Shown here piece by piece: positions 1 to 64,000 of a stretch of DNA of 64,000 bases. The stretch's first letter is position 1. Each line of letters starts with the position of its first letter. A program made the translations under genes and the position numbers. A model generated the notes under the pieces. The model had not been told where the DNA came from. It saw only the letters and a list, made by a program, of their open reading frames with translations, and did not search any database. Origin of the DNA: Enterococcus wangshanyuanii (lineage in GTDB: Bacteria > Bacillota > Bacilli > Lactobacillales > Enterococcaceae); NCBI RefSeq assembly GCF_002197645.1, contig NZ_CP021874.1, positions 2,356,001-2,420,000 of the forward strand, given 5' to 3'.

Positions 1-1
1 G

Positions 2-337
2 ATTGGGCATCCTACTGATTTTAATCCAGAAATAAGGATCAAAATGGAAACAGATCTTCCTATTGTTATGGAAAAAATACTTTCAAATCAATTATATTCT
101 ACCTTGTCGCCTTTTTTCAGGATTTCATTTTTATCCTCGATAGCACCAACCGAAAAAGTCACACCTGATCTTATCATCGCTTCGACAAAAATTCACGGTA
201 TCGAAAAATCAGATATTTTTGTTAGCTATATCAATCCTTCTTTCGGTACAAAGGACATTAAAACGATCGTAGATAAAGTCAATTTGATCAATACATTAAA
301 AATAGAACAAGAACAACACGCCAAACAGTCATCCTAA
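2..337 (+). CDS. Mga/PRD-type transcription regulator, C-terminal fragment
   Basis: An open frame runs without a stop from the first bases to a TAA at 335-337, so only the C-terminal part (about 111 residues) is present and the ATG at 44 is internal. The segment with DLIIASTKIHG followed by DIFVSYINPSFGTKD resembles the PTS-EIIB-like C-terminal domain of Mga-type regulators, and the overall style resembles the complete Mga-like protein at 45911-47338. A hairpin terminator follows closely. The helix-turn-helix and PRD parts lie outside the window, so the family assignment is tentative. Confidence 0.5.
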   Translation: MGHPTDFNPEIRIKMETDLPIVMEKILSNQLYSTLSPFFRISFLSSIAPTEKVTPDLIIASTKIHGIEKSDIFVSYINPSFGTKDIKTIVDKVNLINTLKIEQEQHAKQSS

Positions 338-347
338 ACAATCCACT

Positions 348-388
348 AAGAGCTTAAGCGAGTATAAAACGATTCCTCTTAAGCTCTT
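348..388 (+). terminator. Hairpin terminator after the Mga-like gene
   Basis: An 11-bp perfect inverted repeat, AAGAGCTTAAG with CTTAAGCTCTT, starts 10 bases after the stop codon at 337. The U-run is weak (TCTCTT), so termination may be partial. Confidence 0.55.
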
Positions 389-709
389 CTCTTGATCGAT
401 AACTCCTAAACTAAAAAACTGCACTCTTGCCTGTATCCGTTCACAAGCATACATCTCTCATCCGTAGAAAACTTGGGCAGACCTGACCTTACAGGAGAAT
501 AAAGCAACCAATCTTCGTATCGCAGCACATAAGGTATCTAACCTTTTAATCAGACCAAATGGGCAGATTTTCAGAAAATGCATCGACAAACGAACTGGAA
601 ATGTCTTGAAAAAAGGCTGTTTAAGATTAATCATGCTCGTGTGATGTACGACACATCCGATTTGACTATATATAATAGAAAATAATTGAAGAAAGTGTAG
701 TACAACTCT
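389..709. other. Gene-free intergenic stretch
   Basis: No coding frame with a plausible ribosome-binding site is visible on either strand. A TATAAT hexamer near 671 and a small dyad near 641-655 (GATGT, 5 bases, ACATC) are present, but I see no downstream RNA gene to go with them. Confidence 0.4.
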
Positions 710-747
710 AAAAAGAGCAGATGCCTAAAATGGCTTCCGCTCTTTTT
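710..747. terminator. Bidirectional terminator
   Basis: AAAAAGAGC (710-718) pairs with GCTCTTTTT (739-747), with further pairing of GCC/GGC inside. It lies just past the stop of the minus-strand ClbS-like gene at 758 and works sequence-wise on both strands. Confidence 0.75.
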
Positions 748-757
748 CTTTGGTTCG

Positions 758-1273
758 TTATTTAAGTACTGCTACTTTTTTCCATTTTCTGATTTTGGTT
801 CGAAAGTTAGTAAATGGAGCTACGGTATTGATATGTACCCATTTATAGATCGGCCACATCGCTTTTGTTGTTGCCCAACTTCTCTGCCCCGGTTCAAATA
901 ATTCTTCGTTCGAGAGTGTTTCTAACCAAGCGCACAGTTCATCTACACTTTTTTTTAGTAATTGTCTTTGTTCAACCAATGTATAGCTCCCATAGGTTTC
1001 ATAAAATGATTGATATAGACCCCCTAAGTTATTCCACTTATAACCAGGTGCAGGTGTCTCAACATGTTTCCCAGCCTGCTCTTCTTTTTCCCAATGTAAG
1101 ACTAAATTCACCCACCCTAGCTGATAGGATAAATTTTCTGATGGGGTCTTATCCACTTCATCCATTCGCTCGTCTTTACGTGCTTCAGGAATCTCCGAAA
1201 ATTCCTCGTCAAATTTTTCATATCTTTTTCTGATCTCGCCAATCAGCTCTTCTTTTGTTTCGTATGTACGCAT
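758..1273 (-). CDS. ClbS/DfsB family four-helix-bundle protein (DUF1706)
   Basis: The 171-residue product matches the ClbS/DfsB (DUF1706) pattern: an early helix with [15 protein letters not shown], then [13 protein letters not shown], and the [16 protein letters not shown] segment typical of the family. ClbS protects colibactin-producing E. coli by hydrolysing the cyclopropane warhead; most other members have no proven substrate. A GGGAGG ribosome-binding site precedes the ATG at 1273. The radical SAM gene ends only 18 bases upstream, so the two are probably cotranscribed from the MerR-type promoter near 2250. The substrate here is unknown. Confidence 0.8.
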
Positions 1274-1291
1274 TTCTGTTCCTCCCAGTAT

Positions 1292-2173
1292 TCAAAATAA
1301 AGTACCTTGTATTGCTTGATAAGGCATCTGGTAATTCTCAATGATTTTATCCATCCGATATTCTATCCCAATTTCTCTGCAAAGCTTCTGAAATTTCATT
1401 TTTATTTCAGTCTGATTTTGAATTTCACAAAAATAACGATGCCCATACGTTTGCTTGTAAAGAGATACGAGTTCAGGGAAATAACGTTTTAAAAAAAGAA
1501 AATAGTGTTCTTTTTGTCGATCCCTCAATGTCATGCCCCAAAGAGGATAGATATATTTAGCACCTGCATCTGCTGCCATCATTATGATCGTTTCGATCGT
1601 TGCCCAATCATCTGTTAGATAAGGTAAAACCGGCATAAGTAATATGCCCGTATAAATTCCATCAGCAGCTAACTGGCGAATCGCTTCAAAACGTTGTGAT
1701 GGTGTACTGACGCTTCGCTCGATTTTTCTTGCAAGCCCATCATCCGCTGTGCTCATAGATAAGCTGACATTCACAGGAGAATGAGTAGCTATTCGGGCTA
1801 AAAGCTGGCTATCTCTCGTAACCAAATCACTTTTTGTCGCAACAGATACCCCATACCCGAAATGATCAAATAATTCTAAAGCCTGTAACGTCAATCGCTC
1901 TTTTCTTTCAAAAAAATTATATGGATCTGACATCGAGCCTGTCCCAACGACTCCTTTAAGTCTTTTTTGAGTTAGCTCTCGACTTAACGTTTCAATGCCG
2001 TATTCCTTCCCGCGAACCTCATCAAATGACTCGATTTGATAACAGTCGCTCCTTGAGTCGCAATAGACACAGCCATGATGACAGCCTTTATAAAGGTTCA
2101 TTGTATAATCTGTCCCAAACCATTCATCCGTTCGGCTTTTCATTAAAATCGTTTTTGCGGTGATCATTTTCAT
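1292..2173 (-). CDS. SPL-family radical SAM protein
   Basis: The protein carries the radical SAM cluster motif in YKGCHHGCVYCDSRSDCYQ (CxxxCxxC) and the family block VGTGSMSDPYN, which groups it with spore photoproduct lyase (SplB)-like enzymes and their uncharacterised relatives. The frame is open to a GTG at 2212, but that GTG is fused to the AGGAGG sequence with no spacing, so I prefer the ATG at 2173 (next ATG at 2167), where family members usually begin. The strong ribosome-binding site instead serves a 10-codon mini-ORF whose TGA overlaps the chosen ATG. It shares an operon with the ClbS-like gene and is divergent from a MerR regulator. SPL proper repairs UV dimers; the role here is unproven. 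Confidence 0.75.
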   Translation of the reverse strand: MKMITAKTILMKSRTDEWFGTDYTMNLYKGCHHGCVYCDSRSDCYQIESFDEVRGKEYGIETLSRELTQKRLKGVVGTGSMSDPYNFFERKERLTLQALELFDHFGYGVSVATKSDLVTRDSQLLARIATHSPVNVSLSMSTADDGLARKIERSVSTPSQRFEAIRQLAADGIYTGILLMPVLPYLTDDWATIETIIMMAADAGAKYIYPLWGMTLRDRQKEHYFLFLKRYFPELVSLYKQTYGHRYFCEIQNQTEIKMKFQKLCREIGIEYRMDKIIENYQMPYQAIQGTLF

Positions 2174-2234
2174 TTTTGCAATGCTGTTGAAGCATTTCCC
2201 ACAGCGATTCACCTCCTTTGACTATCTTTACTTT

Positions 2235-2265
2235 ATTTTAAACCTTAACATCATGTCAAAGTCAA
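2235..2265 (-). promoter_or_regulatory. MerR-type promoter with 19-bp spacer and operator dyad
   Basis: On the minus strand a -35 TTGACT (2260-2265) and a -10 TAAAAT (2235-2240) are separated by exactly 19 bp. The spacer overlaps a dyad, CCTTAACAT (243-251) and ATGTCAAAG (253-261), with one central base. A long spacer holding the operator is the hallmark of promoters activated by MerR proteins, and a MerR gene is transcribed divergently from 2330. Confidence 0.75.
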
Positions 2266-2329
2266 TCGGAATATAGTAAAATAGCACTATACTTTATGAC
2301 AAATACAATCAATCAATAAAGGAGCCCTT

Positions 2330-3142
2330 ATGTTCAAAATCAGTAAATTCTCCGAGTTAACGAACATCAGCCCACGAATGCTGCGACATTACGATAAATT
2401 AGACTTATTAAAACCTTCAATTATTGATGAGGAAAATGGCTACCGCTATTACACTGCTGATCAAATCAATTTAGCCAACCGCATTCTATCTCTAAAAAAC
2501 ATCGGTATTCCGCTAAAAAAAATCCCCTTTTTACTGGAAAATGAAGTCGCTCAAAACAGTTATTTATCAAAGCAGCGAACGATTTTAGAGACAGAACTAG
2601 CTGAAAAAAGATTACAATTAGCTTACTTGGATTTATTAACAGAAAAAAGAGCAGCTAGTGCTAATGATGCGGTCAACTTACCGATCGAAACCAAATTTAT
2701 GCACAAAAAGCCTGTACTCTCTTATCGTCAAACTGTTACTTCCTATTATCAAGAAAATGAGCTCTGGGAAAAATTATTTTCAGCGATCCCAAAAGAAGAT
2801 TTTGCTGAATTAGGTCCATCTATCGCTGTTTTTCATAATAAAGAAAATGAGCCCATCGATATTGAAGTCATGATCGGTCTTTCAGAAAAAGCCGCTGCCC
2901 GTTATCCAAACGTCACTTCTTTTGAACCTAATCTAGTTGCTTCTATTGTGACAAACGGCGCCTATTCAACAATGCCAACGATTCACGACGATATGGCTAC
3001 TTGGCTGACATTAAATGAGTATGTACTAGCAGATCCCATCTTCAATATCTACCATTCCAGTCCTGCAACAGAAGAACGAGAAGAGCTTTTTATTACAGAA
3101 GTCTGTTATCCAATCAAAAAAGTGATCCATTACAGTAAATAA
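2330..3142 (+). CDS. MerR-family regulator with GyrI-like effector domain
   Basis: The 270-residue protein starts with a MerR winged helix (SKFSELTNISPRMLRHYDK, then NGYRYY), continues into a dimerising helix up to about residue 115, and has a C-terminal half of the GyrI/BmrR effector-binding type, which usually binds small, often cationic or aromatic ligands. AAAGGAG precedes the ATG. It is divergent from the radical SAM/ClbS pair, and the 19-bp-spacer promoter between them makes that pair its likely target. The effector cannot be read from sequence. Confidence 0.85.
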   Translation: MFKISKFSELTNISPRMLRHYDKLDLLKPSIIDEENGYRYYTADQINLANRILSLKNIGIPLKKIPFLLENEVAQNSYLSKQRTILETELAEKRLQLAYLDLLTEKRAASANDAVNLPIETKFMHKKPVLSYRQTVTSYYQENELWEKLFSAIPKEDFAELGPSIAVFHNKENEPIDIEVMIGLSEKAAARYPNVTSFEPNLVASIVTNGAYSTMPTIHDDMATWLTLNEYVLADPIFNIYHSSPATEEREELFITEVCYPIKKVIHYSK

Positions 3143-3185
3143 GTCTGTGCTTCAGACGATTCGCTGTTTTTGGATCACTTTTTTT
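3116..3185. terminator. Bidirectional terminator between convergent genes
   Basis: AAAAAAGTGATCC (3116-3128), inside the 3' end of the MerR gene, pairs with GGATCACTTTTTTT (3172-3185), inside the end of the minus-strand gene at 3152. The two genes stop only 9 bases apart and share this hairpin. Confidence 0.7.
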
Positions 3186-3724
3186 CGGCAATCGATCATG
3201 TATAACATCGGCTGACTATAGACATACACGTAATCATATTGTCTTTTATTTCGCTTCCGATAGATATGTGTAGCCAACTGTTCAATACTTTGCTCATCAT
3301 TGCCAAAAACAAAAATAAACAGATTATTCTCTTTATACACCGTGTAATTACCATTTTGGAGCTTCTTCACTTTATTATCATAGGCTTCAATCAAATTAAA
3401 CAACGAATGCCAGTTTGCAATCGAAATGCCGACTTTTTTCTGATCATTTTCCGGCAAGGGCAGTTCCACATGTAAAATGCCTGTTCCGTATTTTTTCTTG
3501 ATCATTTCCAAAATTTGCCGATCATCGTGAACACTGATGTCATCTAACCCCAATACGTTTAACACGCTTTCTTTCAGTGATTGTGTTACTTCTATACCGA
3601 TATTATTTGTTGGATTTTGAATATCAGGCTTATCCAACAAATAAGCAGCTTGATATTTTTCTGGCTCTGCTTTTTGAAGAATATCTAACGCTTTACGCTC
3701 GTCAGGTCGCTCCATCGGTTCCAT
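3152..3724 (-). CDS. Hypothetical protein with a possible nuclease-like motif
   Basis: I do not recognise this 190-residue protein. The segment around residues 32-48, PDIQNPTNNIGIEVTQSL, has the spacing of a PD...(D/E)xK-like active site with EVT at the E-x-K position, as seen in some restriction-fold proteins; that is a weak resemblance only. The second half is a mixed alpha/beta region with VYVYSQPMLYMIDCRKK near the end. It stands alone, convergent with the MerR gene and divergent from the effector locus at 3954. ATGGAACC at 3724 or the ATG three codons later could be the start. Confidence 0.55.
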   Translation of the reverse strand: MEPMERPDERKALDILQKAEPEKYQAAYLLDKPDIQNPTNNIGIEVTQSLKESVLNVLGLDDISVHDDRQILEMIKKKYGTGILHVELPLPENDQKKVGISIANWHSLFNLIEAYDNKVKKLQNGNYTVYKENNLFIFVFGNDEQSIEQLATHIYRKRNKRQYDYVYVYSQPMLYMIDCRKKVIQKQRIV

Positions 3725-3953
3725 AAACTCACTCCTTGAGTTGACTTGATATAGCTACGATATACTAAACAAAAGGAGAACGCAACTTAGTAAACTTTGT
3801 ACAAGTCATAAAGGAACTTCCCATAAAAGTATAAGTCATTTTTTCATTTCTTTTAGACAATTAAGAAAATAATGATACTAAAAAAAAATAACATATGGTA
3901 CATTATAAATAAGAAAATAAAGCGCTTTAAAAACTAAAGGAGAGGTTTATCAA

Positions 3954-4241
3954 ATGAAAATACGCTTAGAATATCCAGAACTAGAACGATTATCAAGTCA
4001 ACTTCATTCCCAAGAAGAAGTGTTTACCCAATGTATAGCAGAGCTAAAGCGGTTGATTTATTCTGCCCCAGACTCATGGGAGGGGAAATCCGCAGATGTG
4101 TATATTGCTCAATTTAATGAATTGCAGCCTAGTTTCCACCAGACAAGACAAATTATTGAACTCTTGCAAGGCCAAATAAAAGAAACAATGGCTATTATGA
4201 AAGATCAGGACGACACTCTTGCTGGTAAATTGAATTTTTAA
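3954..4241 (+). CDS. WXG100-like small helical protein
   Basis: The 95-residue product is all-helical with a central W-E-G turn (PDSWEGKSADVY at about residues 41-52), the signature of WXG100/Esx secretion partners. It opens a tight run of six genes ending with a lipase-like effector at 7666. AAAGGAGAGG precedes the ATG. By analogy with type VII loci it should act as a targeting partner or chaperone for the effector; this is inference. Confidence 0.75.
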   Translation: MKIRLEYPELERLSSQLHSQEEVFTQCIAELKRLIYSAPDSWEGKSADVYIAQFNELQPSFHQTRQIIELLQGQIKETMAIMKDQDDTLAGKLNF

Positions 4242-4255
4242 CGGGGGCGTACTAG

Positions 4256-4684
4256 ATGAATGAAGCTTATTATCAAACAAGGATCAATCAAGTACAGCAA
4301 CAAATCTATGGCATTGAAGATGCTATTCGGGAAAAAGAGAAAGATTTAGACTACCTTTATCAGTTCAAAGAAGAACACCAGAAAAGCATCCGTTCTATTG
4401 AACAAAACTTCCAGCAGCGCTCCGATCGGTTAAATCGGACATCTATCAACGCAACAAAAGTCAAAATTTTTCAATCTTACAGCAAATCTATGACAGATTT
4501 ATTACAGCAAAAACAACAATATCTACAGAAAAAAAATGATGAGCAATCAGAGATTTCTCGTGGAATAGACCGACTTTTAAATGAACTTGAAGAATTAAGA
4601 AGACAGAGATTTTCATATGAAGATCAACTATCGGATTTATATTACCGACTGCGCTTAGAAAGGATGAAAGTTAATGACAAGTAA
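4256..4684 (+). CDS. Coiled-coil protein of a type VII effector cassette (DUF5082-like)
   Basis: The 142 residues are almost entirely charged coiled coil (for example IEDAIREKEKDLDYLYQF and INELEELRRQR-like stretches) with no signal peptide or membrane segment. Position, directly after a WXG100-like gene and before two more small helical genes, matches the DUF5082/YwqI-type helper proteins found beside LXG effectors. GGGGG upstream of ATG at 4256 serves as ribosome-binding site; the stop overlaps the next start by 11 bases, suggesting translational coupling. Confidence 0.6.
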   Translation: MNEAYYQTRINQVQQQIYGIEDAIREKEKDLDYLYQFKEEHQKSIRSIEQNFQQRSDRLNRTSINATKVKIFQSYSKSMTDLLQQKQQYLQKKNDEQSEISRGIDRLLNELEELRRQRFSYEDQLSDLYYRLRLERMKVNDK

Positions 4685-4961
4685 TAATTTAATTGTTTCA
4701 GATGCAGAATTTATTTTTGCAGAAAAAGCACTCATCGCTTATCTTCACACAATGTTAGAAGCTGGAACACAGTTTAACCAAATTATTGACAGTGTCTTAG
4801 CAAACGCATTACAAGATCCTGCAATATCGCCCCAGCTTCAAGGATTATCGGATAAAATGAATGAAGTAGTAGAAAAAATTTCACTGGTATCCGAAGCTTT
4901 GTCTGGAGAAAGCCAAACATTTATTTCAGAAATCGACGAAAAAGATCAATTTGTTTATTAA
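4674..4961 (+). CDS. Small helical protein, type VII cassette
   Basis: This 95-residue acidic helical protein has no motif I can name. Its start overlaps the end of the previous gene by 11 bases (the ATG lies in GTTAATGACAAG) with AAAGGATG as binding site. Its size, lack of signal peptide and place between a coiled-coil protein and another Esx-sized protein make it a probable secretion partner of the lipase-like effector. Confidence 0.55.
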   Translation: MTSNNLIVSDAEFIFAEKALIAYLHTMLEAGTQFNQIIDSVLANALQDPAISPQLQGLSDKMNEVVEKISLVSEALSGESQTFISEIDEKDQFVY

Positions 4962-4972
4962 GGAGAATAGCT

Positions 4973-5272
4973 ATGACAAAACTAGCATTAGACCCTGAAG
5001 AACTTAGCAATTTACGATCCAGCATGTTGGAAGTTGCAACTAAAATCCGTGAGGTATCATCCGGCGGTTATATCACAGAAGATTTATTCGTAGAGAGCCA
5101 AGGCGATGCTGCAAATACATTAAATCAATGTTTGAAAACTCTTGTGGAAAGCGCAGCCACAATGGAACAGATCACCACAGCCACCGCAGTTTTTTTTGGT
5201 GATATTATCGAAGGATTCACCATGACAGATATCGAAAACGCTGCTAAAATTAATCAAAATAGCGGTGGATAA
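4973..5272 (+). CDS. Small Esx/TIGR04197-like helical protein
   Basis: The 99-residue product begins with LALDPEELSNLRSSMLEVAT and ends glycine-rich (NQNSGG), a layout close to the TIGR04197/DUF3130 type VII partners such as the one at 59263. There is no W-x-G. A clear AAGGAG lies 9 bases before the ATG. The next gene, a lipoprotein, starts about 115 bases later after a spacer that contains a 12-codon open remnant (ATG at 5277). Confidence 0.55.
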   Translation: MTKLALDPEELSNLRSSMLEVATKIREVSSGGYITEDLFVESQGDAANTLNQCLKTLVESAATMEQITTATAVFFGDIIEGFTMTDIENAAKINQNSGG

Positions 5273-5389
5273 CTTATGGCATATATAAAACTATCTGCCT
5301 GTTCCTTTCATTAAAAATCATACGAATCTAGATAGACTTGCTTGATTTAACAACTGGCAATAATGATATCAGATAAACGAGGTGAGTAT

Positions 5390-6139
5390 TTGAAAAAAAG
5401 ACATATTTTACTAGGATTTCTAGTATTATTACTAGCAGGAGGATGCCAAAAAATGGAAAATAAAACAAAACAGGACATTCAAAATCAACTTACCAGAGAA
5501 GAGGTAAAACTCGAAATACTAACTCATTTAAAAACAAAGTATAACCGTTCATTTGAAAGTCAATCACTCCAATACAAGTCTTGGGCACAAAAAGGACATG
5601 AATCTATGTATGCTTATCCTGAAGGAGAAAATCCCAATAAAAATTTTGTCGTCTATCGTTATGATAACGGAAAAAAGTATGAAGATGGATATGTAGGCTT
5701 TATCATGGAACCTGTCTACCAGAAAAAAATAGAGCAATGTGTGTTGAGCTATTTCCCTCATGCAGTTGTTCGCTCCGGTTTTGATTCTCGCTATATTTAT
5801 CCGGAAAGTTTTAAGCCAGATATGGATTTTACTACTTTTGATCGCTATAAAAACAAAAAAAATTCAATGGGTACAGGGATTTTCCTTGCAGCTAAAAACG
5901 AATCAGAAATTTCTCAGGAACTATTGAACTCTCTCGAAAAAGAATTGAAAGAAATTTATGCAATTGGTGGTTATTCTATAACAGGCTATTCAGAAAAAGA
6001 GTTCCAACAATATATTTTGAACGACCCTTTTGATTCTATTGAGAAAAACACTTCTTTCTCTAATACTGGGGAAACCTTTTCTATTACTCAAAGCTGGGGG
6101 AAAATTGATTTTGACTACTCGTATAAGGAGGGAGATTAG
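5390..6139 (+). CDS. Lipoprotein, putative immunity protein of the lipase-like effector
   Basis: I place the start at TTG 5390, which follows GAGGTGAG by a proper distance and gives a clean signal peptide KKRHILLGFLVLLLAGGCQ; the upstream ATG at 5363 would put a charged extension in front of it. The cysteine after AGG makes a lipobox, although alanine at -3 is less usual. The mature 230 residues are soluble and unassigned. It is directly followed, with no gap, by the lipase-like gene. A cell-surface lipoprotein beside a secreted lipase matches the TslA/TilA toxin-immunity arrangement described in Staphylococcus aureus; immunity function is inferred. Confidence 0.65.
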   Translation: MKKRHILLGFLVLLLAGGCQKMENKTKQDIQNQLTREEVKLEILTHLKTKYNRSFESQSLQYKSWAQKGHESMYAYPEGENPNKNFVVYRYDNGKKYEDGYVGFIMEPVYQKKIEQCVLSYFPHAVVRSGFDSRYIYPESFKPDMDFTTFDRYKNKKNSMGTGIFLAAKNESEISQELLNSLEKELKEIYAIGGYSITGYSEKEFQQYILNDPFDSIEKNTSFSNTGETFSITQSWGKIDFDYSYKEGD

Positions 6140-7666
6140 ATGGCTCATCCTACAGAAGAAGAACTCCTTATACTCAATTCAATTATTTACACAGATGATT
6201 TTGCTAATCTAAATGTTCAAGACCGAAAGAGAAGTGTTTTTGATTGGGCTAATCAGTTTGATCTCAACAGTATCGATAATGACAATAAACCTGGTGAGAT
6301 TTCTCAAAGCGAATTTCAAACAATCATTAACACGATTCAGAATAACCCAGATGTCTACCAAAATATGATTATCAAAGATATTGATAATTCTCAGTATGCA
6401 AATGAAAGCGGCTCACAGCGTGTAACGAATGCTGCTATCTCTTATGGCGATGATTTGATTGTTGTCTATAAAGGAACTGCTGGAGATATGGAATGGCGTG
6501 ACAATGGAGAAGGTGGCTATTCAAATGTTGCTGATACAAAACAACAACAAATGGCGCTGACTTATTTTGACGAAATGATGGCAAAATTCAATGCAAACGG
6601 CAACCATAATATCTACGTAACGGGACACTCTAAAGGTGGTAATAAAGCACAATATATCGGTGTACTACGTGGAGATATGTTGGAACAAGTCTACGCATTT
6701 GATGGTCAGGGATTTGGGCAGGCATTTTTAAATAAGTATCGAGAACAAATCCGACAAAATAATGGAAAAATCACAAATATCAGTAATGAATATGATTTTG
6801 TCAATATTCTTCTTTTTCCGATTGCGGGCGATCGGCGCTACATACAATCTTCTACTAACTGGGGCATCATGGATGGCAGTTCCTCTGGAATCGGAGCAAT
6901 GTTTCTTCATAAATTTGGTGCATGGCATTCTCCCTATTCAATGTTTACCCAAGACAATAATGGTAACCTTCAATTAAATCACGAGGTAGATCAAAGTGAT
7001 TTAATGAATCAAGTGCATGGGCTATTCGCACATTATGCAAAATATATGAGAGAAGAGGACTGGCGTTACCTATGCTATTCGATCATGTCTATGATGCAAA
7101 GTGGAGATATTCCATATGGTGATGATTACTCTGAAATGCCCGTAGGTTTTGAAGAACGTCTATTAGCATTGACAAAAGGCTATCTTCAAAAAAATAAAGG
7201 GATCAATGAACAAGAAATTTTCTGGTTCATCTCTGGTCTCTTTGGCTACGATTCACCAGCGGGATGGATTACAGCAATTGGAGCTGCGGTAGCCTTCTCT
7301 CAAGTTTCTGCAGATGGTTATACGGATAGAGTTCGTGACTTCACCACAGCAACAAAAGATCAATTATTAGCGACTGTTCAAGAAGTTGAAGACGAACCAT
7401 GGTGGGATGTCACCAAATGGGATGTTTTTTATCGTGTCGATAAGTATCTATTAGGAGGCGTTGATTTTCCGGCAAATGGCGAAGAGTTGAACACTTACTA
7501 TCGAAAAATTATCGATATGCAAGACGTTAGTGCTGAGGAAATTGAGCGGATTTTTTCCGATGTTTATAATTGTGAGTCCTCGTTTAATACAAAAATGGAG
7601 CAACGTAAAAATGAATTGGACGATATCATGAATGCTTTAACTGAGATTCATGGAAATATAACATGA
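6140..7666 (+). CDS. Lipase-like (DUF2974) protein, putative reverse-arranged type VII effector
   Basis: The 508-residue protein has an alpha/beta-hydrolase core in its N-terminal half, with the nucleophile elbow YVTGHSKGGNKAQY (Ser164) characteristic of DUF2974 lipase-like proteins. The C-terminal 130 residues are helical and charged, with WWDVTKWDVFYRVDKYLLGG and a terminal coiled segment, and there is no signal peptide. An N-terminal lipase with a helical secretion-type domain at the C-terminus is the reversed order seen in the S. aureus effector TslA. It starts on the base after the lipoprotein stop, with AAGGAGGGAG before the ATG. A terminator hairpin follows. Activity and secretion are untested inferences. 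Confidence 0.7.
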   Translation: MAHPTEEELLILNSIIYTDDFANLNVQDRKRSVFDWANQFDLNSIDNDNKPGEISQSEFQTIINTIQNNPDVYQNMIIKDIDNSQYANESGSQRVTNAAISYGDDLIVVYKGTAGDMEWRDNGEGGYSNVADTKQQQMALTYFDEMMAKFNANGNHNIYVTGHSKGGNKAQYIGVLRGDMLEQVYAFDGQGFGQAFLNKYREQIRQNNGKITNISNEYDFVNILLFPIAGDRRYIQSSTNWGIMDGSSSGIGAMFLHKFGAWHSPYSMFTQDNNGNLQLNHEVDQSDLMNQVHGLFAHYAKYMREEDWRYLCYSIMSMMQSGDIPYGDDYSEMPVGFEERLLALTKGYLQKNKGINEQEIFWFISGLFGYDSPAGWITAIGAAVAFSQVSADGYTDRVRDFTTATKDQLLATVQEVEDEPWWDVTKWDVFYRVDKYLLGGVDFPANGEELNTYYRKIIDMQDVSAEEIERIFSDVYNCESSFNTKMEQRKNELDDIMNALTEIHGNIT

Positions 7667-7687
7667 TACGGTTCATAACAAAAAAAT

Positions 7688-7730
7688 AGAGTGCAAAACA
7701 AAACTAAAAATACGTTTTGTTTTGCACTCT
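7688..7730. terminator. Perfect 17-bp hairpin terminator
   Basis: AGAGTGCAAAACAAAAC pairs perfectly with GTTTTGTTTTGCACTCT around a 9-base loop. A closely related hairpin lies at 31744-31790. Confidence 0.8.
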
Positions 7731-7739
7731 AAAATTTAG

Positions 7740-7799
7740 TAAACGGCGGAAATAGAAGCAGGTCTCTCTTATTTTTTGAGGTTAAATACTTCTATTCCG
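7740..7799. repeat. Dispersed hairpin repeat, copy A
   Basis: Directly after the terminator, AGTAAACGGCGGAAATAGAAG pairs through CGGAAATAGAAG with CTTCTATTCCG at the far side (loop of about 30 bases). The same opening, TAAACGGTGGAAGCAGAAG, follows the terminator at 47354-47402, and a degenerate version follows the one at 31744-31790. Confidence 0.55.
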
Positions 7800-7814
7800 T
7801 AATTATTTTCCTTT

Positions 7815-9248
7815 CTATTTTGGCATTACATCTGCCGGTATAGCGGATTGATATTTTTGACCACCAACCGTTACTTGATGTTCTGCTTTTGCTTTTTCAA
7901 CTAATTCAGGATTCGTCAATAAATCGTATGCTGTTGTAGCAATCGTTTTACCAGCGGCTAATAATCCTTTATGGGCTACAGAGGATTTACCATTTGCGAC
8001 CCATTGCCATGAATGAGGCGGTGTTCCTTGCGGCTCACAGCCGATCAAGACTTGCGCTGTTGGACAAACCCAGCTGACATCCCCGACATCTGTCGAGCCT
8101 GATGTTGCGTTCGAGAAGGCCAATGGGCCAATTTGGTCTAAGACCGGTAATGTTCCTAAGCGTTGGATTTCTTCTTCACTTGCTGTTGGATTCATTTGAC
8201 GAGCTCGTGTGATCAACCCAGCTTTAGTAGCATCATCTAGGCTATCATAATATCTTTGGCTATATTCTTGATCTTCTTTCGTTAAATTCAGATCACCAAA
8301 TTCTTTTAGATTTTCATACATTGCCGTTGTCATTGCTTGGTTTGGCAAGTAATTGGCACAGGCAGAATCAAAAACGATTTCTAATTCTGTTTCTGTCATC
8401 AATGCTGCACCTTCTGCGATTTTATTGACACGTTTATAAATCGCTTCAGCCTGATCTAATTTTGGTGCGCGGATAAAATAATAAAGGCTTGCTGTTGGTT
8501 GAACTACATTTGCTGATTCACCGCCAGCATCCATGAATGCATAATGGACACGACCTTCATCAATGATATGCTCACGTAAAAATTGGACGCCGATGTTCAT
8601 CAATTCTGCAGCATCTAATGCACTGCGCCCTTGTTCCGGTGCTGCAGCGGCATGTGCTGATCTTCCTTTAAAATTATAATAAATTTGATAGACTGCTAAG
8701 CTGCTTAACCCCCAAGCCATACTTGTATCCATCGGATGCCAAGCTAAGGCCACATCTAAACAATCAAACACACCATCTCTAGCCATGAATGCTTTTCCAT
8801 AGCCGCTTTCTTCTGCTGGACAACCAAATAATTTGATCGTTCCAGTTAATTCTTCTTGCTCCATCAAATCTTTGATACCGACCGCTCCTGCCAAAGCGCC
8901 AGTTCCTAATAAATTATGTCCACAGCCATGACCATTGCCGCCCTCATGTTCTGCTTTTTGCTCGCCAAGATCTGCAACCTGACTCAAATTTCCTAAAGCA
9001 TCATATTCCGCTAAAATTCCGATCACTGGATTGCCGCTACCATAAGTCGCAACAAATGAATGCTCCATATTTGCAAGACCTGTTTCAACTGTAAATCCTT
9101 CTTTTTCTAAAATTTCTAAAAATGGCTTCACTGATTCAGTCGTCGCAAATCTTGTTTCCGGTGTTCCCCAAATTCGATCCGCGGCAGCGATAAATTGTTC
9201 TTTTTTTGCATCGATCAGTTCTGTGATTTTTTGTTTTGCATCCATCAT
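7815..9248 (-). CDS. M20-family amidohydrolase, AbgB-like
   Basis: The 477-residue enzyme is full length for the p-aminobenzoyl-glutamate hydrolase subunit B (AbgB) group of M20 metallopeptidases. Metal ligand motifs are visible: GNGHGCGHNLLGTG near residue 105, PAEESGYGKAFM, and HPMDTSMAW. Such enzymes cleave amide bonds between an acyl or aryl group and an amino acid in the cytoplasm. It is the last gene of an operon with an MFS carrier and both L-serine dehydratase subunits, which suggests a conjugated amino acid as substrate, with AAAGGAAG before the start. The true substrate is not evident. Confidence 0.8.
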   Translation of the reverse strand: MMDAKQKITELIDAKKEQFIAAADRIWGTPETRFATTESVKPFLEILEKEGFTVETGLANMEHSFVATYGSGNPVIGILAEYDALGNLSQVADLGEQKAEHEGGNGHGCGHNLLGTGALAGAVGIKDLMEQEELTGTIKLFGCPAEESGYGKAFMARDGVFDCLDVALAWHPMDTSMAWGLSSLAVYQIYYNFKGRSAHAAAAPEQGRSALDAAELMNIGVQFLREHIIDEGRVHYAFMDAGGESANVVQPTASLYYFIRAPKLDQAEAIYKRVNKIAEGAALMTETELEIVFDSACANYLPNQAMTTAMYENLKEFGDLNLTKEDQEYSQRYYDSLDDATKAGLITRARQMNPTASEEEIQRLGTLPVLDQIGPLAFSNATSGSTDVGDVSWVCPTAQVLIGCEPQGTPPHSWQWVANGKSSVAHKGLLAAGKTIATTAYDLLTNPELVEKAKAEHQVTVGGQKYQSAIPADVMPK

Positions 9249-9300
9249 ATTCTTCCTTTCTCTTTTAAATCAACGTTTCTTTTCCCTAACAAAAACGCCT

Positions 9301-10185
9301 TTAACGTTCGATCCCAAATAACTCTTTTGCAATACGTTTACCTGTTTTGGTCCCAGCTAATCCGCCGATCCCAGTTTCCCGAATATCTGCCGGCATACTG
9401 CGGCCTACACGATACATTGTTTCTACCACTTCATCTGCTGGAATCTCGCTTTCAACGCCTGCCAACGCCATCTCAGCCGCACTGATGGCATTCGATGTAC
9501 CCCCTGCATTTCGCTTGATACAAGGAATTTCCACCAGTCCTGCAACAGGATCACAGGCTAAACCGATCAGATTATTCAAGGCAATTGCAAAGGCATGGCT
9601 TGCTTGTTCCGGCGTACCTCCCGCCATTTCAACTAAGGCTGCCGCGGCCATTCCTGAAGCCGAACCGATTTCTGCCTGACAGCCGCCTTCAGCTCCTGAA
9701 ATCATGGCGTTATTAGCTGTAACGAAACCAAACGCTGCTGCAGTGAATAAAAATTCTAGTTGAGTTTCTTGACTCGCCTGCAGTTTTTCTCTAAAAGCTA
9801 ACAGCACACCAGGAACGACCCCAGCAGAACCAGCTGTCGGCGTTGCACAGATCATTCCCATTGCTGCATTGACTTCATTCGTCGCTACTGCATAGCACAA
9901 CGCTTTAACAAACGTAGTATCTGTTAATACTGTTTTGCTATCTAAATAGGCTTGTAGTCTTTTGGCATCATAACCAGTTAAACCTGAATGAGAGCGTACC
10001 CCTTGAATTCCTTTCGCCGCAGCGGCTTCCATCGTTTCCAAATTCAAAGTCATCTGATTCATGATTTCTATTCGGCTGCGTCCAGAGGTTCTGATTTCCT
10101 GTGCAATCATGATTTCTGCGATTTTACACTGTTTTTTTTGTGCTAGTTGTACTAATTCTTCAATTGATCCAAACAAAAGATTCAC
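9301..10185 (-). CDS. sdaAA: L-serine dehydratase, iron-sulfur, alpha subunit
   Basis: The 294-residue protein has the iron-sulfur cysteine segments of the alpha subunit: CATPTAGSAGVVPGVL, SGAEGGCQAEIGSASGMAAA and ACDPVAGLVEIPCIKRN. With SdaAB it converts L-serine to pyruvate and ammonia using a [4Fe-4S] cluster. The frame begins at GTG 10185, close to GAGG; the TTG three codons on (10176) has better spacing and is an alternative start. It follows sdaAB by 10 bases and precedes the amidohydrolase. Confidence 0.9.
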   Translation of the reverse strand: MNLLFGSIEELVQLAQKKQCKIAEIMIAQEIRTSGRSRIEIMNQMTLNLETMEAAAAKGIQGVRSHSGLTGYDAKRLQAYLDSKTVLTDTTFVKALCYAVATNEVNAAMGMICATPTAGSAGVVPGVLLAFREKLQASQETQLEFLFTAAAFGFVTANNAMISGAEGGCQAEIGSASGMAAAALVEMAGGTPEQASHAFAIALNNLIGLACDPVAGLVEIPCIKRNAGGTSNAISAAEMALAGVESEIPADEVVETMYRVGRSMPADIRETGIGGLAGTKTGKRIAKELFGIER

Positions 10186-10195
10186 GTCCTCTAAT

Positions 10196-10858
10196 TTAGC
10201 CGGTCGTCGGCATTACTGCTGTGATGCCCGGTATTTCTTTGATTTTTGCTACTAATTTTTGACTAATGTCGCTGACGGTTTCTACAAAAAAGACAGTCTC
10301 TTGATTCAACTGCTGAACTTTTACAAATTCAGGACTTTCTAAGGCATTTTCAACACAAGGAATTGCCGTTTTTGGCTGATTCGCAGTAAGGACCAACCCG
10401 TTCCCTTGTTCTTGATTCAAAATGGTTGAATGGTGATTGATTTCTGTTAATTGAATACTGCCGCCGCCGATAGAGATTGCTGTTAAATTCAGTTTCTCCT
10501 GCTCATCGATCAATTCCAAATTGACAGTATTCGCATGTTCAGTTTCTTTCGTACTAACAAGGAATTCAATTTTTACTCCTTGTTCTTCTGCAATTTCAAT
10601 TGCATTTGGAATCCGTTCATCATGTGTTTCAAACCCAAGAACTCCCGCAACGATCGCAACCGCTGTCCCATGTCCTTTATAGGTTTCCGCAAAAGATCCA
10701 AAAAACGTTACAACCAACTTTTCAGGTGTATGCTTATACAATTCTCTTGCCATATTACCGATTCTGACTGCCCCTGCTGTATGTGAGCTGGAAGGTCCGA
10801 CCATGATCGGACCTATGATATCAAAGGCGCTTTTATATTTAAACTTTCTCTCTGACAT
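10196..10858 (-). CDS. sdaAB: L-serine dehydratase, iron-sulfur, beta subunit
   Basis: The start is the ATG at 10858, which overlaps the MFS stop codon as TAATG, giving 220 residues; an upstream in-frame extension lies inside the MFS gene and is unlikely. The N-terminus has the family motif IGPSSSHTAGAVRIGNMA, followed by an ACT-like C-terminal region (from about residue 145) that can sense amino acids. It pairs with SdaAA. The one-base overlap implies translational coupling to the transporter. Confidence 0.9.
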   Translation of the reverse strand: MSERKFKYKSAFDIIGPIMVGPSSSHTAGAVRIGNMARELYKHTPEKLVVTFFGSFAETYKGHGTAVAIVAGVLGFETHDERIPNAIEIAEEQGVKIEFLVSTKETEHANTVNLELIDEQEKLNLTAISIGGGSIQLTEINHHSTILNQEQGNGLVLTANQPKTAIPCVENALESPEFVKVQQLNQETVFFVETVSDISQKLVAKIKEIPGITAVMPTTG

Positions 10859-12057
10859 TACGCTTCTTTTTTCACTCCTAGTACACAAAGTCCGCAAAGT
10901 AAGCTAGCCGCTGCCATAAATCCGAAAGCTAATGTAAATGAACCACCTGCAGCTTTGATCAATTGACCCAAGATCATTGGTGCCAAGAAGCCGCCTAAGG
11001 TTCCCCCAGTATTGATGATCCCGATAGAAGAGCCAATGATCGATTGATCCATGATTTTGTGCGGCCAAGTAAAGATCGCTGTGAAAGCGCTAACTGAAAC
11101 CATGCTGACTGCGATCAAACAAATCATTGATAACACAAGATTATTTGAAGCAACAAAAGCAGCAACTAAAATCGCAGCTAAAACCGTAGCACTAATAATG
11201 AAGATCCGTTCTTTCCCTAAGAAAAGTTTGGATAAAAGAGCTCCCGCAAACATCGTTGCAGCGGTTTGGAATACGGCATTCACCGCTAGTAAATAACCGA
11301 TCGTTTTAATATCGATCGCAAATTTCTGTGCTAAATAGCTTGGCAGCCAAGACATATTTCCATAAAGTAGGAAATTTAGTAAAAGCATAGCCACAAACAA
11401 TACAAGAACATTTCTATTAGTGATCACCTGACTGAATGTAATTGCCGGTTTATCTTTTGCCCCAGTTTTTGCGCTGGCTACTTGATTCGGTACAAAAAGT
11501 CCCACTAAAACCAAAGCTACAGCAAATAATATACCTAGCGCCAGATAACCATAACGCCAATTCGCATTGATCAAATTCGTTCCTAACGTAAAGGCTAAAA
11601 TCCCGCCAATTCCAGAGGTAGAAAGAATCAAAGATTGGACAAAGGTTCTACGCTCTTGTGGAAAATTATCAGCAATTGATTTTGAACAACTTGGTGGATA
11701 ACCGCCATGACCGATCCCTGCAAAAAAGCGAATAACCATAAACAACATCAAACTACTGACTGCACCGAATGCGAATGAAAAAATTGAAATAATTGCTAGT
11801 GACAGCATCAATACTTTTTTTGCCCCGATTTTATCTGCTAACCAACCACCTGGAATTTGCATCAACGAATAACCAAGGAAGAAGAATGACATGATCATCC
11901 CCGTTTGCCCTGCGTCTAAATTAAACTGCTTTGTTATCGGTAAAACAGCGGTAGAAATCATACTCTTATCCATATAAATCATCGAATAACCCGCCATTAA
12001 AGCGAAAATCAGTCCAACACCACTTTTACTTGTTGTTTTTTCAACTTGTGTTTCCAT
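10858..12057 (-). CDS. MFS transporter, organic anion type (ACS family-like)
   Basis: The 399 residues have twelve predicted hydrophobic segments and the MFS signature GGWLADKIGAKKVL between segments 2 and 3, with MIMSFFFLGYSLMQIPGG before it, as in the anion:cation symporter family. It is the first gene of the serine dehydratase/amidohydrolase operon and is probably the importer for the amidohydrolase substrate. A perfect cre-like palindrome lies 26 bases upstream of its start. Confidence 0.8.
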   Translation of the reverse strand: METQVEKTTSKSGVGLIFALMAGYSMIYMDKSMISTAVLPITKQFNLDAGQTGMIMSFFFLGYSLMQIPGGWLADKIGAKKVLMLSLAIISIFSFAFGAVSSLMLFMVIRFFAGIGHGGYPPSCSKSIADNFPQERRTFVQSLILSTSGIGGILAFTLGTNLINANWRYGYLALGILFAVALVLVGLFVPNQVASAKTGAKDKPAITFSQVITNRNVLVLFVAMLLLNFLLYGNMSWLPSYLAQKFAIDIKTIGYLLAVNAVFQTAATMFAGALLSKLFLGKERIFIISATVLAAILVAAFVASNNLVLSMICLIAVSMVSVSAFTAIFTWPHKIMDQSIIGSSIGIINTGGTLGGFLAPMILGQLIKAAGGSFTLAFGFMAAASLLCGLCVLGVKKEA

Positions 12058-12082
12058 TTTTTTCCTCCATTACTAAAATATA

Positions 12083-12096
12083 AGAAAACGTTTTCT
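12083..12096 (-). promoter_or_regulatory. cre-like catabolite-repression palindrome
   Basis: AGAAAACGTTTTCT is a perfect 14-bp palindrome around the CG centre typical of CcpA sites, although the usual outer TG/CA bases are A-rich here. It lies just before the MFS operon and would fit carbon-catabolite control. Confidence 0.45.
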
Positions 12097-12189
12097 GTTC
12101 ATTCATTATATAAAAACTTCGGCATATAGAAATTACTTTAATTGCTCGATACAAGGTCGATATTATTGATTTTTTGATAAATAATAAAA

Positions 12190-12224
12190 AAAGAGCAAAA
12201 ATAGTGTGACTATTTTTGCTCTTT
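12190..12224 (-). terminator. Terminator of the AraC-type gene
   Basis: AGAGCAAAAATAG (12192-12204) pairs with CTATTTTTGCTCT (12210-12222); on the minus strand it is followed by a run of seven T residues. It separates the regulator gene from the MFS operon. Confidence 0.8.
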
Positions 12225-12234
12225 GCTTTTATTC

Positions 12235-14583
12235 TCAGTACAATGGCTGCAATAAATACAGTTGACAAGCATTCAAGGTCAGCGTTGCCTCCAACTCATA
12301 GCCAGTGTTGGTAATCGATTCTTTCTTCAGTTCAAATTTTGGCGCAATTTTTTGCTCTAAATAGCTTTGCAGCTCCCTGTCTAATTCAGCCTGACCACCA
12401 ATTCTGATCCAATCATTATAAATCCCGCCATGATCTTTATCTAACACATATTCTCTGATCAAATAATCCCCCTGCGGCAATCCGTTCAACTGAATCAACA
12501 GCTTTTTCGTTTGGTATCTCACTTGGAAAGTATCGACCGAATAAAGAGGATCTAAATTGCTAGAATTGTAGAGCAACAATTGATACTGCCCTTGATTTTG
12601 AGTCAGCATATACCCTGAACCACTCGCTACTACCTCACCTTTCAAATGATTTAAGAATCGAAGTGAAAAGAAAAGCGGGCGACGTAGTCCTTCATACAAA
12701 AAGACAGATAAGCTACTATCTTCCCGTACATACGTCTGCCGCTCCTTGACTTTAATATTCAGCCAAAAAGCAATCCCCGTTACTTTTTTAGACAATTCAA
12801 GGATCGATTCCAAAATCAGAGCCGAGCGGAAAAAGGTTCCTGAAAAGGTATTGCCTTCACCAACCAACGTATTCCAATCCGTTAAGAATAGTTCCGGCTC
12901 CCAACTAGATGCCTGCTGTTTTTTCACATCTGCATAGGTCGACACAACTGACTTCACGCGTGCCAGCAGTTCCTGCTGATAGTCTTTAAAATGTAATGCG
13001 TGCTCATCTTTGATTGCCTCTGTCGCATAAGGATCCGCATGAAAACTAATGAAATCAGGTAAACAACGCTGCTTACTCTGCTCCTCAACAAATGCTTGAT
13101 ATTGTTGATATTCTTTTTCTGCTAGTGAACGCAAGGACATCAAACCAATCTTGACTGAGGGTATCAGCTGCTTCAACTTGCGATAAAAATAATGATACCC
13201 CCACCGATTCTCCTCACTCCACTGACCACTCCCTTTTGGCAGCGACCATTGAACATACCATTGTTCCACTTCTTCACGCCCATAACGATTCAAAAAATGC
13301 CGAATAATTTTGATTTGTTTATCACACCAAAGTTGAACCTCTTTTTTATCCGTATAATCCTCTGGTAAAAATAATTGGATCATTGGCTTTAACTGAATTT
13401 TGATCAAAAAATCAAACCACTGATTATTTAAAATATACTCAGATACTAACAAGACGTCATTTTCAAAATTGGTTTCTTCGCAAAAGCCTTCAAATTGAAC
13501 GAAATCAAAGGCGAGCTCTTCTCTTAAGATACACAGTTCTCTTTGAACACCTCTGGCTAGCCCCTCACCGGCTGGACCGATCTTGATGATTTTTTTACTG
13601 GTTTGATAGGCAGATTTTGACCTATCAGTCACAGACAATTCTATTTTTTGTTCGATTGTCGCATTTTCATCTTCGATATCTTTTTCGACTAGGTATTTTG
13701 CCAACTCCTGTAATGCCGCAGCGCCAGTGATCTCTTGGTAATCTTCGGGTTCAACGGTTTTATTTTCCTGAGTTTTTGTTAAAGAATATTTTTTTCGGTA
13801 ACTAGCTGGCGTTACTCCATGTTGTTTTTTAAACACTTGATGAAAGTGCTTAGGGTTTGAAAAGCCGCTATCCAGCGCAATTTTGATCACCGAGTTGGTT
13901 GTTGATACTAAGGCCTCCGTCGCATGCATCAAGCGAATCTGATTTAAATAGGCTGTAAAGGTCATTCCTACCTGCTTTTTGAACAAACGAGACAAGTGAT
14001 AATAAGACATCCCACTGTTTTCAGCAAGTGATTCTAAAGAGATCGGTTGATCATATTCTTTTTGAATTTGTTCAAGTACATTATTTATTCGATCATCGGT
14101 CGTCTCTTGTTTAAGCTGAGGAAGTAGATTTTGATCTTTTTTAAATTTTTTCACCAAATAATTTAGTACACTGAATAGATGCTGATACACTTCAAGTTCA
14201 TTTTCGCCGCTTTTCTTAAAGTAAGCAGCCATCAAATGCGCCAACAAGGCCCGTAGTTTCTTAAATTCTTCCTTACTTCTGTCTTCCAAGCTTGAACAAT
14301 CGATATATGGCAGCCAGTTTTCTTTAAAATTAGCAGTCAGTGGTTTTCTGGAGATACGCAAATACAGCAGCAGATTTTTGTCAGAGCTCTTCACCTGATA
14401 CTGATGCAGCGGATTGATCACTAATAGATCATCTGATTCTAATCTATATTCCTTTTCTCCAGTGGTTACTGTCATACTTCCGCTCAGCATAAGAAACAGC
14501 GTTAAATCTTCACTCATTCGAGCCGGTACATCACTTACTTTCATTAGTGATAGATGAAATGGACGTTGATTGTCTTCTCCCAT
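12235..14583 (-). CDS. AraC-family regulator fused to a GH39-like domain
   Basis: The 782-residue protein has a cupin-like sensor (about residues 1-150), an AraC double helix-turn-helix (about 170-270, with SLESLAENSGMSYYHLSRLF and GFSNPKHFHQVFKKQHG), and a large C-terminal region resembling GH39 beta-xylosidase modules (for example EEVEQWYVQWSLPKGSGQW). Such fusions occur in Firmicute sugar loci, where the glycosidase-like part probably senses a glycan. I start at ATG 14583 after AAGGAAGG rather than a TTG 13 codons upstream. It lies divergent from the DeoR regulator and near the beta-glucoside genes, so it may control those, or the MFS operon downstream. Confidence 0.8.
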   Translation of the reverse strand: MGEDNQRPFHLSLMKVSDVPARMSEDLTLFLMLSGSMTVTTGEKEYRLESDDLLVINPLHQYQVKSSDKNLLLYLRISRKPLTANFKENWLPYIDCSSLEDRSKEEFKKLRALLAHLMAAYFKKSGENELEVYQHLFSVLNYLVKKFKKDQNLLPQLKQETTDDRINNVLEQIQKEYDQPISLESLAENSGMSYYHLSRLFKKQVGMTFTAYLNQIRLMHATEALVSTTNSVIKIALDSGFSNPKHFHQVFKKQHGVTPASYRKKYSLTKTQENKTVEPEDYQEITGAAALQELAKYLVEKDIEDENATIEQKIELSVTDRSKSAYQTSKKIIKIGPAGEGLARGVQRELCILREELAFDFVQFEGFCEETNFENDVLLVSEYILNNQWFDFLIKIQLKPMIQLFLPEDYTDKKEVQLWCDKQIKIIRHFLNRYGREEVEQWYVQWSLPKGSGQWSEENRWGYHYFYRKLKQLIPSVKIGLMSLRSLAEKEYQQYQAFVEEQSKQRCLPDFISFHADPYATEAIKDEHALHFKDYQQELLARVKSVVSTYADVKKQQASSWEPELFLTDWNTLVGEGNTFSGTFFRSALILESILELSKKVTGIAFWLNIKVKERQTYVREDSSLSVFLYEGLRRPLFFSLRFLNHLKGEVVASGSGYMLTQNQGQYQLLLYNSSNLDPLYSVDTFQVRYQTKKLLIQLNGLPQGDYLIREYVLDKDHGGIYNDWIRIGGQAELDRELQSYLEQKIAPKFELKKESITNTGYELEATLTLNACQLYLLQPLY

Positions 14584-14722
14584 GAACTTGACCTTCCTTA
14601 TTCGCTCTAGTTTATTGAACAAAATATATCATCAAACGGAAAGGGAAACAAGTTGTCCTTTTTTTACTATATTGTCTATACTAGGAGTACTTAAAAATAA
14701 TCGTACGTATAAGGAGGAAATC

Positions 14723-15496
14723 ATGAAAATCAGTCAAGGGGATATTTTCAGAAGGCGGGAACAATTGATCGAGTATTTACAGCAAAAGGAACATGCTTTG
14801 GTCGTTGAATTAGCTGAATACTTTAACGTTTCAGCGGTTACGATCAGAAGAGACTTGCTCTTTTTAGAAAAGAAAAAAATGATCGAACGATTTTACGGCG
14901 GGGTGAAATTGATTCCTATGTCACAACAAAAATTTGACACTACATTTGAAAAAAGTCATTTTCCAGTCACTGCGTTTGTCGATAAATTATCCCCTTTTTT
15001 AGATGATCGACTGCAGCTTTTTGTTGGTGCTGGACTGTTTTCCACTGAACTCATCCATGCTCTATCTTTTTTCGACATCCTTATTCTAACAAACGATGCA
15101 TCGGCAATTTCTATCGATCATCCCAATAAAAGAGCGCTGATTTCCATTTGCGGCGGTGAATTAGAAAAAAATACCAATGCACTTGTAGGTGATTTTGCTA
15201 CCTACTCATTCACGAAAGTTGAAGCAGATCTTTGTATCATCGAAGCGGCCGGTTTCAATACTCATGAGGTCACAACAAATACATTGAATGAATCGTTTGT
15301 TTATCGCACAATGCTCCAACATACAGATGGTCCTAAAATCGTGTATACTCCTGCTGGCAATCTTGAAACGGTTAGCTCGTTTATGATCGATCGAACCTTT
15401 CTATTTAGTCACCTCTACACGGACGCATCGATTCCAGAGGCCATATTAAACAGCTACATGACACACTCGATCACCGTTGACGTCTTAACTGAATAA
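14723..15496 (+). CDS. DeoR-family transcription regulator
   Basis: The 257-residue protein starts at the ATG after AAGGAGG. It has an N-terminal DeoR winged helix (LVVELAEYFNVSAVTIRRDL, residues 29-48) and the sugar-phosphate-binding DeoRC domain (LQLFVGAGLFSTELIHAL, then LTNDASAI). It precedes the GH1 and PTS genes, separated by its own terminator, and is likely to respond to a phosphorylated sugar from that pathway. It is divergent from the AraC-GH39 gene. Confidence 0.85.
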   Translation: MKISQGDIFRRREQLIEYLQQKEHALVVELAEYFNVSAVTIRRDLLFLEKKKMIERFYGGVKLIPMSQQKFDTTFEKSHFPVTAFVDKLSPFLDDRLQLFVGAGLFSTELIHALSFFDILILTNDASAISIDHPNKRALISICGGELEKNTNALVGDFATYSFTKVEADLCIIEAAGFNTHEVTTNTLNESFVYRTMLQHTDGPKIVYTPAGNLETVSSFMIDRTFLFSHLYTDASIPEAILNSYMTHSITVDVLTE

Positions 15497-15554
15497 AAAA
15501 GGTATACTAAAGAAGCTTGTTTTCTTATAACATTGTATTCCTTTTGAAGCTCTC

Positions 15555-15592
15555 GAACTGTTCATAAAAATACTTTCATGAACAGTTCTTTT
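15555..15592 (+). terminator. Terminator after the DeoR gene
   Basis: GAACTGTTCAT (15555-15565) pairs with ATGAACAGTTC (15578-15588), followed by TTTTG. It insulates the GH1-PTS operon from the regulator. Confidence 0.75.
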
Positions 15593-15636
15593 GATTGCAT
15601 TGAATTCCCTGGATCAATCGCTTATTCTAAGTTCAA

Positions 15637-15651
15637 AGAAAACGCTTTACA
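15637..15651 (+). promoter_or_regulatory. cre-like site before the GH1-PTS operon
   Basis: AGAAAACGCTTTACA has the CG-centred core of CcpA operators with two or three departures from consensus. It lies 24 bases before the GH1 start, where catabolite repression of a beta-glucoside operon would be expected. Confidence 0.45.
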
Positions 15652-15674
15652 AAAATAAAAGATTGGAGACACTT

Positions 15675-17063
15675 ATGACTACATTTCCTAAAAATTTCCT
15701 ATGGGGCGCATCGATTTCCGCCCATCAAACAGAAGGTGCCTATAAAAGCGACGGCAAAGGTCTAAGCGTGCAAGATACACGCCAAAGAGATAATCATGAT
15801 ATCGCTGACTTTACGGTCGCAGTTGACCATTACCATCATTTTAAAGAGGATATTCGTTTATTAGCTGAAATGGGCATCAAAGTTTTTCGTTTTTCAATTG
15901 CTTGGACACGGATTTTTCCCGAAGGTCGAGGCGAGATCAATGATTTAGGACTGCAGCATTATAGCGATGTGATCGATGAATTACTAAAATACGGGATCCA
16001 GCCTTACATTACCTTGAACCATTTTGATTTGCCCCAAGCTTTAGAGGATGAAGGCGGCTGGAGTAATAGAAGCACCGTCGATGCGTTCGTCCACTACGCT
16101 GAAACCGTTTTTGAAGCTTATGGTGACCGGGCGAAACATTGGCTGACGATCAATGAGCCGAACATCATGCTTTTAGTTGATAAAAAAATCTTAGGCAAAG
16201 ATATCCCCTTACAAGAAAAATATCAACAGTTTCACCATTTAATGATCGCTGAAAAATATGCATTCAAACGGTGCCACGAGTTGATCGAAGACGGTAAAAT
16301 CGGACCGGTGCCGAACATCTCACTTGTTTATCCGGCAACTAGTAAGCCGATGGACAATCAAGCAGCTCTTTACTTCAACAGCGTCAGAAATTGGGCGTAT
16401 CTCGATTTTTCTTGCTTCGGCCGCTACAATGCCGTCTTTAAAGATTATCTGAACCGTAATGACGTATCGATTTCTTTTGCTCCTGAGGATCAAGAATTGA
16501 TGGAAAATCATTTCCCAGATTTTGTGGCAATGAACTTCTACACGACGGTTACCGTAGAAAAACCAACTGAAAGAGATGGCATGGCTAACGGCATCAGCGA
16601 CCAACAAAGTGAAGATATCATGGAGTGGGGGTTTTATAAAGGCTTTACTAATCCTTATTTGAAGAAAAATGAGTTTAACTGGACGATCGATCCAGACGGG
16701 TTGAAAACGACTTTACAAACCTTGTATGACCGCTATCATTTACCCATCATCATTACTGAAAACGGCTTAGGTGCCAAAGATGAACTGACAGAAGATGGTA
16801 AAATCCACGATGCCTACCGAATCAACTACTTACAGCAACATATCGAACAATGCGGCTCAGCGATCGAAGCTGGTGTAGAACTGATTGGCTATAGCCCTTG
16901 GTCAGCAATCGATTTGGTCAGTGTGCATGAAGGAATCAGCAAACGATACGGCTTTATTTATGTCGATCGTACAGAACATGATGCAAAAGAAATGACTCGC
17001 TACAAAAAAGACAGTTTCTACTGGTATCAAACGTTGATCGAGACAAACCAACTGCCCTCATAA
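15675..17063 (+). CDS. Family GH1 6-phospho-beta-glucosidase
   Basis: The 462-residue enzyme begins with FPKNFLWGASISAHQTEGAY and contains the GH1 acid/base glutamate in WLTINEPN and the nucleophile in IIITENGLG. The start is the ATG at 15675 after TTGGAG; an upstream in-frame ATG at 15591 lies in the terminator and cre-like region. GH1 enzymes of this kind hydrolyse phosphorylated beta-glucosides such as cellobiose-6'-phosphate, released by the PTS. The IIC gene follows 15 bases later, so they form an operon; the exact sugar is not readable. Confidence 0.85.
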   Translation: MTTFPKNFLWGASISAHQTEGAYKSDGKGLSVQDTRQRDNHDIADFTVAVDHYHHFKEDIRLLAEMGIKVFRFSIAWTRIFPEGRGEINDLGLQHYSDVIDELLKYGIQPYITLNHFDLPQALEDEGGWSNRSTVDAFVHYAETVFEAYGDRAKHWLTINEPNIMLLVDKKILGKDIPLQEKYQQFHHLMIAEKYAFKRCHELIEDGKIGPVPNISLVYPATSKPMDNQAALYFNSVRNWAYLDFSCFGRYNAVFKDYLNRNDVSISFAPEDQELMENHFPDFVAMNFYTTVTVEKPTERDGMANGISDQQSEDIMEWGFYKGFTNPYLKKNEFNWTIDPDGLKTTLQTLYDRYHLPIIITENGLGAKDELTEDGKIHDAYRINYLQQHIEQCGSAIEAGVELIGYSPWSAIDLVSVHEGISKRYGFIYVDRTEHDAKEMTRYKKDSFYWYQTLIETNQLPS

Positions 17064-17078
17064 GGAAAGGAGAAAAAA

Positions 17079-18425
17079 ATGAATAAAGTATTTACCTTCT
17101 TGGAGACTAAACTAATGCCGCCGTTGAATAAAGTCGCAAACCTGCGCTTTATTCGAGCAATCATGCAAGCTGGGATCATTACCGTGCCATTTACAATCGT
17201 CGGATCGATTTTCTTGATCATCAACAATCTGCCGCAGATCATTCCACCGCTGGCACCATTTTTTGAGAACACGATTTTGAAATTTGCACCAATTTACAGC
17301 GTAGCAACAACCATGTCGATTGGTTCGATCGCTATTTTTTATTGTTTAGCTACGGCTTACTATTTAACCGATATTTACCGTAAGGAAGAAAACGCTGGCT
17401 TGAGCAGCTTTGTCGGTGCGATATTAGGGTTATTTGCTTTCTTGATGACGATCGTTCAAACGGATATCGTAGATGGCGGTGCGCAGCTAGTCCAAAACCA
17501 AAGTGAAACAGCCATTACGTACAATGGGGTAGCTCTAGGCGGCTGGGTCACTCGTTTTGGTGGTGTTGGTATTTTTATCGGGATCATCACTGCTGTGATT
17601 GCTACACAGATCTATCGTCTATGTGTGAAAAAAAATATCACTATTCGGATGCCTGAAGGAGTGCCAGATGGTGTCAGTAAAGCCTTCGCTTCATTGATCC
17701 CTGCAATTTTCATTGCTTTTGTCATGTTGTTTATCAATACGATTTTAGCTATCTTCCATACAGATTTGCATGGATTACTTTCAAAACCTTTTGAATTCGT
17801 AAAGGATTTAACTGGTTCTTGGCTGGGGATCATCGTGATCATGTTGCTGATCCATTTATTATGGGCAGTCGGGGTTCATGGAACAGCAGTCATTAAAAAC
17901 AGCTTCATCAATCCGATTTTACTTGTTGCTTTAACTGAAAATATCGATGGTGGATCTAATATTTTTGCTGGTGATTTCGTAAATATGTATATCTTCATTG
18001 GTGGTGCCGGTAGTACCTTAGGGTTAGTTTTATTGATGATTTTTGCGGCAAAATCAGACCAATTGAAAGTTTTAGGAAAAGCGGCTGTTTTACCCGGCCT
18101 GTTCAATATCAATGAACCGGTGATTTTTGGGGCGCCGATCGTTTATAATCCGTACTTGATCATTCCGTTTATCGTGACGCCTCTGATCAACGTTACAATT
18201 GCTTATTTTGCTACTTCTTGGGGATTAGTAAATAAAGTCATTACAGGAATCCCTTGGATCTCTCCTGTAGGTATCGGGGCATTCTTGGGAACTGGCGGCG
18301 ATTTTCGTGCGGTGCTAATTGGGTTTATCAATTTAGCAGTTTCAGTCATTTGTTATTATCCGTTCTTTAAGATGTATGATGGAAAATTGTATGCAGAACA
18401 GACTGCTATCGGTGAAAAAGACTAA
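17079..18425 (+). CDS. PTS lactose/cellobiose-family permease EIIC
   Basis: The 448-residue membrane protein has about ten hydrophobic segments and the Lac-family EIIC motif LWAVGVHGTAVIKN, followed by NINEPVIFGAPIVYNP, the substrate-binding segment of cellobiose/lactose IIC proteins. It imports and, with IIA and IIB partners, phosphorylates a beta-glucoside. No IIA or IIB gene is in this operon, so these must come from elsewhere in the genome. AAAGGAGA precedes the ATG, and a strong terminator follows the stop. Confidence 0.9.
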   Translation: MNKVFTFLETKLMPPLNKVANLRFIRAIMQAGIITVPFTIVGSIFLIINNLPQIIPPLAPFFENTILKFAPIYSVATTMSIGSIAIFYCLATAYYLTDIYRKEENAGLSSFVGAILGLFAFLMTIVQTDIVDGGAQLVQNQSETAITYNGVALGGWVTRFGGVGIFIGIITAVIATQIYRLCVKKNITIRMPEGVPDGVSKAFASLIPAIFIAFVMLFINTILAIFHTDLHGLLSKPFEFVKDLTGSWLGIIVIMLLIHLLWAVGVHGTAVIKNSFINPILLVALTENIDGGSNIFAGDFVNMYIFIGGAGSTLGLVLLMIFAAKSDQLKVLGKAAVLPGLFNINEPVIFGAPIVYNPYLIIPFIVTPLINVTIAYFATSWGLVNKVITGIPWISPVGIGAFLGTGGDFRAVLIGFINLAVSVICYYPFFKMYDGKLYAEQTAIGEKD

Positions 18426-18432
18426 ATTGTAA

Positions 18433-18501
18433 AAAAGCATACTATGTTTAAATCTTCACTTTGGCAACTGCCCTAGTGAAGATTAAACATAGTATGCTTT
18501 T
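18433..18501 (+). terminator. Long hairpin terminator after the PTS gene
   Basis: AAAAGCATACTATGTTTA (18433-18450) begins a stem of about 27 bp whose other arm ends at 18501 in TATGCTTTT; only one base is unpaired in the 5' arm. Confidence 0.85.
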
Positions 18502-18647
18502 ACTCATTAAAGATAACCTTCTGAAATGTTCATTTAAGTCCATCTTTAAAGAAAGTTTTGACAAATAGATGTTTTTGATAGGAAATCACATTCACAGATT
18601 ATAGTAGCACATGCTACACTTTTTCTGGCAACTTGCCCCAAAGGGCG

Positions 18648-18752
18648 GTGATTGAACTGGAAGAATTGATGTCGCTAGTCGTCGCACCTATTCTTGTAGG
18701 CCTAGTTATACAACTAGTTTCTCGCTGGTTAGACGAGAAGAATGATGACTAA
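18648..18752 (+). CDS. Fst/par-family type I toxin peptide
   Basis: This 34-codon frame (GTG start) encodes a hydrophobic peptide with ELMSLVVAPILVGLVIQLVS followed by RWLDEKNDD. It is a close match to Fst of pAD1 (the LMS-APIxVG core, W/LDE charged tail), whose members insert in the membrane and damage the cell. The GTG follows AAAGGGCG. The mRNA has inverted GGCAACTTGCC and GCAAGTTGCC arms flanking the frame, like the RNA I fold of par loci. A convergent antisense RNA with a shared terminator is encoded just downstream. It is too short for ordinary gene callers. Confidence 0.88.
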   Translation: MIELEELMSLVVAPILVGLVIQLVSRWLDEKNDD

Positions 18753-18799
18753 TGCAAGTTGCCTTCTGACCCACACATTTAATTCTATAACAAATGTAA

Positions 18800-18866
18800 A
18801 GAAAACCACTCTATTCACAGTAGAGTGGTTTTTGTGATTCACCTGGTAAATTGATGTCGTTTTACA
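18800..18866 (-). ncRNA. Predicted antisense antitoxin RNA (RNA II-like)
   Basis: The promoter at 18872-18900 would start a minus-strand RNA near 18866 that runs to the shared terminator, about 65 nt. It contains the complement of AATTGATGTCG (18849-18859), an 11-base sequence repeated exactly at 18664-18674 in the toxin mRNA near its start codon. This direct-repeat arrangement is how par antitoxins pair with the toxin message and block its translation. Ends are estimated. Confidence 0.75.
18803..18831. terminator. Shared bidirectional terminator of the toxin and antitoxin RNAs
   Basis: AAACCACTCTA (18803-18813) pairs with TAGAGTGGTTT (18821-18831). In par loci the toxin mRNA and the antisense RNA end in one such hairpin, which also serves as the first contact between them. 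Confidence 0.85.
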
Positions 18867-18871
18867 CTTTT

Positions 18872-18900
18872 ATAATACCAAACATAATGTAAAAAATCAA
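18872..18900 (-). promoter_or_regulatory. Promoter of the antitoxin RNA
   Basis: On the minus strand -35 TTGATT (18895-18900) and -10 TATTAT (18872-18877) are separated by 17 bp. Confidence 0.7.
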
Positions 18901-18929
18901 GTGAATCTTATCTAAACTAACAATGTATC

Positions 18930-18973
18930 AAAAAACCATCATTTTCCGTCAGGTCATCGACGGAAAATAATGG
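18930..18973 (-). terminator. Terminator of prs
   Basis: CCATCATTTTCCGTC (18936-18950) pairs with GACGGAAAATAATGG (18959-18973). On the minus strand it is followed by TTTTTTG, 24 bases after the prs stop. Confidence 0.85.
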
Positions 18974-18996
18974 CTATGTCTAATTATTTATTGAGT

Positions 18997-19968
18997 CTAA
19001 CGATGTTTCGTCTCAAACAATGGACTTACTGGTTTATTTTCATGGATACGTTTGATTGCATCCCCAATCAATTCACCAACACTGACTTCATCGATTTTCT
19101 CGATTTTACGGTCATCTGATAAGTAAATCGAATCTGTTACCACTAAACGTTCAATAGCAGAATCTTCGATACGCTGTAAGGCAGGACCAGATAACACTGG
19201 ATGTGTACATGACGCATAGACTTCCTTCGCACCTGCTTCTTTCAAGGCATTCGCCGCTAATGAGATCGTACCAGCTGTATCGATCATGTCATCGATCAAG
19301 ACACATGTTTTCCCTTCCACGTGTCCAATAATATTCATTACCTCAGCGACATTGGCTTTCGGACGACGTTTATCAATGATCGCGATCGGTGATTTCAAGT
19401 ACTCAGCTAATTTACGAGCACGAGTCACACCACCATGGTCAGGTGAAACGACAACCACATCATCGCCTTTGATGTCACGTTCTAAGAAATAATCTGCAAT
19501 TAATGGAGCACCCATTAAATGATCCACTGGGATATCGAAAAATCCTTGGATTTGAACTGCATGTAAATCTAGTGTCAACATTCTTGTTGCTCCTGCTTTT
19601 TCAAGCATGTTTGCAACAAGTTTAGCTGTGATCGGTTCACGAGCACGAGCTTTACGGTCTTGACGTGCGTAGCCATAATACGGCATAACCACGTTGATTG
19701 TTTTTGCACTTGCGCGTTTCAATGCATCGATCATGATCAATAATTCCATTAGGTTATCATTGACAGGACTGCTTGTTGATTGGATGATATAGACATGTGA
19801 ACCACGAATACTCTCTTCGATGTTTACTTGAATTTCACCATCACTGAATTGATTTACAGAACATTTTCCTAATTCGACACCAACAGCTTCTGCGATTTTT
19901 TCTGCTAAAGGACGATTCGAGTTAAGAGAGAAGATTTTCAATCTTGGATCAAAATAATGTTTTGACAT
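18997..19968 (-). CDS. prs: Ribose-phosphate pyrophosphokinase
   Basis: The 323-residue protein is the class I PRPP synthetase: it converts ribose 5-phosphate and ATP to PRPP for nucleotide, histidine and tryptophan synthesis. Visible signatures are [14 protein letters not shown], the ATP loop [17 protein letters not shown], and the PRPP-binding motif [18 protein letters not shown] precedes the ATG. In most Firmicutes prs follows glmU directly; here 7.4 kb of accessory genes separate them. Confidence 0.97.
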
Positions 19969-20266
19969 GGGGACCTCCGCTTTCTTTTACTGAACAATAG
20001 TTTCCTTATAAATAGTAGTCACTTTTCTGAAATAAATCAAGTGATTTTAGGGTATTCCTAAAAATTAATAAGAAATTCTCATAAAAATGGACCCCTCACT
20101 ACTGGAAAAAAATAGAAGAGATGAAAATATGTCAACTTTGCCATTTTCTTTTAAATTTTTATAGGATTTTCTAATGACAAGGATGCAAATATATATTAGT
20201 ATTTAAATGAGTTCCAAAAATGTAAGCGCATTATATTTATGGGGCGTTTTTAATATCTTTATTTTT
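19969..20266. other. Intergenic region between prs and the nucleotidase
   Basis: It must hold the prs promoter (minus strand), which I could not fix. ATGTAAGCGCATTAT at 20220-20234 matches 13 of 15 positions of the cre consensus and may place the downstream plus-strand gene under CcpA. No coding frame is evident. Confidence 0.35.
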
Positions 20267-20458
20267 GCTGAGAATCACAGTGAAAGGAATTGAACTGCTG
20301 CTGAACAGCACAAGATCTTCATTTCAAAGTATCGACCATTTATCATTATCTAGCTGTACAAATCAATCCTTATAAAAATAGACAAATGATCAGTGAGACT
20401 GAAAGTATCTCAATTCCCATTTCCTAATTTTCTACAGGATCAACGATTTGTTCCGCTC
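20267..20458 (+). repeat. 191-bp structured repeat, divergent copy 3
   Basis: It starts GCTGAGAATCACAGTG and ends CTACAGGATCAACGATTTGTTCCGCTC, matching the two tandem copies at 28930-29311 in order and orientation, with most variation in the middle. Potential stems are kept (GCUG/CAGU, GAGA/UCUC), which suggests an RNA. The nucleotidase ribosome-binding site follows 10 bases later, so it could be a 5' leader. Confidence 0.7.
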
Positions 20459-20478
20459 TAAATTTAAGGAGGAATTTT

Positions 20479-23400
20479 GTGAAGAAGTCTGTTTTGAAAA
20501 AAGTACATCTTGGGTTACAGGTTTTGATGATCTCCACATTGTTGGCAAGCACAAGCGCACAAACGGTGCTAGCGATCGAAAATACTTTAGTGAGCGACAC
20601 TGAAACAGCAGAAACAACAGCGACTAAAAGTTCTACGATTTCAAGCACTACACCAAATGAACTACAGACAGAGCAACAAGCAAGCGACATTGCCGAAACA
20701 GCACAACGATTGACGATTTTGGGGACTTCAGATGTGCATGGTCAATTATGGAACTGGTCATACGAAGATGACAAGCAAACGCCAGTCGGTCTTTCACAAG
20801 TCAGTTCAGTAGTAGCAAATGTTCGCTCGGAAAATCCAAACGGGACGATTCTGATCGATAATGGAGATATGAATCAGGGAACGATTTTAACAGATGATTT
20901 GTACAATAAAGCGCCCCTGATCGATCAGCCAAATCCAATGATCAAAGCGATGAACTATATGAATTATGACGCAATGGTTTTGGGGAACCATGAGTTTAAT
21001 TTTGGCTTAGATTTGATCAAAAAACTGAATGATGAAGCGAATTTTCCGATTTTATCTGCTAACACATATGTAAAAGACACGAATAATCGGTTTGTTGGCG
21101 GAACGATGAAAAAAGACATCGATTTAGATGGCGACGGAACAAAAGATCTAACAGTTGGTATCATCGGTCTAACCACCCCGCAAATTCCTTTGTGGGACGG
21201 GGCAAAAGTAGATAGCTTATACTTCAATCCACTAAAAGAAGAAGCCGAAAAAGCTGTCTCAGAATTGCAGAACGATACAGATATCATTGTTGCATCTATT
21301 CATGCAGGGCGTGAAAATTCTGATCCGTCAGCAGCCGCTGACCAAGTAATCAACAATGTGGCTGGTATCGATGCGTATATTTTAGGACATGATCATCGCT
21401 CGTTCGCCGAAAAAATCCAAAGCCCAACTGGCTTAGTGCCTGTCGGTGGCCCTAAAGATACAGGGACTGAACTTGTTCGAATCGATCTTGATCTTACAAA
21501 AACAGAAGACAAATGGCATGTTGCCAATAGTGCTGCTGCAATTGTTGATACAAAAACGGTCGCAGCAGATGAAACGCTCAAAGAACAAACAAAAGAATAT
21601 CACGACACCACAAGAGCGTTCATTTCCGAAAAAATCGGAACAGCTACAGCTGACTTTTTACCGCCGGAAGAAGTCAAAGGAATTCCAGAAGCACAATTAC
21701 GCCCAACGGCAATGATTTCGTTGATCAACAACGTTCAACGAAAAGCGACAGGTGCACAATTAGCTGCTTCTGCACTATTTAAAGCAGATAGTAAATTGAA
21801 CGCTGGCGACATTTCTTATTCAAATATTTTTGATATTTATAAATATCCAAATACACTAGTCAGCGCTAATATCACTGGAGAAAATCTGCTAACATTCATG
21901 GAGAAACAAGCAGATTACTACAATACTCCTAGTCCAGATGATCTAACAATCAGCTTCAACTCAAATATTCGCGTCTACAATTATGACATCATCTCTGGTG
22001 TTTCGTATAAAATCGATATTTCAAAACCAAGCGGCGAACGAATCATTGATCCAACCATCGATGGTCAGCCGATCGATCCAGAAACAAAGTACACAATGGC
22101 AATGAATAATTACCGCTATGAAGGACTGCTGGCACAAGGCTTGATAACAGAAGAGCCTCTCGTATCGACAGACCCTGAAACATTACGAGGATTGATCGCT
22201 GATTATATTCGAGAAAAGCAAACCCTTGATCCTGCAGAAGAAATCGAAGAAAACTGGGAAATCATCGGATACAACTTTGACAAAAAATGGCGTGACCTTG
22301 CCGTTCAACTCGTCAATGACGGAATTTTACACACGCAACCCGCAGCAGACGGACGCACACCAAATGTCAAACCAATTACCAAACAAGAAGTAATGGATGC
22401 AGGCTATGAACCAACAGGTATTACAATCATGCACACGAATGATGTTCACGGCCGCCTAGAAGGTAACGGTAAAGATGTTTTAGGTATGGCGCGTTTGAAA
22501 ACCTATAAAGAAACGATTCAGCCGAATCTATTACTCGATGTTGGTGATGTATTCCAAGGATTGCCGATCTCTAATTTTTCAAAAGGAATGGATATGGCTA
22601 AAGTCATGAATGAAGTTGGCTATGATGCAATGGCCGTCGGAAATCATGAATTTGACTTTGGTTTTGATACAGCAATGGCATACAAAGACGCGCTGGATTT
22701 CCCAATCCTTTCAAATAATACCTTCAAAGATGGAAAATTAGCTTTTGATCCATACACAATTATCGAAAAGAATGGTAAAAACTACGCAGTCATTGGTGTA
22801 ACGACTCCGGAAACAGCGACAAAAACACATCCGAATAATGTAGTCGGTGTGACATTTGCTGATCCGATCGTAGAAACGAAAAAAGCGATCAAAGAAATCA
22901 GCGCATCTGAAAAAACGATTGATGCCTACGTCGTGATCGGCCATTTAGGTATTGATGAAACAACTCCGCATGAATGGCGTGGCGATACGCTAGCTGAAAG
23001 CTTAAGTACAGAATTCGCCGATTTGAATATCACTGTTTTAGATGGGCACTCTCATACAGCAGTTGATGGCGGTAAACGTTTCGGTAATGTGATTTACACT
23101 CAAACTGGCAACTACTTGAATAATGTTGGACTCGTCGATGTCGATTTAGTCGATCACAGCAAGAAAACAGCTTCGCTGACTCCAGCAGAAGATTTGGCTG
23201 GGATAGCTGAAAATCCAGCAGTCAAAGCTTTGGTTGATGAGGCAAAAGCAAACTTTGAAGCTTGGGGTGCTGAAGTTGTTATTGAAAATAATCCTTATCA
23301 ATTTAATGGCGAACGTGACAATGTTCGGACTCGAGAAACCAACTTAGGAAATCTAATCGGTGATGCGATGTTGCATTATGGGCAAGAAGGCTTTAAGCAT

Positions 23401-24312
23401 CAAACTGATTTTGCAGTGACTAACGGCGGCGGTATTCGTGCAAATATCGAGCCTGGACAAGTAACGCTGGGTGATGTAATTGCTGTACTGCCATTTGGAA
23501 ATAGTATTTCTCAAATAAAAGTCACTGGTGCACAAGTGAAAGATATGTTTGAATTATCTCTTCGTTCTATGGCGCAAAAAGATGAGAATGGAAACATTAT
23601 TCTTGATGAATATAACCAGCCTAAGCTAGGAGCAAATGGCGGTTTCTTACATGTTTCAAGTACGATCCGCGTATATTATGATTCAGCGAAAAAAGGCTCT
23701 CTTTTACCAGCTGATGAAGGAAACGGGACAGATAAAACAATTGTGGGAGAACGTGTCCTTCGCGTAGAAATACAAGACCGCACAACTGGTGAATTTGCTC
23801 CTATAGACGAAAATGAAAGTTATTACATGGCGACAAATGACTTTTTAGCAGCCGGTGGTGACGGCTACGACATGCTAGGCGGCGAACGTGAAGAAGGCCC
23901 TTCTTTAGATACCGTTTTGATCGATTATTTAAAACAAGCGTCTAATTTACGTCTATATGATGCAGCAACGAATATCGATCTTGCTCAGTATAAAGAAGCA
24001 TTCCCTGGCGAACGGATCGTTTCGATTTCAGAGGCTGATTTCAACGAAAAGTTCAAACCAGAACCAACACCCGAGCCGGAGCCTGAACCAGATCCAGAAC
24101 CTGATCCAAAACCAACACCGCTTCCTAAACCTGATCCAAAAGATCCAGAGAAAGAAAAAACTCCGGATAAAGAAAAAACACCTGACAAGAAAACTGCCGA
24201 CTACCCAAAAATGGGTGAAAAAGTGGCGACCTATGGAAGTTTAGGTGTGATTCTCATTGGACTTTCTGGATATGGTATTTATGTCTATAACCGAAAACGC
24301 AAAGCAAGTTAA
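20479..24312 (+). CDS. Surface bifunctional nucleotidase/cyclic-nucleotide phosphodiesterase (YfkN-like)
   Basis: The 1277-residue protein (GTG start after AAGGAGG) has a signal peptide (cleavage near VLA-IEN, residue 32) and two metallophosphatase-nucleotidase units. Unit one has TSDVHG (83-88) and GNHEFNFG (near 169), as in 2',3'-cyclic-nucleotide phosphodiesterases. Unit two has HTNDVHGRLEG (near 652), GNHEFDFG and NGGGIR (near 982), as in 5'-nucleotidases. A Pro/Glu/Lys-rich wall-spanning linker (about 1194-1240) leads to a sorting-type tail: hydrophobic helix and RKRK. The expected LPXTG is replaced by YPKMG. B. subtilis YfkN shares the domain plan. It likely salvages extracellular nucleotides. 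Confidence 0.92.
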   Translation: MKKSVLKKVHLGLQVLMISTLLASTSAQTVLAIENTLVSDTETAETTATKSSTISSTTPNELQTEQQASDIAETAQRLTILGTSDVHGQLWNWSYEDDKQTPVGLSQVSSVVANVRSENPNGTILIDNGDMNQGTILTDDLYNKAPLIDQPNPMIKAMNYMNYDAMVLGNHEFNFGLDLIKKLNDEANFPILSANTYVKDTNNRFVGGTMKKDIDLDGDGTKDLTVGIIGLTTPQIPLWDGAKVDSLYFNPLKEEAEKAVSELQNDTDIIVASIHAGRENSDPSAAADQVINNVAGIDAYILGHDHRSFAEKIQSPTGLVPVGGPKDTGTELVRIDLDLTKTEDKWHVANSAAAIVDTKTVAADETLKEQTKEYHDTTRAFISEKIGTATADFLPPEEVKGIPEAQLRPTAMISLINNVQRKATGAQLAASALFKADSKLNAGDISYSNIFDIYKYPNTLVSANITGENLLTFMEKQADYYNTPSPDDLTISFNSNIRVYNYDIISGVSYKIDISKPSGERIIDPTIDGQPIDPETKYTMAMNNYRYEGLLAQGLITEEPLVSTDPETLRGLIADYIREKQTLDPAEEIEENWEIIGYNFDKKWRDLAVQLVNDGILHTQPAADGRTPNVKPITKQEVMDAGYEPTGITIMHTNDVHGRLEGNGKDVLGMARLKTYKETIQPNLLLDVGDVFQGLPISNFSKGMDMAKVMNEVGYDAMAVGNHEFDFGFDTAMAYKDALDFPILSNNTFKDGKLAFDPYTIIEKNGKNYAVIGVTTPETATKTHPNNVVGVTFADPIVETKKAIKEISASEKTIDAYVVIGHLGIDETTPHEWRGDTLAESLSTEFADLNITVLDGHSHTAVDGGKRFGNVIYTQTGNYLNNVGLVDVDLVDHSKKTASLTPAEDLAGIAENPAVKALVDEAKANFEAWGAEVVIENNPYQFNGERDNVRTRETNLGNLIGDAMLHYGQEGFKHQTDFAVTNGGGIRANIEPGQVTLGDVIAVLPFGNSISQIKVTGAQVKDMFELSLRSMAQKDENGNIILDEYNQPKLGANGGFLHVSSTIRVYYDSAKKGSLLPADEGNGTDKTIVGERVLRVEIQDRTTGEFAPIDENESYYMATNDFLAAGGDGYDMLGGEREEGPSLDTVLIDYLKQASNLRLYDAATNIDLAQYKEAFPGERIVSISEADFNEKFKPEPTPEPEPEPDPEPDPKPTPLPKPDPKDPEKEKTPDKEKTPDKKTADYPKMGEKVATYGSLGVILIGLSGYGIYVYNRKRKAS

Positions 24313-24347
24313 TAGTAAAAACTGAGCGCTTGATATAAGTTCTGACG

Positions 24348-24392
24348 AAAAATCCAGATACCGATCAACTTGATTGGCATCTGGATTTTTTT
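24348..24392 (+). terminator. Terminator of the nucleotidase gene
   Basis: AAAAATCCAGAT (24348-24359) pairs with ATCTGGATTTTT (from 24379), continuing in a T-run. Confidence 0.85.
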
Positions 24393-24489
24393 TCTATAGA
24401 TTTTCATTTTCAGCTAGGAAAATTGTGAGTTAGCATCCTGTGAGAGATGATTCTTGAAAGAATAGCCTACGTTCCCAAAACTTATTTGA

Positions 24490-24921
24490 TCAATCATTTA
24501 CCCCTGATGCTTCGGGAGAATCAGAGCTCTCTGCTCTTTTTTCTCGACGTTCCTTTCGTTGGATCTTTTCGATTTCAGAAACATCATACATTTCTCCGTT
24601 CTCAAATTTAGCATTCTCTGTATCAAATGTACCGTTAATTACAATATCACCTTCAAATTCTTTCTGATACGGCATTACGCTTCCAATAAATCGATTGGAT
24701 TTATCAGAATTAAAATAGCCATAGAAATCAAGTGAGCCCATAGAATTCTTTTTCGTTTCTGTAAATGTAAGTGAATCAATATTGTTATAATTAAATTTAA
24801 AAAATAACTCGATACGCTCTTTCTGTTTAACCGTATAGTTCTTATAGCTGTAGTAATTTAATCCTGCCACCGCAATTATTATTATTCCGATTCCAATTAA
24901 AAATTTATACCTAGTTTTCAT
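24490..24921 (-). CDS. Membrane-anchored immunity-like protein, orphan paralogue
   Basis: The 143-residue protein has one N-terminal membrane helix (YKFLIGIGIIIIAVAGLNYY) and an external domain with NYNNIDSLTFTETKKNSMGS, ending in a charged EIEKIQRKERREKRAESS tail. It is clearly a duplicate of the protein at 25167-25604; both resemble the small DUF1433/DUF1310-like anchored proteins that accompany Gram-positive toxins. Next to it, in place of a lipase, is only a 51-base lipase remnant, so it appears to be an orphan left after decay of its toxin partner. Function as immunity is inferred. Confidence 0.6.
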   Translation of the reverse strand: MKTRYKFLIGIGIIIIAVAGLNYYSYKNYTVKQKERIELFFKFNYNNIDSLTFTETKKNSMGSLDFYGYFNSDKSNRFIGSVMPYQKEFEGDIVINGTFDTENAKFENGEMYDVSEIEKIQRKERREKRAESSDSPEASGVND

Positions 24922-25034
24922 AGTCTTTGTATCCTTTTAATGTCATAATTAAATATAACATAAAGATAATAAATTTAACAAGTTAGGTGAAAATCATATA
25001 AAATCATCTCTGCACTAAATAGTCTCATGAAACG

Positions 25035-25085
25035 GAAACTGTTACCTCTATCATTAATGGAACTCCTGATATGTCCAATCAATAA
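25035..25085 (+). pseudogene. Remnant of a second lipase-like gene
   Basis: The frame reads ETVTSIINGTPDMSNQ then stop. It matches residues around VAPIVNGTPDMSK of the intact lipase at 25664; at DNA level a 31-base stretch (from CTATC to CCAA) differs at only two positions from 25822-25853. It sits in the same relation to the orphan immunity-like gene as the intact lipase does to its own. Confidence 0.75.
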
Positions 25086-25120
25086 TTTATACGAATGACT
25101 GAGGCTATTGGATAGAAATA

Positions 25121-25143
25121 ATAAAAAAAGAGCGCTTAGCTCT
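25121..25143 (-). terminator. Terminator of the immunity-like gene
   Basis: AGAGC and GCTCT form a short stem (25129-25143) followed on the minus strand by TTTTTTTATT. Confidence 0.65.
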
Positions 25144-25166
25144 CCAAAATTTGTTTAGTTAATCAT

Positions 25167-25604
25167 TTAATCAGATACTTTGGATGAATCCGAGAACCAA
25201 GATTCAGAGCTCTCTGCTCTTTTTTCTCGACGTTCTTTTCGTTGGATCTTCTCGATTTCAGAAACAGTATAGGTTTTTCTATCCTTAAATTTATCATTTT
25301 TTCTTGAAAATTCACCATCCATGACATTGTTTCTTTCAAATTCTTTTTGATAAGGCATTACACTTCCGATAAACCGATTTGATTCGTCAGCGTTAAAATA
25401 GCCATAGAAATCAAGTGAGCCCATAGGATTCTTTTTCGTTTCTGTAAAAGTAAGAGAATCAATATTATTATAATTGTATTTAAAAAATAGTTCGATTCGC
25501 TCTTGTTGTTTGTTTATAAAATCGTTATAACTATAATAATTCAATCCTATCACCCCTATTATGATTATTCCTATCCCAATTAAAAATTTATACCTAGTTT
25601 TCAT
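25167..25604 (-). CDS. Membrane-anchored immunity-like protein beside the lipase
   Basis: The 145-residue protein repeats the plan of the paralogue at 24490-24921: membrane helix YKFLIGIGIIIIGVIGLNYY, outer domain with DSLTFTETKKNPMGSLDFYG, and the same EIEKIQRKERREKRAESS tail. It is divergent from the lipase-like gene, with only 59 bases between the two starts, so they share a regulatory region. Sequence drift between the copies is concentrated in the middle and at the extreme C-terminus, as for immunity proteins adapting to different toxins. The function is inferred from position. Confidence 0.6.
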   Translation of the reverse strand: MKTRYKFLIGIGIIIIGVIGLNYYSYNDFINKQQERIELFFKYNYNNIDSLTFTETKKNPMGSLDFYGYFNADESNRFIGSVMPYQKEFERNNVMDGEFSRKNDKFKDRKTYTVSEIEKIQRKERREKRAESSESWFSDSSKVSD

Positions 25605-25663
25605 AGTCTTTGTGTCCTTTTTATGTCATAATTATACATAAGTATACCATAAGGAGAATAATA

Positions 25664-26800
25664 ATGAGTAAGTTAGATAAAGATTTTTTTGATATAACTA
25701 CTGGTACGTACCAAGGGTTACAAATTGGACAACAAATTGAAGGTTTCGATAGTATTATGTATGAAGTGGTGGAGATTTTAAACAACCCAGATAAAAATGG
25801 CGCTGAAGGGATAGCTGTCGCACCTATCGTTAATGGGACTCCTGATATGTCCAAGATCACGATTTCTTATAAAGGAACCAATCTTGCTGATATGGATGGC
25901 GACCTAAGCGCTGATGTCCAACAGGTCACCATGGGGCAAAAAGATAAATATCAAAATGTACATATTCCAGGAACAACGGCGCGCGTTCCCGTTCAAGTCA
26001 ACAGTCAATTCGATACGGCATTAGCTTTTGCCGAACAATTAAAAAAAGATCCACGGTTTAAAAATGCGACCTTTGATTATACTGGCCACAGTTTGGGTGC
26101 TGGCTTAGCTTCTTATGTTGCTGCAGAGTTTGGAGAGTATGCGACAGTCTTTTCTGCGCCTAATATTTATCGATTATTGAGTGAAAAAGCAAAAAAATGG
26201 GTCGATGCTGGACATGCGACGGATAAAATAACCAACTATACGCACATGAACGATAGCGTTGGAAACTTTGATCAATTTGGGATGCCTTTAGTTGGAAAAC
26301 GTGTACTAACAAAAAGCAATAAAGAATTAGAAACGTTTATTATGCGTTTATTAACGCTAGGTGGGCATCCTACAGACACGTTTTTAGAGATGTTTAATGG
26401 CGATGGGAGTATTATGCTCTTGTTTGCCCCTACGCTACTCCGGGCGACCGCTGTTCAGTATGACGACATGAAAAGTACAGCGCTAGGGATCAAAAAAGCA
26501 ATCGAGCAGTATGAATGGGATGAAGGCGAAGAGATCATGGCTTTACAAAAGCATATCCGCAGTGAGGCCAGTGGTGGTGCTTATTCTGAATTAGAGGATC
26601 ACGAAATTCAAGATATTTTAAAAGCGGTCGCTCCTTACTCTAAAGGAGATCACTATTATGCTCATAATCCGGACGTTGTCAAAGAATTAAAGGCTAAGAT
26701 GGTGTCGATCGGAGATAATCTAGGGGAATTCGCTCAGAGCTTACGTATGGCTGCTGTTAAAGCGGAAGCGTCAGATGAACAAATAGCAACCTCATTTTAA
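25664..26800 (+). CDS. Class 3 lipase-like protein, putative secreted effector
   Basis: I start at the ATG at 25664 after AAGGAG, giving 378 residues; an upstream frame from 25610 overlaps the divergent immunity-like gene. The alpha/beta-hydrolase elbow is DYTGHSLGAGLASYVA (Ser143), with a later DSVG and a His-containing segment (LTLGGHPTD). The last 130 residues are helical without enzyme motifs (EQYEWDEGEEIMALQ, VVKELKAKMVSIGDNLGEF). No signal peptide is present. The plan, N-terminal lipase with a helical tail, a small helical partner downstream and a membrane-anchored neighbour, parallels the locus at 3954-7666 and the type VII lipase TslA of S. aureus. Secretion is inferred. Confidence 0.65.
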   Translation: MSKLDKDFFDITTGTYQGLQIGQQIEGFDSIMYEVVEILNNPDKNGAEGIAVAPIVNGTPDMSKITISYKGTNLADMDGDLSADVQQVTMGQKDKYQNVHIPGTTARVPVQVNSQFDTALAFAEQLKKDPRFKNATFDYTGHSLGAGLASYVAAEFGEYATVFSAPNIYRLLSEKAKKWVDAGHATDKITNYTHMNDSVGNFDQFGMPLVGKRVLTKSNKELETFIMRLLTLGGHPTDTFLEMFNGDGSIMLLFAPTLLRATAVQYDDMKSTALGIKKAIEQYEWDEGEEIMALQKHIRSEASGGAYSELEDHEIQDILKAVAPYSKGDHYYAHNPDVVKELKAKMVSIGDNLGEFAQSLRMAAVKAEASDEQIATSF

Positions 26801-26819
26801 TCAAGGGAGAAAATCAGGG

Positions 26820-27218
26820 ATGAACTTAAACATTGGTGGAGAATCATATAGTGATGTTATTTCAAGTTTGCAGCAAAAAATTACATTTGAAGCGAGTTTA
26901 AAAGAACCGAACACTGCAACTATTACACTTTATAAGATCCAGCTAGAACAATACCAAAAATTAGAGAAAAAAAGACTCCAAAAAATCGCCTTACAGGCAA
27001 AATGCGCTAGCGTATTCAATCCTTTAAAAGAAGACGCGGCCCAAATGCAAAACAAAATAAAAAAGGAACAATTTGATTTAGGAAGCAGCGTTGAAACCTT
27101 CGTTCAAAATGCGCCCGATATGGTCAAAGGCCAAGCAGGCACTTCCTTTTCTCATGAAGTATCCGCAATGAGAAATAGCGTACTTGAAGCAAGCGGGATG
27201 TGTGAAGCTGTTACCTAA
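26820..27218 (+). CDS. Small helical protein, putative secretion partner of the lipase
   Basis: The 132-residue product is helical and lysine/glutamate-rich (TLYKIQLEQYQKLEKKRLQK) with no signal peptide. It begins 19 bases after the lipase stop with GGGAG before the ATG and is followed by a terminator. I cannot assign a family; by position it should assist export or folding of the lipase, as small Esx-like proteins do. Confidence 0.55.
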   Translation: MNLNIGGESYSDVISSLQQKITFEASLKEPNTATITLYKIQLEQYQKLEKKRLQKIALQAKCASVFNPLKEDAAQMQNKIKKEQFDLGSSVETFVQNAPDMVKGQAGTSFSHEVSAMRNSVLEASGMCEAVT

Positions 27219-27303
27219 TTATTTTTGAAAGTGCGGGATGATCAATAGATTTTGAGACATAAGTCTATGAATCACATTCTTTAAAACCAAATACTCACTT
27301 GAT

Positions 27304-27347
27304 AAAAGCGTTTAGCTCCTTATTATTTCTCGGAGCTAAACGCTTTT
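27304..27347. terminator. Bidirectional terminator between the lipase locus and glmU
   Basis: AAAAGCGTTTAGCTCC pairs with GGAGCTAAACGCTTTT, a perfect 16-bp stem with a 12-base loop, between convergent genes. Confidence 0.85.
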
Positions 27348-27362
27348 ATTGTCTTATCTTTT

Positions 27363-28748
27363 TTAGTCATTCATATAAGGTAATTTTTTTGCATATCCTG
27401 CTTTATTTTCTTGTCTCGCTCTAGCAATGGCTAAATCGTATTCCTTTATATCTTCTGTAATTGTCGAACCAGCTGCGATCACTGTATTTGCCTCAATTTG
27501 AACAGGTGCGATCAAGTTTGAACCTGACCCGATAAACGCATGATCGCCAACGGTCGTACGATGTTTATTTTTCCCGTCGTAGTTTACAAAAACAACGCCA
27601 CAGCCAACATTGATATCTTTGCCTAAATCCGCATCTCCAACATAGGTCAGATGTCCAACTTTTGTATGTTCAGCAATCGTTGCATTTTTTACTTCTACAA
27701 AATTACCGACATGAACATGTTCACCGATCTCAGCTTTCGGACGAAGATGAGCAAATGGACCGACATCTGCATTTTTACGTACAATACTTTCTTCCACTAC
27801 AGATTGTGTGATTCTAACATTATCTTCGATGATACTATCAACGATCTGGGAATGAGCACCGATAAAGCAGTCCTCACCGATCACCGTTTTCCCTTTGACA
27901 TGAACGCCAGCTTCGATCACCGTATCAGAACCGATCACAGCTCCTTCGTCGATATACGTCGTGTCAGGATCGACAAAAGTAACGCCGTTCATCATATGCA
28001 TCTTATTCAAGCGTTGATACATGATTTTATTTGCTAAAGCTAAAGCCACACGATCATTGATTCCCATCGCTTCTTCAAAGTCAGACATTTGATAAGCCGC
28101 GATTGCTTTGCCTTCTTTTTTTAGAATTTCAATAATATCTGTTAAATAATACTCCCCTTGGGCATTATTTGTGTTGATTTTTGATAGAGCGTTAAACAAT
28201 GCTTCATTGTCAAAACAGAACGTTCCTGTATTGATTTCCTGAACGCGTGCTTCTTGTTCTGTAGCATCTTTTTGCTCGACAATTTTTTCGACGATCCCCA
28301 CATGATCACGGATAATGCGTCCATAACCTGTCGGATCTTCTGCATGTGCCGTTAAAATCGTAGCACTGGCATTTTTCCCTTGGTGATAGTCAAAAAGATT
28401 GGTCAATGTTTCAGCGGTCAAGAGTGGTGTATCCCCTGTAATGACTAACGTTGTCCCTTTTTTTCCTGCTAAAAGTGACTCAGCTTGTAATACAGCATGG
28501 CCCGTTCCTAATTGTTCTTCTTGTAAAGCATATTGGCTGCGCTCGCCTAAATGGCTTTTGATTGCTTCCGCCCCGTGTCCTACGATCGTTACGACTTCAC
28601 TTGGATTGGTTTTTTCTACTTGATCGATGATGTGTTCTACCATTGGCTTACCTGCGACAGGATGTAATACTTTGTATAGCTTTGATTTCATACGCGTTCC
28701 TTTACCGGCAGCGAGGATGATGACATATCTGTTTTCCAATTGCTTCAC
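27363..28748 (-). CDS. glmU: Bifunctional UDP-N-acetylglucosamine pyrophosphorylase / glucosamine-1-phosphate acetyltransferase
   Basis: The 461-residue enzyme has the N-terminal nucleotidyltransferase loop [12 protein letters not shown] and a C-terminal left-handed beta-helix with hexapeptide repeats ([12 protein letters not shown], then [19 protein letters not shown], the acetyltransferase site). It makes UDP-GlcNAc from GlcN-1-P for peptidoglycan and other glycans. Its length is normal. The usual neighbours purR and prs are both in this window but separated from it by accessory DNA. Confidence 0.97.
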
Positions 28749-28929
28749 TCCTAAAAGTTGTTTTATGTTCAGTTCATTACTTTAATCTTCATTCGAATCA
28801 TGTTTTAGTTTAGCTTACTCCTCTCACTTTTTCAACTGAACCAATTTGTTTTTTGCTATACCAATTGGGTTGAAGTGCGTTATAATAGGTTAAAATTTGG
28901 AAAACTGCCGAATAGCTTGTTCTGCTTTT

Positions 28930-29120
28930 GCTGAGAATCACAGCGAAGAAATGAGCTGATGATGAACAGTACAAGACTTTCGAAGAAAGTGTTGAGCAAC
29001 TGCATTATCCAGCTACTCAAATCAATCCTTAGGAAAATAGATAAATTGTCAGTGAGACAAAAAACGTCTCTATGGCAATTTCCTAATTTTCTACAGGATT
29101 AAGCGATTTGTTCCGCTTTT
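28930..29120 (+). repeat. 191-bp structured repeat, tandem copy 1
   Basis: It runs from GCTGAGAATCACAGC to GATTTGTTCCGCTTTT, and the same sequence begins again at 29121, exactly 191 bases later. Candidate stems are GCUG/CAGC at the start, CUUUC-GAA-GAAAG, AAUCCU/AGGAUU enclosing AAAUUG/CAAUUU and GAGAC/GUCUC, and AGCG/CGCU before a T-run. Just upstream lies a partial tail copy (AGCTTGTTCTGCTTTT). No coding frame is visible. Confidence 0.85.
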
Positions 29121-29311
29121 GCTGAGAATCACAGCGAAGAACTGAGCTGATGATGAACAGTACAAGACTTTCGAAGAAAGTGTTGATCTTCTGCACTATC
29201 CAGCTACTCAAATCAATCCTTAGGAAAATAGATAAATTGTCAGTGAGACAGAAAACGTCTCAATGCCAATTTCCTAATTTTCTACAGGATTAAGCGATTT
29301 GTTCCGCTTTT
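29121..29311 (+). repeat. 191-bp structured repeat, tandem copy 2
   Basis: Nearly identical to copy 1; differences are few and cluster in the segment near 29190-29200 (GATCTTCTGCACTATCC against GAGCAACTGCATTATCC) and around the GUCUC stem. It ends 20 bases before the leader ORF at 29331. Confidence 0.85.
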
Positions 29312-29330
29312 ATTTTAAGGGGGTGATAAT

Positions 29331-29390
29331 ATGATACTAATTCAAACACGCGTATCTCAATCAAAAGCCCAGTCTTGTTGCTGCATATAA
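29331..29390 (+). CDS. Leader peptide ORF before the FusB-family gene
   Basis: A 19-codon frame, ATG after AAGGGGGTGAT, encodes MILIQTRVSQSKAQSCCCI. The excellent ribosome-binding site and the stop codon overlapping the 5' arm of a hairpin suggest a regulatory leader rather than a functional peptide. The fusB gene of S. aureus plasmids is reported to be controlled by a translated leader, which is a precedent. Confidence 0.7.
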   Translation: MILIQTRVSQSKAQSCCCI

Positions 29391-29462
29391 AGTACTTTGG
29401 TTGGTTTAAGGATCTCCTTTGACACGAAGTACTTTATCACTTGACTGATAGAGAGGAAATCC
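29389..29462 (+). promoter_or_regulatory. Putative translational attenuator of the FusB-family gene
   Basis: AAAGTACTT (29389-29397) pairs perfectly with AAGTACTTT (29427-29435). Inside the loop, GGATCTCCTTT (29410-29420) can pair at 10 of 11 positions with AGAGGAAATCC (29452-29462), which is the ribosome-binding site of the gene at 29466. Ribosome stalling on the leader would disturb the first stem. Which fold is the off state cannot be decided by eye. Confidence 0.65.
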
Positions 29463-29465
29463 ATT

Positions 29466-30113
29466 ATGACTAAAAAAATACAACCATATCAATTTAATTT
29501 TATAAGAAAACAAGCGAATATTTTACTGCAGGCTCATTTATCTGTGAATGATAAAAATACAGTAAAAACACTCCAAGCCATCGTTCTTGAAAAAATCAAT
29601 GAACAATTTGGTGAAGATCAAAAAGAGTTTCAACCACTATTAGACGGATTTTTAGAAGCTGCGACTTCAAAGCCAAGACTTGATCAATTTTTGGAAGGTC
29701 TTAAAGAGGCCGTTCTGCCTTTTTCACCGCCATCAAAACAGCAATTGACAAAGCTATTCAAAAAGACGAAGAAATTAAAAATCCCTGACTGGGATGAATT
29801 AGATCTTAGAGACTATACTTTTTATAGCTGGAATGACAGTGGCAAACAGCAAAAATTCATTGTTGCTTCGATCGACGGAAAATTCGTAGGCGTACAAGGG
29901 AGTATTTCCCCAGCTATTCAAAAAGGGATCTGTCCAATTTGTCACGAAACATCTGAGGTTTCACTGTTTATGTCTAAGGTCAAAGAATCTGGCGATGGTA
30001 TGTACACAAAGCGCGGAAACTATATCTGCTATGACAGTGACAAATGTAACCACAATATTGAACGAAGAGAAGAATTAGAAGCATTTGTTCAAAATGTGCT
30101 GTTTACAAAATAA
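29466..30113 (+). CDS. FusB/FusC-family EF-G-binding protein
   Basis: The 215-residue protein has the helical N-terminal domain and the C-terminal treble-clef zinc finger of the FusB/FBP family: CPICHE (C156, C159) and YICYDSDKCN (C188, C194). Such proteins bind EF-G and free it from ribosomes stalled by fusidic acid; chromosomal relatives are common in Enterococcus and Listeria and need not confer high resistance. It stands alone between two terminators, preceded by a leader ORF and hairpin. Confidence 0.85.
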   Translation: MTKKIQPYQFNFIRKQANILLQAHLSVNDKNTVKTLQAIVLEKINEQFGEDQKEFQPLLDGFLEAATSKPRLDQFLEGLKEAVLPFSPPSKQQLTKLFKKTKKLKIPDWDELDLRDYTFYSWNDSGKQQKFIVASIDGKFVGVQGSISPAIQKGICPICHETSEVSLFMSKVKESGDGMYTKRGNYICYDSDKCNHNIERREELEAFVQNVLFTK

Positions 30114-30124
30114 GCATGATATTT

Positions 30125-30165
30125 ATAAAGATCGATACTGTTTAACTGATGGTATCGATCTTTAT
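30125..30165 (+). terminator. Terminator of the FusB-family gene
   Basis: ATAAAGATCGATAC (30125-30138) pairs with GTATCGATCTTTAT (30152-30165), followed by TTATA, 11 bases after the stop. Confidence 0.8.
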
Positions 30166-30265
30166 TTATACCTTAACCATTCAAACCTATTTTAAATCCT
30201 CTTTTGTTCAGTTATACTTAATTCTAATGAGTATAGCAATAGGAATGAAAGAGGGTTTTTTAGGT

Positions 30266-31741
30266 ATGTCAGAATCATTCTCTGCACTAACTGACTGGTG
30301 CAAGAAAAATAAAGCACTTCTGCTTATGACAGTGATTATCTACCAAGCAGCGATCTTGGCAATTGGAATCGTCAATTTTCCATATATGGATGACACCGTT
30401 CGTCAACGCGTTGGTAACACAGATTTCGCAAGCACTTATTCCAGATGGGGCAGTGAACTAGCTTCGTGGTTCGTGCAAGGAAGTCGTCATTTAACAGATA
30501 TGGGCCTTTTCACGCATATTTTGACTGGATTCATATTGACAGTCGCCAGTGTTATCGTCGTTTACATCTTGAATAATAAAAAATTGAGTGCCCTCTCTTT
30601 GATCGTTTCTACATTGATTGGATTGAATCCTTGGTTTTTACAAAGTATCAGTTTTAGATTCGACAGTCCTTATATGGCGTTGAGTATTTTATTTTCTGTC
30701 TTGCCATTCCTTTGGTGGGAAAATAAAGATCGAACCTTTTTCATTCTATCCGCATTCAGTATTTTCATGATGTGCAACACATATCAGGCTTCTTCCGGCA
30801 TCTATATTATTATGGTATTAGCTCTCTCTTTCAAAACATTATTGGCTGGCGGAAAAATGAGTCTAGCGCTAAAAAAGAGCCTCTTATCAGCAGGAGCATA
30901 CATCGTTGCTATGATCGCTTATTTGATCGAAACAAAATTTAACCCTGATTTGGCAAACCGTGGAGGAAACGTTGCGATTGCGGCTTTCAAAGATATCCCT
31001 AAGACTTTGGTTGCCAACACATCCATGTATCTACACAGCATCATCGATCAAAGTACAAAAGTCTGGATGATTTTATTTATTCTTTTGATTGTTCTATTTA
31101 TTATAGTCAGCTTTACTAGTGCTAAGAATCAGCTGTTAAGTCTTGTGTTTATCGGTCTGTATCTTATTTTAGGCGCCATTTTAAGTTACGGCGTATTTTT
31201 GATATTCCCGGAAAAATTAGCACTTGCTGCTCCGCGATATGCTTACGGCTTTAGTGTTTTTACAGCGATTACTTTGATCTTACTTTTGGAGTATAAACTG
31301 TCTCCACAATGGAAAAATATAGCAATAAAAGGAACGATCAGCTTGTTTTGCTATTATTTATTATCCTTTCCATTTATTTATGCTTCGGCATTACACTATC
31401 AAAAAGACGCCTTTGAACGTCAAAGTATGATGTTGGCGACCTCTTTAAAAAATCTAGTCACAGCAGATACCAAACAAGTGTATGCCACTATGCTGTTTAA
31501 AGACTCACCTGTCTTTAACAACACGAAGCAGAATTACCCAATTTTACAGGAAATGGTTCCACCTAATTCAGCGATTTTCTTTCCTAATCAGGTAGTCTTC
31601 AAAACCTATACTGGTATGGATATAATGATCGAATCGTTTGATTTTGCTACGTTTGATAAAAAAAATAGTGAATTGAAATCATCTGACTACTATTATGATA
31701 TTTACGAAAAAGATAACCAACTTTATGTTTTAGTAAAATAG
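30266..31741 (+). CDS. GtrII-family membrane glucosyltransferase-like protein
   Basis: The start is the ATG at 30266 after AGAGGG, giving 491 residues; a longer frame from 30149 runs through the preceding terminator and is unlikely. Ten or more membrane segments follow an N-terminal MSESFSALTDWCKKNKALLL. FPYMDDTVRQRVG in the first outer loop, with its acidic pair, and IGLNPWFLQSISFRFDSPYM are typical of GtrII (PF14264) transferases, which move glucose from a lipid carrier to surface polymers. No partner GtrA/GtrB genes are adjacent, so the acceptor is unknown. Confidence 0.75.
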   Translation: MSESFSALTDWCKKNKALLLMTVIIYQAAILAIGIVNFPYMDDTVRQRVGNTDFASTYSRWGSELASWFVQGSRHLTDMGLFTHILTGFILTVASVIVVYILNNKKLSALSLIVSTLIGLNPWFLQSISFRFDSPYMALSILFSVLPFLWWENKDRTFFILSAFSIFMMCNTYQASSGIYIIMVLALSFKTLLAGGKMSLALKKSLLSAGAYIVAMIAYLIETKFNPDLANRGGNVAIAAFKDIPKTLVANTSMYLHSIIDQSTKVWMILFILLIVLFIIVSFTSAKNQLLSLVFIGLYLILGAILSYGVFLIFPEKLALAAPRYAYGFSVFTAITLILLLEYKLSPQWKNIAIKGTISLFCYYLLSFPFIYASALHYQKDAFERQSMMLATSLKNLVTADTKQVYATMLFKDSPVFNNTKQNYPILQEMVPPNSAIFFPNQVVFKTYTGMDIMIESFDFATFDKKNSELKSSDYYYDIYEKDNQLYVLVK

Positions 31742-31743
31742 TT

Positions 31744-31790
31744 AAAGAGTGCGAAACAAAACGAACAATCAGTTTTGTTTCGCACTCTTT
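31744..31790. terminator. Perfect hairpin terminator (related to 7688-7730)
   Basis: AAAGAGTGCGAAACAAAAC pairs with GTTTTGTTTCGCACTCTTT, 19 bp. It is followed by TAATAAACGATAGACAACAGGCAGG, a degenerate form of the dispersed repeat that follows the other two such hairpins. Confidence 0.8.
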
Positions 31791-31864
31791 AACGTAATAA
31801 ACGATAGACAACAGGCAGGTTCTTCAATAACTTCCCCAAAAAACGAACCTGATCGACAGTTATC

Positions 31865-32440
31865 TCAATCTTGCTCTTGTTCTAAAACATCACCAGTTTG
31901 CGCATTGATCTTCACCGTATTTTCTGACAATAGACCTGTTTTGATCGTGATCTCCCAGTAAGTCGTTGCTAATTCGTTCTCCAATGACCACTCGATTGCT
32001 TCCCCATCTTTCACTGTTCCTTCAGCTATTTCAGTCGCTTCTTCCAGTGAAATGAGATCTTTCAAATCTAACGCCTTATCTTCTCCTTGATCGTCACGAT
32101 CGACTGTTTCTTCACGTTCTTTTGTTACTTCGCCTGAATCTGCATCCACTCGAATATCAAACTCTTTTGTTCCTTCAATCCCTTGTATTTTATAAGAATA
32201 TGATTCAAGAGAATCTTCTAAATCAATTGAAGTGATGGCTGCATTGGGATAAATTTCTTCAAATGCTGCGATCGCATCCGGTAAACTGATTTTGATCGTT
32301 TCCAATCGAGTCTCTGCATCAGACCTTGTTTCATTCTTCGTTTCCGTGTTGTTGGTTCCTGTAGTTGTTCCACTGTTATTCGCACAAGCACCTAACGTCA
32401 GCAACATCAAGGTCATAGAAATGACTAGTTTTTTATTCAT
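31865..32440 (-). CDS. PepSY-domain lipoprotein
   Basis: I choose the ATG at 32440 (GAGAGG upstream), giving 191 residues with a lipoprotein signal (LMLLTLGACANN). Two PepSY repeats follow: one with AIAAFEEIYPNAAITSIDL ending DIRVDADSGEVTKE, the second with ISLEEATEIAEGTV ending TVKINAQTGDVLEQ. PepSY proteins are thought to inhibit or bind proteases or ligands at the cell surface. The gene is downstream of the AI-2E family gene by about 90 bases on the same strand. Confidence 0.85.
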   Translation of the reverse strand: MNKKLVISMTLMLLTLGACANNSGTTTGTNNTETKNETRSDAETRLETIKISLPDAIAAFEEIYPNAAITSIDLEDSLESYSYKIQGIEGTKEFDIRVDADSGEVTKEREETVDRDDQGEDKALDLKDLISLEEATEIAEGTVKDGEAIEWSLENELATTYWEITIKTGLLSENTVKINAQTGDVLEQEQD

Positions 32441-32531
32441 TATTTTCATCCTCTCATAGTTACACATTCATTTTTGTCAGTATTGATTTAGCAGAAAGCT
32501 TAAATTTTTTTCAAACACCTCCTTAAAAAAT

Positions 32532-33626
32532 TTATTTACTGCTCAGATTGGAGGGCTGTTTTTTTTGGTTGCTTCGAAAGCGGAGAAAGGTTTGCAGCAT
32601 CCCGCGAATAATCGTATACACAGGCAGAGCGACGATCATACCTAATAATCCGAGGAGATTTCCTACTATCAACAATAAAAATACAGCAATGATCGGATGT
32701 ATCTTACTTACTTTATTCATTACAATTGGAGAAACCAAGTAAGATTCACCAAATTGAACAGCTGTTATCAACAGAACCAATAACAGAGCCGTTTTCAAAT
32801 CCTGACTCAACGCGTAAAGCAGTGCCGGAATTACGCCGATAAACGGACCAAAATAAGGAATAATATCCATCAATCCGCAGATCAATCCCAATAAAAGGGC
32901 ATTTGGTAAGCCCAAAATCGTAAAAATCAACGAGCTACTGATCGCTACATAGGTACAAACCAGCATTTTCCCACTTATATATGTCGATGCTGCATTATGA
33001 AAATCCCCACACCAATCCTTGACCAACTGCCGATACGGAGCTGGTGAAAATCGTTCTAAGGCACTTGGGATTTTTTCCCCATCTTTAAACATATAAACGA
33101 GTAATAACGGAATCGTAAAAATAATGATCGCTGAATGAGAAATAACTTCTACAATACCGCTCAAACTCGATCTCGCACCAGAAATCACTTGAATAATAAC
33201 TCTTCCTAATTGATTTAAATCCAAAGATTCCAGCATAGGAGCCAGTTTATCTTCTAAGACCGAGCTTTCAACCAATTCGCTGATCGAATAAACAACTGCA
33301 GGAATTTGGCCGACAAACTTACCTATTTCTACAATGATCATTGGTAAAACAACTTGGATCACAATAAAAATCACTGATAGAATCAGGGCCAAAATCAGAA
33401 AAACAGATAGATTCCTTCGTTTCGTCATGCGTTCGAGTTGTTTAAACGCTGGTAAGAATATATAAAAGATGAACACTGAAATCAAAATAGGCAGTAAAAT
33501 ACTCGATAAAACCGCTTCTAATGGTCTAAAAATAAACGCTATTTTAGAAAATATAAGAATCGTTATCCCTACCAAGCTTAAGATAGTCAGTACTGCCACG
33601 ATTTTAGATGTCTTTAAAAATTCCAT
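32532..33626 (-). CDS. AI-2E family transporter / PerM-like membrane protein
   Basis: The 364-residue protein shows the AI-2E family (DUF20) layout: two N-terminal helices, an outer helical region, and the conserved GLMDIIPYFGPFIGVIPA segment followed by a long hydrophobic run ending in ALPVYTIIRGMLQ. Members include autoinducer-2 exporters and Na+(Li+)/H+ antiporters, so the substrate is open. It is an isolated gene between the glycosyltransferase and the PepSY lipoprotein. Confidence 0.85.
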   Translation of the reverse strand: MEFLKTSKIVAVLTILSLVGITILIFSKIAFIFRPLEAVLSSILLPILISVFIFYIFLPAFKQLERMTKRRNLSVFLILALILSVIFIVIQVVLPMIIVEIGKFVGQIPAVVYSISELVESSVLEDKLAPMLESLDLNQLGRVIIQVISGARSSLSGIVEVISHSAIIIFTIPLLLVYMFKDGEKIPSALERFSPAPYRQLVKDWCGDFHNAASTYISGKMLVCTYVAISSSLIFTILGLPNALLLGLICGLMDIIPYFGPFIGVIPALLYALSQDLKTALLLVLLITAVQFGESYLVSPIVMNKVSKIHPIIAVFLLLIVGNLLGLLGMIVALPVYTIIRGMLQTFLRFRSNQKKQPSNLSSK

Positions 33627-33736
33627 TGATACATCCTTTCGCTATCATCTCTACAAAAATTTTTAGCATTTATTTTTGTTACTATTCAGCAATGCTCTTT
33701 CTAAAAATACTTGCAAAATCATGTTCGCTAATCACA

Positions 33737-35032
33737 TCATGAATGATTCGTATCTGCATCAGACTGATTCGCCCTAGTGCCCCATTTATTATCTTTTAAA
33801 GTCAATAACGCATAAAACCGAACTAAATGAATAGTAAAAAAATGAAAAATACCATATAACGGTGCTAACAAATAGCAGAATGGGTGTTTGAACATATAGT
33901 GAACATTCCGCGCATACGCAGAAAGACAAGCCAACAGTAAGAAGAACAGCCAATCTTTCAATGTTAAATTACCGAAATGCCAAATGATATTATATGAAAT
34001 AGCGCCTAAAAATACGATCCAGAGTAAAATTTCGGTTATTGACCAAACAAAAACCATCGGACGTCTTCTAAACAATTTCATAGACAGAAAGCTTTCTCTA
34101 AAGAATGATTTACTCCATCTTGTTTGTTGTTTCAAAAACACACTAATTTTTTCTGGAACGTCAGTGATACATTTTGCTGACTCCTGATAAACCGTTTTTC
34201 CACGTTCATTCGCGTAATTTGTGAGACACCGATCGTCTCCTACATGAGCAAGTGATCCAAATACCGTTTGATTCAAATACCGATCCAAATTATCCATCAC
34301 AACACTGCGTCGGTAACAACTGATCGGACCAGAACAAACTAAAATATTTCCTGTAACAGATTGTGACGCTCGTTCGACACGAAAGGCATTATCATACCTC
34401 ATATCCAATAGATACGATAATAATGAATTCTTTCGATTTCTAGCGTTGATATGTCCTGTCACAGCTTGAACGTTTTTATCCTTAAACGGACGCATCAATT
34501 CATATAACGTAGAAGGAAAAATTTCTCCATCAGAATCCATCGTGAAAAAAATATCTCCAGTGCTACGTTCAAACGCATATGCTTGCGCAAATCTCTTCCC
34601 TTGGTTATGAGGCAGTTGTCCAACCGAAACCTTTTGAACAAAGTCTAGAGGCAGTAAATGGTGAATTTCTTCTAAAACAGTATCCAATATATATCGTTGA
34701 CTACCATCATCAACAATAAATACTTCTTTGATCGGATAGGTTTGTTTCGATAGACCCTCTAATAACTTTAGAAGTGCTGATTTTGATTCATTATAGACTG
34801 GAATGACTACAGTCACTTCTAAGTCCGGTGGTGTGCTGGTATCTACCCGATAAAACATCGATAAGCCTGTCTTGATAACTAAATATGTGATCATAAACCA
34901 ACCATAGATACTAAATGCACTCGAAATATGACCCGTTCTCCAAAAACCAATCAATCCTATCAATAAGGCACAAAACAGGAAAGTAATACACGACAGGATG
35001 ATATGCTCTCTACGTTTCTTCTTAATTTCCAC
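33737..35032 (-). CDS. Hyaluronan-synthase-like processive glycosyltransferase (GT2)
   Basis: I start at GTG 35032, ten bases after AAGGAG and overlapping the dehydrogenase stop, giving 431 residues, near the 419 of streptococcal HasA. Two N-terminal helices are followed by the GT2 domain with VVIPVYNE, VDDGS, MDSDGE, VGDDRCLTNYA and the QxxRW motif in KQQTRWSKSFFRE, then about four C-terminal helices. VGDDRCLTNYA and RWSKSFFRE are strikingly HasA-like. Such enzymes polymerise and export beta-linked polysaccharide from UDP-sugars. Translational coupling to a UDP-sugar dehydrogenase supports a uronic-acid-containing polymer; identity is unproven. Confidence 0.8.
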   Translation of the reverse strand: MEIKKKRREHIILSCITFLFCALLIGLIGFWRTGHISSAFSIYGWFMITYLVIKTGLSMFYRVDTSTPPDLEVTVVIPVYNESKSALLKLLEGLSKQTYPIKEVFIVDDGSQRYILDTVLEEIHHLLPLDFVQKVSVGQLPHNQGKRFAQAYAFERSTGDIFFTMDSDGEIFPSTLYELMRPFKDKNVQAVTGHINARNRKNSLLSYLLDMRYDNAFRVERASQSVTGNILVCSGPISCYRRSVVMDNLDRYLNQTVFGSLAHVGDDRCLTNYANERGKTVYQESAKCITDVPEKISVFLKQQTRWSKSFFRESFLSMKLFRRRPMVFVWSITEILLWIVFLGAISYNIIWHFGNLTLKDWLFFLLLACLSAYARNVHYMFKHPFCYLLAPLYGIFHFFTIHLVRFYALLTLKDNKWGTRANQSDADTNHS

Positions 35033-36392
35033 TAATTTTGCTCTCCTTGATCCTAAGTTTTCTACATAGATGATGGTTAGATGACCCGCCACCTATTCTA
35101 AAAACTTTTTCTTCATTCATCGTATAGGTTCGACTCATATCGACGATCGCTTTACTTTCACTCAATAATAATTGGTAGTCAATTGAATCGTGTTTTGTCA
35201 AAATAACGACACAATCATAGATCGAATACACACAGTTATTTTCTTGCATCACCGAAATTAGTTCTCCTTGTGAATCTCTAAATGAAGGAACAAATGGATC
35301 AAGAATATCTATTTTCGCATGTTTTTGCTTCAGTTTTTCATAGATGTCTAGTGATGGAGATTCTCGAATATCACCAACATTTGGCTTGTAAGATAGACCT
35401 ACTATCAATATCCGAGCATTTTTGATCGATTTGCCTTGTCCGTTTAAGCTCTCTTGGATTTTAGTTAGTACATTAAAAGGCATGTTCATATTAATATCCT
35501 GAGAAAGTTCAATAAATTTATTGAAAAATTTATTTTGTTTGCCTTTCCAATAAAGATACATGGGGTCTAACGGAATACAGTGCCCGCCAACGCCAGCACC
35601 TGGATAAAAGGGCATAAATCCAAACGGCTTAGTCGCTGCTGCATCGATGGATTCCCAAATATCGATGCCCATCCGCTCACACATCATAGCCATTTCATTA
35701 ATGAAGGCAATATTGATACTTCTAAAGGTATTTTCAAGCAGCTTGCTCATCTCAGCTGTTTCTGGGGAGCTAACTATGATGACTTCTTCTATGATTGAGC
35801 CATAAAGAATTTTTCCAAGTTCTGAGCTTTCAGCAGTTATCCCGCCTAAAACTTTAGGGATGTTCTTCGTTTGAAATTTAGTATTCCCTGGATCGACTCT
35901 CTCTGGTGAAAAACATAAGTAATAGTCTTTCCCAATTTCCTTATCCCCTTGCTCAAATTTCTCATAGAACAATTCTCTTGTAGAACCTGGATATGTGGTA
36001 CTTTCAACAGAAATCAACAACCCCGACTTCATATATTTTTCAACTTTGTTCGCTGTAAATTCTAAAAAACTAATATCTGGTTCTTGATTTTGATTCAAAG
36101 GAGTCGGTACACAAACACTCAGTGCATCCAACTTACAAATATATGCAAAATCTGTTGTCGCAACAAATTTCCCTTGTTGAACTGCAGATGCCACTACCTC
36201 TTTATCTACATCTAGAATGTGAGAGTCTCCAGCATTCAAGCTTTTGACTATCTTTTCATTGGTGTCGATTCCGATGACCTCAAAACCTGCGGAGACGAAC
36301 GCCATTGCTAACGGCAATCCGACATAGCCTAACCCAATTACACCAATTTTAGCTTCTCTATTGTTGATTTTCTTTACTAATTTTTCATTCAA
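35022..36392 (-). CDS. Nucleotide-sugar (UDP-glucose/UDP-HexNAc) 6-dehydrogenase
   Basis: The 456-residue enzyme has the NAD-binding motif IGVIGLGYVGLPLA, VPTPLNQNQEPDISF, VESTTYPGSTRE, and the catalytic cysteine (C272) in GAGVGGHCIPLDP. It oxidises a UDP-sugar twice to a UDP-uronic acid. The sequence style is closer to WbpA/WecC-type UDP-HexNAc dehydrogenases than to streptococcal HasB, so UDP-GlcNAcA or UDP-GlcA are both possible products. It is the first gene of a two-gene operon with the HasA-like synthase. TCGATCC and AGGAGC lie before the ATG. Confidence 0.85.
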   Translation of the reverse strand: MNEKLVKKINNREAKIGVIGLGYVGLPLAMAFVSAGFEVIGIDTNEKIVKSLNAGDSHILDVDKEVVASAVQQGKFVATTDFAYICKLDALSVCVPTPLNQNQEPDISFLEFTANKVEKYMKSGLLISVESTTYPGSTRELFYEKFEQGDKEIGKDYYLCFSPERVDPGNTKFQTKNIPKVLGGITAESSELGKILYGSIIEEVIIVSSPETAEMSKLLENTFRSINIAFINEMAMMCERMGIDIWESIDAAATKPFGFMPFYPGAGVGGHCIPLDPMYLYWKGKQNKFFNKFIELSQDINMNMPFNVLTKIQESLNGQGKSIKNARILIVGLSYKPNVGDIRESPSLDIYEKLKQKHAKIDILDPFVPSFRDSQGELISVMQENNCVYSIYDCVVILTKHDSIDYQLLLSESKAIVDMSRTYTMNEEKVFRIGGGSSNHHLCRKLRIKESKISGN

Positions 36393-36596
36393 TGGATCGA
36401 GCTCCTATTCATTTTAATTTAGGAAATAAAAGAAATATTGTAGGTAATAAAAAATAATAGAATAGTTGCCCGCTCTTTTTTTCAAGTGACTTTCCTTGTT
36501 ATTCAATTATGTTTATTTCATTTAAGACTAAACCTAAAAACTTCATCTTAACTTTCCGTATGTATTCTCTTGTATCTGTTTTTCATTTTCGATTTC

Positions 36597-37268
36597 TTAC
36601 CTCTTGATATTACTCAAGCTCCAATGAAAATATACTTTTCCAATCATATTTTCAGCAGAGATCAATCCGTATACTCGACTATCCGCAGCATACGGTCGAT
36701 TGTCTCCGAGTACTAAGTAGTAACCTTCTGGAATTGTTTTTGTCGAAGTTAGATCCTCACTCGTAAAATCTTCAGTGAAATTTTTACCATTGCGTTGACT
36801 TTCATTGACTTCATCTACTATGAATTTTTCGTCAACAGGCTGATCATCAACATATAACGTGTCCTCTTTATAAACAATTTTTTCACCTGGTAGTCCGATA
36901 AGTCGCCGGGCCTGAACATTATTTTTTTCATTCATAAAAGTAACTAGATCGAAACGCCTCAAGTCCGTTCTTTTTTTGATAAGCAAGATATCTCCATCTC
37001 TTAAATTTGGAATCATACTATGTCCCTGAACAGTCGTCACTTTAAAGAAAATAGAACCGATCGCCAGCGATAAAAAGATCGTAAAAAAGGTAGTGAGAAT
37101 AATGTCCCGAAGTACCATCTTCTTTTTCTTTCCGTTCTTCCTTCGAATGGATCCTTTCGTCTTCCTTTTTCGTTGATTTAAGGACTTAGAGACTTGCTTT
37201 TTCTTGTTATACTGATGTGTATCAGACGTTTTTCTTTGTTTCTTTTCTTGATTCATTCTTTTTTTCAT
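36597..37268 (-). CDS. Signal peptidase I-like protein lacking the catalytic lysine
   Basis: The 223-residue protein has a very basic cytoplasmic N-terminus (over 20 Lys/Arg), one membrane helix (IILTTFFTIFLSLAIGSIFF), the nucleophile box VQGHSMIPNLRDGD and the GDNRPYAADSR box of type I signal peptidases. The lysine box, normally KRxIGLPG, reads ARRLIGLPGE, so the general-base lysine is arginine. It ends the WxL operon, starting 15 bases after the previous stop (ATG at 37268, or TTG at 37277). It may be a dedicated processing factor or a non-catalytic chaperone as reported for some streptococcal pilus SipA proteins. Confidence 0.8.
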   Translation of the reverse strand: MKKRMNQEKKQRKTSDTHQYNKKKQVSKSLNQRKRKTKGSIRRKNGKKKKMVLRDIILTTFFTIFLSLAIGSIFFKVTTVQGHSMIPNLRDGDILLIKKRTDLRRFDLVTFMNEKNNVQARRLIGLPGEKIVYKEDTLYVDDQPVDEKFIVDEVNESQRNGKNFTEDFTSEDLTSTKTIPEGYYLVLGDNRPYAADSRVYGLISAENMIGKVYFHWSLSNIKR

Positions 37269-37283
37269 CGCAAACAACTCAAA

Positions 37284-37952
37284 TCATTTTTCTTCTGAAA
37301 ATGCGTCTTCGTTGACCTTGTAATAGGCAAATGCAGCCTGCTCATATTCTTGTGCTTTGGCAATATCCTTCAAAAATTCTTCGACTAAAGTAGGATTGTT
37401 ATAAAAATTCTTCGTCTGTGTACTTGCATTCATCCCTAATTGTTTTGTTGCATTGTAATAACGATTCAACACAAGCTGACCTTCTTGAGAATTGACCGTA
37501 CTAGCTTTTTTCGTTCCATAACTAGCCATGGCTGTAGCAAGGTAACGGATATTTTGCTGCAGTTTTTCTTCTTCATCGCCTTGATCCCTTGCTAAAATCA
37601 GCTGCTCTTCAAAGTCTCGAAGCAAATAATAGCCTTTGACAACAGAATCAGAGTCATCTGCGGTTAGATTCATCGATTGATAGTAAGAAAGATAGCCCGA
37701 AGCACCCGCAAACGCCACACTTACGATCATTAAAAAAATCATTAGTTTCAAGCTGCGTTTTTTCTTTTTTTGAAGGAGTTTTCTTTGTCCCGCAATTTTT
37801 TTATTTTTCTTTTTGCTCTTAAATTTTTTCTTTGGTAGTTTGGCAATTTTTTTCTTCTGTGTAAAGTACTGAAGCAAGGAGAGGATGCTGCCGATAAGTG
37901 CCAAGATTGCTGCTGCAACTCCTCCTATAAATATAGTTTCCAAAATAGACAT
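37284..37952 (-). CDS. Two-helix membrane protein of the WxL operon
   Basis: I do not recognise a family. The 222 residues contain a membrane helix at about 5-28, a very basic loop (KKKFKSKKKNKKIAGQRK) and a second helix at about 68-90, then an extracytoplasmic helical domain with mostly charged residues. It lies 12 bases after the DUF916 gene and just before the signal peptidase-like gene, and shares with the latter an unusual poly-lysine cytoplasmic segment, which suggests the two interact. Confidence 0.6.
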   Translation of the reverse strand: MSILETIFIGGVAAAILALIGSILSLLQYFTQKKKIAKLPKKKFKSKKKNKKIAGQRKLLQKKKKRSLKLMIFLMIVSVAFAGASGYLSYYQSMNLTADDSDSVVKGYYLLRDFEEQLILARDQGDEEEKLQQNIRYLATAMASYGTKKASTVNSQEGQLVLNRYYNATKQLGMNASTQTKNFYNNPTLVEEFLKDIAKAQEYEQAAFAYYKVNEDAFSEEK

Positions 37953-37964
37953 TTGCCTCAGCCC

Positions 37965-39110
37965 CTATTCATCTAGCGGTCGCTTTTTACTCTTGGTTCC
38001 GTTCGCTTTTTTCTTTTTTCGTGCTAGTTTTTCTGCTTGTTCTTTCTTTTGCTGCTTTTTACGTAGAAATACGATCAATCCGTAAACTACTCCACCTAGT
38101 GCTAAAACAGCGCCAACGATCATTACGATCAACTGCCAGTTAAAGCCTTTTTCCTGTACTAAACCGACATCCCGTTCATTAAATTTATCTGCGTCTTCCT
38201 GTGTGATCTCAAATTCTTCTTTCCAGGCCCACTTTTGATCACCGGAGGTCACTAAAATATTGGCTATATAAGTACCTGAAACCATACTTTCCCCATTCAT
38301 ACTGATCGGAAATTGGATAAAGGAATTTGGCGCCATGCGCATTGCTGTTTGTTTCCGTTCATATAAAACAGCTTCATTCCCCTTTGCATTGATTTGCGTC
38401 TCTACTGTCATATCATTTAAGAATGCTGGGATCACATTTGAAAAATCCACGAAAATCGCATTTCGGTAATTATTTTGCCCGGCAAATACTTTATTCAGCT
38501 TCAAGTCTGGCGTCAGGTCCTGATCCGATTCTTGAAGTAAAAGACCAATGATATAGGCGTATTGATTAATAATTCGAGAGCCGCCTTCATTAGACACATT
38601 TCCATCCTGATCAGCTTTCATCAGCTGGATTCCTCCAGCAATCACTCCTTTTGTTCCTGTTTCAGGCATCTTGATCTTGATTTCAACTGTTTTTGTTTCA
38701 CCAGCTGCTAAATCAACTGTTTCTGGACCTGAAACAATATCTTCAAAATCAAACTGTAAAGAAGCATCATTTTCTATTTCCGAATCACCATATTCGATCA
38801 CACCATTTTGATTAGTAACAGCGCCATTCAAGCCAATGTTGACCGTAATTTTTTCAGCACTAGGATTCGATAAGGTGAGCGTAATCGTTTGTTCCTGTCC
38901 TTTATTCATCTTTAATTTGTAATAACCAATATTGTCTTCCATTTGATTTTCTGGAAAGTTAAGGCTATAGGTAAAACCTGTAGCACCGGCAACATCGTCT
39001 GCCGCTTCACTACTGTCATCTGCATAAACCGAACGACTAAAAAGAACACTCGGCAAAAACGTCAACATGATCAATAAAACAATTCCTATTACTCTTACTC
39101 TTTTTTTCAT
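37965..39110 (-). CDS. DUF916/DUF3324 WxL-interacting protein (CscA-type)
   Basis: The 381-residue protein has a signal peptide (VLLIMLTFLPSVLFSRSVYA), a DUF916 region beginning with GFTYSLNFPENQ, a DUF3324 region (with RNAIFVDFSNVIPAF), and a C-terminal membrane helix plus basic tail (FLRKKQQKKEQAEKLARKKK). This is the membrane-anchored WxL-interacting protein of csc-type operons, binding peptidoglycan and WxL partners at the surface. It follows the two small WxL genes and precedes two membrane protein genes. Confidence 0.88.
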   Translation of the reverse strand: MKKRVRVIGIVLLIMLTFLPSVLFSRSVYADDSSEAADDVAGATGFTYSLNFPENQMEDNIGYYKLKMNKGQEQTITLTLSNPSAEKITVNIGLNGAVTNQNGVIEYGDSEIENDASLQFDFEDIVSGPETVDLAAGETKTVEIKIKMPETGTKGVIAGGIQLMKADQDGNVSNEGGSRIINQYAYIIGLLLQESDQDLTPDLKLNKVFAGQNNYRNAIFVDFSNVIPAFLNDMTVETQINAKGNEAVLYERKQTAMRMAPNSFIQFPISMNGESMVSGTYIANILVTSGDQKWAWKEEFEITQEDADKFNERDVGLVQEKGFNWQLIVMIVGAVLALGGVVYGLIVFLRKKQQKKEQAEKLARKKKKANGTKSKKRPLDE

Positions 39111-39218
39111 CTCTATAACCTCATGTCTTTTTATTTTTTCTATGTATATTACTATTGATTCTATTTAAAAAATAAGCTGGCGAGAGATCTCGTCAGCTTA
39201 TTTCAGGAAAAGCTGATA

Positions 39219-39989
39219 TTATTGAGCAGCTACGACTTTCCAAGTCACTTTAGCTGTATATGTGTCAACAGCCATGTTTGATGCTGTTGCTGCTGGAACA
39301 GTTAATTTAACAGAGTTTCCATCAGTTCCTGCAGTCCCATTTGTTGCAGTTGAGCTTTGACCAAAGCCAAGAATATATGTTCCTTTACCTTCTCGATTTG
39401 CTTGGTTTGCGGTAACAACTGTTTGTGCACCACTAGCTTCAGTTAATTGGAACGCAGTTGCTACGTTTGAAGGAATTGCGTTTGTATTCTCAGCTGTTGT
39501 TGATAACAAGCCGTTGCTAAAATCAATTGTAGAACCACTTAATACAGTAGAACCCGCACCTGTAAATTGTTGTGTCATTTCAGCAGTTACAGTATATCCA
39601 TACGTTCCACCAGCACGGATATCACGCCATTGTACGTAATTACCAATAGTTGGAGCATTTGGATTGTCCATATCAGTACTTACTGCTGCAGCATATGCTG
39701 TTACTTCATTTGCTGATGTTTTGATTGTGCCGAAATTCAAATTAGAGGTTCTTTCAATCATTAATGGTCCCAAATTTGGATTAGTTGTTTCTGGTCCTGG
39801 TTTAATGATTTCTGGTGCTGGTTGTTCTGGTGGAACTACTGGACCAATAGGCTCATCTCCACCCTCCTGTACAGTTACAGTTCCAGTTGATTCTAATTCT
39901 GTTGGAGCTGCCATTGCTGCTGTCGGCGCTAAAGCACCTAGTGTTAGTGCAGCTACGATCGCTGCTGATGATAGTGTTGTTAATTTCAT
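39219..39989 (-). CDS. WxL-domain surface protein
   Basis: The start is the ATG at 39989 after AGGAGG; upstream in-frame sequence belongs to the intergenic region. The 256-residue product has a signal peptide (TLGALAPTAAMA-APTE), a short Pro/Glu linker (PPEQPAPEIIKPGPETTNPN) and a C-terminal WxL domain that begins LNFGTIKTSANEVTAYA and ends YTAKVTWKVVAAQ. WxL domains bind peptidoglycan non-covalently. The terminal motif is WKV rather than the textbook WxL. It has the highest threonine/alanine content of the operon. Confidence 0.9.
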   Translation of the reverse strand: MKLTTLSSAAIVAALTLGALAPTAAMAAPTELESTGTVTVQEGGDEPIGPVVPPEQPAPEIIKPGPETTNPNLGPLMIERTSNLNFGTIKTSANEVTAYAAAVSTDMDNPNAPTIGNYVQWRDIRAGGTYGYTVTAEMTQQFTGAGSTVLSGSTIDFSNGLLSTTAENTNAIPSNVATAFQLTEASGAQTVVTANQANREGKGTYILGFGQSSTATNGTAGTDGNSVKLTVPAATASNMAVDTYTAKVTWKVVAAQ

Positions 39990-40059
39990 TTGTATTTCCT
40001 CCTGCATATTTCTATATAATTTATTTGATAACCTGGACGAATCCAGAAGTATCACATGA

Positions 40060-40866
40060 TTAAGGTAACTCGGCCAAAATCCAAGTCAATTCTGTTGCAT
40101 ATTGTACTGGGTAGATTTTTGTTGCATTCGGAATAGCCAATCGAACAGCAGAGTTGCTATAAGATGGCTTTCCAGAAAAATCATCGATCAGCGCATTGCC
40201 CGATGAATCTACCACTGGAAGTAATGTTGTCTCCATATTGTTGCTATTTGTTTCAGAAGCGCCAAACGCAATCGTCCAGACACCACGGCCACTGCCTGGT
40301 GAAGCTGTTGCTAAGTCATAGGCTGTACCGATTGAGTTCAAAGCAATCGTTTCTCTTGTCACAGTAGGCGATTCACTAGTTCCACTACTATTTGCCCAGC
40401 CTTTATCTAGAGATAAAACTGCACCGTTCAACTCTTGCTCATTGGCATTTTGAATCACGGCATTTCTAAATTGATGATTCTGTTTGACTTGTAAGGTCCA
40501 GCCAGTTGAGTTGGCACGCTGATCAGTGATTTGGATATAGCTGCCTCTCGGACCAGTCTCACTTCGAAATTGTTGTGCTAATGCATGATAGGTGCGGCTT
40601 GTACCTGAAATTTTAGCTTTGCCAAAATCAAGCGACGACACATAATCAATACGTAGAGGCCCTTCTGTGGACGGACCTTCACCAGGATCAACAACTTCTT
40701 CAGGATTTTCCGGGTCTATCGGATTTGATATTGCACTGCCTTCAACAGTTACTGTCCCTGGTTGTGTGATAGAACTATTTGTCGCTTGAGCAGATGAACT
40801 AAAAAACGTTAAACTTGTCAACACAATGATCATGCTGGTAATGATTTTAAATTTCTGTTTCTTCAT
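40060..40866 (-). CDS. WxL-domain surface protein
   Basis: The 268 residues comprise a signal peptide (IVLTSLTFFSSSAQA), a Pro/Glu linker (PIDPENPEEVVDPGEGP), and a WxL domain from LDFGKAKISGTSRTYHA to the canonical end LTWILAELP. It begins immediately after the LPXTG gene stop (0-base gap), and the next WxL gene follows after 70 bases. It is a paralogue of the protein at 39219. Confidence 0.9.
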   Translation of the reverse strand: MKKQKFKIITSMIIVLTSLTFFSSSAQATNSSITQPGTVTVEGSAISNPIDPENPEEVVDPGEGPSTEGPLRIDYVSSLDFGKAKISGTSRTYHALAQQFRSETGPRGSYIQITDQRANSTGWTLQVKQNHQFRNAVIQNANEQELNGAVLSLDKGWANSSGTSESPTVTRETIALNSIGTAYDLATASPGSGRGVWTIAFGASETNSNNMETTLLPVVDSSGNALIDDFSGKPSYSNSAVRLAIPNATKIYPVQYATELTWILAELP

Positions 40867-41202
40867 CTACTTCTCCTCCTTTACTCGTTTACGTACTAAG
40901 AGTAAAAGAAGGAAGAGCACGAGCAGACCTATTCCGACAAAACTAAAGTTACGGATAAGTTCCCCTGTACTTGGAAGCTTGCCGACTGGTTTTACGACGA
41001 CCTCAGACTCTTGTTCAGTGGATGACCCTACTTCTGGTAAATTTTCACTCGGTTCAAGAGAATCTTCATAAAACGAGATCTTTCCACCTGTAGTTACTTG
41101 TCCGCCAACTCCTTCTGTTCCATAAACAGTCGAAGGTACTATGGCTAGGCTGATCAGCAAAATCAAAGAGCTGAGTAAAATAATCAATTTGTTCATTCTC
41201 AT
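40867..41202 (-). CDS. Small LPXTG wall-anchored protein (CscD-type)
   Basis: The 111-residue product has a signal peptide, a short outer segment and a sorting signal LPSTGE followed by a hydrophobic helix and RKRVKEEK. Small LPXTG proteins of this size are standard members of WxL operons and probably couple the WxL complex to the wall through sortase. AGAGGAG precedes the ATG at 41202; a second ATG two codons on is equally possible. Confidence 0.85.
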   Translation of the reverse strand: MRMNKLIILLSSLILLISLAIVPSTVYGTEGVGGQVTTGGKISFYEDSLEPSENLPEVGSSTEQESEVVVKPVGKLPSTGELIRNFSFVGIGLLVLFLLLLLVRKRVKEEK

Positions 41203-41213
41203 TTTCTCTCCTC

Positions 41214-44200
41214 TTACGGCTGTCCAGCCATTACTTTCCAAGTGATCACACCAACATAGTTTCCTGTGTGGACAATATCTGATGATTCAATTTGCAGTTT
41301 TACCCCGTCTGTGCCGGTTTGTGATCCCCAGCTATTACTGATATCAATGCTTCCAGCAGAGCCGTCAGCATTTAGAAAGACTGTTTGTGCATTCGTATCT
41401 AAAATCGTTTCTTTTCCTCGATACACGTAACGCAAAGCATTAACCAACTCTTGTCCTTCTGTATTTCTCATTGGGGTCGATAGTGACGCTGTCAGTGTCC
41501 AGCCATTTGCTGTATCTGCTCTTGTATCAGTAACGATCAACGGCTGGTCGATCGATGGATCATCCACACGTTTTGTTGTTGCGTTATAGGTAAGTGAACC
41601 AAAATCTAAAGCATTCGGGGCTGACGCTAAACTCAAGATACCTTGCAGTTTATATCTGACCGTTACTTCTGTATTATTGATCACTACCTCCGTCTCATTG
41701 TCAGGGCGTTCGGCGATTTCATATCCTGCACTTTCTAAATCAGTTAATTGTTTTGTCACACGCTCTTCTTTAGTCAAATCGATTTTATCTCCGACCTGAC
41801 TGTCGATCGTGATCGTATAGCCAGGAAGTACTTGACCGAGTTCATTGATAAATTCGACTGTCAATACAGCATCTACATCGACTACTGTCACTTTGATCGT
41901 GCCAGTAATATCTTGTGCTAACCCAGAATCTGCAGCTTTGACTGTTAATGTGACTATATATTCTTTAGGCTGGATATTGGCGATGTCATTTAACCCGCCA
42001 AAATCAGTGACTGTGACTAGTGAGCTAATATCTGTTTTGACTCCATCTACAATGCTGTAGGCTTCAGGCTTACTCTTATCTAAAATATACTGTATCAATT
42101 CAGTATCAGATAAATCACGGATATCAAGATAAGGTGCATCGAAGCTTGCTCCAGTAATTGCTTGTGATGTTTCTAAAATAATTAAATTAGAGGCAATTTC
42201 TGTTTTATTGCCCGCTTCATCTAAAAGATTCACGTAAACAGTATGCGTTCCAATTTGCTCCATCAATGCTTCTAATTCAGCTGTATCATTTTTGTCTGAA
42301 TACTCATACGTAAATGTTTGAGGCGTTGGATTGGTATCTGTTGGATTTTGCACGAAGACGCTTGGATCAGGAACAGCTGCCCCCATTCCTGCATAGAAGT
42401 CTTTCGGCTCACCTGATGGCGGTGTTTTATCCAACACGATTTGAGTTGCTTCATCATATTTTCCATTTAAAAATGAATACGCATAAATCGTGGAATCCGC
42501 AGCAAAATGATTTCCTGCTGGAACAGTATAGCTAAAGTTACCTGAGCTATCTGCCTGGATCGTAAAATTATTTGTAAATTCCGGTGTATTAGAGCTTGTT
42601 GATGTGACCGGACTCAAAACCTTGTCGTCTGATGGATCCATCGCTTTAGTGACGGTATCATTTATTGGTACATCTGAAAGTCGAACATACGCCCCAGGGT
42701 TTGTCACACCTGTAATTGTCGTTGAATTAGGCGAATCAACTTCATCCGTTGCTGTACTAGTAAATGCAACATTTACATCTGGAATATATTCATATAACAC
42801 TCTTTGGACATTACGAGTTGTAAAATTGTTTTTAAAATGATCGATGTTTGCCTGATCCAATGAAGAAGCAGATGTGATAGTTGGCGTAACACCGCTGTAT
42901 GTTAAAAGCATTCCATACATTGGCGTCCAACTCATAGTAGGTTCAGTATCAAAGTTACCTGCTTCCCACATGCTGACTTTTTGAATATCCACATTCAACG
43001 TTCCACCGCTTCCAGCAATATTGATCAGACCATTATTCGTCGCAGTTGCTCCAGAAATAGGCGTTGTGCGCTCTAAATTTACTCGTTGTGCATCCGCAAA
43101 TTGGAAAGTAGAACCTGAAGAAGAGAAGTAAATAAGATTATGCCCTGTAGCAGTACTGTCACTCATGGCATTAAAAATTCCTTTTTTTGCTACTCTAAAA
43201 GTTGCATTTCCTTGAACATGAATCAAATTAGAGGGAGAAGTACCCATGCCGGTTGCGCGTACATCCAATATTCCTTCTTCTGCAACTTCTAATGTTGCTC
43301 CGGCTCCTAAACGAACGATATTTCGATTCGTGTCATTGGCTGTATTGGTATGGCCCGTAGATGAAATATTCAGTTGAGCACCTTTTCCAATAGATACTCG
43401 ACTGCCTGAGCCATTCATACCTAACGCAGCATATTGCGGCTTAGGCGTCAGTTGTAAAAGAGCACCTTCCTGCAATGTCACACTCCCGCCTCCAGGAATC
43501 CAGAGGTTTGTTTGCTGAGCATCACTTTCACCTGTCAGATTATTTTGTGCGCCATCAACGATTACTTTGGCGTTTTTTCCTATAGTTAGTGAACCCGAAC
43601 CAATCAAGTGAATATTTCCACCTTGAAGAGTACTCATTTGAAATTCTGCATCTTCTAATACGGTTAAATTTGTAATATACAAATTAATTTGGTTTGTCGC
43701 GTTGATCGCCCAGTTTGTACGAAACTCTGTCGTATAGGTAGCAACTTGATTTGTCGAGGTTTTACCTGATACAAAAACATCTGTAGATGGAGAGTGCATC
43801 AGTTGGTTACCATAATTAGTGATATTGTGATACCGCATTGCCGAAGCTTGCTGATTGGCAGTACTTAAATCATTAAAGGTGGTAAAACCATAGTAATTTC
43901 CATGATAAACTTCCATATTTTGCCAAGTTAAGTCCCAAGAGCCCGTCGTATTGTAAAAACACAAAGCGATTGCTCCAAAATCAAGTAAGTGATTGTTTCC
44001 TTCAATAACTACTTTTCTTCCTATATTTGGAACGCCCATATAAACATACTGAGCTGATCCACTTGTATTCGAAGTTGCACCGCCAGTTAATATACTTGTT
44101 AAGTCAAGTCTCGGATTTGCGGGAACAGCAAAGCTGGAAGTAATGTTTATTCCAGAAATATTTACATTTCCCAATGCTCGAATAAATGACGGCCAGTCTG

Positions 44201-44876
44201 ATACATCTGCAACTGCGTTAGGATCATAAGTTGAAAGGTCCTCTCCGCCAGCACGTGTATTATCCATTGTGAGACTTTGTGCAGCGGGCGAAATATTTGC
44301 CTTTTTTTGTTCACCTTCAACTGTTACTTTTAATTGCTGAGGTGAAATTTGATCAGCTACATCACTTAATTCAAATGTATACTCGCCACCGACGCTAGCA
44401 GTCAATAAGATTCGTACATCCATACGTGAAGCATCCATCGAGATCGTTAATGATCGTTCAGATTCATTCCAGTTAAAATTTGGTATTTCTTCTGATATAT
44501 CATCTTCTTGAAGCATTGCTTTTTCAGCTTCTGCATCAAATGTTATCCCTTCAGGAATTAGTAATTTTAGTTCTCTTTTGATTTCTATTGATTCATTTTC
44601 TACTGAATCAGTTTCTTCACCAATCGTTGGTTGAGCTACTTCTAATTCCACTTGCCTATTAAGCTCTTCTACGCCACGTGAGTCAGAAATATCTAAATGG
44701 AAAGCTTGATTTTCACTAACCTTTTCTTCTACCAACGTAAGAGAAAGAGGCTCTTTAGCAAATAGCTTAGTCGCTGAAAAATAAACTTGTCCAAATACAG
44801 CCAAACAAAGAATTGAAACTGTAAAGATGTTGATATACATTAATCGTTTTTTTCTTGTTTTACTCATTTCATTCAT
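41214..44876 (-). CDS. Giant WxL-domain adhesin-like protein with beta-helix and MucBP-like regions
   Basis: The 1220-residue protein starts after AAGGAGGG. It has a signal anchor (INIFTVSILCLAVFGQVYFS), a helical/beta N-terminal part, a long region of short glycine-rich strand repeats (about residues 260-640, for example GSGSLTIGKNAKVIVDG) that looks like a right-handed beta-helix, Ig-like segments, a MucBP-like module (TVEFINELGQVLPGYTI ... VRYKLQG, about 1020-1095), and a C-terminal WxL domain ending GVITWKVMAGQP. It is the likely host- or matrix-binding component of the operon. Confidence 0.88.
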   Translation of the reverse strand: MNEMSKTRKKRLMYINIFTVSILCLAVFGQVYFSATKLFAKEPLSLTLVEEKVSENQAFHLDISDSRGVEELNRQVELEVAQPTIGEETDSVENESIEIKRELKLLIPEGITFDAEAEKAMLQEDDISEEIPNFNWNESERSLTISMDASRMDVRILLTASVGGEYTFELSDVADQISPQQLKVTVEGEQKKANISPAAQSLTMDNTRAGGEDLSTYDPNAVADVSDWPSFIRALGNVNISGINITSSFAVPANPRLDLTSILTGGATSNTSGSAQYVYMGVPNIGRKVVIEGNNHLLDFGAIALCFYNTTGSWDLTWQNMEVYHGNYYGFTTFNDLSTANQQASAMRYHNITNYGNQLMHSPSTDVFVSGKTSTNQVATYTTEFRTNWAINATNQINLYITNLTVLEDAEFQMSTLQGGNIHLIGSGSLTIGKNAKVIVDGAQNNLTGESDAQQTNLWIPGGGSVTLQEGALLQLTPKPQYAALGMNGSGSRVSIGKGAQLNISSTGHTNTANDTNRNIVRLGAGATLEVAEEGILDVRATGMGTSPSNLIHVQGNATFRVAKKGIFNAMSDSTATGHNLIYFSSSGSTFQFADAQRVNLERTTPISGATATNNGLINIAGSGGTLNVDIQKVSMWEAGNFDTEPTMSWTPMYGMLLTYSGVTPTITSASSLDQANIDHFKNNFTTRNVQRVLYEYIPDVNVAFTSTATDEVDSPNSTTITGVTNPGAYVRLSDVPINDTVTKAMDPSDDKVLSPVTSTSSNTPEFTNNFTIQADSSGNFSYTVPAGNHFAADSTIYAYSFLNGKYDEATQIVLDKTPPSGEPKDFYAGMGAAVPDPSVFVQNPTDTNPTPQTFTYEYSDKNDTAELEALMEQIGTHTVYVNLLDEAGNKTEIASNLIILETSQAITGASFDAPYLDIRDLSDTELIQYILDKSKPEAYSIVDGVKTDISSLVTVTDFGGLNDIANIQPKEYIVTLTVKAADSGLAQDITGTIKVTVVDVDAVLTVEFINELGQVLPGYTITIDSQVGDKIDLTKEERVTKQLTDLESAGYEIAERPDNETEVVINNTEVTVRYKLQGILSLASAPNALDFGSLTYNATTKRVDDPSIDQPLIVTDTRADTANGWTLTASLSTPMRNTEGQELVNALRYVYRGKETILDTNAQTVFLNADGSAGSIDISNSWGSQTGTDGVKLQIESSDIVHTGNYVGVITWKVMAGQP

Positions 44877-44900
44877 TTTCCCTCCTTGTATCTTAAATTT

Positions 44901-45623
44901 TTAGCTATTATACGCGACCACCTCCTTTAAAAGATTCGTATCTTTATTTGAATCAAGTAGATATCCAACCGAACGAACTGTGCGTAAAATCTTTGGATCA
45001 ACACCGCCTTGCTTTAGCTTATTTCTTATATGGAAAGCAACATTTGCTATACGATAGGTTTTTATAGAATTATCCAATTCTTCTTTCCCTCCCCAAACAT
45101 AATCTGAAATTTCTTCATATGTAAATGCCTGATTGACTCTGCTGGCTAACAAAGACACCATTCGATACTCCAAACGTGTAAGGCTCACCTCTGACTTATT
45201 CGGTAATTTCATGCTACAATTTAAGGAGTTCAATTCGAGCTCATTGCTGGCCTTTGATTCACCTATGTTTTTTTCGTCTGTTCTGTGAATCAATTTTAAT
45301 GTGTTCTCAATGATGACAAACATTTCATCATCCGATATATTTCTGCCAAGATTACCTAACACACCTAATTCAAGGTTGATTTTCTTACTGATTTCATTGT
45401 CAGTCTTGGACTTTACCCATATTGGTAAAAGTGATTGTCTTTTGATCGATAAAATCAATTCAAGGACTTGATTTTGATTTTCCTCTGAGCTGTAAATCAA
45501 TACGCCGTGCATCGTATCTAATTGCGCCAATAATTGTTGTTCATCAGAAAAGTGAAAGTCACATATTTTAATAGAAGTTGGTATGAAATAGTCTTTAGTA
45601 TTAAAAATTGCCAAATTATACAT
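44901..45623 (-). CDS. Winged-helix regulator with degenerate receiver, head of the WxL operon
   Basis: The C-terminal half is an OmpR-type winged helix (SLTRLEYRMVSLLASRVNQA, DYVWGGKEELDNSIKTYRIANV, KILRTVRSVGYLLDS). The N-terminal 110 residues resemble a receiver domain, but the phosphoacceptor position reads HGVLIYSSE with no aspartate. It begins the operon, 24 bases before the giant WxL gene, so it probably regulates its own cluster. No sensor kinase is adjacent. Palindromes resembling operators lie just upstream. Confidence 0.8.
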   Translation of the reverse strand: MYNLAIFNTKDYFIPTSIKICDFHFSDEQQLLAQLDTMHGVLIYSSEENQNQVLELILSIKRQSLLPIWVKSKTDNEISKKINLELGVLGNLGRNISDDEMFVIIENTLKLIHRTDEKNIGESKASNELELNSLNCSMKLPNKSEVSLTRLEYRMVSLLASRVNQAFTYEEISDYVWGGKEELDNSIKTYRIANVAFHIRNKLKQGGVDPKILRTVRSVGYLLDSNKDTNLLKEVVAYNS

Positions 45624-45647
45624 AATTTGATTTCTCCTTTCTTTTGT

Positions 45648-45715
45648 TTGTGCACAAAAAATATATTATATTCCTCTTTTTTACACAAACTAGGTTTGTC
45701 TACTTCAAGGACAAA
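45648..45715 (-). promoter_or_regulatory. Promoter with clustered palindromes before the WxL operon
   Basis: On the minus strand a TATAAT -10 lies at 45665-45670. Around it are TTTGTGCACAAA (45648-45659, perfect), CAAACTAGGTTTG (45686-45698) over the expected -35, and TTTGTC with GACAAA (45695-45715). The shared TTTGT/ACAAA half-site suggests a common binding protein, probably the regulator at 44901. Confidence 0.5.
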
Positions 45716-45910
45716 TCTAAATGACATAAAATAGCCCGCCCGCACCAAAAACTCGTCATTTTTTAATTATTATTTAATTTAAATTCATTTTTTTAATATA
45801 ATTATGAGAATTATTTTTATGTTTTTTCTATAAGAGGAGAAGTTTTGGATAAAATTCGCCTTATTTTTTTTGTTATGATTCTAGAATATTATGATTTTGG
45901 AGGATTTAAT

Positions 45911-47338
45911 ATGAATGAAATAGGTTATAAATTAGTATTGGATACATCTACAAAACGAAAGATCACCATTCTAAATTTATTATTGGAGTCAGATGTGCCG
46001 ATTCTGATTTCAGAGTTGGCAGAAATATGTGAAGTCTCTCAAAAAACGTTAAGAAGAGATATTCAAAACTTGAACGAGCTGTTTCCAGACTCATTGATTC
46101 AAGAAAACTCTTCATTGATTCTAAATATCTCAACTGATATGAATCCGATCTTGAGTTATATCGAAGACGAAGTGAAGAACAATATTTTGTTTTCTATTGT
46201 GGAAGATACCTTCTATGGCCGTAGCGAGACGATCGATTATTTATCCGAAAAATTTTTCATTGCAGAATCCACTCTTCGCAAATACTTATCTGTTTTAAAG
46301 GATGTTCTAGAGGATTTTGATTTAACACTGAACCTTTCACCAATCGAAATACTTGGCAATGAAGTCAATATCAGATATTTCTATTTTCATTTCTTTGAGC
46401 AAGTGGCTGAGTATAATCAACGCTCTTATCTAAAAAGTAAACACATGGACTTGTATGCGATCTTAAGAAACCTGCTGCACAATTACGGGTTTATTCTAAA
46501 TGTCGATTATCATCGTTTTGTTCGCTGGATGACTGTTAGTGAACAAAGAATTCGACAGCAAAAATTAGTCTATCTCGACGCAACACTTTTAGATAAATAT
46601 CGTTATAGTGAGACTTTTTTAATGCTAAAAACAGCCGCAAAAAAAGCCTTACTTCCGGATTCTTTTAATTTGATCACTGATTCAGAGATTGCTTTTGCTT
46701 TTTTGATTTCACTGGATACGATCGTTTATGATGAAAAAAGTCATTTTTTACCAACTAGCTTTTTACAAGCAACAGAAGATTTCGAGCACTTAGTCACTAA
46801 ATTTTTCCAACATTCCGGTTTAAGTTATCCCTTAAACGTTGAACTAAAAGCAATCATCAAGGCCTTTCTGGTAAATGAAAAAGCATTACAGGAACTTTCT
46901 CCTTTATTTCAAAAAAATGATTCCAAATTCAAAGCCTTAATGGAAAAAAAATACCCAAAAACAATCGAAACTTGGACGACCATTCTTAAAGATAATCATG
47001 ATTTCTTATATAAAGAAGATTTAGCGATCAGCTTAGCTTCCTTAACTGAAGCGAAAGTCAACCGCAGTAGTAAAATCCTTTTTGCTTTAAGTGGAACTTC
47101 TGCTGAAACGGCTTATTATAAATATTTGGCGCATAAATATGTACCGAAAACAGCGGAATTGGCTTTCGTATTCAACCAGCCGATCGACAATAATTTGATC
47201 GAACGGCTGGATATCGATGTCTGTATTTGTAATTTTCCTTTACCTTCATCGGATATTGGCTGCACCTTCTTTAAATTTTCCAGTGTACCTTTAGATAGGG
47301 AATGGGAAATTTTGGCTAAAAAGCTGACCACTATCTAA
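45911..47338 (+). CDS. Mga-family helix-turn-helix regulator
   Basis: The start is the ATG at 45911 after GGAGG; an upstream frame from 45845 has no binding site. The 475 residues show an N-terminal HTH (ILISELAEICEVSQKTLRRDI), a second Mga HTH (YLSEKFFIAESTLRKYLSVL), PRD-like middle regions, and an EIIB-like C-terminus (VCICNFPLPSSDIGCTFFKF). Mga-type regulators control surface proteins and sugar-responsive virulence genes in streptococci and enterococci. It is divergent from the WxL operon, which is its most likely target. Confidence 0.85.
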   Translation: MNEIGYKLVLDTSTKRKITILNLLLESDVPILISELAEICEVSQKTLRRDIQNLNELFPDSLIQENSSLILNISTDMNPILSYIEDEVKNNILFSIVEDTFYGRSETIDYLSEKFFIAESTLRKYLSVLKDVLEDFDLTLNLSPIEILGNEVNIRYFYFHFFEQVAEYNQRSYLKSKHMDLYAILRNLLHNYGFILNVDYHRFVRWMTVSEQRIRQQKLVYLDATLLDKYRYSETFLMLKTAAKKALLPDSFNLITDSEIAFAFLISLDTIVYDEKSHFLPTSFLQATEDFEHLVTKFFQHSGLSYPLNVELKAIIKAFLVNEKALQELSPLFQKNDSKFKALMEKKYPKTIETWTTILKDNHDFLYKEDLAISLASLTEAKVNRSSKILFALSGTSAETAYYKYLAHKYVPKTAELAFVFNQPIDNNLIERLDIDVCICNFPLPSSDIGCTFFKFSSVPLDREWEILAKKLTTI

Positions 47339-47353
47339 GTTATTTTATACAGC

Positions 47354-47402
47354 TAAAAGGGACTGGGACATAACTCTACGAGTTACGCCTCAGTCCCTTT
47401 TA
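47354..47402. terminator. Terminator after the Mga-like gene
   Basis: AAAAGGGACTGGG pairs with CCTCAGTCCCTTTT, with inner pairing of AACTC and GAGTT (ATAACTCTACGAGTTAC). The hairpin belongs to the same terminator-plus-repeat arrangement as 7688 and 31744. Confidence 0.75.
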
Positions 47403-47404
47403 AA

Positions 47405-47525
47405 ACGAATAAACGGTGGAAGCAGAAGTAACTCCTTCGGAAATAAGCTGAAATTCACAAAAATTTGAAGAACAATTTTCGTGAATTCCCTCTTATTTCT
47501 CGGAGTTGAACACTTCTGTCCCATC
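47405..47525. repeat. Dispersed hairpin repeat, copy C (longest)
   Basis: AATAAACGGTGGAAGCAGAAG opens a nested inverted repeat of about 110 bases: GGAAGCAGAAG/CTTCTGTCCC outside, AACTCC..GGAAATAAG/CTTATTTCTCGGAGTT in the middle, and GAAATTCAC/CGTGAATTC inside. Copies at 7740 and after 31790 share only the outer parts. Confidence 0.6.
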
Positions 47526-47544
47526 CTCTTTCTGATTTTATCTA

Positions 47545-48174
47545 TTAATTGCTATCATTCAAACGATGGATCTCTGCCAGATCCTCCTCACCAAATGGTC
47601 GATCTTTATAATAAAAGGCACGATCTCTACTATTGATTTCCCGCAACACTTTACACGGATTTCCAACAGCAACTGAATTAGCGGGGATATCTTTTGTTAC
47701 AATACTACCTGCACCGATCACACTATTTTCACCGATCGTCACGCCAGGACAAATGGTTGTATTCGCTCCGATCCAACAATTATCTTCAATAGTAACCGGA
47801 TCTGCATACATCAATCTTCGACGATCCGGATGAATCGGATGTCCGACCGTAGCAATCGTTACTCCTGGTCCAAACGCTACTTTATTTCCAATAGTAATTT
47901 TCCCATCATCAATAAATGTACACCCCATATTCAAATAGCACTCTTCACCTAACTGAATATTACGGCCGTAACAAAAATAAAATGGGGCCTCGATCCACGC
48001 ATTGACTTTTGTTCCAAAAATGTCATCCAAAAGTTGAAAACGTTCTTCTAATTTTTCAGGTGACAGCTGGTTAAACTGCCTCATCTTCTTTTTGGCCTGC
48101 ATCCGTTCCTCCGGCAGGTTTTCACAGTTATCTAAAAATAATTTTCCAGCAAGAATTCTTTCTCTCATCCTCAT
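47545..48174 (-). CDS. Sugar O-acetyltransferase (maltose/galactoside type)
   Basis: The 209-residue enzyme has the N-terminal MAC domain (MRERILAGKLFLDNC) and the left-handed beta-helix with CYLNMGCTFIDDGKITIGN, the catalytic histidine in TIATVGHPIHPDRR, and the WIGANTTICPGVTIGENSVIGAGS hexapeptides split over several turns. It transfers acetyl from acetyl-CoA to a sugar hydroxyl, as in maltose O-acetyltransferase. It stands alone; the sugar is unknown. Confidence 0.88.
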   Translation of the reverse strand: MRMRERILAGKLFLDNCENLPEERMQAKKKMRQFNQLSPEKLEERFQLLDDIFGTKVNAWIEAPFYFCYGRNIQLGEECYLNMGCTFIDDGKITIGNKVAFGPGVTIATVGHPIHPDRRRLMYADPVTIEDNCWIGANTTICPGVTIGENSVIGAGSIVTKDIPANSVAVGNPCKVLREINSRDRAFYYKDRPFGEEDLAEIHRLNDSN

Positions 48175-48300
48175 AAAAAACGTCCTTCCTTATGTGCCTA
48201 TTCTTTAGTATGCGCTATCATTTTCATTAAATACGTGTTCCTCTACTAAAAGAAAGGAAGCAAAAGAAACCTTCTGCTCCACTTTCACTATTATTTTCAA

Positions 48301-48672
48301 TTAGATCGTCTGCTTGACCAATGACGGATAAACGACCATCACCTGTCTTAAAAATGGGAACTCGCTGACCATTTGATCAAACTCATCTCCTGAATCAAGA
48401 AACTCAGTTGTACCTTCGATATAAAACCCCGCACCAGCACCGATCGTTCCTTGAACTTCTCTAGAAGCTAATGTTATTTTGATTTGATTATTTATCGCTA
48501 AATCTGCTTGTGTTGAATGCATGCCTGCCATTGGCAGTAAGATTCGATCATCTTCCGTCAATTTCAAATAACTATTCCACGTATTCGTCACATGCGCATC
48601 ATTATTCGCCCATGTCGTCAAAGAAACGGGTCCTTCATGTGCCAAAACTTCTTTAAATTTTTCATTGAACAT
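48301..48672 (-). CDS. Pyridoxamine 5'-phosphate oxidase family protein
   Basis: The 123-residue protein fits the small FMN-binding split-barrel family: it starts MFNEKFKEVLAHEGPVSLTTW, continues through DDRILLPMAGMHSTQADLAINN (the FMN-binding strand-turn, in parts) and GFYIEGTTEFLDSGDEFD. Such proteins bind flavin or heme-like cofactors and often reduce small molecules. AGGAGG precedes the ATG. It is monocistronic. Confidence 0.8.
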   Translation of the reverse strand: MFNEKFKEVLAHEGPVSLTTWANNDAHVTNTWNSYLKLTEDDRILLPMAGMHSTQADLAINNQIKITLASREVQGTIGAGAGFYIEGTTEFLDSGDEFDQMVSEFPFLRQVMVVYPSLVKQTI

Positions 48673-48831
48673 ACCTTTTCCTCCTATTGATAGTATCGAT
48701 TACTAAAAAAGACGTGTTTCTTTAAGAATAGCACAAAATTTTTAATTTAAAAGACGAACAAAAGGTAAAATAATGAATAGCTATTTTAACAAATATATAA
48801 TGAATGATCTTTTCTTTAAGCAAAACAACCG

Positions 48832-49284
48832 CTAATTAGTATGACGCAAAAAATAGCCTTTAATATCTTCCAGCATAAAATCCTTAATTAAGGTAACTTC
48901 CTGTATTCGAGCGCCTTTTTGCAAAACCTCTTCACAAGAAATAAATGACCAGTTTTCTTCATTGCCACGATATTTAGGATTATTTGCATAGACAACTCCT
49001 GTGATCCCTGACCATATAATTGCTGAGCTACAAAGCGGACAAGGCTCAAAAGTAGAATACAGCCAGTAACCTTGAGGGAGTTTATCTACGTTTAACTTAG
49101 CACAAGCAGATCGAATCGCATTGATCTCGGCATGTGCAGTCGGATCAAGGGTTACAGTTACGGTTGTCTCGCCCTGTGCTATGATATTCATTTTTTCATC
49201 GATAATTGCTGCGGTAATCGAATGATTTGTCCATTGATTGTGGATCAACTGTGACATTATTTTTTCATTGGGATGTTCAGACAC
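48832..49284 (-). CDS. Nucleoside/guanine deaminase-like protein (CDA fold)
   Basis: The 150-residue protein has the zinc motifs of cytidine-deaminase-fold enzymes: HAEINAI and PCPLCSSAI, with the C-terminal EVLQKGARIQEV region seen in guanine deaminase and tRNA adenosine deaminase relatives. Length and lack of the TadA C-terminal helix favour a nucleobase or nucleoside deaminase. The start is a GTG at 49284 with TAGGAG 12 bases upstream. The small gene at 49310 lies 25 bases upstream on the same strand. Confidence 0.8.
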   Translation of the reverse strand: MSEHPNEKIMSQLIHNQWTNHSITAAIIDEKMNIIAQGETTVTVTLDPTAHAEINAIRSACAKLNVDKLPQGYWLYSTFEPCPLCSSAIIWSGITGVVYANNPKYRGNEENWSFISCEEVLQKGARIQEVTLIKDFMLEDIKGYFLRHTN

Positions 49285-49309
49285 GTTTTCATCACACTCC
49301 TATACTTAT

Positions 49310-49537
49310 TTACTGCTTATCTTTACGAATTTCTTCTGCAGCGTTCTCATGGTATGCCGTTCCCATCAAATAATAATACATATCCGTATTCTTTTCAGAC
49401 TGCGGCATCTCCTCTAAGCAATATTTAGCATAGTTCTGAATGTCTTCGGTACTAACCTCTAATTTAGCTAATAATAACTCATTTAAAAATTTAACACTAA
49501 GAAGCTCCATTTCCAGCTCTCGGATTCTTTCGTCCAT
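49310..49537 (-). CDS. Small hypothetical protein
   Basis: I recognise no family in this 75-residue acidic helical protein (DERIRELEMELLSVKFLNEL, then YYLMGTAYHENAAEEIRKD). A good AGAGGGA binding site lies before the ATG, which supports it as a real gene, probably cotranscribed with the deaminase downstream. Confidence 0.6.
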   Translation of the reverse strand: MDERIRELEMELLSVKFLNELLLAKLEVSTEDIQNYAKYCLEEMPQSEKNTDMYYYLMGTAYHENAAEEIRKDKQ

Positions 49538-49733
49538 ATCTTTCCCTCTTTTCTATGCGCTCATCTCTTCATATAGTAGTGTACCTGTTTACATTATAAA
49601 AGGATACTGACCCTCTTCATAAATTTTTTGGAATACTATAAAACAGATACGGAAAAATTCACTTATTTCATCAATATTATTCTATAATTTTAGCTTTGAC
49701 TTATGCTATTCTTGATCTACAAAGGAGAATGCT

Positions 49734-50549
49734 ATGCTAGAAAACAGACAAATCGTTTATAACTCACAACTTGAAATCGAAGCGCTAGTCTTTGACGGTA
49801 TCCAGCAAAAATTTCCCAATCATTTCCATGATTACTATGTGATTGGTTATATCGAAAAAGGCAGCAGAAAATTATCTTGTAAAAATAAAGAGTATATTCT
49901 TAAAGAAGGAGACTTTATTTTCTTTAATCCATATGATAACCATGAATGTGAATCCATAGATGGTAAGCCGCTGATCTATCGAAACCTACATATCCGTCCT
50001 GAGATCATGGAAAAACATGTGCACGCACGACTATCATTAACTAAAAATCCGCTCTTCACCGTAACTGTTCCTGAAACAACGCAAGAAAATCAACTGTTTT
50101 TACAATTACACGAACGGCTGATGAATGAACGGTCAAATGATGCTTTTGAAATCGAAGAATTATTTACCTTGCTGTTGAATGATTTACTATCAAGTTATTC
50201 AAGCCTTGAAGAATCGAAACATCAGACTATTCCACACAAACTCAATGAAACAAAAGAATTCATTGAACAAAACTACGCACAAAAGCTTTCGCTTGCTGAA
50301 TTGAGTGTATTAGCAGAAACGAATCAATATACATTTATTCGGCTATTTACTAAATATTTTGGTTTAACACCTTTCCAATATTTGATCACCACACGGATCA
50401 ATCAAGCAAAAGAATGTCTAAAAGATGACATTTCTATCACTGAAATCGCTATAGAAACTGGTTTTAGTGATCAAAGTCATTTTACCCGAGTATTCAAAGC
50501 TCAAATCGGTATTACGCCAAAAATGTATCAAAATATTTTTAATGCTTAA
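49734..50549 (+). CDS. AraC-family regulator with cupin domain
   Basis: The 271-residue protein has an N-terminal cupin (FPNHFHDYYVIGYIEKG, then LKEGDFIFFNPYDNHECE) and a C-terminal AraC double HTH (LSLAELSVLAETNQYTFIRLF and ITEIAIETGFSDQSHFTRVF, in parts). AAGGAG precedes the ATG. The DUF2000 gene follows 16 bases after the stop, so it probably forms an operon with it. Confidence 0.88.
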   Translation: MLENRQIVYNSQLEIEALVFDGIQQKFPNHFHDYYVIGYIEKGSRKLSCKNKEYILKEGDFIFFNPYDNHECESIDGKPLIYRNLHIRPEIMEKHVHARLSLTKNPLFTVTVPETTQENQLFLQLHERLMNERSNDAFEIEELFTLLLNDLLSSYSSLEESKHQTIPHKLNETKEFIEQNYAQKLSLAELSVLAETNQYTFIRLFTKYFGLTPFQYLITTRINQAKECLKDDISITEIAIETGFSDQSHFTRVFKAQIGITPKMYQNIFNA

Positions 50550-50565
50550 AGAGAGGATGTACGCT

Positions 50566-50985
50566 ATGACACAAGAACAAAAGTGTGTGATGCTGATCGA
50601 TGAAGCATTGCCGCTAGGCTTGATTGCTAATACGACTGCTATATTAGGAGCTACTTTAGGAAAAGAGTTTCCCGATGGGATCGGCGCGGATATTTATGAT
50701 AACAATGAGCAAAAACATCTGGGGATCGTGAATTATCCGATTCCTATTTTAAAATCCTCTAAAGAGGCATTGAGCGATCTTAGAGCTATCTTAAACGATG
50801 AACGCTACTCAAGTTTGACCGTGATCGGATTTTCTGATGTTGCTCAAACCTGCGGCTCTTATGAAATTTATACTGAGAATATGAGGAAAACGATTCCTGA
50901 GCAGATACATTATTACGGCTTATGCCTTCGAGGGAGCAAAAAATTAATCAATAAACTGACAGGCAGTTTGCCTTTATTACGTTAA
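50566..50985 (+). CDS. DUF2000 family protein
   Basis: The start is the ATG at 50566 after AGAGAGG; an ATG at 50557 is in frame three codons earlier. The 139 residues match DUF2000: KCVMLIDEALPLGLIANTTA, GIGADIYDNNEQKHLGIV, and a C-terminal YYGLCLRGSKKLINKLTGS. The family adopts a peptidyl-tRNA hydrolase II-like fold but has no established role. An AraC regulator upstream is its usual genomic companion. Confidence 0.85.
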   Translation: MTQEQKCVMLIDEALPLGLIANTTAILGATLGKEFPDGIGADIYDNNEQKHLGIVNYPIPILKSSKEALSDLRAILNDERYSSLTVIGFSDVAQTCGSYEIYTENMRKTIPEQIHYYGLCLRGSKKLINKLTGSLPLLR

Positions 50986-51063
50986 GAATCACCCAATGGT
51001 TTTTGACTACAAGCTAATTGATTTAGTTCTACTGTTACATTTTTTACTGCTAAAAACAAAAAG

Positions 51064-51104
51064 AAGGCTAGCTCCCGATCTTAGTGATTTAGGGAGCTAG
51101 CCTT
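51064..51104. terminator. Bidirectional terminator
   Basis: AAGGCTAGCTCCC pairs perfectly with GGGAGCTAGCCTT, flanked by A- and T-rich tails, between the convergent DUF2000 and hydrolase genes. Confidence 0.85.
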
Positions 51105-51125
51105 CCTTATTATTTTAAGAAACTA

Positions 51126-52076
51126 TTATTTTGCATTCCGTTTATTGATCCAGTCTGTCGATACATCCATCGCAGCTCGAGTCGCATTGCTTTGATCCAT
51201 TGAATTGACCATGACAAAGTCATGAATCATTCCTTGGAATCTAATTTGTGTGACATCAACACCTGCATCACGTAAGTGACGGGCGTATTCTTCTCCTTCA
51301 TCTCTCAATACATCTGCCTCACCATTTAAAATCATTGCAGCAGGTAGTCCTTCAAGGTCTTCTTTCGTTGCTTGTAATGGAGAAATCGTTTTGATCGTAG
51401 CATCTTGTCCTTCTGGAAGATAATTGTCCCAGAACCATTTCATTCCATCTTTTGCCAAGAAATAATTTTCAGCAAATTGATTGTATGAGCCTGAATCAAA
51501 CGAATGATTTGTCACTGGATAATACAATAATTGTTGGCTGATTTTAGGACCTTTCCGGTCTTTTGCCAGCATAGTCAAAACTGTCGCCATATTACCGCCG
51601 ACACTATCGCCTGCAATCGTCAATCGACTCGTATCATATTCATCTTTAGCGTCGTCTACTAGTTTCAATAATGTTGCATAACATTGCTCGATCGCTACTG
51701 GATATTTTGCTTCTGGAGAACGATCATATTCTGGAACGAACACAATAGAATTCGTCCGAACAGCTAATTCCCGAACTAATTTATCATGTGTATGAGCGCT
51801 GCCTAATACCCAACCCGCACCATGGACATAAAGAATCACTGGAAGTTTTTCTTTTGCCTCTTTTGGTTTTACAGTACGTACATTGATCGTCCCATGATCG
51901 CCTAGATTCCATTGCTGATCATCGATGTCAGCTTCAAGTTTTTCCACCGGCGAGCTTTGGACCTCTTCAAGTAAATCACGTGCGTCATTAACTGGGAGCT
52001 GATAGATAAATGGTTCTTTTGCATTCGCTTCACTAAATTCAAGTGCTGATTGTTCTAAAGAAATTCTGTTTACCAT
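51126..52076 (-). CDS. Alpha/beta hydrolase, hormone-sensitive-lipase family
   Basis: The 316-residue esterase has the HSL oxyanion motif as HGAGW (YVHGAGWVLGSAHTHD), the nucleophile in GDSVGGN, and a catalytic Asp/His pair likely in GEADVLRDEGE and GMIHDFVM. It hydrolyses carboxyl esters of short acyl groups or esterified drugs; the substrate is unknown. It is cytoplasmic and monocistronic. Confidence 0.88.
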   Translation of the reverse strand: MVNRISLEQSALEFSEANAKEPFIYQLPVNDARDLLEEVQSSPVEKLEADIDDQQWNLGDHGTINVRTVKPKEAKEKLPVILYVHGAGWVLGSAHTHDKLVRELAVRTNSIVFVPEYDRSPEAKYPVAIEQCYATLLKLVDDAKDEYDTSRLTIAGDSVGGNMATVLTMLAKDRKGPKISQQLLYYPVTNHSFDSGSYNQFAENYFLAKDGMKWFWDNYLPEGQDATIKTISPLQATKEDLEGLPAAMILNGEADVLRDEGEEYARHLRDAGVDVTQIRFQGMIHDFVMVNSMDQSNATRAAMDVSTDWINKRNAK

Positions 52077-52150
52077 ATGGCTACCTTCTTTCCACTGTTA
52101 TACCTTCATCTTAAGCCCATATCATAACTAGTTCAAATAGTACGCTTTAT

Positions 52151-52194
52151 AAAAAATGCAGACAGAACTAAATAGAATTCTGTCTGCATTTTTT
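52151..52194 (-). terminator. Terminator of the M20 gene
   Basis: AAAAAATGCAGACAGAA pairs with TTCTGTCTGCATTTTTT around a short loop; it lies directly after the stop of the minus-strand peptidase gene. Confidence 0.85.
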
Positions 52195-52197
52195 AAA

Positions 52198-53346
52198 CTA
52201 TTTCGCTAAATAAACCATAGCCATTTCCTTGTATATATCGATCATTTCCAAATAATTATCGACATCCACATATTCATCGACTTGATGAGGCGTTTCATTG
52301 CCCGGACCAAAAATAATCACAGGAAAATCTTGTTTGCCCTTGGTAAATTCTGCCGCATCTGTCGTTCCAGATACACCGACCATCGGAATATCTACATTTA
52401 CTTGTTTCTTAGCTACTTGTTGAGCAATTTTAGCGATATCAGAATTTTTTTCACTTTTCACCGAAATTTTATTTGCTTCAATCGTTAGCGTTAACTGATA
52501 ATTTTCTTTTTGATTCAACTCATCGATCAACTCATTCATTTTTTGGATAACTAAATCATTATCGTACCCTGGAATCGTTCTGATATTTCCTTCTAAACTT
52601 GCTTCACTTGGAATACTATTGATTTGTTCTCCACCGGAAATCATCGTCACATTGTAAATAAACTCACCTAAGACTTCATCCGTATGGACTTCACTACGGA
52701 ATAATTTATTGGCTCTTGTGTAGAAATCATTCAAATGATCGATCGCATTCACACCTAATTGCGGCATAGAGCTGTGCGCATTTTTCCCTAGAGAAGAAAC
52801 CTTAAAGTTGATCGATCCTTTATGTGCATAAACAATCCCTTCATATCCTGATGGTTCGCCGATGACCATTGATGTTACATCATCCACATAGCCCTCTTTT
52901 GTCAGCTGTTCAGCTCCCAGTTCACCAACTTCTTCCCCAACTGTGGCCAATAACCGTAAACGCCCATCAAAATCAGCTTCTTCTTCTTTCAACTCGATCA
53001 TAGCAATTGCCATAGCTGCCAAACCGCTCTTCATATCACAAGTGCCGCGGCCAAACATTTTCCCTTCACGAATCTCTGGTTTAAACGGATCTGACGTCCA
53101 ATCTGCAGCATTTCCAGCTGAAACAACGTCCATATGTCCGGAAAAAGCCAAGACCTTCTCACTTTTTTGATTGCCGATTTCAACAATCAAATTATCGCGA
53201 TCCTTAGCATATTCTAAAAAGGAAGAATCGATCCCATGCTTTTTAAATAGCTTGCTTAAATACTCTGCGACTTCCTTTTCATTACCATTGACTGATTTGA
53301 TTGCAACAAGGTCTTCCAAAATTTGAATTTTTTCTTGTTTTTCCAT
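52198..53346 (-). CDS. ArgE/DapE-family M20 deacylase/peptidase
   Basis: The 382-residue enzyme has the M20 metal sites: FSGHMDVVSAG, GRGTCDMKSGLAAMA, TVGEEVGELGAEQ and the C-terminal NETPHQVDEYV. It cleaves an amide bond of an acylated amino acid or dipeptide using two zinc or cobalt ions. The closest functional names are succinyl-diaminopimelate desuccinylase and acetylornithine deacetylase, but no biosynthesis neighbours are present to choose between them. It starts about 170 bases downstream of the purR gene on the same strand. Confidence 0.88.
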   Translation of the reverse strand: MEKQEKIQILEDLVAIKSVNGNEKEVAEYLSKLFKKHGIDSSFLEYAKDRDNLIVEIGNQKSEKVLAFSGHMDVVSAGNAADWTSDPFKPEIREGKMFGRGTCDMKSGLAAMAIAMIELKEEEADFDGRLRLLATVGEEVGELGAEQLTKEGYVDDVTSMVIGEPSGYEGIVYAHKGSINFKVSSLGKNAHSSMPQLGVNAIDHLNDFYTRANKLFRSEVHTDEVLGEFIYNVTMISGGEQINSIPSEASLEGNIRTIPGYDNDLVIQKMNELIDELNQKENYQLTLTIEANKISVKSEKNSDIAKIAQQVAKKQVNVDIPMVGVSGTTDAAEFTKGKQDFPVIIFGPGNETPHQVDEYVDVDNYLEMIDIYKEMAMVYLAK

Positions 53347-53462
53347 TGTGTATGCCCTCTTTCGTTAGATACATCCAAGATTCTTCGTTGTGTGTGGAAA
53401 AAGGTTGGATATTCCGATTTACATCTCAACTATACACCTATTTGAAGGTTTTGTTAAATCAA

Positions 53463-53499
53463 AAAAAGGCTTTACTAAGTACCCTTTGTACTTAAGTAA
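53463..53499 (-). terminator. Terminator of purR
   Basis: TTACTAAGTAC (53472-53482) pairs with GTACTTAAGTAA (53488-53499), and on the minus strand a T-run follows. Confidence 0.75.
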
Positions 53500-53513
53500 A
53501 ACCAAGTTTCAGC

Positions 53514-54347
53514 CTATTTTTCTTCGTTAAAATAATTTCCTGGAACAACATTGATCGTTTTCGTTTGAGTATCGACATCTTTCACATACAACAATGAAGT
53601 GTAATCTTCGATCGCACGCTGACCGTTAAATTTCGATTCTGCAAAAACAGTGATTCCTACAAGCTCTGCTTCAAACTCTTCGATCAAGCTCTTCATTCCG
53701 TTGACCGTTCCGCCGCCTTTCATGAAATCATCTACGACTAAGACTCTAGAACCGCGTTTCAAACTGCGTTTTGATAGTTCCATTTTTTCGATCCGTTCAG
53801 ATGAACCAGAAACATAATTCACACTAACTGTTGATCCTTCAGTGATCTTTGAATCACGACGCACGATCACAAAAGGCACATTTAAATAGTAAGAAACTGC
53901 TTGAGCGATCGGTACACCTTTAGTCGCTACAGTCATTACTGCATCCACCTGCTCATCTAAATACTTAGAAGCAATGATTCGTCCAACTTGACGCAACAAT
54001 TCCGGCTGCCCCAATAAATCAGAAAGATACACGTAGCCTCCTGGCAGCAAACGATCTTGTTCTGATAGGCGGTCACACAAAGATAAAACCAATTCCTTAG
54101 ACTCTTCAAATGGGATTTCAGGAATAAACTGAACGCCTCCAGCAGCTCCTGGAATCGTTTCAAGAATCCCTGTTCCACGCTCTTTAAATGTTTTTTTGAT
54201 AATTGCCAAATCTTCACTGATCGATGATTTTGCTGATTTATAGCGCTGCGCAAAATAAGTCAACGAAACCAATGTGTGGGGATGCTCTAACAAATACTGC
54301 GTCATATCGATCAAACGCTCACTTCTCCGAATTTTCAAATCCGTCAC
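53514..54347 (-). CDS. purR: Pur operon repressor
   Basis: The 277-residue protein has the N-terminal winged helix (LIDMTQYLLEHPHTLVSLTYF, SAKSSISEDLAIIKKTF) and a PRT-fold effector domain with the PRPP loop VLVVDDFMKGGGT. PurR represses purine genes and is released from DNA by PRPP, which is made by Prs, also in this window. A PurBox-like sequence lies upstream, suggesting autoregulation. In relatives purR and glmU are close neighbours; here 24.8 kb separates them. Confidence 0.95.
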   Translation of the reverse strand: MTDLKIRRSERLIDMTQYLLEHPHTLVSLTYFAQRYKSAKSSISEDLAIIKKTFKERGTGILETIPGAAGGVQFIPEIPFEESKELVLSLCDRLSEQDRLLPGGYVYLSDLLGQPELLRQVGRIIASKYLDEQVDAVMTVATKGVPIAQAVSYYLNVPFVIVRRDSKITEGSTVSVNYVSGSSERIEKMELSKRSLKRGSRVLVVDDFMKGGGTVNGMKSLIEEFEAELVGITVFAESKFNGQRAIEDYTSLLYVKDVDTQTKTINVVPGNYFNEEK

Positions 54348-54491
54348 TCCTTTTTCTTTTTATAGATCTATTCGTCATGCTCTTTATGAGTATACCTGCT
54401 TAAAATTTAATGGTACGTCCTTTCAATCTATCGTTCCCTATTATAAGGTGTTTGATGAAAAAATTCGAGCATTTTTTGAAAAAAATGAAAA

Positions 54492-54504
54492 ATAGTTCGC
54501 AATT
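54492..54504 (-). promoter_or_regulatory. PurBox upstream of purR
   Basis: On the minus strand AATTGCGAACTAT fits the PurBox consensus AWWWCCGAACWWT at 12 of 13 positions. A TATAAT -10 element lies at 54440-54445, nearer the gene. Confidence 0.65.
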
Positions 54505-54522
54505 TAGAAAACAAAAAAGAAG

Positions 54523-54554
54523 ATAGGAGAAAAAACTTTCGTTTTTCCTCCTAT
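54523..54554 (-). terminator. Terminator after the zinc permease gene
   Basis: ATAGGAGAAAAAAC pairs with GTTTTTCCTCCTAT around four bases, 21 bases past the permease stop. Confidence 0.75.
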
Positions 54555-54575
54555 GCTCACTAAAATAATCAGTAA

Positions 54576-55412
54576 TTAACCTCGACTCATTTTCTTATTT
54601 CGCTGCATCGTAACGATGACTTTTTTAAATACACTGACCAGAATAAACAATCCGATAAAAATCAATGTGATGCTGGCACTTGGCGGTGTCTCTAAATAAT
54701 AAGAGCCCGTCAATCCTGTTAGCATGCCAATCAATCCCATGATCACACTAATAATGATCACTGTATTAAACCCTTTACCGATCCGCATACCGATCGCAGC
54801 CGGCAAAACCATGATCGCCGAAATCAATAATGCTCCAGCAATTGGAATCATCACCGCAATCGCAATTCCTGTGATCACGTTGAACAACATAGACATCCAA
54901 TGGATCGGCAAACCATCTACATGTGCCGTGTCTTCATCAAATGTCAGTACATACATTGGTCGTTTGAATAAACAAAATAAGACCACTAAAACAACAAATA
55001 AAACGGCTAAAATCACGACCTGCTGCCAAGTGATCGTTACGATCGAACCAAATAAATAGGACTGGATACTTGCCGCAGAATTCCCTCCACTTAAATTCAT
55101 CAGTACTAACGCTAATGCTAGACCGCCTGACATCAAAATAGCAATCGAAATTTCAGAATATGTGCTATAGATCATCCGTAGATATTCCAAAATCACTGCT
55201 GCAATGATCACGACCACCAGCGTCATGATATCCGGATTCCAATTTAGAAAGAACCCTAAAGCAACACCCGCTAATGATACATGAGATAGTGTATCTGCCA
55301 TCAAAGATTGTCTTCTGATGACTAGAAAAACACCTAGCATTGGGGCAATCACTGAAATAAAGGTTGCCGCTAAAAAGGCTTTTCTCATGAACTCATATGA
55401 AAGCATCTCCAA
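54576..55412 (-). CDS. adcB: Zinc/manganese ABC transporter permease
   Basis: The 278-residue membrane protein is an ABC-3 family permease: SVIAPMLGVFLVIRRQSLMADTLSHVSLAGVALG (in parts) and GGLALALVLMNLSGG with about eight helices. It moves Zn2+ or Mn2+ with an ATPase (AdcC) and a binding lipoprotein (AdcA). The start is a TTG at 55412, ten bases after GGAG; the ATG at 55406 is an alternative. The ATPase gene expected immediately upstream is absent: a mobile element integrase lies there instead. Gene symbol by neighbourhood with purR. Confidence 0.85.
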   Translation of the reverse strand: MEMLSYEFMRKAFLAATFISVIAPMLGVFLVIRRQSLMADTLSHVSLAGVALGFFLNWNPDIMTLVVVIIAAVILEYLRMIYSTYSEISIAILMSGGLALALVLMNLSGGNSAASIQSYLFGSIVTITWQQVVILAVLFVVLVVLFCLFKRPMYVLTFDEDTAHVDGLPIHWMSMLFNVITGIAIAVMIPIAGALLISAIMVLPAAIGMRIGKGFNTVIIISVIMGLIGMLTGLTGSYYLETPPSASITLIFIGLFILVSVFKKVIVTMQRNKKMSRG

Positions 55413-55460
55413 ATTTGTTCAACTCCTTATTGTACAAGGCTTTCTAAGCCTTTTATTTTG

Positions 55461-55482
55461 CGTGAGAACATTCGTGAGAACA
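55461..55482. repeat. Tandem 10-bp repeats near the element end
   Basis: CGTGAGAACA occurs at 55461-55470 and 55473-55482, and an inverted CTCAC follows at 55487-55491. They lie between the integrase stop and adcB, where the attachment site and integrase arm-binding sites of the element should be. The precise core cannot be defined without the other end. Confidence 0.45.
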
Positions 55483-55595
55483 ATAACTCACAGTTTATTT
55501 CTTTACGATTAAACTTTACAAATCGTAATCGTTACACTTATGACGCAAGATATACTTTAGCAGAATAAAAAATACTAGTCAAGGATAAATTAATT

Positions 55596-56765
55596 TTAAT
55601 TTACTTGATCTAGTTTTTTCACAAGTTCTATATCCTGATTCGGATATAAATGAGAGTATGTTCCCAAAGTCATTTCTATGTTAGCATGTCCTAATCTTTC
55701 CTGTATCATCTTAGGATTCTCACCTAGATAAACCAACAAACTTGCATGAGAATGTCTAAGGTCATGCACGCTAATATAGGGTAATTCCAATTTTTCTTGT
55801 AGAGTTCTAAACTTTTTCCATATCCAGCCTTGATCCAAAAATGTACCATCATGACTAAATACCAACTCAATACCTCCAACTTTTGATTGATAATCTTTCC
55901 ATATTCCAAGTAACTTTAACGTTTTACTATCTACATACAATTCTCTCTCACTACTTTTTGTTTTAGGTGACGACATGTATTGTTCATTTTTATGTTTAGC
56001 TACATTCCCCAAAGTGTATTCAACTTTTAGTTTTCCATTCTCTAAGTCCATATTTTCCCAAAGCAGTGTAGCACTTTCTCCAAACCTTAAACCTGTAAAA
56101 AATAGAAATCTAAAATATAAGTAGTGAAAAAAATCATAGTATTCAGCATAAGCCAAATTCTTTTTTCCCATAACTTTACTTTCAAGTTCTGGTGTAAATA
56201 TTTTTCTTTCAAAATCTTGAAAATCACTAACCGTCCAGAACTTAATTTTTTTTGGATTGTTTCTAACTCTTCCGACTTCACGAAATGGATTCTCTTGCAC
56301 TAAATCAAAAACTTTCGCTCTATCCCAGATCATACCGCCTAATGAAAACAGCAAATTTATATAGCTGCCACTCAAATTTTCAGATACTAGCTGACTTTGA
56401 AACAACTGTACTTCCAACTTAGTAACTTCTCTAAGGTTTTTATCATTAAATATAGAAAAACGTTCTTTTAAATATAGTACCCTTCTGTTGTAAGTGTTCG
56501 GTTTAACTTGTGATTGATACCACGGCAAAAATACAGTATCGGTAAATTCCTTAAAAGTCATATTCTCACTCATTTGTGCTTCTACATCTTCTTGCTGAAA
56601 TTCCCACAAAAGCATAAACTCCATATATGCTTTCTTTGCTTCTCGTTCCGTCTTAAACCCCCTCTTAGTTTTTGTTCTTCTTTTTCCAGTAATAGGATCA
56701 GTACCTAAACTTGCTTTAAAATACCAACCATTATTATCTTTATAAACATTTGATTTTCTAGCCAT
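55596..56765 (-). CDS. int: Tyrosine recombinase (integrase) of an integrative conjugative element
   Basis: The ATG at 56765 (AGAGG upstream) gives 389 residues, starting MARKSNVYKDNNGWYFKASL with the AP2-like arm-binding domain. A SAM-like core-binding domain and the catalytic domain follow, with LRFGESATLLW (first Arg), HDLRHSHASLL (His-x-x-Arg) and LGHANIEMTLGTYSHL (His and Tyr nucleophile). It recombines the element with the chromosome. It lies 184 bases from adcB and immediately after the DUF3173 gene. Confidence 0.93.
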   Translation of the reverse strand: MARKSNVYKDNNGWYFKASLGTDPITGKRRTKTKRGFKTEREAKKAYMEFMLLWEFQQEDVEAQMSENMTFKEFTDTVFLPWYQSQVKPNTYNRRVLYLKERFSIFNDKNLREVTKLEVQLFQSQLVSENLSGSYINLLFSLGGMIWDRAKVFDLVQENPFREVGRVRNNPKKIKFWTVSDFQDFERKIFTPELESKVMGKKNLAYAEYYDFFHYLYFRFLFFTGLRFGESATLLWENMDLENGKLKVEYTLGNVAKHKNEQYMSSPKTKSSERELYVDSKTLKLLGIWKDYQSKVGGIELVFSHDGTFLDQGWIWKKFRTLQEKLELPYISVHDLRHSHASLLVYLGENPKMIQERLGHANIEMTLGTYSHLYPNQDIELVKKLDQVN

Positions 56766-56769
56766 AGAA

Positions 56770-56970
56770 TCAAACCTCTTTTCCTGTTTCAAACTCAAAA
56801 CCAAGCATTTCCTCAACAATCCAACGTGGTACACGTCCTACTCTGGAACCTAGATAAAAAGAGCATCCTCTTTTAGCCATTTCTTGTTTTGCTGATTTTA
56901 TGATTGATCGAGCCTGATATTCACAGTATCCTTTAGCCATCAAATCTTGTTTTGTACATGTTTCTACCAT
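56770..56970 (-). CDS. DUF3173 family protein, putative excisionase of the element
   Basis: The start is the ATG at 56970 after GGAGGGAG. The 66-residue product matches DUF3173: TKQDLMAKGYCEYQARSI, KGCSFYLGSRVG-like core and VPRWIVEEMLG. Genes of this family lie directly upstream of integrases in many Gram-positive conjugative elements, and the small basic winged-helix-like product probably directs excision. It is 4 bases from the int start. Confidence 0.8.
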   Translation of the reverse strand: MVETCTKQDLMAKGYCEYQARSIIKSAKQEMAKRGCSFYLGSRVGRVPRWIVEEMLGFEFETGKEV

Positions 56971-56991
56971 TATACTCCCTCCATATAAAAC

Positions 56992-57020
56992 AAAAAAGGT
57001 ATCGCAATTAAGCAATACCT
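56992..57020 (-). terminator. Terminator before the excision-integration genes
   Basis: AAAGGTATCGC pairs with GCAATACCTTT; on the minus strand TTTTTTG follows. It would stop toxin-cassette transcription before the DUF3173 and int genes. Confidence 0.65.
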
Positions 57021-57102
57021 TTCTTTCCTTATTCTATAAAATTTCCATCGTTGAAATAATCCTCACAAAATTCATCTATTTTAGGTTTTTTACTAATAGT
57101 AA

Positions 57103-57152
57103 AGGTATACGAAAATTTTTAGCTATTTTTTGCTAAAGATTTCCGTATACCT
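57103..57152. repeat. Long inverted repeat after the immunity gene
   Basis: AGGTATACG (57103-57111) pairs with CGTATACCT (57144-57152), continuing inward as AAAATTTTTAGC against GCTAAAGATTT with small mismatches. It could be a terminator lacking a clean T-run, or a recombination-type site bordering the cargo. Confidence 0.5.
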
Positions 57153-57154
57153 AA

Positions 57155-57496
57155 TCAATTAATATCATAAATAGGTGAGTTTAGTCCATCATCTTCCCTA
57201 AATTTATTTATATTACTTATTATCAATTCCTTGTTCATTTTTTCAATTTCTCTAATTGATGTTTCTAATTTTTCAGGAATTAAGCTTGCAACATCTTCTA
57301 ATTCACTGCCTAAGTGAATCGCTGAACCTAATTCAGGAAACTTAGCTTCTAATTTTTCTATATTAAAAGGCTGATACAACAATGCCATCGCATCATCATA
57401 GTTTAATATTCCTTCCTGAATGCATTTCAATAGTCCTAAAGAGACAATAGACAAATATATTTCAGTTGTATTTTGATCTTCTAAATTAATTACCAT
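57155..57496 (-). CDS. DUF3969 family protein, putative immunity to the LXG toxin
   Basis: The ATG at 57496, seven bases inside the end of the toxin gene and after GGAG, gives 113 residues. The segment AIHLGSELEDVASLIPEKL is the conserved block of DUF3969, which is repeatedly found just downstream of LXG toxins. It has no signal peptide, in keeping with a cytoplasmic neutraliser of a nucleic-acid or nucleotide-targeting toxin. Immunity is inferred from position. Confidence 0.75.
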   Translation of the reverse strand: MVINLEDQNTTEIYLSIVSLGLLKCIQEGILNYDDAMALLYQPFNIEKLEAKFPELGSAIHLGSELEDVASLIPEKLETSIREIEKMNKELIISNINKFREDDGLNSPIYDIN

Positions 57497-58923
57497 CCTG
57501 TACTCCACTTTCCTTTCACTTTTACGTTAAACACTCTACCAGATTTACTTTCAAAATAATGAATGGATATTCTCTTTCCTGATTTATCGTAACCATTTTT
57601 ATATACCTTTTTCCATTCTCCAGCTTCAACTCGCCTTAATCCATCTAAGATTGACCCATTATTTACTTTAACTTTTTTTGTACCATTTTTTACTCCAGTA
57701 AACCCTTCTGGATATTGTGGCGCATCTTTTATTCCATTATACGTATTTTTGACTTCAAAATTACTATAGTTATCACCACTCATAATATTTTGGATACTCA
57801 TACCACCGACAGCCGTTGCATGCGCCCAAACACCTAATGTATTTGCTCCCACTGCTGGAATTGCACCTAGACTAGCCCCACCAGTTGCAGGTGCGGTTAC
57901 AAGACTACCAGCCGTACCACCAAATAACCACATAGCACCACCGACGTATTCCGCTCCAGCCTGAAATACACCTAATAAGTTTCCTACAAACACACCTTCA
58001 TTATATCCTTTATGCTGTTGCAGGGAGTCTTTTACATCTCTTTCTCCAAAAAGACCATCCAACAACGCTTTTACACCATTGTTTTCTAATACCTGATAAC
58101 TTGCTCCAGCTAGAAAAGATTTTAATGATTTTAAATCATCTTTTGCGATTTCAACTGCTAATTCATTCGTTGCATCTTTATCTAGTTTACCGTTTCTATA
58201 GACTTCATAAAATGTTTCGCCATTTTGAAGCGTTACTTTTTTCACTTCTAAATTATCTGCATGTCGTTCTTCATACTCTGCCCATTTCGCAGAGATCGTA
58301 TTTTTCCACGAAAGATTTTTCGGCACTATAAACGTTCCTGTTGCCCCATTCCAAGCGGTATTAGCTTGCGCCAATCCTTGATTGACCGCTTGCTGTAAAC
58401 TAGCGATTTCAGAAAAGATAGAAGGAGAACTTCCATTAAATGCCAACAATTTTTGTAGCTGTTCTTCTAGTTTTTGTTTTGTCGCACTATACATGCCGAT
58501 CAACGCTGCATTTCCTAATAACTGAAATGCTTTGGTTGCATCTGGTGTTTTGGACGAATGTAATTCTCTACGAATATTTTCCGCCTGACTCAATAATTGA
58601 TCTGCTTTACGAATATTTTCTTCCAATTCTGATTGTTTCAGATCGCCACTATCCACTTGAGAAATATATTCTTCTGGAAATTTCTTAACGGCTTGTTCAA
58701 CAGCTTCCGATAATAATATACCCCCTTGTGCCAAAGGATATAACACCGTATTAAAATAAGCTTTAGCCGAATCATAAGCTTTCCCCGTCAAGAAAGGACT
58801 TGCGACCACAAAATCAGTGATTGCTTTTTGTAATGCTTGATACCCTTCTGTTTGCGCCTTACACATTGAAGACACGCTAGAAGCTTGACTTTGAGACGAT
58901 GAAACATACATATCAATACTCAT
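57490..58923 (-). CDS. LXG-domain type VII secreted polymorphic toxin
   Basis: The 477-residue protein begins with an LXG domain (about residues 1-200: MSIDMYVSSSQSQASSVSSM, ASPFLTGKAYDSAKAYFNTV, then a long coiled region). A middle glycine-rich pretoxin/translocation segment (about 330-390) leads to a C-terminal toxin module of about 85 residues ending HYFESKSGRVFNVKVKGKWS. I cannot name that module; a small basic RNase-like fold is one possibility. Its start overlaps the previous gene by 11 bases and it overlaps the immunity gene by 7. It is cargo of the conjugative element. Confidence 0.88.
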   Translation of the reverse strand: MSIDMYVSSSQSQASSVSSMCKAQTEGYQALQKAITDFVVASPFLTGKAYDSAKAYFNTVLYPLAQGGILLSEAVEQAVKKFPEEYISQVDSGDLKQSELEENIRKADQLLSQAENIRRELHSSKTPDATKAFQLLGNAALIGMYSATKQKLEEQLQKLLAFNGSSPSIFSEIASLQQAVNQGLAQANTAWNGATGTFIVPKNLSWKNTISAKWAEYEERHADNLEVKKVTLQNGETFYEVYRNGKLDKDATNELAVEIAKDDLKSLKSFLAGASYQVLENNGVKALLDGLFGERDVKDSLQQHKGYNEGVFVGNLLGVFQAGAEYVGGAMWLFGGTAGSLVTAPATGGASLGAIPAVGANTLGVWAHATAVGGMSIQNIMSGDNYSNFEVKNTYNGIKDAPQYPEGFTGVKNGTKKVKVNNGSILDGLRRVEAGEWKKVYKNGYDKSGKRISIHYFESKSGRVFNVKVKGKWSTGW

Positions 58924-59266
58924 TCGTATCCTCCTCTACTAATAATTTTCTTTTTTCATAATTGATATCCTCTAGTAGGTCTACTATTCTCTTCTTTTGA
59001 TCATGGAGTTCTGTTTCATCTATTTCTAAATGTTCTAATATTCTCCTTGATTCTTGAGAATATTCATCCATCAAAGATTGATAAAATGTACTTTGCTCGT
59101 TTTTATGGAATAGATAGCATAAATTATCTAAAAAATAACGTGCTTCATGAAAATGTTGTTCATAGCTTTCTTTTATCCGCTTTACTTGTTTTTCTTCTTT
59201 CTCAATTGTTTCTTCTATTACATACAGTTCTTTTTCTTCTTTTTGAAGTACTTCTAATTGCTTCAT
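58913..59266 (-). CDS. DUF3958-like coiled-coil LXG partner (Lap2-type)
   Basis: The 117-residue protein is one long coiled coil (KQLEVLQKEEKELYVIEETI, VDLLEDINYEKRKLLVEE). DUF3958 proteins sit between a TIGR04197/DUF3130 protein and an LXG toxin and act as targeting partners for type VII export (Lap proteins of Streptococcus intermedius). The order here is identical. It overlaps the genes on both sides by 4 and 11 bases, so the three are translationally coupled. Confidence 0.8.
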   Translation of the reverse strand: MKQLEVLQKEEKELYVIEETIEKEEKQVKRIKESYEQHFHEARYFLDNLCYLFHKNEQSTFYQSLMDEYSQESRRILEHLEIDETELHDQKKRIVDLLEDINYEKRKLLVEEDTNEY

Positions 59267-59553
59267 TTACCCAGACCCCCGAAAGACTGCTCCATTGTAT
59301 GCGCTACTTTTTGATCCAGTGCCTCAAACTCTTTTGCTACGCTTTGAAGATTACTGGAAGCTTGAAAAACTGCTTGTGCAATTTTTGTAGCTGTTTCTTG
59401 AGCTGTTGTGATTGCTTCTTGTGCATTTGTATTACCTGCCACGGTCGTTTGAGTATCTTTAGTAATCGAAGCTGATTGAATCAATTTATCTGTTGCACCC
59501 TTTAATGCAGTAGCTTTTTGACTAGCCCCAGCCAAATCACTTTGTATTGTCAT
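59263..59553 (-). CDS. TIGR04197/DUF3130 small type VII partner (Lap1-type)
   Basis: The 96-residue protein matches the TIGR04197 pattern: MTIQSDLAGASQKATALKGA at the start, an Ala/Thr-rich helical middle, and a glycine-rich end (MEQSFGGLGK). It is WXG100-sized without a WXG turn. As first gene of the cassette it should form the secretion-signal complex with the LXG domain. GAGGG lies before the ATG. Confidence 0.85.
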   Translation of the reverse strand: MTIQSDLAGASQKATALKGATDKLIQSASITKDTQTTVAGNTNAQEAITTAQETATKIAQAVFQASSNLQSVAKEFEALDQKVAHTMEQSFGGLGK

Positions 59554-59650
59554 GAATTATTCACCCTCTTATAGATATTTCATACAACAATAATATCATG
59601 ACGACATTTTTTTGGATAGATACTATTTACTTGACGTACTAATTATGTAT

Positions 59651-59684
59651 AAAATAACCTTCCTTTAACAAAGAAAGGCTATTC
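59651..59684 (-). terminator. Terminator of the transfer operon
   Basis: On the minus strand GAATAGCCTTTC and GGAAGGTTATTTT form an imperfect stem followed by TTTTATAC, 17 bases past the stop of the TcpC-like gene. It separates transfer genes from the toxin cassette. Confidence 0.6.
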
Positions 59685-59700
59685 TGTTAATATTACTTTT

Positions 59701-60249
59701 TTACTTCATTTGGCTTCCTAAAAATTCCACATGATCGATCAACCAATTTCCACTAATTTTTTTTAAATTAATTCGATAGGTTGAGGTTGTCGTTGTTTGA
59801 ACTTGATTCATAATAGTTGTGACTTCCACACTATTTAGAGATACCAGTTCATTTTCTTTTTCATTGGCATAATACGATTCATGACTTACAAGATAAGATT
59901 TTGCTGGAAAATCTTTATCATAGACACCTAGCTTTAACTCTTCACTACAAGCTTTTGTTAACATTGGCACACTAAATGCTTCACGAGTTTCTAAATCTTT
60001 ATACGTGAAGTAGGCTTCTAAAAACTGTTCATTGAATACTTGACCATCATTTTTTTGCTTTTCTTCCTGAACTTCTGGTAGTTCTTCAATAATCGATTCT
60101 TTTTCCTTCACTTTCTTTTCTAACTGACTGATTGTTTGCTCCTGTTTTACCACTTGCTTTTTTAAGTCTTGCGCTGTTGATCGTTGATAAAACAAAACAC
60201 CACAAACAAGCACTAGCCCCATACCGATAATCATATTTTTTACATTCAC
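59701..60249 (-). CDS. Conjugation coupling protein of the TcpC/Tn916 Orf13 type
   Basis: The GTG at 60249 after AGGAGG gives 182 residues; a longer frame would overlap the CHAP gene. One N-terminal membrane helix (MIIGMGLVLVCGVLFYQ) is followed by a coiled coil and an NTF2-like domain (FLEAYFTYKDLETREAF, TSTYRINLKKISGNWLIDHV), as in the VirB8-like TcpC. It should form part of the cell-envelope conjugation channel. It is shorter than the usual 310-residue Orf13, having a single NTF2-like repeat. Confidence 0.75.
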   Translation of the reverse strand: MNVKNMIIGMGLVLVCGVLFYQRSTAQDLKKQVVKQEQTISQLEKKVKEKESIIEELPEVQEEKQKNDGQVFNEQFLEAYFTYKDLETREAFSVPMLTKACSEELKLGVYDKDFPAKSYLVSHESYYANEKENELVSLNSVEVTTIMNQVQTTTTSTYRINLKKISGNWLIDHVEFLGSQMK

Positions 60250-60260
60250 CTTTTTTCCTC

Positions 60261-61355
60261 CTAATCTGCAAAGCGCCATACAACTGCACGCCAACCACTA
60301 GGCGCACTATTCGTGATTCCCTTTCGTTGTCCGACTAAACCAGAGCCACCGGGATTATTACTTTCTACTATATTAATAGTGCCGTCTTTATTGACCGATT
60401 CAACCAACATAGTATGAACGCCTGTATCAAATAAATCTGGATTTCCTAAATTTTCATATTGAATGACATCTCCAGATTTTGCTTGATTCCAAGCCACTTC
60501 TTTTGCGCCCGATTGAAGATAACCAGTTCTAACACCTCCCGGAATAAACGTTCCAGCCTTTGCACCATTGATCCATCCTTGAACAGCTACAATACATTCA
60601 CCACGTCCACCCCAGCCAGTAGGAAATGACTGTCCGACATCTTTTAAGGCTAATTCAACCGCTTTTTTCTTCCAGCCAGTCGCACTATTTGTTCCACTAC
60701 CACTGCCGTTACTATTTAACGTTAAATATTGTTGAACCAATAACACATAAAAGAAATTTCCACCATTTAAATACAAATAGCCTCCATTATAAGGGATTGC
60801 CACAGGGTTAGGGTACGAATACCTCGTACCTGTTGAATTTCCCAACGAAGGCGCAACAACGGTCAAACTGTATTTATCCGCTAATTCTGTACTATGCTTA
60901 TGTCCATTATTAGAAACATAATTATTGTAATTGCGCCCAAAGTTATAAGAAGCAACCGCCGTCCACTTATCATTGCCTAATGTTTTAGCATCTTCAATAC
61001 AGCCTTTATAATGCTTCACACCTTGTGCAATACTAGGTTCTACATCTAATGTATTGACTGGTAGCCCCATACTTTCACTACTTTGCATCACATCACGCCC
61101 ACGACCACCAGTTTCAACCATCATAATCGCAAGTAATGTATCTACTTCATTCGGAATCCCTTCTAGTTTTGCATACTTTTCAACCATTGGACGGTGAAGC
61201 AACACCTCTGGTGACAAATTAATAGAGCCTGTCGATTCATCACTAGCCTGATATTCTTTTTCACTCCCACCACCCAACAATGAAAGTAGAGGTAAGCTAA
61301 AAAAACTTACCACTACAAACAAGCCAATCACTTTTCTTTTTATCGTTTTACGCAT
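60261..61355 (-). CDS. Bifunctional lysozyme-like / CHAP cell-wall hydrolase (Tn916 Orf14 type)
   Basis: The ATG at 61355 (GAGGGTG upstream) gives 364 residues. A membrane anchor (VIGLFVVVSFFSLPLLSLL) precedes a lysozyme-like domain with catalytic Glu in AIMMVETGGRGRDVMQ, then a Gly/Ser linker and a CHAP domain with Cys in GRGECIVAVQGW and His in GVHTMLVES. Such VirB1-like enzymes open the peptidoglycan for DNA transfer. It overlaps the TrbL-like gene by 8 bases. Confidence 0.9.
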   Translation of the reverse strand: MRKTIKRKVIGLFVVVSFFSLPLLSLLGGGSEKEYQASDESTGSINLSPEVLLHRPMVEKYAKLEGIPNEVDTLLAIMMVETGGRGRDVMQSSESMGLPVNTLDVEPSIAQGVKHYKGCIEDAKTLGNDKWTAVASYNFGRNYNNYVSNNGHKHSTELADKYSLTVVAPSLGNSTGTRYSYPNPVAIPYNGGYLYLNGGNFFYVLLVQQYLTLNSNGSGSGTNSATGWKKKAVELALKDVGQSFPTGWGGRGECIVAVQGWINGAKAGTFIPGGVRTGYLQSGAKEVAWNQAKSGDVIQYENLGNPDLFDTGVHTMLVESVNKDGTINIVESNNPGGSGLVGQRKGITNSAPSGWRAVVWRFAD

Positions 61356-63240
61356 ACAGTTGTTCACCCTCATCTATCGAATCCCCACGTAAACCAGACA
61401 ATTCACGATCTAAGCTTTCAAAATATGCTTCGTCTACAATCCGTAAATCTGGTATTGATTGATTGTAAGACACATGATCTTTATACTCATTCATTGCTGG
61501 TGGTTCTTCTTGATAAGAAGAAATTGGATCAAACGATTCATTTTCTTGTTCATAAGAATACACGCCAGATTGCGCCATTCGTTTTTGAAGTTCTTCTTCA
61601 TCTTCATTATCTAGTACAATACTTGCGTAAGGATTATGTTGATTTGCTCTAAGACGGCTTCTTACATCCTCATCATCTTCGGGCATTAAATGTGACGGTA
61701 TAGACGAATAAGGCGTTCCACTTTGAGGAATCACAACACTATCCATATCATTAGAAAGTTCCGATAGGTTCGTTGTTGCTTGATCTGATCCATCCATTGA
61801 GATACTATCCCAAGTTGACGTTTCCGATTGAGACATGTGGTTCATTCCTGATAATTCATTCGGTGATTGTTCATGATAAATACGATCTGTTGACAAATTA
61901 TCTACTGTACTATTTAAAATCGCATCATCTCTTGCCCCAACATGCTCATAATCACTATAATTTCTCGGAATAGTTCCTGATGGTTCCAATTCATCCGGTA
62001 TTTCATCAATACCAGTTCGTTGAGTCCGCTTGCTTTTTCGTCCATTTTTAAAGAAATCCGCTTCATTAGAAAAGTCTTTCGTAGAACCTAGCTCACTAAC
62101 ACTAACCTTATTTCCTTTCGCTAAATTCATAATGGTATTCCGTTTTCGCCAAATAATAAGTAATGCCCCAGCTTTTAGTACAAAACTGAGTAAAAACGAA
62201 TCTAAATTTGCGCCACCAAAGAAACGATCCACTAAATCAAACAATAGAAAGACTAAACCAAAGCCTAAGCCTAACAATCCTTTGAAAAAGAAAATCCCAA
62301 CTAACAAGGCACCGCCATTTTTTGCGACATCTTCTTTGTCTGGAAATAAGGAAATACCCAACAGAATTGGAAACACTAAGATCAATAACAATGCCAGCAA
62401 CTGCAATAACGGATTCAAAATGGAAATCACTAAGACCACCGCACCTAAGACAATGACATTCACAAGGGTTGTTAAGCCAATAAAGAATTTTTCATGAAAG
62501 CTATCTGAACTCATATAATAATTATTTTCGCTCGATTCTTTGATCGCTTTCTCTATTTTTTCATTTTTAGCTTTCTTATCTTCTCCTTTGACAACTAAAA
62601 ACTCTTTATACTTATCAGCTTTAATATCTGTTTTACCAAAATTAATCAACGCCCACGGTTTTAACACGGTCATTGTATAAAAACTATTTCGTATCGAATC
62701 TGTACTTGTTTGTTTGCCTTCACCGCCAAGCTCCTTATACAACGAATTGTTCAATTCTGAAATATCAGGTGAAACCACTGCTGTTAAATCGGCTTGTAGT
62801 TGACCACTAATAGCGTTAAAATCTTTAATCGTTTGACCACCATTAGAGAAAAAGCCGTTCCCAAACCCTAAGATAACAAAAAAGATAAATAGACGGACAA
62901 ACGCACGTCCGCCACTTTTAAAGTAGTAATCTTTCACCACATACATAATGACCATTGCAAAGAAAAACAGCCCAAACATATTGAAAAATTGATTCCAAAT
63001 GCTTTGCGCTGTTGTTAAAATACTATCCACACTTTCACTTAGTAGATTGAGCGTATATAATTTTTCAATCGCTGTATCGACCATGTTTGCGAGCATTTTT
63101 GCTAAAGAAAAAGGAATAGTTAACACAGAATGTAACATGCCCATTCCTTTTTCATCTAAGCCAAACCCCCAAAACGAGCCTTCAAAAGAAAATAGACTTT
63201 GTATGGATTTATCATCAAAAAATTCACGTAATATCAACAA
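61348..63240 (-). CDS. TrbL/VirB6-type conjugation membrane protein (Tn916 Orf15 type)
   Basis: The 630-residue protein has about seven membrane helices between residues 35 and 370 (for example FFNMFGLFFFAMVIMYVV and VILGFGNGFFS; later LLALLLILVFPILLGISLF) and a long hydrophilic acidic tail of about 250 residues. This is the layout of the inner-membrane channel component of Gram-positive conjugation systems. It lies 17 bases after the VirB4-like gene. Confidence 0.85.
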   Translation of the reverse strand: MLILREFFDDKSIQSLFSFEGSFWGFGLDEKGMGMLHSVLTIPFSLAKMLANMVDTAIEKLYTLNLLSESVDSILTTAQSIWNQFFNMFGLFFFAMVIMYVVKDYYFKSGGRAFVRLFIFFVILGFGNGFFSNGGQTIKDFNAISGQLQADLTAVVSPDISELNNSLYKELGGEGKQTSTDSIRNSFYTMTVLKPWALINFGKTDIKADKYKEFLVVKGEDKKAKNEKIEKAIKESSENNYYMSSDSFHEKFFIGLTTLVNVIVLGAVVLVISILNPLLQLLALLLILVFPILLGISLFPDKEDVAKNGGALLVGIFFFKGLLGLGFGLVFLLFDLVDRFFGGANLDSFLLSFVLKAGALLIIWRKRNTIMNLAKGNKVSVSELGSTKDFSNEADFFKNGRKSKRTQRTGIDEIPDELEPSGTIPRNYSDYEHVGARDDAILNSTVDNLSTDRIYHEQSPNELSGMNHMSQSETSTWDSISMDGSDQATTNLSELSNDMDSVVIPQSGTPYSSIPSHLMPEDDEDVRSRLRANQHNPYASIVLDNEDEEELQKRMAQSGVYSYEQENESFDPISSYQEEPPAMNEYKDHVSYNQSIPDLRIVDEAYFESLDRELSGLRGDSIDEGEQLYA

Positions 63241-63257
63241 ATATCCTCCTTTCTTTT

Positions 63258-64000
63258 TTAAGCAGCGAACATTTCTTCTGATCGACCTGTTGTTGTTTCT
63301 TCAACTGTTTTGAACATTTCAATTAATTCTTCAAACGGACAATACACTAGAATACGATTCACACGACCGTACAAATCTTTATACAGACAATGTCTTGCTG
63401 GCATAGTGGCTAACCAGTCTAAGTTATCCTCATTCACTTCTAAGCCCATATGTTCTAAAATCAGCTCTCGTTCATCTGTTTTATCAAACGCAAAAATACG
63501 ACCGAAGTTTCCGCTCTCATCATCCGTATTGACATCACGAATCGATTGTGTAATTAAAATTAATTGATTATTTTGTGATCGACCGACTTTTCGCATATCG
63601 GCTACAACATCTGATCCCCCGCGAGCAACCGTGAATATCCACGCTTCATCAAAGGCAACATACGTGTGTTCCGCATAGTCACGCTTTCCGAATTGTTCAC
63701 AGAACTTCCCTAAAGGCAACATCAATGCAATATTTTTCTTTTGTACTGCTGAATAACTTCTGGGATCATCCGTTGCTTTCGGCAATTTTAATCCAGCAAT
63801 TTCTAAAATCGTTACCTTATTTGTTAAATTCAACCCTTCTGTATCACCATAAGAAAATGCTAACTGTAATGTACTGCCTTCTACAATTTCAAATAAAGCA
63901 TTACCACTTTTCTTCACTTCTTCATTATTCGATTGCTTCATTCGTGTAATGACATGCATTAGACCTACTTTTTCACCCGCTTCACGCTCTGCAATCACTT
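63258..64000 (-). CDS. VirB4-type conjugation ATPase, C-terminal part
   Basis: The gene runs off the right edge, so its start is outside the window; about 247 residues are visible. They contain the Walker B region YVAFDEAWIFTVARGG and the following ILITQSIRDVNTDDESG, as in TraC/VirB4 ATPases (Tn916 Orf16). It powers the secretion channel. The remaining transfer genes, the origin of transfer and the other attachment end lie further right. Confidence 0.9.
   Translation of the reverse strand, partial: VIAEREAGEKVGLMHVITRMKQSNNEEVKKSGNALFEIVEGSTLQLAFSYGDTEGLNLTNKVTILEIAGLKLPKATDDPRSYSAVQKKNIALMLPLGKFCEQFGKRDYAEHTYVAFDEAWIFTVARGGSDVVADMRKVGRSQNNQLILITQSIRDVNTDDESGNFGRIFAFDKTDERELILEHMGLEVNEDNLDWLATMPARHCLYKDLYGRVNRILVYCPFEELIEMFKTVEETTTGRSEEMFAA

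What the first reader, a model, noticed from the sequence alone, without database searches (positions are those of the whole stretch)
57155..59553. Complete LXG toxin cassette in the cargo slot of a Tn916-family element
In Tn916 the space between orf13 and the xis-int module carries tetM. Here the same place holds a TIGR04197 protein, a DUF3958 protein, an LXG toxin and a DUF3969 immunity gene, insulated by terminators on both sides. Conjugation would spread the toxin with its immunity, so the element could protect or advantage its carriers like a bacteriocin plasmid. The 85-residue toxin module is unassigned.
Basis: partly seen in the sequence, partly recalled or inferred. Interest (0 to 1): 0.75.

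Follow-up and report, generated by a model that had tools for sequence, protein, structure and literature searches.

The report
Conjugative element carrying a secreted-toxin cassette
A 30-kb self-transfer element in an enterococcal chromosome carries a compact set of genes for a secreted antibacterial toxin, its two export helpers and its predicted antidote, so a contact weapon and its immunity could spread together from cell to cell.

Summary
Confirmed: window 57155-59553 (- strand) holds an intact cassette, TIGR04197 (Lap1), DUF3958 (Lap2), LXG toxin, DUF3969, between hairpin terminators. It lies inside an apparently complete, about 30-kb integrative conjugative element (C1 2411387-2441359) with integrase, MobT relaxase, coupling and mating-pore genes, and end repeats.

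The cassette is cargo. A sister element in the same genome (tra proteins mostly 97-100% identical) lacks it. A relative with the same integrase has other cargo. Homology to a chromosomal copy in E. moraviensis ends at both junctions. A second, different tra module (G076) carries an LXG nuclease in the same position.

Corrections: it is not strictly Tn916-family (integrase, excisionase slot and TcpC position differ). LXG genes sit mostly outside such elements: 3 of 150 listed matches were found inside one. The 92-residue toxin module has no Pfam or NCBIfam name; with DUF3969 next to it, it recurs in Rhs- and CdiA-type loci, so DUF3969 is most likely its immunity family. Its activity is unresolved.

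Best reading: a T7SS effector-immunity cassette picked up as ICE cargo, working like a contact bacteriocin on a mobile element. Export, killing, immunity and transfer are inferred, not shown.

The parts
59263..59553 (-). Lap1-type targeting factor (TIGR04197, 96 aa), with DxxTxxxGN and FxxxD motifs
   Evidence: NCBIfam TIGR04197 E 2.6e-23; motifs found; motif roles from PMC9600955 passages
58913..59266 (-). Lap2-type targeting factor (DUF3958, 117 aa)
   Evidence: PF13125 E 1.2e-19
57490..58923 (-). LXG effector (477 aa): LXG domain about 1-195, middle region, C-terminal toxin module about 386-477
   Evidence: PF04740 E 1.3e-9; toxin module defined by 13 homologues
57493..57768 (-). toxin module (92 aa), conserved SIHYF..SGxVFxVKV..WS; no Pfam or NCBIfam family
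   Evidence: model pLDDT 82
57155..57496 (-). DUF3969 protein (113 aa from the ATG), predicted immunity protein
   Evidence: PF13108 E 1.3e-10; beside the toxin module in each of eight loci looked at
57090..57160 (-). hairpin terminator behind the cassette
   Evidence: -24.6 kcal/mol, z -7.6
59636..59700 (-). hairpin terminator between transfer operon and cassette
   Evidence: -15.7 kcal/mol, z -4.5
57145..59653 (-). extent of DNA homology to the chromosomal cassette of G079 (E. moraviensis), 83.6% identity: the transferred unit
57029..57082 (-). last 17 codons and stop of an ICE gene that is whole (172 aa) in G089: scar of the cassette's arrival
56770..57015 (-). DUF3173 protein, in the excisionase position
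   Evidence: PF11372 E 5e-20; excisionase role inferred from position and size
55596..56834 (-). tyrosine integrase (412 aa)
   Evidence: PF00589 E 2.7e-21, PF14657 E 1.7e-14
55387..55411 (.). attachment repeat at the integrase end, 25 bp identical to the ATPase-side copy at C1 2618299-2618323; 16 bp of it also at C1 2441344
59701..60294 (-).
   Evidence: NF042930 E 7e-5, below cut-off
60261..61373 (-). lysozyme/CHAP cell-wall hydrolase (relative of Tn916 orf14, 38%)
   Evidence: PF13702 E 1.4e-58
61348..63240 (-). CD3337/EF1877 membrane protein (mating pore)
   Evidence: NF046089 E 8.3e-50
63258..64000 (-). VirB4/TcpF-type ATPase, running off the window (835 aa in full)
   Evidence: PF12846 E 1.7e-95; NF052333 E 3.2e-49, below cut-off
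54576..55412 (-). ABC permease gene (metal-type, by eye) whose 5' end is the attachment site; chromosomal flank, not part of the element

Best explanation
The four genes are a type VIIb secretion (T7SSb) effector-immunity cassette that entered, as cargo, a MobT-type integrative conjugative element related to Tn916, ICESt3 and ICEBs1. Mechanism: Lap1 and Lap2 bind the LXG domain and lead the toxin to the host's own T7SSb (EssC is encoded about 60 kb away). The 92-residue C-terminal module enters a neighbouring cell and poisons it, and DUF3969 in the producer neutralises that module. When the element excises at its end repeats and conjugates, toxin, export helpers and immunity arrive together, so a recipient that has a T7SSb becomes immune at once and becomes an attacker. 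Shown: gene content, cargo insertion, intactness, purifying selection since the split from the E. moraviensis copy, the toxin/DUF3969 pairing across delivery systems, T7SSb in the host, a complete transfer gene set. Inferred: export, killing, neutralisation, transfer, advantage.
For: Cassette families and motifs (Lap1/Lap2 role from passages of PMC9600955). One 30-kb stretch with integrase, DUF3173, MobT, FtsK-type coupling protein, TcpC, TcpD, TcpE, TcpF, CD3337 and lysozyme genes. End repeats. Sister ICE L023 with seven of eight tra markers 97-100% identical (MobT 93%) and a 123-bp slot without the cassette. Junctions at 57081-57145 and 59653-59697. Second tra module with an LXG nuclease in the same position, L066. 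EssC at C1:2474978. dN/dS 0.06 for LXG. Toxin module with DUF3969 in LXG, Rhs- and CdiA-type contexts.
Against: No transfer, killing or export was measured. Selection measured against the E. moraviensis copy may predate arrival in the element. The same genome has a decayed copy of the cassette (C1 3646.5-3647.9 kb), so copies can be lost. I found only 3 of 150 listed LXG matches in such elements. The right end now flanks another locus after an apparent inversion, so excision is not assured. oriT was not looked for.
Confidence: 0.75

Rival explanations
1. Passenger: LXG cassettes shuffle through enterococcal genomes and one happened to land in an ICE; it gives the element nothing and will decay.
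For: Close relatives sit at several chromosomal sites: after a feoB-like gene (L040), after an eno-like gene beside an IS200-like transposase gene (L041), in L042/L043 with shared flanking genes, and as a remnant between ebfC- and recR-like genes in the same genome (gene names given by eye). 3 of 150 listed matches were found in such elements.
Against: Intact, dN/dS 0.06-0.23, hairpins on both sides, and another tra module with another LXG toxin in the same position.
Confidence: 0.3
2. Element-stabilising (addiction-like) pair: the toxin acts inside carriers or their descendants and DUF3969 protects while the element is kept.
For: Toxin and predicted antidote are adjacent and co-encoded.
Against: The toxin has the export architecture with both targeting factors, and the genome has EssC; addiction toxins need neither. 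The module occurs with Rhs- and CdiA-type delivery proteins.
Confidence: 0.08
3. Host-directed effector rather than an antibacterial toxin.
For: T7SSb substrates can act in virulence (general knowledge; e.g. the EsxX title in the listing).
Against: A neighbouring DUF3969 gene in each of the eight loci looked at, in bacteria as different as Enterococcus, Moraxella and Pseudomonas, argues for a bacterial target that the producer shares.
Confidence: 0.05

Closest known systems
Lap1-Lap2-LXG effector operons (TelC, TelD of Streptococcus intermedius)
   Same: Lap1, Lap2 and an LXG effector in one operon; DxxTxxxGN and FxxxD in Lap1 (PMC9600955 passages)
   Different: The toxin module and DUF3969 partner are other families, and the operon is cargo of a conjugative element
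LXG cassettes on staphylococcal plasmids (e.g. pRMLUG4_1, NZ_CP084441.1)
   Same: TIGR04197, DUF3958, LXG, then a DUF443 gene, on a mobile replicon (annotation)
   Different: DUF443/DUF4176 instead of DUF3969; a mobilizable plasmid, not an ICE
ICEPm2 of Proteus mirabilis BL95, an ICE carrying a CDI operon (PMC11278526, abstract and outline seen)
   Same: A contact toxin-immunity system as ICE cargo
   Different: Gram-negative, CdiA delivery; not compared here by sequence
Tn916-type element of pCF10
   Same: MobT, FtsK-type, VirB4-type, VirB6-like and lysozyme genes in the same general order, cargo next to xis-int
   Different: 22-38% identity, other integrase and excisionase families, TcpC elsewhere, a specific insertion site
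CdiA/Rhs-type toxins with DUF3969 (Moraxella bovis plasmids, Pseudomonas aeruginosa, Enterococcaceae Rhs loci)
   Same: Same toxin module, 55-64% identity, DUF3969 gene next
   Different: Delivered by other systems

Membership tests
T7SSb LXG effector operon | N-terminal LXG domain | tested here: met
   PF04740 38.7 bits, cut-off 26.5
T7SSb LXG effector operon | Lap1 with DxxTxxxGN and FxxxD, and Lap2/DUF3958, upstream | tested here: met
   motifs defined in PMC9600955
T7SSb LXG effector operon | immunity gene downstream that neutralises the toxin | not testable with these tools
   a DUF3969 gene is there; neutralisation not measured
T7SSb LXG effector operon | T7SSb machinery in the host | tested here: met
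   EssC model TIGR03928, 1807.9 bits, cut-off 778.4, at C1:2474978; other T7SSb genes not searched
T7SSb LXG effector operon | export by T7SSb | not testable with these tools
   needs a secretion assay
Integrative conjugative element | integrase, relaxase, coupling ATPase, VirB4-type ATPase and pore genes in one element with end repeats | tested here: met
   the MobT, TcpF and FtsK matches in NCBIfam are below those models' cut-offs, Pfam matches for relaxase, ATPase, TcpC and TcpE are above
Integrative conjugative element | excision and conjugal transfer | not testable with these tools
   needs circle PCR and mating
Integrative conjugative element | oriT | not tested
   no search made
Tn916 family | conjugation proteins homologous to Tn916 | tested here: met
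   22-38% for TcpF, MobT, FtsK, lysozyme and CD3337 proteins; TcpC pairwise not significant (E 0.16) but same Pfam family
Tn916 family | Tn916-type integrase (PF02920 N-domain) | tested here: not met
   present in the pCF10 element, absent here; PF14657 instead
Tn916 family | Tn916-type excisionase (PF09035) | tested here: not met
   present in the pCF10 element; DUF3173 here
Tn916 family | TcpC-type orf13 as last transfer gene before the cargo | tested here: not met
   pCF10: PF12642 next to tet(M); here PF12642 lies between MobT and TcpE, and an EF0163-like gene stands before the cargo
Known nuclease toxin folds such as RelE/BECR (considered) | fold match of the toxin module | tested here: inconclusive

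The most novel reading that the evidence does not exclude
The stretch behind the EF0163-like gene, downstream of the pore genes of enterococcal MobT-type ICEs, is a recurrent cargo slot for T7SS effector cassettes: conjugation delivers a full weapon, export helpers and immunity at once, turning T7SS-bearing recipients into immune attackers that exclude cells without the element. DUF3969 would be a cross-system immunity family for an undescribed toxin fold.
Probability: 0.3. Interest if true: 0.75.

Novelty: new variant of a known kind. Interest (0 to 1): 0.5.

Why it matters
It links two systems usually studied apart: T7SS antagonism and conjugation. The paired elements in one genome (with and without the cassette) make a natural test of whether a mobile element profits from carrying a contact weapon. 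Independently, the toxin module with DUF3969 recurs in LXG, Rhs- and CdiA-type loci, which gives a testable function to an unnamed domain and to a DUF that no paper of the held library mentions by that name.

Tried and rejected

Print: one search lists 8 papers that hold both 'LXG' and 'integrative and conjugative element'; I saw passages of 6 and only the listing of 2. None of the passages describes an LXG cassette on an ICE; one reports an LXG gene among SPBc2-phage-like genes of Bacillus velezensis (PMC10719345). (641 papers with two of four terms, 25 listed, none of these with LXG) is not conclusive; searches showed no such report in their listings or in the passages opened. PMC4701971 and PMC4202715 were seen as passages on ICEs. 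One search was a side search. The library holds open-licence papers only.
Full report
WHAT IS THERE. The window is C1:2356001-2420000 of a 4.16-Mb genome. On the - strand, 59553 to 57155, four overlapping genes encode TIGR04197, DUF3958, an LXG protein of 477 aa and a DUF3969 protein. TIGR04197 carries the DxxTxxxGN and FxxxD motifs described for Lap1, and DUF3958 is Lap2 (PMC9600955, passages). Hairpins that fold better than 200 of 200 shuffles lie on both sides and before the DUF3173 gene.

THE ELEMENT. The stretch continues to the right of the window (L009, L010). In order it holds integrase, DUF3173, cassette, EF0163-like protein, lysozyme/CHAP protein, CD3337/EF1877 membrane protein, TcpF-type ATPase (835 aa), TcpE, TcpD, TcpC, MobT-type relaxase and an FtsK-type protein (499 aa, closed frame), then further genes, an LPXTG surface protein and a regulator. 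None of these named ORFs is interrupted. The EF0163, TcpF, MobT and FtsK matches in NCBIfam are below those models' cut-offs; relaxase, ATPase, TcpC and TcpE pass in Pfam, and the FtsK-type protein is 38% identical to that of the Tn916-type element. Repeats mark the ends: 16 bp at window 55387 and C1 2441344, with an inner 17-bp repeat at 55466 and C1 2441241. The element is thus C1 2411387-2441359, about 30.0 kb.

THE ATTACHMENT SITE. The left end lies in the first codons of an ABC permease gene (metal type, by eye). The matching ATPase gene sits 206 kb away on the other strand, next to a second element, and its junction shares 25 bp with the left end here. In 22 genomes of the genus permease and ATPase genes are adjacent in 14. 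In 7 (G000, G089, G079, G088, G084, G082, G085) no permease gene follows within the fetched 1.5 kb and the sequence diverges right after GGAGATGCTTTCATATGAGTTCA; in G076 a gap of about 0.7 kb separates the two genes. An integrase of this kind stands beside the permease gene in three of the seven: G000, G089 and, broken, G082. In G089 integrase and TcpC lie between the two genes, all on one strand. I did not open the inserts of G079, G084, G085 and G088, so a recurrent element site is likely, not shown.

CARGO, NOT CORE. Three comparisons place the cassette as an insertion. (a) L023 (C1 2117-2135 kb, beside a guaA-like gene by eye; continued in L073) has EF0163-like, lysozyme, CD3337, TcpF, TcpE, TcpD and TcpC proteins 97-100% identical and MobT 93%, but another integrase, and only 123 bp between the EF0163-like and DUF3173 ORFs. 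(b) L020 (G089) has the same integrase and DUF3173 (95%, 93%) but other tra genes and a 4.4-kb cargo that includes a homing-endonuclease-repeat protein. (c) L040 (G079) has the cassette at 83.6% DNA identity behind a feoB-like gene, with no match to a tra marker in the 20 kb. DNA homology to the element runs up to 57081 on one side and from 59697 on the other; homology to the chromosomal cassette fills 57145-59653. The gene of 172 aa before DUF3173 in G089 is cut to its last 17 codons here.

OTHER TOXINS, SAME PLACE. One search found 195 LXG matches in 30 of 105 genomes of the family (sum) and listed 150. Six of these 150 lie within 15 kb of a TcpC or DUF3173 match. Opened by eye, three are inside an element: the window; G076:C16 (L066), where TcpC, TcpE, TcpF, CD3337, lysozyme and EF0163-like genes are followed, after one 133-aa ORF, by a 140-aa protein without family and an LXG protein with a DNA/RNA non-specific endonuclease domain (E 3.5e-26); and G085 (L033), an LXG cassette (with a TIGR04197 match and a below-cut-off Ntox30 match) behind DUF3173 and an integrase at a guaA-like gene, without a tra marker match in the fetched 18 kb. 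Two (G091, G000:2170449) lie outside the integrase end, and one (G077) was not opened. No match to the two integrase markers was seen in the 34 kb fetched around L066, so the ends of that element are not known. Forty-five of the 195 matches were not listed and so not examined, and other kinds of mobile element were not screened.

THE TOXIN MODULE AND DUF3969. The last 92 residues match no Pfam or NCBIfam model. The protein database gave 14 proteins at E <= 0.01, among them LXG proteins of Enterococcus and Listeria and an RHS protein. An alignment of 22 sequences keeps 28 positions invariant, among them W52, K54, Y56, S68, H70, Y71, F72, K83, W88 and S89. The two E. coli rows are identical and hold a stop at the place of W52, L059 holds one at the residue before; these letters were left out of the count, and two rows cover only residues 35-89. 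In eight loci where the module's neighbour was looked at (window, L040, L047, L058, L059, E. coli L060/L061 counted once, P. aeruginosa L062, M. bovis L063) a DUF3969 gene follows within 300 bp. This is no blind sample: L058, L059, L040 and L047 also appeared in the DUF3969 search; the four plasmid records were chosen by the module alone, and other module-bearing plasmid records and the phage record were not opened. In L062 and L063 the carrier is a DUF637 or filamentous-haemagglutinin protein; in L058 a small ORF with the module stands beside an RHS-repeat protein, and the E. coli records carry RHS annotation. So the pair has been moved between delivery systems as a unit. DUF3969 also occurs in G006, G013 and G014, where (whole LXG query, E <= 1e-10) saw no module; I did not open those. 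In L040 a second DUF3969 match, with one stop inside, follows the first.

HOW IT MOST LIKELY WORKS. Lap1 and Lap2 deliver the LXG protein to EssC, which this genome encodes. The module poisons a touching cell; its invariant His, Lys, Arg, Ser and Trp residues suggest an enzyme, perhaps a nuclease, but that is a guess. DUF3969 protects kin. Carriage on a conjugative element would make new carriers immune at once and, where a T7SSb is present, armed. Of 30 LXG-positive genomes four (G010, G050, G062, G070) have no EssC match above cut-off, so cassettes travel beyond the machinery, or those assemblies are incomplete. Purifying selection between the two intact copies is shown; selection on the element-borne copy since its arrival is not.

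COMPARED WITH WHAT IS KNOWN. The operon is a normal member of the Lap1-Lap2-LXG kind. The element is a MobT-type ICE of the ICESt3/Tn916/ICEBs1 superfamily (name from an abstract in the listing), not Tn916 proper. guaA and 5'-end sites of genes are in print as ICE sites (PMC4701971, passages); the word permease does not occur in that paper's main text. A contact-toxin operon on an ICE has a Gram-negative precedent (PMC11278526, abstract and outline), and an LXG cassette with both Lap-type genes is annotated on a staphylococcal mobilizable plasmid. I found no report of an LXG cassette on an ICE, within the limits of that library and of what I opened.

Noticed in passing
window 54576-55412 and C1 2616528-2618325 (L012): An ABC transporter operon is split: permease at 2411 kb on the - strand, substrate-binding and ATPase genes at 2618 kb on the + strand, each next to an ICE end; best explained by an inversion of about 207 kb through recombination between two elements that share stretches of 81-99% identity.
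   Followed up: partly
L080-L101 (22 genomes of the genus): The 5' end of that permease gene is interrupted at the same sequence in 7 of 22 genomes: a likely insertion hotspot.
   Followed up: partly
L010 11386-14763 (C1 2441385-2444762): A second LXG cassette (DUF4176, DUF443, LXG; two small genes in the Lap positions and a WXG100-like gene by eye) begins 25 bp beyond the right end repeat of the element, followed by recombinase- and methylase-like genes.
   Followed up: partly
L047 9461-10863 (C1 3646.5-3647.9 kb): Decayed copy of the same cassette in the same genome, between ebfC- and recR-like genes (by eye), with a DUF3969 gene still open.
   Followed up: partly
C1 2618.3-2648 kb (L012-L014): Another ICE of this kind, no LXG match in it, integrase beside a ychF-like gene by eye.
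   Followed up: partly
whole genome G000: 17 LXG matches in one genome, 14 of them over the family cut-off: a large toxin arsenal.
   Followed up: no
G010, G050, G062, G070: LXG matches in genomes with no EssC match above cut-off.
   Followed up: no
L062 (P. aeruginosa NZ_CP116719.1, 1-6583): Behind the module and DUF3969 stands a row of further toxin- and immunity-like genes (deaminase, EndoU by annotation), as in CDI loci.
   Followed up: no
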